Both the position numbers and the translations under genes were made by a program. This document shows, piece by piece, positions 1-40,327 of a stretch of DNA of 40,327 nt (the first letter of the stretch is position 1; every line of letters starts with the position of its first letter). This DNA comes from Atopostipes sp. (GTDB taxonomy: Bacteria; Bacillota; Bacilli; Lactobacillales; Carnobacteriaceae_A), in assembly GCA_029257245.1 (NCBI GenBank), contig JARICH010000103.1:1-40327 (forward strand). Direction: 5' to 3'. Below the pieces are notes generated by a model that was not told the DNA's origin, did not search any database, and saw nothing but the letters and a program-made list of their open reading frames with translations.

Positions 1-1112
1 ATCCTGTTCAAGCAGATAATAATCGATGGGGCACTTTAAATTTTGATTTAGGTAAAAAAGAAGTTCAAAACTTTTTGATTTCAAATGCTCTCTTTTGGAT
101 TGAAAATTTCCATATTGATGGTTTACGAGTCGATGCAGTAAGCAGCATGATTTATCTGGATTATGATATTGGAGAGTGGACGCCAAATAAACATGGTGGT
201 AATGAAAACTTAGAAGGTATTGATTTCTTACAGAAATTAAACACCGCTCTCTTTGAACGTCATCCCGCTTTAATTGTAGCAGCAGAAGAAAGTACGGCTT
301 GGGAAGGGATTACACACCCAGTTAGTGAGGGCGGTCTAGGTTTTAACTATAAGTGGAATATGGGATGGATGAATGACACTTTAAGGTTCTTTGAAATGGA
401 TCCTATATTTAGAAAAGACCATTTCCAATTGATCACTTTTTCTTTCATGTATACCTTTAACGAAGACTTTATCTTGCCATTTTCACATGACGAAGTTGTG
501 CACGGTAAGAAATCCCTCATGCACAAAATGCATGGCGATCGTTATAATCAATTTGCCGGTCTCCGTACATTAAAGAGCTATCAGATGTTCCATCCAGGTA
601 AGAAGTTGAATTTCATGGGGAATGAATTCGGACAATTCTTAGAATGGCGTTTTGATGAGGGGCTAGAATGGGAAAGTTTAGAAGATAAAAAGAATCAGGC
701 TCATTTTGAATTTACTAAAGAATTAAATCATTTCTATCTCGATCATCGCGCCCTGTGGGAAAAAGACCATGATCCTTCAGGAATTGAAATATTGGATGCA
801 GATAATGCGGATGAATCGATTCTTTTATTTATTCGTAAAGGGAAAAAAGAAAGAGATTTCCTCATTATTGCCTGTAACTTTACGCCCGTTGAACGACAGA
901 AGGTTAAAATAGGCGTTCCATATAAAGGGCAATATGAAGAAGTTTGGAATACAGAATTAGCAGAATTAGGCGGAACTTGGGCAGAAGGTCAAGGAACTCT
1001 TCGTACCACTGAAGAAAAGATGCATCAGCAAGAACATGCGATCGAAGTCTTGTTACCAGCCTTAAGCGTGACCGTTTATGCACCTAAAAGAATTTATGGT
1101 TTAGGGAAATGA
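1..1112 (+). CDS. glgB: 1,4-alpha-glucan branching enzyme, C-terminal part (5' truncated by window edge)
   Basis: Frame is open from base 3, upstream of the ORF-track start: PVQADNNRWGTLNFDLGKKEVQNFLISNALFWIENFHIDGLRVDAV. Also has AAEESTAWEGIT and LPFSHDEVVHGKKSL, typical of GlgB, and is followed by glgCDA. Confidence 0.95.
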   Translation, partial: PVQADNNRWGTLNFDLGKKEVQNFLISNALFWIENFHIDGLRVDAVSSMIYLDYDIGEWTPNKHGGNENLEGIDFLQKLNTALFERHPALIVAAEESTAWEGITHPVSEGGLGFNYKWNMGWMNDTLRFFEMDPIFRKDHFQLITFSFMYTFNEDFILPFSHDEVVHGKKSLMHKMHGDRYNQFAGLRTLKSYQMFHPGKKLNFMGNEFGQFLEWRFDEGLEWESLEDKKNQAHFEFTKELNHFYLDHRALWEKDHDPSGIEILDADNADESILLFIRKGKKERDFLIIACNFTPVERQKVKIGVPYKGQYEEVWNTELAELGGTWAEGQGTLRTTEEKMHQQEHAIEVLLPALSVTVYAPKRIYGLGK

Positions 1113-1245
1113 AAATAAATCAAGCAATGAATCCGCTCTCGTTTCTAACCATGTGAAAACCTTATTACTCATTAAATGTTAGTCAATCACTTAAAAAAAG
1201 TATAGACAAAAGCGAAGGAGTGAAGGAAGTTTACTTCCGAATAAT

Positions 1246-2391
1246 ATGAAAACAGAAACAGTCGCAATGATATTAGCAGGGGGACAAGGTTCACGATTAG
1301 GTAAATTAACAGAGAATATCGCAAAACCTGCTGTCTCGTTTGGTGGGAATTATCGAATGATTGATTTTGCGCTTTCCAACTGTGCAAATTCGAATATTAA
1401 CACAGTAGGTGTAATTACTCAGTATAGACCCTTAGCATTAAATGATCACGTCGGGAATGGTTCAAGTTGGGGCTTAAATCGACATGGTGGTGGTGCTACC
1501 ATCTTACAGCCTTATTCAAGCGTAGAAGGAGAAAAATTCTTCGAAGGAACCTCACACGCCATCTATCAAAATATGGGCTATATAGATTTATATGATCCAG
1601 AATATGTAGTGGTTTTATCCGGGGACCATATTTATAAAATGGACTATGAAAAAATGGTCGACTACCACAAAGAAAAGAATGCTTTATTGACCATTGCTGT
1701 ACGGGAAGTCCCTTGGGAAGAAGCTTCACGTTTCGGAATCATGAATACCGATGATACTGGGCGTATTGTTGAGTTTGAAGAAAAACCAGAAAAACCAAAA
1801 TCAAATCTTGCATCAATGGGAGTTTACGTCTTCTCTTGGAAGCGGTTGAAAAAATATTTATCAGATGCAGCATCTAAGGGCAAGGAAATGGATGACTTCG
1901 GTCACGATGTTATTCCAGCTTATTTAAGAAATAGTGAAGCCGTTTATGCTTACAGCTTTGATGGTTATTGGAAAGATGTAGGAACGATTGAAAGTTTATG
2001 GGAATCCAATATGGAATTTTTAGATCCAAAACATGAATTGAATATCCGGGATTCCTCTTGGAGAATTTTCTCTAAATCCTATAACACAACACCACAACAA
2101 ATTGCTGAAGATGCTGAAGTGACGGATTCAATGGTGACAGATGGGTGCTATGTGGCTGGGAAAGTCAAGCATTCAATTTTAGGCCATAACGTAAAGATTG
2201 GTAAAAATAGTATCGTCAAAGATAGTGTAATTATGCCAAATGCGGTAATCGGAGAAAATGTTTATATTGAAAAAGCAATTGTTGGAGAGAACGCACGACT
2301 TTACGAAGGAGCCCAAGTCATTGGAAGAGAAGGGGCAATTGAAGTTGTAGGTAATGAAGAAAGACTAGGGGGCAAGAAAGATGAAGAATAA
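1246..2391 (+). CDS. glgC: Glucose-1-phosphate adenylyltransferase
   Basis: [39 protein letters not shown] nucleotidyltransferase signature; C-terminal left-handed beta-helix repeats; operon position. Confidence 0.95.
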
Positions 2392-3547
2392 ATATGCAGT
2401 CATATTTAACTTAGTAGAAGAATCAGATGAATTATTGCCGTTGACGGACCGACGACCAGTGGCTACATTGCCAATTGCCGGTCGTTATCGTTTAATCGAT
2501 TTTCCTTTTTCAAGTTTATCAAATGCTGAAATTCGGTCTGCGTCCTTATTTATTTCAGGATCCGGTCGTTCTTTATATGACCATGTTCGAGCTGGACAAG
2601 CTTGGGGCTTAGATAATGTGACGGGTGGGGGAATTTTTACCCATTCACAAATCAAATTGAAGTCGAAGACTGAAAGCAACCTCAATTATTATCAAGATCA
2701 TCGAGATTATCTAGATAAGAGTTCCTCTAAATATGTTGTCTTGCTCGGATCGAATATCTTAGCCAATCTATCGATTGATTCTATGCTTGCTTATCACTTA
2801 GAAGAAGCGAATGATATAACGGTAGCCTATAAGAGTGTCCCAAGAAATGAATTGCGTGAAGATACTATTTTTTCTCGTTATATCTTTTCGGAGAATCATA
2901 AGAAAAGAATTGATAAAATACAACCTTTGTCTGATCTAGCTCTCGTTTCAACGGAAGTGATGTTTGGTTTAAACATTCTCATTACCGAAAAAGAAAGCTT
3001 TATGCGATATTTAGATGAGGTTGAAGAATTAAACCAGTTAGTTTCGGTTGAAAATATATTAAATGTTGCGAAAGAGAATCCAGCAGTTCAAATAGGTGGC
3101 TATGAATATACCGGCTATCTAAAAGCTATCGAAGATCACACTAGTTACTTTGCAGCAAATATGGATATGCTTGATGAAGAGAAATTCAATGCATTATTCT
3201 ATCGAGAGTCACCGGTTTTAACAAAATCAAAAAACTCAGCGCCTAGTTATTACGGCAAAGAATCACAAGTGAAGAATTCTTTATTGGCTAATGACTGTGA
3301 AATTTATGGACAAGTTGAAAACTCAGTCATCTTTAGAAAAAGTTTCATTTGTGAAAAATCACAAATCAATCATTCAGTCATTTTACAAGGCTCCTATGTA
3401 GATGAATATGCCGATCTAGATTATGTGATCTTAGATAAACGCGTTCATGTAGAAAAAGGAGTTAAATTAGAAGGAACAGCTGAAAACCCTATTGTAGTGC
3501 CGAAAGATTCAAGAGTCTTATCCTCAGGAGAAATAGTGGAAGGATGA
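2381..3547 (+). CDS. glgD: GlgD, regulatory-type ADP-glucose pyrophosphorylase subunit
   Basis: GlgC-like fold ([26 protein letters not shown]) without the canonical GGxGxRL loop; overlaps the glgC 3' end by 11 nt and the glgA 5' end. Confidence 0.9.
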
Positions 3548-4995
3548 AAGCGATGAAATTATTATTTGCGGCAAGTGAATGTGCTCCCTTTTTTAAATCA
3601 GGTGGACTCGGAGATGTAATTGGTGCTTTGCCAAAGGAGTTAGCCAAGAAAGGTCATGAAGTAGGCGTTGTTTTGCCTTATTTTAAGCGACTCATTCCAG
3701 AAAGATACAAGAAGAAAATAAAAGATCTAGCTCAATTTGAAATTGAAATGAACTGGAGAAAGCAATATGTTGGAATCAAACACTTAAAACAAGATGGAGT
3801 GAACTACTACTTCATTGATAATGAATTTTACTTTAATCGAGAAGCTTTGTACGGTTATGGCGATGACGCTGAACGTTTTGCTTATTTCCAATTAGCAGCC
3901 ATTGAAATGCTCGAAGTTATTGATTATATTCCTGATGTTTTCCATGTGAATGACTGGCAAACAGCTGTCATACCAGTACTTTTAAAAGATAAGTATGCTT
4001 GGAAAGAAAGACTAAGAAATATTAAAACAGTCCTAACCATCCATAACCTGATGTTTCAAGGAACTTTTGATCAATATGTCTTAGGAGATTTATTTGGAAT
4101 TGGCTATGCAGCTTTTCATGAATACGGTTTAAAAGATGAAAATGATGAAGTGAATTATCTTAAGGGCGGGATTTATTATAGTGATCTCTTAACAACAGTC
4201 AGCCCAACTTATGCCCAAGAAATTCAACAGCCTGAATTCGGTATGGGTTTAGATGAGGATATCCGTCGAGTCAATTATAAGCTAGTTGGTTTATTAAATG
4301 GAATTGATTATGATATTTACGATCCTGAAAAAGACAAGACCATTCCGGCAACCTTTACAAAAAAAGATTTGTCCGGAAAAATGGAGAATAAATTAAAACT
4401 GCAGGAACAAGTCGGTCTTCCGGTGGATGAAGATACTGCTTTGATTGGTGTCGTTACAAGATTAGATGAACAAAAAGGAATCCAATTAATACTGGATAGT
4501 CTGCATGAATTAATGAATTTTAGAAATGTTCAAATTGTCTTATTGGGAACAGGAAAATCTTATTATGAAGATGCCTTCCGTTACTTTACTAGTCGTTATC
4601 CGAATAAATTTAAAGGAATTATCGATTTTGATATCGATTTAGCTCAACTTATTTATGCGGGAGCAGATATGTTTTTAATGCCTTCTGGTTTTGAGCCATG
4701 TGGGCTCAGTCAAATGAACTCTATGAGATACGGTACCTTGCCTATTGTCCATGAAACAGGGGGCTTAGCCGATACTGTCAGAGCATATAACCATGTAACC
4801 GTTGAAGGAACGGGCTTCTCATTTTATGATTTTAATGCCGAGACTTTACTCGCTATAATCGATCAGGCATTGATTGTTTACTATGACTTCCCAGAACAGT
4901 GGGAGCAGCTAGTCACTCAAGCCATGTCAGAAGATAATAGTTGGGAACAAGCAGCGGATGCTTATGTGGAGCAATACAAACATTTATTAGAATAA
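3544..4995 (+). CDS. glgA: Glycogen synthase (ADP-glucose)
   Basis: MKLLFAASECAPFFKSGGLGDVIGALPKELAKKGHEV, VNDWQTAVIP, FEPCGLSQMNSMRYGTLPIVHETGGLADTV. ATG at 3553 is an alternative start. Confidence 0.96.
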   Translation: MKAMKLLFAASECAPFFKSGGLGDVIGALPKELAKKGHEVGVVLPYFKRLIPERYKKKIKDLAQFEIEMNWRKQYVGIKHLKQDGVNYYFIDNEFYFNREALYGYGDDAERFAYFQLAAIEMLEVIDYIPDVFHVNDWQTAVIPVLLKDKYAWKERLRNIKTVLTIHNLMFQGTFDQYVLGDLFGIGYAAFHEYGLKDENDEVNYLKGGIYYSDLLTTVSPTYAQEIQQPEFGMGLDEDIRRVNYKLVGLLNGIDYDIYDPEKDKTIPATFTKKDLSGKMENKLKLQEQVGLPVDEDTALIGVVTRLDEQKGIQLILDSLHELMNFRNVQIVLLGTGKSYYEDAFRYFTSRYPNKFKGIIDFDIDLAQLIYAGADMFLMPSGFEPCGLSQMNSMRYGTLPIVHETGGLADTVRAYNHVTVEGTGFSFYDFNAETLLAIIDQALIVYYDFPEQWEQLVTQAMSEDNSWEQAADAYVEQYKHLLE

Positions 4996-5004
4996 GACAA
5001 AATA

Positions 5005-5049
5005 AAAAAGCAGGGCGCTTATTTTTAGACAAGAACGCCTTGCTTTTTT
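5005..5049. terminator. Bidirectional intrinsic terminator between convergent glgA and uppP
   Basis: AAAAAAGCAGGGCGCTT ... AAGAACGCCTTGCTTTTTT inverted repeat with A/T tracts on both sides. Confidence 0.85.
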
Positions 5050-5070
5050 AATTTAAAAGATTAGATTTAT

Positions 5071-5886
5071 TTAAAAGAAACTAAAGTAGCCAATAATTAG
5101 AAGGCCCACGATAATTCGGTACCAACCAAAAGCACTAAAGTCATTATTTTGGATATAGTTCATCAAGAACTTGATCGCAAAATAGGAAACAACGAAAGAG
5201 CTGATGCAACCGATGAGTAAAATAATTAATTCGTTGCCTGTAAAAGCAAAGCCAAACTTACTCATTTTTACAACACTAGCTCCGAACATTACTGGAATTG
5301 ACATAAAGAATGAAAATTCTGCAGCAACCGGTCGAGAAGTTCCTAATAGGATTCCCCCCATGATGGTTGAACCGGATCGAGAAGTTCCAGGAATGAGAGC
5401 CAAAATCTGAAACAAACCAACTTTGAATGCCTCTTTATAGCCAAAAGCATCCCAATCTGTATATTTTGTTTCTCGATTTTTATTCCACCGTTCAATCAGA
5501 ATAAATAAAACCCCGTAGACAATTAATGCGACCGATACGGTTTGCCAATTAAAGAAATATTCGTCAATGAGGTCGTCGAAGAGTAGGCCGATAATCCCAA
5601 CTGGAATAATTCCAGCAATGACTTTGAACCAAATGGCCCAGGTTCTATTGGTTTCTTCTCTTGATTTTGCCATGAAAGGATTCAATCGTTTAAAATAGAG
5701 TAAAATAACAGCTAAAACGGAAGCTAACTGAATAACCACAAAGTACATTTCTTTAAATTCAGCGGTTTGATTTAACACTAAAAATTCATCAACCAGAATC
5801 ATATGGCCGGTACTACTCACTGGTAACCATTCTGTAATTCCTTGGACAATACCTAATATAATTGATTTTAAAATTTCAATAAACAC
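5071..5886 (-). CDS. uppP: Undecaprenyl-diphosphatase (BacA/UppP family)
   Basis: [22 protein letters not shown] and [19 protein letters not shown] signatures; GTG start with upstream AAGGAG on the minus strand. Confidence 0.95.
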
Positions 5887-6022
5887 GTTGACACACTCCT
5901 TATTTTCTATCTTTTATATAATACGCTAAATAGCTCGAAAAGCCAAAGTTAAAATAGAAGATTCGCTGGAAAAGATCATGAGAGTTCCCTTATACTGTAG
6001 GGTAGAAATGAGGAGGGAAAGA

Positions 6023-6520
6023 ATGATTTTTGAAAGAAAAGATAATAATCACTTAAATAAAGAAGATACCAATAAAGTTCAGACTTATTTTTGGACCTTA
6101 TTGAAGTGGTATTGGCTATTAGTTCCAAGCATTTATTTTTTGGTGAAATTGCCAGCTTTATTGCAAGAAATCGAAGCAGGCCCTTTATCCATGAAAGAAA
6201 TTTCAACCGTCTTTTTTCAAATCCTAAATTATACAATGGCTGCGAACATGTTTTTAATGGCGCCAGAAGAACTGTCTAAAAAAGGAGTAGCAGATAAGTT
6301 TTTGAAAATAGCACTCATCCAGCAGTTTTTTGTTGGTGATTTAATTAGTATTATTTTAGTCGCTTTAGCCTGGTATCAGTTGCCTAAAGTGTTCGTTGGA
6401 GAAGTGATCGAGCAGGGTGATAAAAGTGCACAAGTGAAACCGAGGACGAATTTAATACTTGTTATTTTAACGACATTATTTTCTATCACCTTTGCAGTCA
6501 GTCGAATGCTTTCACAGTGA
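6023..6520 (+). CDS. Small integral membrane protein of unknown function
   Basis: In-frame ATG at 6023 directly follows AGGAGGGAAAGA, so the ORF-track start at 5978 is probably too early and overlaps the promoter. Several hydrophobic segments; no family recognised. Confidence 0.75.
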   Translation: MIFERKDNNHLNKEDTNKVQTYFWTLLKWYWLLVPSIYFLVKLPALLQEIEAGPLSMKEISTVFFQILNYTMAANMFLMAPEELSKKGVADKFLKIALIQQFFVGDLISIILVALAWYQLPKVFVGEVIEQGDKSAQVKPRTNLILVILTTLFSITFAVSRMLSQ

Positions 6521-6579
6521 AATGAATATAGTGTATACTTATAAGTTAATGAGACAAATCAGAGAAGGAGTGAGATAAA

Positions 6580-7089
6580 ATGGGATTGTTTGATTTTTTT
6601 AAAGGAAAAGATAAAACAGAACAACCGAGTACTAGTACTTTGTATAACCCAGTTGATGGAAAAATAATACCGATTAGTGAAGTATCAGATCCAGTTTTCT
6701 CAGAAAAAATGATGGGTGACGGTTTTGGAGTAATTCCTGAAACAGGTGAAATTTATTCACCAGTCGATGCTGAGATTATATCAGTCTTCCCAACAAAACA
6801 TGCTCTAGGCTTAAAGTTAGCGAATGGAATTGATCTGCTCATTCATATTGGGATTGATACCGTTGAGTTAGAAGGTAAACCATTCGACATATTAGTCGAA
6901 GAATCTGAAAAGGTAACCCCAGAAACCTTGCTTGTAAAAGTTGATTTAGAGGCGCTAAAAGAAGCGGGCAAAGAAGATACAGTCATTGTTGCCTTTACCA
7001 ATATGGATATTGTTGAAGATTACTCTTTATCCACTACGGGCGAACTGAAACAAGGACAAGCAATAGGTGAAATCAGCGCAAAAAAATAA
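6580..7089 (+). CDS. Stand-alone PTS glucose-type EIIA component (Crr-like)
   Basis: PVDGKIIPISEVSDPVFSEKMMGDGFGVIP and LLIHIGIDTVELEGKPF (phospho-His site). No IIB or IIC domain. Confidence 0.93.
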   Translation: MGLFDFFKGKDKTEQPSTSTLYNPVDGKIIPISEVSDPVFSEKMMGDGFGVIPETGEIYSPVDAEIISVFPTKHALGLKLANGIDLLIHIGIDTVELEGKPFDILVEESEKVTPETLLVKVDLEALKEAGKEDTVIVAFTNMDIVEDYSLSTTGELKQGQAIGEISAKK

Positions 7090-7103
7090 AATAAATTAGA
7101 AAT

Positions 7104-7150
7104 AAAAAATACCTTAGCTAAAGGATTAAATTCCAAGCTAAGGTATTTTT
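7104..7150. terminator. Bidirectional intrinsic terminator
   Basis: AAAAATACCTTAGCT ... AAGCTAAGGTATTTTT between convergent genes. Confidence 0.85.
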
Positions 7151-7158
7151 CGTGTTCA

Positions 7159-8187
7159 TTAGATTTCAATATTAACAATTTCAGGTGCAAAAAAGTCTTT
7201 TTCTAAGAGAGTCAACCGACCATTCTCAGTGTTTCGTTCAAATAGAGTGAGATTATCTGAATTTTGATGAGCAACAATTAAGAATCTTTCTGAAGGATCT
7301 AAATTAAAGTCTCGCGGTGTTTCTCCCTCACTTGGCGTGTAATCAATAATCGACAAATGACCTTCCGCCTCTATTTCAAAAACAGCAATCGAATCATGGC
7401 CTCGATTTGAAGCATATAGAAACCGGCCATCTTTTGTTACCCGGAGGGCGGCTCCACCATTGAAATCAGTATGATGCTCAGGAATTGTTGAGATGGTCTG
7501 AGCTTCTGTAAATTCCCCATTCTCAGGATTATAGTCTAAAACAATGATTTCACTCGATAATTCTGCAAATAAATAGGTGGTTTGACCATTTGGATGGAAG
7601 ACTAAGTGTCGAGGACCACTGCCTGCATTTACTTTTAAGCGTGCTTTTTCGCTGATCTTACCTTGATCATTCACTTCATAAGTATAGACTTCATCGGTTC
7701 CTAAATCACAAACGGCAATATATTTTCCGTCAGGTGTCAGGTCACTATAATGAACATGTGGACTAGTTTGGTTCTCATGGACAGACGAACCTGTGTGGCT
7801 CACCATATCAAGCAATTCAAGATTACCCGCATCATCTGTTGAATAAACAGCAAACTCTCCCTTGTGATAGTTAGAAGTATAAATAAACTGTCGTTTCTCA
7901 TCATAAGCAATATAGGCAGGTGAAGCTCCATCACTTAACAGAACCGACTGGCGGATATAGTCGCCATTTTCATCTTTGACTAAGCTAGCAATACCACCTT
8001 GTCCCTCTTCATTCACAATTGAAAAAATAATATCGGAATCTTTATTTTGAGCGAGATAGGTAGGGCTACCCACTTTAGCTAATAAGGATAAGTCTTCTAA
8101 TTGTTTCTGTTTATTATTTAATTGGACAGTATAGATTCCCTCACTGACTCTACGTGTATAGCTTCCTAATAATAGTTCAATTGACAT
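7159..8187 (-). CDS. Lactonase family beta-propeller protein (6-phosphogluconolactonase, YkgB/Pgl-like)
   Basis: LLGSYTRRVSEGIYTV, SPHVHYSDLTPDGKYIAVCDLGTDEVYTY, GSGPRHLVFHPNG, ETPRDFNLDPSERFLIVAHQNSDNLTLFE motifs of the lactonase beta-propeller family. Confidence 0.88.
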   Translation of the reverse strand: MSIELLLGSYTRRVSEGIYTVQLNNKQKQLEDLSLLAKVGSPTYLAQNKDSDIIFSIVNEEGQGGIASLVKDENGDYIRQSVLLSDGASPAYIAYDEKRQFIYTSNYHKGEFAVYSTDDAGNLELLDMVSHTGSSVHENQTSPHVHYSDLTPDGKYIAVCDLGTDEVYTYEVNDQGKISEKARLKVNAGSGPRHLVFHPNGQTTYLFAELSSEIIVLDYNPENGEFTEAQTISTIPEHHTDFNGGAALRVTKDGRFLYASNRGHDSIAVFEIEAEGHLSIIDYTPSEGETPRDFNLDPSERFLIVAHQNSDNLTLFERNTENGRLTLLEKDFFAPEIVNIEI

Positions 8188-8312
8188 TAAAAAAACGCCT
8201 CCTTTAAATTTTTATGTTTATTTATTATAGCAAAGATACTTAATAATCGCATAAGATAGCATTCAGATGAAAGAACTAAGACATCTAATGAGAAAGCTCT
8301 CAGATTGTATGG

Positions 8313-8318
8313 TAAAAT
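8313..8318 (+). promoter_or_regulatory. Extended -10 promoter element (TATGGTAAAAT) upstream of AI-2E family gene
   Basis: TG-N-TAAAAT about 35 nt before the start codon; weak -35 region. Confidence 0.5.
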
Positions 8319-8351
8319 TGAGTTACAATTATTTTTGAGAGGAGTAGAGCA

Positions 8352-9488
8352 ATGAAAGAGTCAAAAAAAGAAAATATAAAAGAAACAATATTTGGGCGGG
8401 ATATTTTAAATAATAAATTGGTGACTGTTTTATTAGTGGCCCTTCTTTTATTCACCACAGTCTTTGCTTTTACTAAAATTTCTTATTTATTTACCCCACT
8501 TGTACAAATCTTTTCGATTATTGGGACTCCAATCTTATTTGCGATTTTGTTTTATTACTTATTCATACCGATCGTAATTTACTTAGAAAGCAAGGGACTC
8601 AGTCGGAAGATGGCAGTTTGGCTCGTGTTTTTAGGAGTTTTTATCCTTTTAGCCTTAGCGATTACCTTTATTATTCCAGGAATTGGAGATCAATTTAGGG
8701 AGTTAATCGATAATTTCCCAAGGATCTGGGCGAATGTACTACATCAGATTGAGCAGCTTTTATATGATGAATGGTTGACGGAAGCTTATCAAACGATTCA
8801 AGAAACACAGATCTTGACTCGAATATCTGAACAACTCACAAATGTCTTTTCAGTGACGATTGGAAGCATTACAAGTGCAATTGGTATTGTGACTCGAATT
8901 AGTGTCACGCTTTTTACCGTACCTTTTATATTATATTATCTGTTAATTGATGGAGAACAATTAAAGAAAATGATCATGAAATATACACCGAATCGTGCAC
9001 GACCAGTGATGAAGAAATTTCTCTTTCAGGCAAGTGATCAAGTCGGCTCCTATGTTAGAGGAGAGTTGCTCGTTGCTATATCGGTAATGATTATGTTTTA
9101 TATTGGCTATCGAATCATTGGCTTAGAATACGCTTTGGTCTTATCCATATCGGCCGGTTTCTTAAACTTAATTCCTTATTTAGGGTCGATTCTATCTGCA
9201 GTTCCAGCGATGATTATTGGTGCCTTTGTTTCACCATTTAAATTACTACAGGTCATTTTAGTTCTGATGGTTGAGCAGTTTATTGAGGGGCGCTTTATCA
9301 GTCCACAGATTTTAGGAAATTCATTGAATATTCATCCGATCTTGATTCTCTTTATACTGTTGGTTTCAGGAAGTCTCTTTGGTTTTGTCGGATTAGTGTT
9401 TGGTGTTCCAGGATTTGCAGTAGTTCGTGTCCTCTGGCAATTGTTCTTTGATTGGTTTAGCGAAAATTTTGACTACTACAATGATTAA
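8352..9488 (+). CDS. AI-2E family transporter / PerM-like permease
   Basis: Multi-TM protein with GELLVAISVMIMFYIGYRIIGLEYALVLSISAGFLNLIPYLGSILSAVPAMIIG and VEQFIEGRFISPQILGNSLNIHPI, typical of the UPF0118/AI-2E exporter family. Confidence 0.92.
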   Translation: MKESKKENIKETIFGRDILNNKLVTVLLVALLLFTTVFAFTKISYLFTPLVQIFSIIGTPILFAILFYYLFIPIVIYLESKGLSRKMAVWLVFLGVFILLALAITFIIPGIGDQFRELIDNFPRIWANVLHQIEQLLYDEWLTEAYQTIQETQILTRISEQLTNVFSVTIGSITSAIGIVTRISVTLFTVPFILYYLLIDGEQLKKMIMKYTPNRARPVMKKFLFQASDQVGSYVRGELLVAISVMIMFYIGYRIIGLEYALVLSISAGFLNLIPYLGSILSAVPAMIIGAFVSPFKLLQVILVLMVEQFIEGRFISPQILGNSLNIHPILILFILLVSGSLFGFVGLVFGVPGFAVVRVLWQLFFDWFSENFDYYND

Positions 9489-9565
9489 GGATTTTCAGAG
9501 AAAGATATCCGCTTAAGCTAGAAATAAATAGGGGGACACTCAAGCAAAATCATAACGGCTCTTGT

Positions 9566-9594
9566 TTGAATAGAAAAAATTAATCCCCTATAAT
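9566..9594 (+). promoter_or_regulatory. Sigma-A type promoter of tetR-ABC operon
   Basis: TTGAAT (9566-9571), 17-nt spacer, TATAAT (9589-9594). Confidence 0.65.
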
Positions 9595-9639
9595 AAATAA
9601 TTGACTGCAAAAATCAAAAAATTCAGCTAGGAGGTCAAC

Positions 9640-10266
9640 ATGGTATCGAAAACATTTTTAAATTTAAAAGACGAGAAAAGAAACAGAATTATTCAAGCGG
9701 CATTGGCTGAATTTTCAAGAGTGCCAATGAATGAAGCCTCTGTCACCAATATTGTAAAAGAGGCAGCTATTTCCCGTGGAAGCTTTTACCAATATTTTGG
9801 TGGAAAAGAATCACTTTACCAGTATATTGTTCGAGATTTATACAGTAAACATCGCCAAGATTTGTATGAGAAAATTAAGTCAAACGGTGGAGATTTATAT
9901 CAGTCTCTTCTTGATTTTTATGGAGATTATATTGATGAGATTATGACTTCAGAATATTTTTCTTTTTATGAGAATACATTTTTACATGTAAATCATTATT
10001 TGATTGGACAAGAAGGAATCCTTAGCCTTTCAAATCGCTCATATAAAAGAAAAGTTGAACAAGAAGATTTCGTTTCACTTATTAATATGGATAATTTACG
10101 AACAGATTCGGAAGATGATTTACTTGAATTTATTTATTTTACAGTGAATTTGATTCATCAGATGGTTGTTGAAGGTTTCGTTAACGATTTATCGGGTGAA
10201 GAGATAAAAAAACGTTCCATGCGTGCAGTAAATTGGCTGTATTATGGAATTCAAGATGAAAATTAA
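9640..10266 (+). CDS. TetR/AcrR family transcriptional regulator
   Basis: N-terminal HTH: KRNRIIQAALAEFSRVPMNEASVTNIVKEAAISRGSFYQYFGGKESLYQYI. SD GGAGG precedes the ATG. Confidence 0.92.
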   Translation: MVSKTFLNLKDEKRNRIIQAALAEFSRVPMNEASVTNIVKEAAISRGSFYQYFGGKESLYQYIVRDLYSKHRQDLYEKIKSNGGDLYQSLLDFYGDYIDEIMTSEYFSFYENTFLHVNHYLIGQEGILSLSNRSYKRKVEQEDFVSLINMDNLRTDSEDDLLEFIYFTVNLIHQMVVEGFVNDLSGEEIKKRSMRAVNWLYYGIQDEN

Positions 10267-10284
10267 AAGAAAGTAGAGGATAAA

Positions 10285-12009
10285 ATGAAGAGAGTAATAA
10301 AATTGCTGGATACAAAAAGGATGTTTTGGTTAGTTCTGTTTATTGTAATTCAAACAGTCGCTTTACTAGCTATTCCTACAGTATCAGCAAATATTGTGGA
10401 TTATGGGGTGGCTTTAGGAGATATTGACTATATCATCCGGTTTGGTGGCGTCATGATTCTCATTGCCCTGATAGGATTTGGAGCGGCGATTGCCAATGTT
10501 TATTTTGCAGCGACTGAATCGCAGGGAGTTGGAACAAGCCTCCGGAAAAAATTGTTTGATAAAATCATGTTTTTTTCTAGTGAAGAAATTAATGAATTTG
10601 GAACGTCAACTTTGATTACACGTACGACAAGTGATGTTTTGCAGGTTCAACAAGTACTCATGTTTTCTTTACGTTTGTTAATTTTAAATCCTCTGCGTAT
10701 CCTGATTGCTGCAGTATTAGCTTTTACAAGAAATCCAAGATTATCACTGATATTTATTGTGATTATTCCTATTTTGATTCTTTTTATTGCAATCGTCTTA
10801 CGAAAAGTGACTCCATTATTCCGTTCCTTACAGGTTAAAACGGATGAGTTAAACCGAGTATTTCGTGAAGGTTTAACAGGGATTCGGGTGATACGTGCAT
10901 TTAATCGAGAAGATTATGAAGAAGCACGATTTGATGAGGTAAACGAAGATTATAAAGATACTTCGATTTTATCACGAATGTACATGGCTACATTAAATCC
11001 AATCATGATTTTATTAGCCAGTGCTACGAGTATTATGATCATTTGGTTTGGTGGGCAACTCGTTAGTATGGATCAGATGCAAGTAGGTAACTTAATAGCC
11101 TTTACATCTTATTCAATTAATATTCTGATGGGAATTATGTCCATTGCAGTAATTATCACCATGTTACCGCGAGCACAAGTAGCAGTAGAAAGAATTTATG
11201 AAATTTTAGATGCAGAAGAAAGTATTGTTGATCCAGAAGAGCCAATAGAAATTGCAAAAGATGCTGGAGAAGTAACCCTAGAATTTGAAGATGTTTGTTT
11301 CCGTTACCCTGGTGCAGAAAAATTAGCTTTGAAGGATATTAGTTTTTCAATGAAAGCTGGAGAGAAATTAGCGATTATTGGTGGAACAGGAGCAGGGAAA
11401 TCATCTTTAGTCCAATTGATTCTCCGTTTATATGATATTGAATCAGGTTCAATTAAGATAAATGGTGTGGATATCCGTGAGATGTCACAAAGTTATTTAC
11501 GTCGTTTAATTGGTTTTGCCACCCAAGATGCTTTACTTTTCTCGGGAACGATTCGTGAAAACCTGACTTATGGAAATGCCAATGCTAGTGACGATGAACT
11601 TTGGGAAGCACTAGAAATTGCTCAAGGATATGATTTTGTCTCAAATTTACCAAATCAATTAGATTCACGAGTGGAACAAGGTGGATCCAATTTTTCTGGA
11701 GGGCAACGTCAACGTTTGAGTATTGCTCGAACTTTAGTAACTGAAGCAGATATATTAGTCTTTGATGATTCTTTTTCAGCATTAGACTTTCAAACAGATG
11801 CTCGATTGCGAGCTGCTTTAGGACCTGTTACAACGGACAAATTAGTCATGATTATTGCTCAGAGAATTAATACCGTAGCAGATGCAGACCAAATCTTAGT
11901 ATTGGATAATGGACGTTTGGTCGGACAAGGGAATCATGAGGAACTGAAAGAAAATAATGAAGTATACCGCGAGATTATGGAATCACAAATGAAAGGAGAC
12001 GATATTTAA
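10285..12009 (+). CDS. ABC exporter half-transporter (TMD-NBD) carrying the degenerate catalytic residues
   Basis: Walker A GGTGAGKSS, signature FSGGQRQRL, Walker B ADILVFDDSFSALD (E to D), H-loop MIIAQR (H to Q). Confidence 0.93.
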   Translation: MKRVIKLLDTKRMFWLVLFIVIQTVALLAIPTVSANIVDYGVALGDIDYIIRFGGVMILIALIGFGAAIANVYFAATESQGVGTSLRKKLFDKIMFFSSEEINEFGTSTLITRTTSDVLQVQQVLMFSLRLLILNPLRILIAAVLAFTRNPRLSLIFIVIIPILILFIAIVLRKVTPLFRSLQVKTDELNRVFREGLTGIRVIRAFNREDYEEARFDEVNEDYKDTSILSRMYMATLNPIMILLASATSIMIIWFGGQLVSMDQMQVGNLIAFTSYSINILMGIMSIAVIITMLPRAQVAVERIYEILDAEESIVDPEEPIEIAKDAGEVTLEFEDVCFRYPGAEKLALKDISFSMKAGEKLAIIGGTGAGKSSLVQLILRLYDIESGSIKINGVDIREMSQSYLRRLIGFATQDALLFSGTIRENLTYGNANASDDELWEALEIAQGYDFVSNLPNQLDSRVEQGGSNFSGGQRQRLSIARTLVTEADILVFDDSFSALDFQTDARLRAALGPVTTDKLVMIIAQRINTVADADQILVLDNGRLVGQGNHEELKENNEVYREIMESQMKGDDI

Positions 12010-13889
12010 TGGCTAAAGAAGAATCAACTGGTTATTTGCGTGCTCAAAAACCAAGCGATTTTTGGGGAACCGTTAAGCGTTTATTAGTTTATATGGCTAA
12101 ACGTTCCTGGGCATTATTTGCTGTCGTTTTCTTTGCTTCAGGTTCGGCAATTATTTCCGCCGCGAAGCCTGGTTTACTAGGGCGAGCCACAACGATCATA
12201 TTTGATGGTTTTCTAGAAGGAACGGCTTTAAGGGAAGCAGGAGAACAAATTGATGTGCATCCGATTGACTTTGGAGCCATTGCTCAAATTGCAAGAATAT
12301 TTATAGTGTTGTTAGTGGTGCAGGCAATTTTTAACTATGTCCAAAACTACTTAACCGCTATTGTTGCACAGCGAACGGTTTACGAATTAAGACGAGACTT
12401 AAAAGAGAAATTAGGTAACTTACCCATTCAATATTTTGATACGCATTCAGTTGGAGATGTGATGTCACGAGCTGTAAATGATATGGAGCAAATTGCGAAT
12501 ACCTTGCAACGATCTTTAGCAGAATTTATTATGGCAGTTATGACCTTTATTGCCGTCTTAATTGCGATGTTAACGGTAGACGTAACGATGTCCTTTATTG
12601 TCTTTGCAAGTGCAGGATTAAGTGCTGCTTTCATCGCATTTATCGCCCCACGCTCACAAAGAAAATTTGCTGAACAACAGAGATTGGTTGGGAAATTGAA
12701 TGACCAGGTGGAAGAAGTTTACTCAGGTCATACAGTAGTCCGAACTTACAATCGTGAATTAGCTGAAGTAGAGACATTAGAAGAAGAAAGTAATCGGTTA
12801 TACGATGCTTCATGGAAAGCACAATTTTATTCAAACTTAATGATGCCAGCTGTAAACTTTGCCCGTGACTTAGGAGTCTTTGGGATTACACTCTATGGTG
12901 GTTTTGGAGTCATTAATGGAACGGTTCCTTTAGGAAACGTACAAGCTTTTATCCAGTTTGTTAACCGATTTTCACAGCCTGTTCGTCAAGTAGCGAACTT
13001 AGCAAACAACATTCAAATTACCATTGCTGCAGTAGAACGTGTTTTTGAAACATTGGATCAACCAGAAATGGAAGAAATTGTTTCAAATGTCGAAGAAAAA
13101 GAAAATACTCCTTATATCATTGAATTCGAACATGTTGAATTTGGATACAACAGTTCAGAAGAATTATTGATGACTGACTTTAATTTACAAGTAGAAGCTG
13201 GAGAAATGGTGGCTATCGTAGGGCCAACTGGGGCTGGTAAATCAACTTTGATTAACTTACTTGAACGTTTCTATGATGTAAGTGGTGGAAGCATTCGCTA
13301 CAATGGAAAAGATATTCGAGATATGGATCGACGTGAATTACGTAAGCATTTTTCAATGGTTTTACAAGACACTTGGCTCTTCAATGGAACGATTTGGGAT
13401 AACATTGCTTACGGATATGAAGGGGCTAGCGATGAAGAAATTCTGGAAGTCGCAAAAGCAGCTTATGTAGATGATTTTGTCCGTCGTTTACCAAAAGGTT
13501 ATGACACCATCTTGAACGAAGAGGGGACGAATATTTCACAAGGACAGAAGCAGTTAATAACCATTGCGCGAGCATTTTTAGCTGATCCAGAAATTTTAAT
13601 TCTGGACGAAGCAACTTCTTCCGTTGATACACGGACAGAAGTCCAGATCCAAAAAGCGATGGAAGTTGTCTTAGAAGGTCGAACCAGTTTTGTAGTGGCT
13701 CACCGCTTATCAACGATTCGTGATGCAGATAAAATTATCGTCATGGATGAGGGAGATGTGATGGAAACAGGAACCCACGATGAATTACTAGAAGCCGATG
13801 GTTTCTATGCTGTCCTTCACAATGCTCAATTTATGGGAGCAGAAGACTTAGATATTGAAGATAGTGACTATACATTTGGAACGACTTAA
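12009..13889 (+). CDS. ABC exporter half-transporter (TMD-NBD), canonical partner
   Basis: Walker A GPTGAGKST, Walker B EILILDEATSSVD, H-loop VAHRLSTI, degenerate signature ISQGQKQL. Overlaps the preceding stop (TAATG). Confidence 0.94.
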   Translation: MAKEESTGYLRAQKPSDFWGTVKRLLVYMAKRSWALFAVVFFASGSAIISAAKPGLLGRATTIIFDGFLEGTALREAGEQIDVHPIDFGAIAQIARIFIVLLVVQAIFNYVQNYLTAIVAQRTVYELRRDLKEKLGNLPIQYFDTHSVGDVMSRAVNDMEQIANTLQRSLAEFIMAVMTFIAVLIAMLTVDVTMSFIVFASAGLSAAFIAFIAPRSQRKFAEQQRLVGKLNDQVEEVYSGHTVVRTYNRELAEVETLEEESNRLYDASWKAQFYSNLMMPAVNFARDLGVFGITLYGGFGVINGTVPLGNVQAFIQFVNRFSQPVRQVANLANNIQITIAAVERVFETLDQPEMEEIVSNVEEKENTPYIIEFEHVEFGYNSSEELLMTDFNLQVEAGEMVAIVGPTGAGKSTLINLLERFYDVSGGSIRYNGKDIRDMDRRELRKHFSMVLQDTWLFNGTIWDNIAYGYEGASDEEILEVAKAAYVDDFVRRLPKGYDTILNEEGTNISQGQKQLITIARAFLADPEILILDEATSSVDTRTEVQIQKAMEVVLEGRTSFVVAHRLSTIRDADKIIVMDEGDVMETGTHDELLEADGFYAVLHNAQFMGAEDLDIEDSDYTFGTT

Positions 13890-13904
13890 TATGCTAGCAA
13901 AAAT

Positions 13905-13943
13905 AAGAGCTCTGGTAACTTTTCAGTTACTAGGGCTTTTTAA
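13905..13943 (+). terminator. Intrinsic terminator after ABC exporter operon
   Basis: AGAGCTCTGGTAACT TTTC AGTTACTAGGGCTTTTT hairpin (GU pair tolerated) plus T-tract. Confidence 0.85.
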
Positions 13944-14041
13944 TCTTATAAAGAAAAATAATCAGTCATAAATAAAATTGGCTTTTTAGTCCATCATTCG
14001 TTATAATTTTGAAGGAATAATGAATGGAAAGGTTGGAGAAA

Positions 14042-14632
14042 ATGGCGCAATTATATTTTAAGTACGGAGCAATGAATAGTGGAAAGTCTTTTGAATTATT
14101 AAAAGTAGCGCATAACTATGAAGAACAGGATAAGTCGGTCAGACTGTTTACAAGTGGAATGGATGATCGAGACGGAGTGGGAATGGTTTCCAGTCGAATT
14201 GGAATGCGCCGTGAAGCACAACCAGTCGTTAAAGACACGAATATTTATGAACACATCCTTCAGGAACAGGAAAAAGAAAAGATTTGGTGTGTACTGGTTG
14301 ATGAAGCCCAGTTTTTAACCAAAGAGCATGTCTTTCAACTAACGAAAATTGTCGATGAATTAAAGATTCCAGTGATGGCCTTTGGTTTAAAGAATGATTT
14401 TATGAACCATCTTTTTGAAGGATCTGAATACTTATTATTATACGCAGAAAAAATTGAAGAAATTAAAACGATTTGCTGGTACTGCGGCAAAAAAGCCATC
14501 ATGAACTTGCGAATCAGTGACGGAACACCTGTCTATGAAGGGGACCAAATTCAAATCGGTGGGAATGAAAGCTATTTCCCAGTTTGTCGCCGTCATTATT
14601 TTAACCCAGTTATTGAAGAAAGAAGTGAATAA
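14042..14632 (+). CDS. tdk: Thymidine kinase
   Basis: [31 protein letters not shown]; zinc ligands CWYCG...CRRH. Start at 14042 or at 14024 as in the ORF track. Confidence 0.95.
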
Positions 14633-14634
14633 AA

Positions 14635-15705
14635 ATGGATATTTTTGAACAGCTTGAACATGTAGATCTACGTTATAAAGAAATTAATTCCATGTTAAGT
14701 GATCCTGAAATAACAAAAGATACCAATAAATTGACCGCATTAAGTAAAGAAGAGGGCGAGTTAAGAGAAACCGTCCAAGAATTTCAAAAGTTAAAAGAAG
14801 TAACTAAAGAATTACAAGATATTGAAGAAATGCTGAATGAATCGTTGGATCCAGAAATGAAAGAATTAGCTGAAATGGAACAAGAAGAAATGGCTGCTGA
14901 GAAAGAAGCACTCGAAGAAAAGCTAAAATTACTTCTCATTCCTAAAGATGAAAATGATGGGAAAAATATCATCATGGAAATTCGGGGAGCAGCAGGCGGA
15001 GATGAAGCCCAATTATTCGCGGGTGATTTATTCCATATGTACCAAAAATATGCCGATCATCAAGGCTGGAAAACAGAAATACTTGAGGCAAGCTCAACCA
15101 GTATTGGAGACTTTAAAGAAATTATCTTGTCCATTAGTGGGAAAGACGTCTATTCAAAATTAAAATTTGAAAGTGGTGCCCACCGGGTACAGAGAATTCC
15201 AGAAACTGAATCGCAAGGACGAGTTCATACATCGACAGCGACTGTAGTTGCTTTACCAGAAGTCGAAGAGGTCGAAGTAAATATTGATCCCTCGGATATT
15301 CGTGTGGATATTTATCGAGCGAGTGGAGCCGGTGGACAGCACGTTAACATGACCGACTCGGCTGTTCGTTTAACACACGAACCGACTGGTATTATAGTTG
15401 CCATGCAAGACGAACGTTCACAACTTAAAAACCGAGAAAAAGCAATGAAAGTTCTTCGTTCCCGTGTATATGATTATTATGAACGAGCAGCCCAAGCCGA
15501 GGTCGATGCCGAAAGAAAATCAACGATTGGAACAGGAGATCGTTCAGAACGCATTCGAACCTATAATTATCCACAAGGAAGAGTAACGGACCACCGTATT
15601 AATTTAACGGTCCATAAGCTTGAGCAAGTGTTGGATGGAGACTTAGACGAGATTATCGAAGAACTCTCTCTTCAAAGTCAGGTTGAACGACTTGAGGGAC
15701 TGTAA
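14635..15705 (+). CDS. prfA: Peptide chain release factor 1
   Basis: [21 protein letters not shown] contains the GGQ motif; [18 protein letters not shown]; adjacent to prmC. Confidence 0.97.
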
Positions 15706-15706
15706 A

Positions 15707-16561
15707 ATGTTTCAATTAGGAAAAGAAAAAGTCACTTACTTTGAAGTCCTCAAAAGGGCTTCTTCTTTTTTGACTAAAAAGGGCGAATCAGCTTTTGTTG
15801 CGGAATGGCTCATGAGAGAAAGGCTATCCTGGACAAAGACTGATTTAGTAAGACACTATTCACTCATTATGCCTCGAAAAGAAATAGAAACTTTCCAAGT
15901 GGATATTCAGCAATTTACAAAAGGAAAACCGATGCAACAAATTATTGGTCATGATTGGTTTTATAATCGAAAGTTCAGCGTGACAGAAGATACTTTAATT
16001 CCCAGACCCGAGACAGAAGAATGGATGGATCGATTACTAAAAAGCTTACCAAATCGGCCATTAAAAGTATTAGATATCGGGACTGGAACGGGTGTACTAG
16101 CCATCACGCAGAAATTAGAGCGACCCGAAGATGAAGTGACAGCAGTGGACATTAGTAGAAAAGCTTTAGCAGTAGCTAAAAAGAATGGTGAAAATCTGCA
16201 AGCTCAAATCAATTGGATAGAAAGTGATCTCTTTGAAGAATTAACAGGACAAAGATTTGATTTAATCCTTTCCAATCCCCCCTACATCAGTCAAGATGAA
16301 ATCGGCTTAATGGATCAGTCGGTCTTGGACTATGAGCCAAAAGAGGCTCTGTTTGCTGAAAACGAGGGCTTAGCCATTTATGAAAGACTAGCGGAAAATA
16401 TTAGTCAATACTTAAATAAAGAGTTTATGATAGCCTTAGAAATTGGTTATGCACAGGGTGAAGCAGTCACTAAACTATTTAAAGAGCATTTACCAGCAGG
16501 AAAGTTGGAAATATGGCAAGATTTCAGTGGATTAGACCGTTTAGTGTGGATTAAGTCCTGA
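15707..16561 (+). CDS. prmC: Release factor glutamine N5-methyltransferase
   Basis: LIPRPETEEWMD, VLDIGTGTGVLAI, DLILSNPPYIS (NPPY motif). ATG at 15707 is preferred over the TTG at 15683 in the ORF track. Confidence 0.94.
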   Translation: MFQLGKEKVTYFEVLKRASSFLTKKGESAFVAEWLMRERLSWTKTDLVRHYSLIMPRKEIETFQVDIQQFTKGKPMQQIIGHDWFYNRKFSVTEDTLIPRPETEEWMDRLLKSLPNRPLKVLDIGTGTGVLAITQKLERPEDEVTAVDISRKALAVAKKNGENLQAQINWIESDLFEELTGQRFDLILSNPPYISQDEIGLMDQSVLDYEPKEALFAENEGLAIYERLAENISQYLNKEFMIALEIGYAQGEAVTKLFKEHLPAGKLEIWQDFSGLDRLVWIKS

Positions 16562-16563
16562 AC

Positions 16564-16655
16564 TGTGGATAAAGCCTGTGGACAAGTGTGGATAACTAAA
16601 GAAATTGTTGATTTTATGGCAAATTAATTGGGGATAGAGCAAATACTTATGCACA
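16564..16655. promoter_or_regulatory. DnaA-box cluster in the prmC-sua5 intergenic region
   Basis: TGTGGATAA at 16564-16572 and 16587-16595 (minus-strand TTATCCACA, perfect); TGTGGACAA at 16577-16585 (one mismatch); TTATGCACA at 16647-16655 (fits TTATNCACA). Confidence 0.75.
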
Positions 16656-16691
16656 GGCCGGTGGAAAAGATAGAATAAAGGAGTAAGATGG

Positions 16692-17672
16692 ATGAAAACA
16701 GAACATTTTTATGAAGACCAGATCGAACAAGCTGCGAAATTAATTCAAGAGGGTAAGACTGTCGCATTTCCAACGGATACTGTTTATGGTTTAGGAGCCG
16801 ATGCAAGAAATGAAGAAGCAGTTCAGAAAATTTTCACTGCTAAAAGCAGGCCAGCTGATCGAGCACTGACTATCTTACTCTCTGATAAAGAAATGATTAA
16901 TCAATACGCCAAAAACATACCAAAAGAGGCATTCTTATTAGTTAATCATTTTTGGCCCGGACCTTTAACTATCGTGTTAGAAGCTAAAGATAATTTAGCA
17001 CCTGCAGTGACGGCTGGCTTAAAGACAATTGGGATGCGGATGCCGGCTGATCCCATTGCCTTAAAATTTATTGAAACTTGTGGTATTCCACTAGCCACAC
17101 CAAGTGCGAATCTAAGTGGTCGTCCGAGTCCGACGACAGCTGAACATGTATTAGTAGATTTAGAGGGAAAGATAGCGGGAATAATCGATGGTGGTGAAAC
17201 GGATTCAGGAATTGAATCGACTGTCTTGGATTTATCAAATCCAGAGAAGCCAATCATTTTAAGACCAGGTGCCATCACCAAAGGTCAAATTGAGAGATTA
17301 CTTGCTAAAAAAGTCATAACAAATGAAAAAAAAAGCACTAACAAAAAAGAAGAAAAACATTATCAACCCCTAATCCCTATTTATCTGGTACAATCGGATT
17401 GGCCAGAAGCTTTCGAACAAATGAAAGAAGAGAAAGTTGCTTTGTTAGCTAGTGAAGAAGTAATTGAAAAATATGGTAAAGTGGCGATAGATAGCTATTC
17501 CCTTGGGAAAAAAAAGGCGATAAAAGAAGCACAGAAATCATTTTTTAAAGCCATTCGTATACTTGAAAAATCAGAGGCAACAGTGATTTTAGTCGAACTT
17601 TATCCAGAGAATGAAGCAAGTGCAGCCTATCTTAACCGTTTGGAAAAAGCAGCGGCTGGCAAAATAATCTAA
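16692..17672 (+). CDS. sua5: L-threonylcarbamoyladenylate synthase (Sua5/YciO/YrdC)
   Basis: GKTVAFPTDTVYGLGADARNEEAVQKIFTAKSRPADRALTILL; SANLSGRPSPTTAEHV; ESTVLDLS...ILRPGAIT; C-terminal Sua5 domain. Confidence 0.94.
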   Translation: MKTEHFYEDQIEQAAKLIQEGKTVAFPTDTVYGLGADARNEEAVQKIFTAKSRPADRALTILLSDKEMINQYAKNIPKEAFLLVNHFWPGPLTIVLEAKDNLAPAVTAGLKTIGMRMPADPIALKFIETCGIPLATPSANLSGRPSPTTAEHVLVDLEGKIAGIIDGGETDSGIESTVLDLSNPEKPIILRPGAITKGQIERLLAKKVITNEKKSTNKKEEKHYQPLIPIYLVQSDWPEAFEQMKEEKVALLASEEVIEKYGKVAIDSYSLGKKKAIKEAQKSFFKAIRILEKSEATVILVELYPENEASAAYLNRLEKAAAGKII

Positions 17673-17760
17673 AATACTGTAAAATAAACTAGATTTTGTT
17701 TTACATCTTTAGTAAAATTGAAAAGATAAAGAGAAATGCAGTAAAAAAGGAGCAGAATTA

Positions 17761-18396
17761 ATGAAAAATATTCATGTTATCGAACACCCTTTAATTGAAC
17801 ATAAACTGACGATTATTCGCGACAAGGAAACAGGAACGAAAGATTTCAGAGAAATTGTAAATGAAATCGCCCGTTTACTTGCTTATGAAGTTTCACGAGA
17901 TTTACCTTTAGAGGATGTTGTCATTGAGACGCCCTTGGTAAAATCAACTGAGAAAAAATTAGCTGGAAAAAAAGTCGTCGTTGTGCCAATACTAAGAGCG
18001 GGACTAGGAATGGTTGATGGAATTCTTGATTTAATCCCAGCCGCACGAGTCGGTCATGTAGGTTTATACCGAGACGAAAAAACCATGAAACCTGTTGAAT
18101 ATTTTGTCAAAATGCCAAACAATTTAGAGGATCGACAATTATATATTGTAGACCCTATGTTAGCAACTGGTGGATCGGCAATTGCTGCAATTGATTCTGT
18201 GTTGGAACGAGGAGCAAAAATTGAGAACATTAAATTTATCTCTATTGTTGCTGCACCTGAGGGAGTCGAAGCTTTACATGATGCTCACCCAGAAATTGAA
18301 ATTTACACTGCTTCACTTGATGAAAAATTAAACGATGATGCATATATTGTACCAGGTTTAGGAGATGCGGGCGACCGACTCTACGGTACTTTATAA
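17761..18396 (+). CDS. upp: Uracil phosphoribosyltransferase
   Basis: [68 protein letters not shown]. Confidence 0.97.
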
Positions 18397-18439
18397 ACCA
18401 TCAGGAACTAAAAAGAAAGAAGAACAAAGGGGAATAGAA

Positions 18440-18673
18440 ATGGAATTTATCCGTGTACAGTCATTAATTACAATCGTGTCACATTTTGCTTTTATCGCAC
18501 TAAGTTTTTGGGCTGTACAGAGTATAAGGACTGATTATTTATTCAAAAAGAATCACCCGCAACAAATAAAGCTGTTTTATTTGCTTATATCCTTGGCCTT
18601 AGGCTACACTGCAAGTAATTTCTTTTTAGATTTTTTCATGCATACACAAAATTTACTTTTGTTTTTGAATTAG
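18440..18673 (+). CDS. DUF1146 family (YwzB-like) small membrane protein
   Basis: MEFIRVQSLITIVSHFAFIALSFWAVQSIRTDYLFKK resembles DUF1146; immediately upstream of murA. Internal ATG at 18440 with SD AAAGGGGAA replaces the ORF-track start at 18365. Confidence 0.82.
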   Translation: MEFIRVQSLITIVSHFAFIALSFWAVQSIRTDYLFKKNHPQQIKLFYLLISLALGYTASNFFLDFFMHTQNLLLFLN

Positions 18674-18806
18674 ATGGCTAGTAAAAGATGAATTTAATGA
18701 GGTTTTTTTAGATTAGAAAATAGACTAGAGGCAGAGAAGAATGGTTTGAAAATTGCCTAATAAAAAGAAAATCAAACGGCTTTAAAATATGTTGGAGGTG
18801 CAATTG

Positions 18807-20105
18807 GTGGAATCAATTATTGTAAGAGGGGGTCAACGATTAGTTGGCTCAGTAGAAATCGAAGGAGCAAAAAACGCCGCATTACCTATTTTAGCAGCGA
18901 GTATTTTAGCAGAAGACCAAGTGAGTATTCTGAAAAATGTTCCTTTATTATCAGATATTTATACCATTAAAAAAGTATTAGAGTATTTAAATATGGATGT
19001 TGAATTTGACACAGAAGAAAAGACAATGAAAGTGGATGCGACTATGCCACTTAAGTCAGATACACCATTCGAATTTATGAGTAAGATGAGAGCGTCTATT
19101 TTAGTGATGGGACCACTCTTAGCAAGAAATGGAAAAGCGCGAGTCGCTATGCCAGGGGGCTGTTCAATCGGTTCGAGACCAATCGATTTACATTTAAAGG
19201 GTTTCGAAGCAATGGGCGCAGTGATTGAACAAGGACACGGTTTCTTAGAAGCAAGCACAGAACAGCTGAAAGGTGCCGATATTTATCTGGACTTTCCGAG
19301 TGTAGGGGCAACCCAAAACATCATGATGGCAGCTACTCTTGCGGATGGACGAACAGTCATTAATAACGCTGCACGAGAACCTGAAATTGTAGATTTAGCG
19401 AACTACTTAAACTTGATGGGTGCGGAAGTTATGGGGGCTGGAACCGAAGAAATTCGAATTGATGGAGTAGCAAAGTTAACTGGGGCAACTCATCCTATCA
19501 TTCCTGATCGAATTGAAAGTGGAACTTTTATGGTTGCTGCAGCGATTACTGGTGGGAATGTCTTGGTTAAAGACTGTATGACCGAACATAACCAACCCTT
19601 GATTGCTAAACTAAAAGAAATGGGAGCAGAAATTCGAACCGAACCAGAAGGAGTTCGAGTCATTGGACCTGAAAAACTTCTTGCGACGGACTTTAAGACT
19701 CAACCTTATCCAGGTTTCCCAACCGATATGCAAGCACAAATTACCATTGCCCAGCTAAAAGCTGAAGGAACGAGTATTATGGCTGAAAATGTTTTTGAAA
19801 ATCGCTTTATGCATTTAAACCAAATGGAAAAAATGAATGCTCAATTTAAAATTGATGGACAGAGCGCAATTATTTATGGAGGACACACTCTTCAAGGAGG
19901 ACAAGTAGCTTCCACAGATTTAAGAGCATCTGCTTCATTGATCTTAGCTGGTTTAATTGCTGAAGGCTATACGACAGTTACTGCCTTAGATCACTTAGAC
20001 CGTGGATATTACCAATTCCATAAAAAGTTAGAAAAACTAGGAGCAGACATTGAACGAGTATCAGACCGTAAAGAGGTAAAATCGGCTGACAAACAAAAAG
20101 CATAA
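18807..20105 (+). CDS. murA: UDP-N-acetylglucosamine 1-carboxyvinyltransferase
   Basis: [53 protein letters not shown] (active-site Cys region). GTG 18807 or TTG 18804 follows SD GGAGGTG; the ATG at 18789 lies upstream of that SD. Confidence 0.95.
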
Positions 20106-20124
20106 TTGAATAGTATGAGAGCGA

Positions 20125-20190
20125 ATATATTAAAAGACTTCCGATTGACGATAATAAAACTCATCGAAAGTCTTTTGATATATTTTTATT
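20125..20190 (+). terminator. Intrinsic terminator after murA
   Basis: ATATATTAAAAGACTTCCGATTGA ... TCATCGAAAGTCTTTTGATATATTTTTATTT long inverted repeat plus T-tract. Confidence 0.8.
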
Positions 20191-20238
20191 TATATTTCAG
20201 AAGAATGACAGAATATAAAAATTGTCATAAAAGAGATA

Positions 20239-20267
20239 TTGAGTTTCTTAAGGATAAGAAGTAGAAT
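20239..20267 (+). promoter_or_regulatory. Promoter of mreB/mbl homolog
   Basis: TTGAGT (20239-20244), 17-nt spacer, TAGAAT (20262-20267). Confidence 0.5.
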
Positions 20268-20343
20268 AGAAAAGATGGAGAATAATACTCGTATTGAAAT
20301 GTAAAAAAGAATCTAGTTAGTATAATCAGGAGGAAAGTGTTTC

Positions 20344-21330
20344 ATGGCAAAGGATATAGGGATTGACTTAGGAACCGCTAATATTTTAGTACACGTTAAA
20401 GGTAAAGGGATTGTGATCAACGAACCAGCAGTGGTTGCAATTAATACAAACACAAAAGAAGTTGTAGCGGTTGGAGAAGAAGCATATTTAATGGTTGGAC
20501 GGACACCAGGAAATATTCAAGCTATTCGTCCGTTAAAAGGTGGAGTCATTGCAGATTTTGATATTACAGAAGCGATGCTATCACACTTTATTAACAAAAT
20601 AAATGTAAAGAGTTTTTTATCAAAACCAAACATTATTATTTCAACACCAACAAATATTACGTCTATTGAGCAAAAAGCAATTATTGAAGTGGCAGAAAAA
20701 GCCGGTGGGAAAAATATTTATTTAGAAGAAGAACCAAAGGTAGCTGCAATTGGTGCCGGAATGGATATCTTCCAGCCAAGTGGAAATATGGTTGTTGATA
20801 TTGGTGGAGGAACTACCGATGTGGCTGTACTTTCGATGGGTGGAATCGTAACAAGTGAATCCATTAAAAAAGCAGGAGACCTCTTAGACAATGACATTAA
20901 GGAATATGTGAAGAAAAAACACGGTCTTTTAATTGGTGAGCGAACAGCTGAGAGTATTAAAGTGGGCATAGGTGAAGTTTTTGATGAAGATCGAGAAGAT
21001 TCAATGGAAATTCGCGGTCGAGCGATGGTTTCTGGTTTACCTGAAACAGTCACCATCACATCAAAAGAAACTTTAGAAGCGACAAGAGAAACCATGAAAG
21101 AAATAGTGGCAGCAGCTAAAGATGTGCTTGAAAAAACTCCACCCGAATTATCAGCAGATATTATTGATCGTGGAATTATTGTAACAGGTGGGGGAGCTTT
21201 ATTAGAAGGAATCGATCAGCTACTTGTAGAAGAGCTGAAAGTTCCTGTCTTTAAAGCAGAGGAACCTTTAGACTCCGTTGCTTTAGGAACGGCCATTCTG
21301 TTAGATAATATTGGAAAATTAAAAAGATAA
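20344..21330 (+). CDS. mreB: Rod shape-determining protein, MreB/Mbl family
   Basis: MAKDIGIDLGTANILVHVKGKGIVINEPAVVAI; MVVDIGGGTTDVAVLSMGGIV; GIIVTGGGALLEGID actin-fold motifs. Position after murA suggests the Mbl paralog. Confidence 0.95.
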   Translation: MAKDIGIDLGTANILVHVKGKGIVINEPAVVAINTNTKEVVAVGEEAYLMVGRTPGNIQAIRPLKGGVIADFDITEAMLSHFINKINVKSFLSKPNIIISTPTNITSIEQKAIIEVAEKAGGKNIYLEEEPKVAAIGAGMDIFQPSGNMVVDIGGGTTDVAVLSMGGIVTSESIKKAGDLLDNDIKEYVKKKHGLLIGERTAESIKVGIGEVFDEDREDSMEIRGRAMVSGLPETVTITSKETLEATRETMKEIVAAAKDVLEKTPPELSADIIDRGIIVTGGGALLEGIDQLLVEELKVPVFKAEEPLDSVALGTAILLDNIGKLKR

Positions 21331-21360
21331 GCAAATCAAAAAAGAGAGAGGGCTAATCAA

Positions 21361-21552
21361 ATGAATTGGAAAAATGCCTCGAAAAGATCATTACTCTTTA
21401 TTTTACGATTTTTATTAATTGTATTATTAATATTCATTGCTTTTGTAGTTGGAGGAATGTTTGGCTACAGCGTCATTGGCGATGGTGGTAGTCCATTAGA
21501 TGTATTTAACCGAGAATTATGGGAACATGTACTCAGTTTCGTGTTAAGTTAA
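21361..21552 (+). CDS. EpuA-like small membrane protein (often annotated as 'DNA-directed RNA polymerase subunit beta')
   Basis: 63 aa single-TM protein with MFGYSVIGDGGSPLDVFNRELWEHVLSFV; located between mbl and ssb as in related Lactobacillales. Confidence 0.75.
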   Translation: MNWKNASKRSLLFILRFLLIVLLIFIAFVVGGMFGYSVIGDGGSPLDVFNRELWEHVLSFVLS

Positions 21553-21579
21553 GATAAAAAATAATTCAAAAATAAAAAG

Positions 21580-21650
21580 TCACCCTTTTTGCAAATCTAT
21601 AGACTAGACCAACTCGTTAATTGAGAGGTCAATATTGCAAAAAGGAGTGA
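21580..21650 (+). promoter_or_regulatory. Predicted RBS-sequestering hairpin in ssb leader
   Basis: TCACCCTTTTTGCAA (21580-21594) pairs with TTGCAAAAAGGAGTGA (21635-21650) except one bulged base. The inner GACC-CTC / GAG-GGTC helix is at 21607-21630. The right arm contains the SD. Confidence 0.6.
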
Positions 21651-21654
21651 GAGT

Positions 21655-21981
21655 TTGAATCGTTTAACAGTAACCGGACGTTTGGTGCGCGAAAATATTC
21701 TCAAAGAAGTAGGGGAGGAGCGGATCGTATTAAATAATGCGATTGCAATTCCTAGACGATATAAATCAGAAGGCAACCAGGAGACTGATTTTATAAATAT
21801 AGTCGCTTGGGGGAAACGAGCTGAGTTGATTGAAGAATATTGCCATAAAGGTGATTTAGTTGGTTTAGACGGACGGATTCAGTCGCGAACTTACCAAAAC
21901 AGCGATGATCAAACCGTTTATACGGTAGAAATGCTAGTAGATAGCGTGGAGTTCCTACAATCCAAAAAAGAACTAGCATAA
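21655..21981 (+). CDS. ssb: Single-stranded DNA-binding protein (short, SsbB-like)
   Basis: MNRLTVTGRLVRENILKEVGEERIVLNNAIAIPR...DFINIVAWGKRAELIEEYCHKGDLVGLDGRIQSRTYQ; 108 aa with no acidic C-terminal tail; TTG start. Confidence 0.88.
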   Translation: MNRLTVTGRLVRENILKEVGEERIVLNNAIAIPRRYKSEGNQETDFINIVAWGKRAELIEEYCHKGDLVGLDGRIQSRTYQNSDDQTVYTVEMLVDSVEFLQSKKELA

Positions 21982-22003
21982 AAATTGAACAATTTGCCTG
22001 AAG

Positions 22004-22037
22004 AAACTCTTTAATCACACGATTAGAGAGTTTTTTC
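22004..22037 (+). terminator. Intrinsic terminator after ssb
   Basis: AAACTCTTTAATC ACAC GATTAGAGAGTTTTTT. Confidence 0.85.
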
Positions 22038-22153
22038 TCTTGGATGACAGTTTCTAACAAAAAGATAATAGATTCTTCATAATTGAAAGCTATACTATGG
22101 TAAGATAAAATGACTGTGAATCCGAAGAAGAAAGGATAATAAGGTGACTTAAA

Positions 22154-22867
22154 ATGCATATTTTAATGATTGAAGATAATGAATCAGTAAGTGAAATGTT
22201 AGAAATGTTTTTTCAAAAAGAAGGTTGGGAAGCCACATTTATTCATGACGGAAAAGAAGGTCTAGATGAATATTTAAATCAGCCAGAAAAGTATGATTTT
22301 TTAATATTAGATATCATGCTGCCCTCAATGGATGGAATGACGATTTGTCAGGAAATTCGAAAAGAGGATGATGAGGTACCTGTACTCATGTTAACCGCTA
22401 AGGATACTGAGAGTGATGAAGTGATTGGACTTGAAATCGGTGCGGATGACTATGTCACCAAACCTTTCAGCCCGCTGACCTTAATTGCTCGCATCAAATC
22501 GATTGTGCGACGTTCACGATCCACAAGTGATTCAACAGCAGCCGTAGAGAGTCACTATGATGTAGAAACAGAACATTTGAAAATAGATGAAAGCACCCGC
22601 GAAATTATTCTTTATGGACAACCACTAGAAGACTTAACCCCCAAAGAATTTGATTTGCTTTATACATTAGCCAGTAGTCCGCGTCGCGTCTTTTCTCGTG
22701 AACAATTACTTGAGCAAGTTTGGGAATATGAATACTTTGGTGATGAGCGAACAGTCGATGCTCATATTAAAAAATTACGTCAAAAATTATTAAAAAACGG
22801 TCCACAAATTATTCAAACCGTTTGGGGTGTGGGCTACAAATTCGATGATACAGGTGATTTTAAATGA
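22154..22867 (+). CDS. OmpR/PhoB family response regulator
   Basis: MHILMIEDNESVSEMLEMFF; DFLILDIMLPSMDG; MLTAKDTESDEVIGLEIGADDYVTKPFSPLTL; winged-helix FGDERTVDAHIKKLRQKL...VWGVGYKF. Confidence 0.95.
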   Translation: MHILMIEDNESVSEMLEMFFQKEGWEATFIHDGKEGLDEYLNQPEKYDFLILDIMLPSMDGMTICQEIRKEDDEVPVLMLTAKDTESDEVIGLEIGADDYVTKPFSPLTLIARIKSIVRRSRSTSDSTAAVESHYDVETEHLKIDESTREIILYGQPLEDLTPKEFDLLYTLASSPRRVFSREQLLEQVWEYEYFGDERTVDAHIKKLRQKLLKNGPQIIQTVWGVGYKFDDTGDFK

Positions 22868-24312
22868 AAATGCGCTTCCCCTATTTTTATCAACTAGTGG
22901 TTGGTTTTCTCATCGTTATTCTTGTCTTGATGGGGATTACCTCTGCCTCACTACTCCACTTTGGACGCACACAACTATTAAATGAAGTGGAAGAAAGTTT
23001 TATTCATTATGGGGAATTGATTCGAGAAGCCGAATCAGATACGGAAAAATTAGAAGCCTACAACCAAATGCTTGATCAAAAAGAAATTAATTATGCAATT
23101 TTTGATCAAGAAGGCTGGCTTCAATACCCAACGACTGAAGCAGACTATCAAGTTCAACTAGCTAGTGAGGAAGCACAAGCTCTTAGAAATGGAGAGACTG
23201 TCCTCTTGCATATGGGGAAAACGGATTTAAAAGGAGAGGAAAAAGAGACCGCTTCTGTTTATCTGCCAATTATCCGAGAGAATGGAGACTACCAAGGGTT
23301 TATTGGGGTCGAGCGTCCCTTTAGTCAAATCGAAGTGAATATTCGCGAATTAAAACATAATATTTTAAAAGCTTTTCTCTTATCGACCATTTTTGCTATT
23401 TTAATTAGTGTCATTTTTTCTTATTTCATGGTGAAAAGAGTCAATCGACTCAGTAAGGCCTCTCAAAAAGTTGCGAAAGGGGATTATGATATCTATATCG
23501 ATCATAGTAACCGAGATGAGATTGATCGACTGTCGGCCGATTTTAATAAAATGGTGAAAGCTTTAAATGAGTGGCGGAAGGAAGTCATGCATTTAGAGGA
23601 GCGAAGACGAACCTTTATGCAAGACGCAGTCCATGAGATGCGAACTCCTTTAACAACGATTAATGGCTTACTTGAAGGCTTGGAGCACGGTATCTTTGAT
23701 GAGGAACAAGCAATGCGCAGTATTAAGATTATGGAAAAAGAAACGAAACGTTTGATTCGGTTAGTGAATGAAAATCTCGATTATGAAAATATTCAGTCGA
23801 ATCGAATCTTTTTGAGAAAACAACACTTCCCATTAGCAGAAGCATTGAGTGAAATTAGTGAGCAACTTGAGAAGAAAGCCTATGACTCAAAAAATAAAAT
23901 TATTATTCAGAAAAATACAGAGGATATCAAGGTCTATGCAGATTTTGACCGTTTTAAACAGATTATGGTGAACTTACTAAAAAATGCGATTCAATTTACT
24001 GAAAATGGACAAATTATTATTGATGCCAATGAGACGAAAGAATTTGTCTATATTCGAATTCGTGACACGGGGATTGGGATGAGTGAAGAAGAAATTAAAA
24101 ATATTTGGGATCGATATTATAAGGCCGATCCTTCTCGAAAAAACACAAAATATGGCGAATCAGGTCTTGGTTTAGCGATTGTCAAACAACTGGTTGACTT
24201 GCACGATGGGAAGATTTCTGTTAAAAGTGGAATTGGTGAAGGAAGCGAATTTGAGCTAACTTTTCCGAAAAAACGAGTGAAAACAACCGTTGAAGACGAA
24301 AAAGAATTGTAA
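22864..24312 (+). CDS. Sensor histidine kinase (two TM, HAMP, HisKA, HATPase)
   Basis: H-box DAVHEMRTPLTTINGLLEGLEHG; N-box FKQIMVNLLKNAIQFT; G-boxes RDTGIGMS and ESGLGLAIVKQLV. Confidence 0.95.
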   Translation: MKMRFPYFYQLVVGFLIVILVLMGITSASLLHFGRTQLLNEVEESFIHYGELIREAESDTEKLEAYNQMLDQKEINYAIFDQEGWLQYPTTEADYQVQLASEEAQALRNGETVLLHMGKTDLKGEEKETASVYLPIIRENGDYQGFIGVERPFSQIEVNIRELKHNILKAFLLSTIFAILISVIFSYFMVKRVNRLSKASQKVAKGDYDIYIDHSNRDEIDRLSADFNKMVKALNEWRKEVMHLEERRRTFMQDAVHEMRTPLTTINGLLEGLEHGIFDEEQAMRSIKIMEKETKRLIRLVNENLDYENIQSNRIFLRKQHFPLAEALSEISEQLEKKAYDSKNKIIIQKNTEDIKVYADFDRFKQIMVNLLKNAIQFTENGQIIIDANETKEFVYIRIRDTGIGMSEEEIKNIWDRYYKADPSRKNTKYGESGLGLAIVKQLVDLHDGKISVKSGIGEGSEFELTFPKKRVKTTVEDEKEL

Positions 24313-24343
24313 TAAGTCTTAGGTCGGATATTCGGTCTTAGGA

Positions 24344-24372
24344 TTGCATTCGCAAGGGACTTAAGGTATTAT
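24344..24372 (+). promoter_or_regulatory. Candidate promoter upstream of ltaS
   Basis: TTGCAT (24344-24349), 17-nt spacer, TATTAT (24367-24372). Confidence 0.45.
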
Positions 24373-24395
24373 TAGTTTGTGATTAGAATCGCTTG

Positions 24396-24432
24396 ATGGC
24401 AAGGCTATTAACTGCTTGCCATTTTTATTTTC
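24396..24432 (+). terminator. Intrinsic terminator just upstream of ltaS SD
   Basis: ATGGCAAG (24396-24403), 11-nt loop, CTTGCCAT (24415-24422), then TTTTATTTTC. Confidence 0.7.
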
Positions 24433-24448
24433 AGGAGGATTATTAAAA

Positions 24449-26602
24449 ATGGATAAAATTAAAGAACTATTTAAAAATAGGAATCGAGTCGCTTTATTAA
24501 TTGTAGCGGTCTTATTCTTTTGGGCGAAAACAATGCTTGCTTACTATACACAATTTGACTTAGGCGTAACCGGACCAGTTCAGACTTTTATTCTTTGGAT
24601 TAATCCGATTGCGACAACGGTCTTGCTTTTGTCACTTTCTTTGTATATTAAAGATGATAAAAAATCGACCTATACGATGCTTGTTATTTATTTTTTAATG
24701 AGTGCCTTACTTTATGCGAATGTTTTATACTACCGTGAATTTTCTGATTTCATGACGGTCTCCACGATTACCGGGAATGTGGGGAAAGATGTCGGATCGA
24801 ACGTTAGTTTTGCTTTGATTACTTCATCGTTAGCTATGGCTCATCTAAGTGACTTTGTTTATTGGATTGATTTTGTCCTTCTATTTTGGTTCGTTCGTAA
24901 ATACTTTAAAGAGAACAGAGAATCGGAATCAGTCAAACCTTTCTATAAACGATACGCTTTAGCTGCTAGTCTATCCGCGTTGGCTATGCTTTTTGGGAAC
25001 TTAATGTTGGCGGAAACCGATCGACCACAATTACTTACCCGAACTTTTGACCGAAATTATATTGTGAAATATTTAGGTGTGAATTTCTATACGGCTTACG
25101 ATGCCGCTCAAACTATTCGAACCAATCATTACCGCGCACAAGCGGATGAAAGTGATTTGGAGAGTGTTTATGAATTTACCCGAAATAATTATGCTGCACC
25201 GAATGAAGATTTCTATGGCTTGGCTGAAGGACGGAATGTCTTTACGATTGTCCTAGAAAGTGCTCAGAACTTTATCATCGACTATGAAATGGTTGATGAA
25301 GAAGGCAAAGTTCATGAAGTGACGCCATTTATCAACAGCATCTATCATGAAGACGCCACCATTCGTTTCGATAATTTCTTCCACCAAACAGGTCAGGGAA
25401 AAACATCAGACTCAGGTGTTTTAACTGAGAACTCCTTATTTGGTTTACCTGAAGGAAGTGCCTTCCAACAGCTAGGTGGGAATAATGTTTTCCATGCCGC
25501 GCCTAAAATCTTAGCAACAAACAAAGGCTATAGTTCAGCTGCTTTCCACGGGAATATTGGTAGTTTCTGGAACCGAAACAATACCTACGAGAACTTTGGT
25601 TTTGATTATTTCTTTGATGCAAACTATTATGACATGAGTGAAGGCCGCACCTTAGATTATGGTTTAAAAGACAAACTGTTCTTTAAAGAATCGGCTGCTT
25701 ACATTGAACAATTACCACAGCCTTTCTATACAAAATTTATTACCTTAACGAACCACTTCCCTTATCCTTTGGATGAAGAAAATACGACGATTCCAAAAGG
25801 AACCAGTGACGATGATACGGTCAATTCCTATTTCCAAACCATGCGCTATACCGATGAAGCTTTGGAAGAATTCTTTAATTGGTTAAAAGATTCAGGCCTT
25901 TATGAAAACTCAATGGTGGTTATGTTTGGTGATCATTATGGAATTTCAAATATGAGAAATCCAGAATTGGCTCCTCTATTAGGACAAAATCCAGAAGAGT
26001 GGAGTTCTTTTGACAATACACAACTCCAACGGGTACCAATGATGTTCCATATTCCAGGCTACACCGAAGGAAAAACCTATGAAACCTATGGGGGACAAGT
26101 CGATTACCTACCAACTCTTTTACACTTATTAGGTGTCAATACGGAACCTTACTTATTCATGGGACAAGATTTATTGTCGTCTGAGAATGATCAACTCGTT
26201 CCCTTACGAAATGGAAATGTAGTAACTCCAACCTACCAAATGATTGGTTCAAGTGTTTATGACACAAAAACAGGTGAAGAGTTAACGGATTGGATGACAG
26301 AGGAAGAGTTAGCAGATTTTGATCAAACGGTCGAACATGCACGAGCACGATTGAGAGCATCGGATGACTTGTTATCTTTAGATTTACTACGATTCTATGA
26401 GCCTTCAGTTTTATCGGAATGGACGCCTCATAGCTATCAGTATCTTAACCAGATGCCAAGCTTGAAAAATCATCCACAAGGTGCTGAAAGTTTAATTGGG
26501 CGCTTAGGTGTGGAAACAACGACTGATTTATATGAGACCAATGCACCAGAATTACAAGAGCCTGACCTTAAAGAAGATGAGGAAGCCCTCGAAGAAGAAT
26601 AA
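24449..26602 (+). CDS. ltaS: LTA synthase family protein (membrane sulfatase-fold phosphoglycerol transferase)
   Basis: N-terminal TM segments; FTIVLESAQNFII; FHQTGQGKTSDSGVLTENSLFGL with catalytic-Thr GKTSD motif; VVMFGDHYGIS; PMMFHIPGY. ATG 24449 follows AGGAGG; the TTG at 24416 in the ORF track lies within the terminator. Confidence 0.93.
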   Translation: MDKIKELFKNRNRVALLIVAVLFFWAKTMLAYYTQFDLGVTGPVQTFILWINPIATTVLLLSLSLYIKDDKKSTYTMLVIYFLMSALLYANVLYYREFSDFMTVSTITGNVGKDVGSNVSFALITSSLAMAHLSDFVYWIDFVLLFWFVRKYFKENRESESVKPFYKRYALAASLSALAMLFGNLMLAETDRPQLLTRTFDRNYIVKYLGVNFYTAYDAAQTIRTNHYRAQADESDLESVYEFTRNNYAAPNEDFYGLAEGRNVFTIVLESAQNFIIDYEMVDEEGKVHEVTPFINSIYHEDATIRFDNFFHQTGQGKTSDSGVLTENSLFGLPEGSAFQQLGGNNVFHAAPKILATNKGYSSAAFHGNIGSFWNRNNTYENFGFDYFFDANYYDMSEGRTLDYGLKDKLFFKESAAYIEQLPQPFYTKFITLTNHFPYPLDEENTTIPKGTSDDDTVNSYFQTMRYTDEALEEFFNWLKDSGLYENSMVVMFGDHYGISNMRNPELAPLLGQNPEEWSSFDNTQLQRVPMMFHIPGYTEGKTYETYGGQVDYLPTLLHLLGVNTEPYLFMGQDLLSSENDQLVPLRNGNVVTPTYQMIGSSVYDTKTGEELTDWMTEEELADFDQTVEHARARLRASDDLLSLDLLRFYEPSVLSEWTPHSYQYLNQMPSLKNHPQGAESLIGRLGVETTTDLYETNAPELQEPDLKEDEEALEEE

Positions 26603-26620
26603 GAAATAATCAGTAAAATA

Positions 26621-26669
26621 AAAAACAGGGAGGATTTACTAGTCAAGACTAGGATTCCTTCCTGTTTTA
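26621..26669. terminator. Intrinsic terminator between convergent ltaS and oxidoreductase
   Basis: AAAACAGGGAGGATTTA CTAGTC AA GACTAG GATTCCTTCCTGTTTT. Confidence 0.85.
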
Positions 26670-26679
26670 ATTCTATAGG

Positions 26680-27654
26680 CTAGGATTTAAAAAAATTATC
26701 GATAGCCCATTCTTTAGTCAATTCATCCATTAGCTGGTTAACTTGGATCGTTTGTTTCAAATGAGAGAGGTCTTTTCCAGTTAAAATCATTTCGCTAATA
26801 TTTTCCATTTCATAGCGTAAAGCATCATCGGAGTTCCCAGCTTTTACCGACTCAGTTTTACCATCTGGGTAAGTGATTATGGCTTGATCTGCCCGTGGGT
26901 AATCCATGAAAGTAATATAAGCCTTCTCACAAACAATCACTCCTTGTTTAGGTAACTTTCCCCTAAAAGAAAGAGTTAGATTCGCAAGGGTATTGTTTTT
27001 TGTTCGATAGGAGATGGTGCTCATTTCATCAACACCTGTTTCATAAAGTTTTACGAGTGTTTTTAACTCAAGCGGATCGGCTTCAAGGAAAAATTGAGTG
27101 AAGGACAAAGCATAGACACCAATATCCAATAACGCTCCTCCACCTAAGTCCGGATTAAAGAAACGATTCGTCGAATCAGCTTCTTTTAAACTGCCGAAGT
27201 AAGCAGTTGCTAATTTCAATGGGCCAAATTCATTGGCATCCACCCGTCTTTTAATTTCTTGATAAATTGGTAAATGATAAATCGTCATGGCTTCTGCCAC
27301 AATCAGATCTTTTTCATTAGCCAAAGCCAGTACTTGATCGAGTTCAGCTTTGTTCATGGTAATTGATTTTTCAGTGAGGACGTGTTTTCCGGCAGCTAAA
27401 ATATCAAGCATATTTTTAGCGTGATAACTATTTGGAGTTGCTAAATAAATCACATCAATTTCATCATCTGCATATAGCTCTTCATAAGAACCATAAGCTT
27501 TGGGAATCTGGTATTGTGCAGAGAATGCTTCAGCCTTATCTAAACGACGAGAACCTGCTGCAACCAATTCGGCTTGGTTTGAGGAAAAACTAGCAGCAAA
27601 TTGATGAGCGATCTCACCAAGACCGACGACTCCCCATTTCACTTTTTTTGTCAT
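26680..27654 (-). CDS. Gfo/Idh/MocA family oxidoreductase
   Basis: KVKWGVVGLGEIAHQFAASFS; DVIYLATPNSYHAKNMLDILAAGKHVLTEKSITMN. Start at 27654 preferred (SD AAGGAAGTGGAG). Confidence 0.93.
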   Translation of the reverse strand: MTKKVKWGVVGLGEIAHQFAASFSSNQAELVAAGSRRLDKAEAFSAQYQIPKAYGSYEELYADDEIDVIYLATPNSYHAKNMLDILAAGKHVLTEKSITMNKAELDQVLALANEKDLIVAEAMTIYHLPIYQEIKRRVDANEFGPLKLATAYFGSLKEADSTNRFFNPDLGGGALLDIGVYALSFTQFFLEADPLELKTLVKLYETGVDEMSTISYRTKNNTLANLTLSFRGKLPKQGVIVCEKAYITFMDYPRADQAIITYPDGKTESVKAGNSDDALRYEMENISEMILTGKDLSHLKQTIQVNQLMDELTKEWAIDNFFKS

Positions 27655-27804
27655 AGCTCCACTTCCTTTATCGATTTTTAACAATCAGTTTAGCAGACCA
27701 GAAGCTAAATTGAAAGAAGGAGAAAAAGCACTAATCTCTTTATTTAAAACCAAGCAAAAATATGGTAAAATAGAAGATGAAAGAAAGTTTGATGGAGGCT
27801 ATCA

Positions 27805-28587
27805 ATGAAAAAGCTAATCATTTTTTTATTTGCAGCATCACTCTTGTTTTCTTGTTCAACGATAAGACAAGAGTCAGACACAGGAGATTCAAATTTAGAA
27901 AATGAAAAAACAGAAGAAATAGAAGAAATAGAAGAAACAGAAACTAAGCTAACAGAAGAAAAAAAGATCTTGCAAGAATTACCAGCATCGGCCAAACTGA
28001 ATGCTTGGAATTTAATCCTAGTGAATCCAGAACTAGCAATCGATCCAAATTTTTCAGTGGACCTCATCGAAGTCGACAATGAACAACAACTTGATTGGCG
28101 AGTAGTGGATGCTTGGAATTCCTGGAAGGATGGTGCTGAGGAAGCAGGACATCAACTTTTCTTAGCTTCTGCCTACCGTGACATTGACCGACAAGAATTA
28201 AATTTTAATAAAACGGTAAACGACTATTTAAATCAAGGTTTATCGGAAGCAGAAGCCAAGGAAAAAGCCAAAGAATATTTGACCGAACCTGGTCATAGTG
28301 AACATCATACGGGGTTAGCCTTAGATATTGTGGACGAAGAGTGGATTGTAGCAGGAAGAGCTTTAGAAACTGACTATGAAAAGGAAGCTTCGCAAAAATG
28401 GCTAATTGAAACGATGACCGACTACGGATTTATTCTTAGATATCCGAAAGAAAAAGAATCGATCACAATGATTGAGTATGAACCCTGGCATTTTCGTTAT
28501 GTTGGTCCTGAACATGCAGAATTTATGGAAAAACATGATTTAGTGCTCGAAGAATATATCGATTTAATTAAAGAAGCAAAGGGTTAA
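27805..28587 (+). CDS. M15 family D-alanyl-D-alanine carboxypeptidase (VanY-like), lipoprotein
   Basis: Lipobox MKKLIIFLFAASLLFSC; LASAYRDIDRQ; EPGHSEHHTGLALDIVD; YEPWHFRYVG zinc-peptidase motifs. Confidence 0.92.
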   Translation: MKKLIIFLFAASLLFSCSTIRQESDTGDSNLENEKTEEIEEIEETETKLTEEKKILQELPASAKLNAWNLILVNPELAIDPNFSVDLIEVDNEQQLDWRVVDAWNSWKDGAEEAGHQLFLASAYRDIDRQELNFNKTVNDYLNQGLSEAEAKEKAKEYLTEPGHSEHHTGLALDIVDEEWIVAGRALETDYEKEASQKWLIETMTDYGFILRYPKEKESITMIEYEPWHFRYVGPEHAEFMEKHDLVLEEYIDLIKEAKG

Positions 28588-28616
28588 AAAAATCCTGGAA
28601 AGCAAGGGGGGATAAA

Positions 28617-29231
28617 ATGAAAATAAAATATAAAAAGATTCATAAACAAGTATCAGCAGCTTTAAAGTTATTTATTTTTTTAGTTCTATCATTTGGCTTC
28701 ATTTTATTCCTGATTAGCCAACCAGTTGATTCACAAACCAATACACTCGAGGATACAGAAGAAGTAGAGGTTGAACTAGAGAAAGAAGAGTTTTTCCTAA
28801 AGCTTTCACCTTATGCCCAAGAAGTTTCAAAAACTCACGGGGTGCGCACAAGTTTATTGCTAGCACAAGCTGCCTTAGAATCAAATTGGGGACAGAGTCA
28901 GCTCGCTCGAGAATCCAACAATTACTTTGGCATTAAAAGTAAAAATGGGCGTGAATATCCAACTCAAGAATTTAGAGACAGCGAATGGGAAGAAGTAAAG
29001 ACTTCCTTTAAAGAGTACGAAAGTGTCTATGATTCGGTTTTAGATTATGCAGAATTACTGGAAAATGGAACCTCTTGGAATGCTGAGCACTATCAAGCAG
29101 TCATTCAAGCAGATAGTTACCAAGAAGCCGCAACAGCTTTAATTGATGCAGGATACGCAACAGATCCCCGTTATGCGGAAAAAATTATTAACATGATAGA
29201 GCAATATAAATTAAATGAATTCGATGAATAA
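28617..29231 (+). CDS. Membrane-anchored glucosaminidase-domain protein (LytG/FlgJ-like)
   Basis: N-terminal TM, then SPYAQEVSKTHGVRTSLLLAQAALESNWGQSQLARESNNYFGIK and YDSVLDYAELLENG; DAGYATDPRYAEKIINMIEQYKL. Confidence 0.92.
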   Translation: MKIKYKKIHKQVSAALKLFIFLVLSFGFILFLISQPVDSQTNTLEDTEEVEVELEKEEFFLKLSPYAQEVSKTHGVRTSLLLAQAALESNWGQSQLARESNNYFGIKSKNGREYPTQEFRDSEWEEVKTSFKEYESVYDSVLDYAELLENGTSWNAEHYQAVIQADSYQEAATALIDAGYATDPRYAEKIINMIEQYKLNEFDE

Positions 29232-29262
29232 GAAAATGAAGAATTGAGAAAAGGTGTATAAA

Positions 29263-30366
29263 ATGGTCAATTTTTTTGAACATCAAAAAACAATCGGTAT
29301 TGTCGGAACTGGTTCAGATGCTAATAAGTTTATCGAAGCAGCGAATGAACTAGGTTACTATACTCATCAACTCATCCCAAGTGGAGCTGAAAGCGTAGTA
29401 CCATCAAAAGCAGACCACTTGCACCAAGGGTCGCTTTCAGACTTAGCTATTCAAGAAAGTTTTCTAATGGAATCAGATTACCTGGTTTATTTTGATTTCT
29501 CAGTTTGTTCAACTGAATTGGTTGACGCAGAGAAATCATTAGTTATTCCACAAGGGGAAGAACTCTTAGCGATTGCGCAAGACCGTTCCCTGCAAAAAGC
29601 CTTTTATGAATCGATTGGTGTCAATATTGCGCCCTATGAAATAATCGTGACGGAGGAAGATATTGTCAACGCTTTACCAAGTCTCGGCTATCCGGCCGTT
29701 TTAAGAAAAAATATGGTTCAGGAAGAAGAAGAGTTGGACTCTTATTTCATCTATGAAGAAGCGGATATTAAAGAGGCCAGCGAATTATTAAAATATGGAC
29801 CGGCAGTATTGGAGTCCTGGATTGTTTCAGAACATCAATTAGCGATTACAGCAGTCAAATCAAAAAATGGTGAAATTCAACTCTATCCCATTGTAAAAAA
29901 ACATTATCAAAATGAGCGTCTCAGCAAAATTAGTCCTTTTGAGATGGATGAAACAGAACTCATGAGTGAAATAAAAAAAGCAGCTGAATTAATTGTCGGG
30001 AATATTGCTTTTGTTGGAGTCGTCAGTATTGAGTTTATTATTTCACCGGCTCAAGCACTTTATCTTGGTCAGATTCATCCATATCCGAATTCAATCTCCC
30101 GCTATAGTGAGGGGAACCCGCTATATTCAAGTCTAGAAGCACATCTACGGGCCATTAGTTCATTGCCTTTGGTAAAGATTAATCCTGAAGAACTGAACTT
30201 TTCCTATCACCCGCTTTATGCCGATCAACATGAAGCGATTGAAAAAGCTGTGCTCGAAAAAAACGAAGGTTTATTCTACTTTAGTCCAGCAGTCAAAGAA
30301 GGAAAAATCGATCTAGATGACAAGATTGGTTATTATTTGACGACCGAGAATGACTGGACTCTATAA
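29263..30366 (+). CDS. PurK-like ATP-grasp protein, divergent
   Basis: IGIVGTGSDANKFIEAANELGYYTHQL; LAIAQDRSLQKAFYESIGVNIAPYEII; LGYPAVLRK; FVGVVSIEFII...; SSLEAHLRAISSLPL. These align to PurK, but signature motifs are changed (see findings). Confidence 0.8.
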   Translation: MVNFFEHQKTIGIVGTGSDANKFIEAANELGYYTHQLIPSGAESVVPSKADHLHQGSLSDLAIQESFLMESDYLVYFDFSVCSTELVDAEKSLVIPQGEELLAIAQDRSLQKAFYESIGVNIAPYEIIVTEEDIVNALPSLGYPAVLRKNMVQEEEELDSYFIYEEADIKEASELLKYGPAVLESWIVSEHQLAITAVKSKNGEIQLYPIVKKHYQNERLSKISPFEMDETELMSEIKKAAELIVGNIAFVGVVSIEFIISPAQALYLGQIHPYPNSISRYSEGNPLYSSLEAHLRAISSLPLVKINPEELNFSYHPLYADQHEAIEKAVLEKNEGLFYFSPAVKEGKIDLDDKIGYYLTTENDWTL

Positions 30367-30367
30367 G

Positions 30368-31036
30368 ATGAAACTAGAACAAATGGACAAAGAAAAAAAA
30401 CCTCGAGACTTAAGTCAAGCCGTTTATGACTACATGGTTGAACAAATTAAAAGCGGGGAATTGATTGAACAACAACGTATCACTGAATATATGATTGTAA
30501 AAAGGCTAGGAGTCAGTCGTACTCCTGTCCGAAAAGCCTTTCGTGCCCTAGCTGAAGATGGTTATTTAGAAAACATTGAAAATGTTGGCGTGCATGTAAA
30601 GAGACAGAGCTTTGATAAAAGAGGTTTCCAAGAGCGGGCTGAATTTTTAGAGAAACTTTTCGCTTATTATTTATTTGAACTAGAAAGAAAAGAAGTTCGT
30701 TTTGATGAAAGCCAGCTGGAAGTGGTTATTCAAACTATGCAAAATCAACTAACAGAAAATAGCAAGTCCTTTGAAGAAAGTTGTGTCGCTTATTTCCGCT
30801 ATTTATTAGAAGAAATTAGCAATAGCTACATGAAAACAGCCATGATCAAAGCTCTTCAAGAATTATTTTTAAAAAATGATCATTTTCAGCGAATCTTAAA
30901 AAATAGTCGCCGGAAGATTTATGAAAGCTTAATTACTTTAAGTGATCAACTAGCCGTGGATAATTATCCTATGGCGCGGCGAGAAATTCGGATTTTATTG
31001 AACCAGATGAAATTAGATGTGATTGAAAAGAGCTAA
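30368..31036 (+). CDS. GntR family transcriptional regulator
   Basis: DLSQAVYDYMVEQIKSGELIEQQRITEYMIVKRLGVSRTPVRKAFRALAEDGYLENIENVGVHVKR wHTH. Confidence 0.9.
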   Translation: MKLEQMDKEKKPRDLSQAVYDYMVEQIKSGELIEQQRITEYMIVKRLGVSRTPVRKAFRALAEDGYLENIENVGVHVKRQSFDKRGFQERAEFLEKLFAYYLFELERKEVRFDESQLEVVIQTMQNQLTENSKSFEESCVAYFRYLLEEISNSYMKTAMIKALQELFLKNDHFQRILKNSRRKIYESLITLSDQLAVDNYPMARREIRILLNQMKLDVIEKS

Positions 31037-31047
31037 GAAGTAAGATA

Positions 31048-31090
31048 AAAAAAGTTATGCAGGATGGATAAAAGCTGCATAACTTTTCTT
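31048..31090 (+). terminator. Intrinsic terminator after gntR
   Basis: AAAAGTTATGCAG GATGGATAAAAG CTGCATAACTTTT perfect 13-bp stem. Confidence 0.9.
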
Positions 31091-31120
31091 CGTTTAGTGG
31101 GCAAAATTGCCTGGCTATAA

Positions 31121-31146
31121 AGCTAGAATGCTAGCTGTTTTTTAGG
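31121..31146 (+). terminator. Second terminator-like hairpin upstream of pcrA
   Basis: AGCTAG AATG CTAGCT G TTTTTT. Confidence 0.45.
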
Positions 31147-31192
31147 TATACTTAGAAACGTCGCAAGACAAAAGTGAAAGGAATTGATCGAA

Positions 31193-33448
31193 GTGAATCA
31201 GCCTCAAGATATTTTAGCAGGATTAAATACAAGACAAAAAGAAGCGGTCGTAACAACCGAGGGCCCTCTTTTAATTATGGCCGGTGCTGGCTCAGGAAAA
31301 ACACGAGTCTTAACCCACCGAATTGCCTACCTAATCCATGAAAAGCAAGTGAATCCCTGGAACATATTAGCTATTACCTTTACCAATAAAGCAGCCAGTG
31401 AAATGAAAACTCGTGTCAGTGACTTAGTTACCGAAGGAGGCACAGATGTTTGGGTTTCAACCTTTCACTCGATGTGTGTCCGAATTTTAAGACGAGAGAT
31501 CGATCAAATTGGCTATAGTCGCAGTTTTACTATTGCGGCTGGTAGCGAACAAAAAACTTTAATGAAAAGAGTCTTAAAAACTTTAAATTTAGATCCAAAG
31601 AAATTTTCAGTCAATGCGATGTTGGGTGAGATTTCCAATGCTAAGAACCAACTAATTAATGATCGGGACTACATGCGCAATGCGGTCACTTATTGGCAGA
31701 AGACTGTCGCAAAATGTTATGTTGAATATCAATCGGAGTTAAGAAAAGCAGAAACCCTCGACTTTGATGACTTAATCATGTTGACCGTGCGTCTCTTCGA
31801 AGAAAATGATGAATTACTCGCCTATTATCAGCGGAAATTCCAGTACATTCATGTGGATGAGTACCAGGATACCAACCATGCTCAATATCGTTTAGTTGAG
31901 CTGCTAGGCCAGCGTTTTAAAAATGTCTGTGTCGTAGGAGATGCTGATCAGAGTATTTATGGTTGGCGTGGAGCAGATATGTCCAACATTTTAGACTTCG
32001 AGAAAGACTATCCCGAAGCAAAAAGTATTTTCCTCGAACAAAACTACCGTTCGACGAAAAATATTTTACAAGCAGCCAACACCGTGATTGAAAACAATCC
32101 GAATCGAAAAGAAAAGAAACTCTGGACCGATAATCAGCCAGGGGATAAAATCACGGTTTATTTTGCGGGCGATGAGTATGCAGAAACGGAATATGTTGCG
32201 GAACAAATTCGCAGCTTAATGACGACTGATTCGACCTTAAATTATGATGACTTTGCGATTTTATATCGAACTAACGCTATGTCCCGAGTGATGGAGGAAA
32301 CTTTACGTAAGCGAAGAATTCCTTTCCAAATTATTGGGGGGACCGGTTACTATGAGCGAAAAGAAATTCTTGACTTAATGGCTTATCTTACCTTAATTGT
32401 AAATCCAGCGGATGATTTGAGTTTCCGCCGAGTGGTTAACGAACCGAAGCGTGGGATTGGAGCAGCCACGATTGATAAGTTAACTGATATTGCTTTGATG
32501 AATGATGTCTCTCTTTATGAAGCAGCTTTACAGGCGCAAAATACGAATCTATCGGCTCGAGCCGCAAACAATTTAGAAAGCTTTGCCCATATGATTCAAG
32601 ACTTTCGGAAAATGACTGAATTTGTAACGATTACCGATTTGGTCGAAAGTATTCTAGATAAGACTGGCTATCTGGATGTACTTAAAAAAGATAATACTTT
32701 AGAATCCGATGCTCGGATTGAAAACTTGGAAGAGTTTTATTCCTTAACTGAAAACTTTGACCGTGTAGCAGATGAGGACGAAAATAGCTTATTAGAATTC
32801 TTAACTGATTTAGCTTTAATTGCCCCAACCGATGATATTGAAGAAGAGTCAACAGAGGTTACCTTGATGACTCTGCACTCAGCGAAAGGGTTGGAATACC
32901 CTTATGTCTTTATTATTGGAGTCGAAGATACGATCTTCCCATTGATTCGTCAAGATAGTGACGAGGAAGATTTAGAAGAAGAACGACGCCTCGCTTATGT
33001 GGGAATTACTCGTGCGGAGAGAAAACTTTTCTTAACGAATGCTTCTTCACGTATGCTCTATGGACGCCGTTTATACAACCGGACATCGCCTTTTATACGC
33101 GAGTTAGATGATGAAGTAGTCGAAATCGAACGCCCAACGGATGCAGCTAGCTATAAAACAGGGAATTATAATAATCCCTTTAAAAAGCGAGCAATCTCAG
33201 GTACTCCGGTGCCGGGTGCTGCTTCTAAATCTACACGACGCAAAAAACACCATCCAGTCGGTGTTGGAGCCGAAAAAGAAGATTGGACAGTGGGGGATAA
33301 AGTGAAACACGGAAAATGGGGAATAGGAACGATTATTCAAATCAAAGGCGAGGATAAAGATATGCAGTTAGATATTGCCTTCCCATCTGAAGGAATTAAA
33401 CCGTTATTGGCCTCCTTTGCGCCGATCACAAAAATTGAAAAAGAATAA
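31193..33448 (+). CDS. pcrA: ATP-dependent DNA helicase PcrA (UvrD/Rep family)
   Basis: LNTRQKEAVVTTEGPLLIMAGAGSGKTRVLTHRIAYL; VDEYQDTNHAQY; VVGDADQSIYGWRGAD; TLMTLHSAKGLEYPYVF. GTG 31193 preferred over TTG 31184 because of SD spacing. Confidence 0.97.
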   Translation: MNQPQDILAGLNTRQKEAVVTTEGPLLIMAGAGSGKTRVLTHRIAYLIHEKQVNPWNILAITFTNKAASEMKTRVSDLVTEGGTDVWVSTFHSMCVRILRREIDQIGYSRSFTIAAGSEQKTLMKRVLKTLNLDPKKFSVNAMLGEISNAKNQLINDRDYMRNAVTYWQKTVAKCYVEYQSELRKAETLDFDDLIMLTVRLFEENDELLAYYQRKFQYIHVDEYQDTNHAQYRLVELLGQRFKNVCVVGDADQSIYGWRGADMSNILDFEKDYPEAKSIFLEQNYRSTKNILQAANTVIENNPNRKEKKLWTDNQPGDKITVYFAGDEYAETEYVAEQIRSLMTTDSTLNYDDFAILYRTNAMSRVMEETLRKRRIPFQIIGGTGYYERKEILDLMAYLTLIVNPADDLSFRRVVNEPKRGIGAATIDKLTDIALMNDVSLYEAALQAQNTNLSARAANNLESFAHMIQDFRKMTEFVTITDLVESILDKTGYLDVLKKDNTLESDARIENLEEFYSLTENFDRVADEDENSLLEFLTDLALIAPTDDIEEESTEVTLMTLHSAKGLEYPYVFIIGVEDTIFPLIRQDSDEEDLEEERRLAYVGITRAERKLFLTNASSRMLYGRRLYNRTSPFIRELDDEVVEIERPTDAASYKTGNYNNPFKKRAISGTPVPGAASKSTRRKKHHPVGVGAEKEDWTVGDKVKHGKWGIGTIIQIKGEDKDMQLDIAFPSEGIKPLLASFAPITKIEKE

Positions 33449-33455
33449 ACAATGA

Positions 33456-35492
<2,037 letters not shown>

Positions 35493-35509
35493 AAAGCGAG
35501 GATGGTCAA

Positions 35510-36640
35510 ATGAAAAGAAAAAAATTACTAATATTTGCTAGTCTATCGTTATTTTTTTTAGGCGCTTGTCGACCAGAAGTGACGGAGACAGGAAGTCCCG
35601 AAGAAGCTAGCGAAGAAGTCGAAGAAGATGAGTCAGCTGCAGTGAGCCGCAATCAGCTAGGAGATAGTTACTACCGTCCCGCTTTAGACGAAGAAGGGCA
35701 CTATCTAACGAGTCAAAACCGAGGCATCACCCTGAATCTTAATTCAGGTATTAACTTAAACTTATTTGAAAAAGATTTAATTCGTCTCTCACAAGAACAA
35801 TATCCGACCTCAGAATATTATATTCAGGAAGGACAATATTTACCAGAAAACATGGTTCGTTCTTGGATTGGGCGGAAAAGTGAAGAGAATCCAGAAGGTT
35901 TAAACCCAGCTGAAGAAGGTGAGGGAGACGATCGAGTTCCTCGTTATCTAAATTCGATTTTAGAATTGGATTTCTTTAAGGAAAGTGAAGACGGCCTCGA
36001 TTTATCCGGCATTAGTATTGGTTTAGCTTTGAACACGGTTGACTACTATACAGCTGTCCAATTTGGACCAACCCTGGAGCAAGAAGTTAGCGAAGGGAAG
36101 ATGTTAGAAGAAGGAAAAAATATCGCGAATGAAATCGTTCGTCGAATTCGTGAAATCGAAGGCCTAGAAGAAATACCTGTGATGATTAGCCTTTACAAAC
36201 AAGCTCCAAAGGATGATTTAGCAGGAGGCGTTCATATCGCACGAGGAAATAGTAATTCCGGTTCGACGGTGATTGACAGCTGGGAAGACATCAATGAAGA
36301 CCGTAAAATTTATCCCTTAGCGGGCCAATCTTCTGCAGAAGGAAATGCTTTTGCGAACTTCCAATCCGAAGTCGAAGCTTTTTTTCCAAATATTAGTGGA
36401 ATCACGGGGCGAGCACATTATATTAACGAACGCTTGGACTCCTTAACCATCAATATTATGACTCAGTTTTACGGCGAAACAGAGATGATTTCCTACACCC
36501 AATATCTCAAGCAAAGTGCAGCGACTTATTTACCTGCAGATTTAGCTATTGAAATTGTAGTGGAATCGTCTGCTGGAGTCGAAGCTTTTCTAGAAAAAGG
36601 CCCCGCTGATGCGGAGTTTTATTCTCATGTATTTGATTAA
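35510..36640 (+). CDS. camS: CamS family sex pheromone lipoprotein precursor
   Basis: Lipobox MKRKKLLIFASLSLFFLGAC; NRGITLNLNSGINLNLFEKDLIRLSQEQYPTSEYYIQEGQYL; conserved location between ligA and gatC. Confidence 0.9.
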   Translation: MKRKKLLIFASLSLFFLGACRPEVTETGSPEEASEEVEEDESAAVSRNQLGDSYYRPALDEEGHYLTSQNRGITLNLNSGINLNLFEKDLIRLSQEQYPTSEYYIQEGQYLPENMVRSWIGRKSEENPEGLNPAEEGEGDDRVPRYLNSILELDFFKESEDGLDLSGISIGLALNTVDYYTAVQFGPTLEQEVSEGKMLEEGKNIANEIVRRIREIEGLEEIPVMISLYKQAPKDDLAGGVHIARGNSNSGSTVIDSWEDINEDRKIYPLAGQSSAEGNAFANFQSEVEAFFPNISGITGRAHYINERLDSLTINIMTQFYGETEMISYTQYLKQSAATYLPADLAIEIVVESSAGVEAFLEKGPADAEFYSHVFD

Positions 36641-36698
36641 CCATCAATAAATCGATAAAATAGCAAGAGTATTATGTTAGAAAAGGACAGGTGAGAAG

Positions 36699-37007
36699 AT
36701 GAAAGTTGATAAAAAATTAGTCAGTGAAATTAGTTCAGCCATGAAATTGGATTTTTCAGCGAATGAAATGGACCAATTAGTTGGCGAACTGAATCAAACC
36801 CTTGATATGTTGAGTGCCCTGGATGAAGTGGATACCGAAGGAATTGAAGCGACTTATTATGGTGGATTAGGTGAAGCTGTATTTAGAAAAGATGAGCCGA
36901 TTGAAAGTCCAGAACAAGTCGAAGCGATATTAGAACAAGTTCGCGCGAGCAAAGATCATATGATTGAAGTGCCAGCGATGATAGATGATGGAGAGGCAGG
37001 AGCATAA
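36699..37007 (+). CDS. gatC: Asp-tRNA(Asn)/Glu-tRNA(Gln) amidotransferase subunit C
   Basis: About 100 aa; LNQTLDMLSALDEVDTEGIEATYY; adjacent to gatA and gatB. Confidence 0.94.
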   Translation: MKVDKKLVSEISSAMKLDFSANEMDQLVGELNQTLDMLSALDEVDTEGIEATYYGGLGEAVFRKDEPIESPEQVEAILEQVRASKDHMIEVPAMIDDGEAGA

Positions 37008-38476
37008 TGACTTTACATACCAAATCAATTGAAGAATTACATGAATTATTAGTTAATGAAGAGTTAACCGTGCAAGAACTCGTGCAAGCGAGCTACGATT
37101 ATATCGATTCAGTCGAAGAGGAAATCGGCGCATTCATCAGTATGGATCGAGAAGCGGCTTTAAGTCGTGCAAAAGAAATCGATGAGCGAGGGATTGACGC
37201 AGATAACCCGCTCGATGGGATTCCAGTCGCGATTAAAGATAATATTGTAACTAAAAATGGAAGCACAACGGCTGCATCAAAAATGCTCGAAAACTTTGAG
37301 TCGGTTTACGATGCAACTGTAGTCGAAAAGTTAAAAGCAAAAGGAATGGTCATTCTCGGAAAAGTAAACTTAGATGAGTTTGCGATGGGAGGCACCACAG
37401 AAACATCGGCCTTACAAGCAACCAAAAATCCGTGGGATCGTCAACGCGTACCGGGTGGATCATCAGGTGGTTCAGCGGCTGCAGTTGCTTCGGGTATGGT
37501 GCCTGTTTCTTTAGGAACCGATACAGGCGGATCCATCCGTCAACCGGCATCTTACACCAATTTAGTCGGCTTAAAACCAACTTACGGTGCAGTCAGTCGT
37601 TATGGTTTAATTGCTTTTGCTTCGAGTCTTGACCAAATCGGTCCAATGACTCGTACAGTAAAAGACAATGCATTGATGCTAAATGCGCTCTCTGGTTTGG
37701 ATAAAAAAGATGGAACATCTGTTGATTTAGAGATCGACTTCACGGAAAAAATTGGCCAAGACATTAAGGGTATGAAAATTGCTTTAGCCAAAGAAATGTT
37801 TGATCCAGTAATTGTTGATCAAGAAGTCTTAGACTTAGTCGAAAAAGCAGTCAAAGAACTTGAAAACAAAGGCGCAGAGATTATTGAAGTCAGTCTGCCA
37901 CATTTAAAATATGGGGTACCGGCTTACTATGCGATCGCAACCGCCGAAGCGTCTAGTAATTTACAACGTTTTGATGGTATTCGCTATGGTTATCATGCCG
38001 AAAATCCAGAAAACTTAGAGGACCTTTACTTACGAACGCGTAGCGAAGGATTTGGTTTAGAAGTGAAGAAAAGAATCGTACTTGGTGGCCTTTCTTTAAA
38101 TGCGAATTATTATGACCAGTTATTTGGACAAGCGGCCAAAGTACGGACCATCATCCGAAATGAATTTGAAGCAGCTTTAGAGCAAGCGGATGTCTTAGTC
38201 GGACCAAGTGCCACGTCAGTCGCTCCAAAATTAAATGCGAAACAAGAAGATCCAGTGGCTGCTTACCAGACGGATATCTTAACAGTGCCAGTTAACTTAG
38301 CTGGTTTACCAGCTTTAAGTCTGCCTATTGGTTTTGCGAAAGATTTACCAGTCGGAATGCAGTTTATCGGCAAGCATTTTGATGAGGCAACTTTATATCA
38401 AATCGCTGCAGCTTTTGAACGGGACCACGGTCAGCAACATTTATTTCCAGCACTTGAAGGAGGAGCCGAAGAATGA
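37007..38476 (+). CDS. gatA: Asp-tRNA(Asn)/Glu-tRNA(Gln) amidotransferase subunit A
   Basis: Amidase signature [54 protein letters not shown]. Confidence 0.97.
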
Positions 38477-39906
38477 ATTTTGAAACAGTCATTGGTTTAG
38501 AATTACACGTAGAATTGAAAACAGATTCGAAAATGTTCTCACCTTCTCCATCTGGATTTGGTGACGAGCCGAACGCTAACACAAATGCAATTGATTGGGC
38601 CTACCCAGGAGTCTTACCAATTCCGAATCAAAAAGGGGTCGAATTAGCGGTCCAAGCTGCATTAGCTTTAAATTGTGAAATTAATCAGGAAACAAAATTT
38701 GACCGTAAAAACTATGTCTACCCAGATAATCCGAAAGCTTATCAGATTACTCAGGATAAAGAACCTATCGGAAAAAATGGTTACATTGATATTGAAGTCG
38801 ATGGTGAAACGAAGAGAATCCGGATTGAACGCGTACATTTAGAAGAAGATGCCGGGAAAAATATTCACGGAGAAGACGGGCATTCCTATGTCGACTTAAA
38901 CCGCCAAGGTTCACCACTTTTAGAAATTGTTTCGGAAGCAGATATTCGTTCTCCAGAGGAAGCTTATGCTTATTTAGAAACGATCCGTCAGATGATTCAG
39001 TTTACAGGCGTTTCCGATGTCAAAATGGAAGAAGGATCCATGCGTGCGGATGCGAACATTTCACTCCGTCCATTCGGTCAAGAAGAATTCGGTGTCAAAA
39101 CAGAATTAAAGAACTTGAACTCCTTTAACAATGTACGTCGTGGTCTGATTTATGAACAAGGTCGTCAAGAAAGACTCTTGTTATCAGGTGGGAAACCGCT
39201 TCAAGAAACACGTCGTTACGATGATGTAAGTCGTCAATCCGTCTTAATGCGTGTCAAAGAAGGACAGGACGATTACCGTTACTTCCCAGAACCGGATATT
39301 TTACCCTTTACGATTTCAGATGAAATGATTGCTGAATTTAAAGCAGTGATACCAGAAATGCCAAAAGCTCGACAAAAACGATATGTTGAAGAATTTGGTA
39401 TTCCAGCTTATGACGCGGAAGTATTAACCGCCACCGTTGAAATGTCTAACTTCTTTGATGAGACTGTTGCCTTAGGCGCAGATCCAAAACAAGCATCCAA
39501 CTGGTTAATGGGAGATGTGTCTGCACATTTAAACAAAGAACAAGTGGAGCTGCATGATACAACATTAACTCCAAAGGCTTTAGGAGAAATGATTTTATTA
39601 ATTGATGATGCTACGATTTCATCGAAGATTGCGAAACGAGTCTTCAATGAGCTGATGAAAGAAGAAGTGGAAGATGTTCGTGCCTTAGTTGAAGAAAAAG
39701 GTTGGGCACAATTAAGTGATCCAGCACAACTCTTACCAATTATTAATGATATTTTAGATAATAATGAACAATCAGTGGCTGATTTTAAAGATGGGCGCGA
39801 CCGTGCTAAAGGTTTCTTAATTGGACAAATCATGAAAGAAACACGCGGACAAGCAAACCCAGCTGTGGTTAATAAATTATTAAATGAAGAATTAAACAAA
39901 CGCTAA
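38473..39906 (+). CDS. gatB: Asp-tRNA(Asn)/Glu-tRNA(Gln) amidotransferase subunit B
   Basis: [74 protein letters not shown]. Confidence 0.97.
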
Positions 39907-39929
39907 AAAGCAGAAAGAGAAGATGCCCA

Positions 39930-40327
39930 GTGAAACGAGCGCGCGTGATTTATAATCCGAGTGCAGGACGTGAAGTTGTCAAGCGAGACTTGCCTGATAT
40001 TTTGAATGTATATGAAGAAGCTGGTTATGAAACGAGCGCTTTTCAGACCACACCGGAAGCTTTATCTGCTCAAAAAGAAGCGGCCCGTTGTTGTGATGAG
40101 GGCTATGATTTAATTGTTGCAGCTGGAGGAGATGGGACGATCCATGAGGTCATTAATGGAATGGCTGGAAAAGATTACCGCCCACGTCTCGCCATTTTAC
40201 CAGCTGGAACAACTAATGACTATGCGCGGGTATTAAATATCCCGCGTGATGATTTGGTGAAAGCAGCTAAGCTGATTGAAAAAGAAGAGTCCATCTTTAT
40301 GGATATCGGAAAAGTTATCAGCAAAGA
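39930..40327 (+). CDS. dagK: Diacylglycerol/lipid kinase (DgkB/DagK), 5' part, truncated by window edge; absent from the ORF track
   Basis: GTG start, then KRARVIYNPSAGREVVKRDLPDILNVYEEAGYETSAFQTT...DLIVAAGGDGTIHEVINGMAG...LAILPAGTTNDYARVLNIPRD; open to the window end. Confidence 0.93.
   Translation, partial: MKRARVIYNPSAGREVVKRDLPDILNVYEEAGYETSAFQTTPEALSAQKEAARCCDEGYDLIVAAGGDGTIHEVINGMAGKDYRPRLAILPAGTTNDYARVLNIPRDDLVKAAKLIEKEESIFMDIGKVISK

Follow-up and report, generated by a model that had tools for sequence, protein, structure and literature searches.

A cluster of DnaA boxes between prmC and sua5 in Atopostipes, a probable counterpart of the Bacillus subtilis ywlC cluster

Results

DnaA boxes in the prmC-sua5 gap

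The window, a 40,327-nt stretch of an Atopostipes sp. genome, carries the gene series tdk, prfA, prmC, sua5 and upp, which was confirmed in our analysis. Intergenic and directly upstream of sua5, a tRNA-modification gene and the ortholog of B. subtilis ywlC, lie three exact boxes (TTATNCACA) for DnaA, the initiator of chromosome replication, and one box with a single mismatch, together spanning 92 nt (Table 1). A first-pass annotation, made from the sequence alone, had reported four such 9-mers in a gap of 130 nt, with three of them packed into 32 nt at spacings of 13 and 10 nt. All four were found where it had placed them, and the packing of the three minus-strand boxes was borne out. Its list had omitted a degenerate box in the gap (16629), two boxes within prmC (16545 and 16447) and one inside prfA. 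The last of these, an exact TTATCCACA on the plus strand at 15567-15575, lies about 1 kb ahead of the cluster. Exact matches to TTATNCACA number five in the whole window, every one of them within 15567-16655.

Table 1. Genes and DnaA boxes at the prmC-sua5 locus (positions in the window)
Feature	Position	Strand	Remarks
prmC, upstream neighbour	15707..16561	+	TIGR03534, E 1.3e-78
DnaA box TTATGCACA	16447..16455	+	outlying, within prmC
DnaA-like box TAATCCACA	16545..16553	-	within the end of prmC
prmC-sua5 intergenic region with the cluster	16562..16691	.	130 nt
DnaA box TTATCCACA	16564..16572	-	exact; position kept in congeners G016 and G018
DnaA box TTGTCCACA	16577..16585	-	one mismatch; 13 nt past the preceding minus box
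DnaA box TTATCCACA	16587..16595	-	exact; 10 nt on; spacing equal in G016 and G018
Degenerate box CTATCCCCA	16629..16637	-	two mismatches; 42 nt on
DnaA box TTATGCACA	16647..16655	+	exact; 18 nt on
sua5/tsaC (ywlC ortholog), L-threonylcarbamoyladenylate synthase	16692..17672	+	TIGR00057, E 1.3e-63; start codon ATG; putative regulated gene

The 130-nt gap was also searched for other signals. No consensus promoter was recognised and no terminator was found, an Rfam search of the gap returned no match, and its fold z-score was -0.65. Readings of the gap as a terminator, promoter or RNA element were therefore dropped.

Rarity of the cluster in the genome

The assembly that was searched comprises 1.26 Mb in 120 contigs and is 71% complete. 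It contains 70 exact TTATNCACA sites, compared with 33 for the reversed control pattern. The densest exact group is the one at prmC-sua5, with four sites in 209 nt; at the observed rate, the expectation of such a group is about 4e-6 per genome. Other groups are three exact sites in 98 nt on contig C78, and three in 196 nt upstream of dnaA on a contig that starts only 275 nt ahead of the first of these three boxes. The group on C78 (3458-3555; L364 2459-2556) lies over the start of a gene for a putative exporter of aromatic acids, assigned by PF06081/PF11728, and the contig ends shortly past it.

None of 3000 dinucleotide shuffles of the gap contained four boxes or three exact ones. One-mismatch sites were not enriched over the whole window (55, compared with 47 +/- 7 expected), and the unusual feature is therefore their clustering. 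Thus several consensus boxes lie within about 300 nt, more than chance would provide. The first-pass annotation had judged a chance occurrence unlikely, and both the shuffles and the ranking within the 1.26-Mb assembly agree with it. A genome scan for similar clusters, which had been set beforehand as a test, found them to be rare elsewhere in the genome.

Absence of dnaA, dnaN and oriC from the vicinity had also been noted, correctly: none is present in the window, and dnaA (C55:610-1902), with its own boxes beside it, lies on the same contig as oriC, C55. The cluster resembles the oriC of the dnaA-dnaN region in being a group of DnaA boxes, but an identity with oriC was rejected because neither dnaA nor dnaN is adjacent to it or present in the window.

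Conservation within the genus and family

The Sua5 proteins of two congeners (G016 and G018) are 54-56% identical to that of the window, and the box series -13-10-42-17/18+ is common to all three genomes. At the spacing of the 16577-16585 box, G018 has TTGTCCACA and G016 has TTATCCACA. Both congeners carry TTATTCACA at the distance of the degenerate box. The last step of the series is 17 nt in the congeners, where it leads to CTATCCACA, and 18 nt in the window, where it starts from a fourth box that has degenerated into CTATCCCCA and leads to TTATGCACA. Among the boxes listed for the congeners, none matches the prmC site at 16447-16455. When the gaps of the genus are aligned, conservation is highest over the three-box block. 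The boxes are thus kept in close relatives at nearly identical spacing, an outcome on which the earlier proposal had been made to depend. The common series is the strongest evidence that selection acts on the boxes themselves.

Within the family, the genera g1, g4, g6 and g8 each have at least two exact boxes at this place, and g7 has a weaker set. The cluster is absent from g2, g9 and g3, whose gaps are shorter than 45 nt, and the 175-nt gap of g5 contains a single one-mismatch site. Relatives thus carry a cluster at the same place, except for many genera in which the gap is short. As so many relatives live without it, the cluster is dispensable.

Occurrence and geometry across Bacilli

Conservation was then assessed in 193 loci from 123 genera, sampled evenly over groups and then for breadth over genera, and the proportions describe this sample rather than the class. 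In the 400 nt preceding sua5, exact TTATNCACA reached a density of 3.03/kb and seven scrambled control patterns gave 0-0.06/kb; the remainder of these loci had exact boxes at 0.38/kb. At least two exact boxes were present in these 400 nt in 44 of the 123 sampled genera, compared with 1 of 492 background windows. The presence of a cluster varied with gap length, from 53 of 90 loci at gaps of at least 110 nt to 4 of 74 at gaps below 60 nt. Carriers included Enterococcus cecorum, Lysinibacillus sphaericus, Mesobacillus foraminis, Kurthia gibsonii and Virgibacillus halodenitrificans. No cluster was seen in the named Clostridia of the sample, and our claim is confined to Bacilli.

The commonest pair combines a plus box with a minus box 12 nt further on and was found in 31 genera of 18 families. 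A four-box register, + 12 + 21/22 + 12 -, was shared by 19 loci, which represent 14 genera and 9 families; 3860 shuffles did not produce it once. It occurs in G021, from a sister genus in the window's own family, and in G452, which we take to be B. subtilis on the strength of a 100% match to the YwlC sequence; a register match to B. subtilis is a criterion of the present analysis, not a published one. The register is absent from all three genomes of the window's genus (G000, G016 and G018). We read this as an ancestral cluster that was probably rebuilt in the genus, and an independent gain there is conceivable. Since the B. subtilis core register is absent from the genus, the case for orthology is built on position, boxes and neighbours, and not on one arrangement. 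In three relatives with single-contig genomes (G081, G101 and G019) the distance between the site and dnaA is 0.13-0.19 of the genome length; the window's own assembly is divided among its 120 contigs.

The suggestion that the locus is a conserved site of DnaA titration or regulation is therefore supported, subject to two corrections. Its place is kept in many Bacilli and its spacing within the genus, but the B. subtilis arrangement is not found in the genus, and many Lactobacillales with short gaps have no cluster.

A separate observation concerns the first codons of sua5, which in many loci outside the Lactobacillales (for example L237, L242 and L341) contain minus-strand boxes, often 12 nt apart. 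These could reflect selection as boxes or be a by-product of the encoded residues.

A second cluster before rlmH

A second DnaA-box cluster was found in the htrA-rlmH gap of the same genome (C72:1060-1333; L365). It is also present in congener G018, at about 46120-46440 of contig C27 (L369), some 29 kb from dnaA. RlmH is the YydA of B. subtilis. Thirty genomes were examined for this site; most had been selected because they carry the sua5 cluster, and the overall rate of 28/30 is therefore biased. At least two exact boxes occurred in the 450 nt before rlmH in 24 of the 30, the cluster was displaced upstream by about 0.5-1.4 kb in four more, and none was found in the remaining two. The region upstream of yydA is another known DnaA site of B. 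subtilis (PMC4447404).

Discussion

Region 6 of B. subtilis, which lies upstream of ywlC, contains nine boxes, binds ATP-DnaA with a Kd of ~0.25 uM and is among the strongest DnaA-binding regions of that organism (PMC4447404). The first-pass annotation had pointed to such a cluster near ywlC, and the literature confirms it (PMC4447404). DnaA represses ywlC, and expression from PywlC-lacZ falls as DnaA rises (PMC12112137; PMC8203912). Deletion of six clusters leads to early initiation, strongly so only when all are removed (PMC5295017; PMC13220808), and the phenotype is partly reversed by re-adding one cluster (PMC5295017). As a sink, each cluster acts jointly with the others against early initiation, although reviews disagree on the weight of the clusters for initiation (PMC5295017).

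The cluster described here resembles that of ywlC in lying directly upstream of the orthologous gene and in packing several TTATNCACA boxes, of an identical class and facing either way, into about 150 nt. It differs in spacing (-13-10-42-18+ here, +12+21+12- in B. subtilis), in its upstream neighbour (prmC here, ywlB there) and in having fewer boxes, which are predicted DnaA sites. The ywlC cluster is reportedly among those of Okumura et al. 2012. The yydA (rlmH) cluster, region 8 of B. subtilis (PMC4447404), likewise lies outside oriC and before an RNA-modification gene, but it is a separate site at a different gene. In E. coli, datA, DARS1 and DARS2 likewise tune DnaA by means of intergenic box clusters away from oriC; they are not homologous in place to the present site, and they work through accessory proteins on the nucleotide state of DnaA.

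The box-binding DNA-binding domain of DnaA is characterised by the motif DHTTV. This motif is retained in the DnaA of the window's genome, and recognition of TTATNCACA is therefore to be expected. By extension from B. subtilis, we hold with high confidence that the prmC-sua5 cluster is a functional DnaA-binding element. Very probably it is the ortholog of the extra-oriC cluster known before ywlC and would serve in this lineage, as there, both to repress sua5 and to act as a small sink for DnaA. DnaA would bind the packed minus-strand boxes at 16564-16595 and, using the further boxes up to 16655 as well, would assemble into a small complex ahead of sua5. High levels of free DnaA would then lower sua5 transcription, and the cluster would also act as a minor sink for DnaA. 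Regulation of sua5, taken by itself, is likely on the B. subtilis precedent; as the gap has no recognised sua5 promoter, the proposed repression has no mapped target. It is doubtful that the single prmC-sua5 site has a measurable effect on initiation.

Other readings divide the two proposed roles or deny both. The cluster could be a purely local operator, at which DnaA does nothing but repress sua5 and so couples t6A synthesis to replication status, sequestration being irrelevant; we give this not quite an even chance. The cluster stands immediately upstream of sua5, ywlC of B. subtilis is repressed by DnaA (PMC4447404; PMC12112137), and the site is mostly absent at short gaps, where sua5 probably shares the prmC transcript. 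However, the early initiation that follows the six-cluster deletion in B. subtilis is partly reversed by one cluster (PMC5295017), so that sequestration can matter collectively. That same phenotype (PMC5295017) favours a site used mainly for titration or as a landmark, with sua5 a convenient neighbour whose transcription is hardly affected. So does a distance of 10-19% of the genome from dnaA in relatives, a range that includes B. subtilis, since the site would be duplicated fairly early in the cycle. We nevertheless consider a mainly titrating role improbable, because few boxes hold few DnaA molecules, because the absence of the cluster accompanies the absence of a gap before sua5, and because different orders keep it in the same place with respect to sua5.

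It is very improbable that the boxes arose by chance, or that they are the decayed remains of a site and now serve no function in this lineage. The failure of the genus to retain the B. subtilis register and the many relatives that live without a cluster would fit such an origin, but the shuffles and the genome ranking exclude chance, and the box spacing is kept in three diverged species though the surrounding gap has changed. Scarcely credible is an RNA element of sua5, whether leader, terminator or riboswitch, that incidentally holds TGTGGATAA repeats. The inverted box pairs of other genera could form short hairpins, but the fold score and the terminator and Rfam searches of the gap give it no support, and boxes occur in both orientations, with three direct repeats in a row in this genus.

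Clusters of DnaA boxes outside oriC have been described mainly for B. subtilis, and their importance is debated. We found no class-wide description of the clusters reported here in the open-access literature, a scope that does not take in Okumura et al. 2012. Their recurrence before the same two genes across Bacilli, the common spacing rule in several families and the natural absences suggest, as a pattern in sequence, that the sua5 and rlmH clusters are under selection. We think it probable that the cluster described here genuinely ties sua5 to replication control, and has done so for a long time. A wider reading, which we put forward tentatively and as somewhat less probable than not, is that the Bacilli inherited vertically, from an ancestor, a set of DnaA control sites outside oriC that includes at least those of sua5 and rlmH. 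The conserved > 12 > 21/22 > 12 < geometry at sua5 would build a defined DnaA complex; the sites would couple genes of RNA modification and translation to replication status and act jointly on initiation; and they would have been repeatedly lost or rebuilt in particular lineages, as in this genus. Recurrence across Bacilli makes it testable whether such clusters are local operators, DnaA sinks or both.
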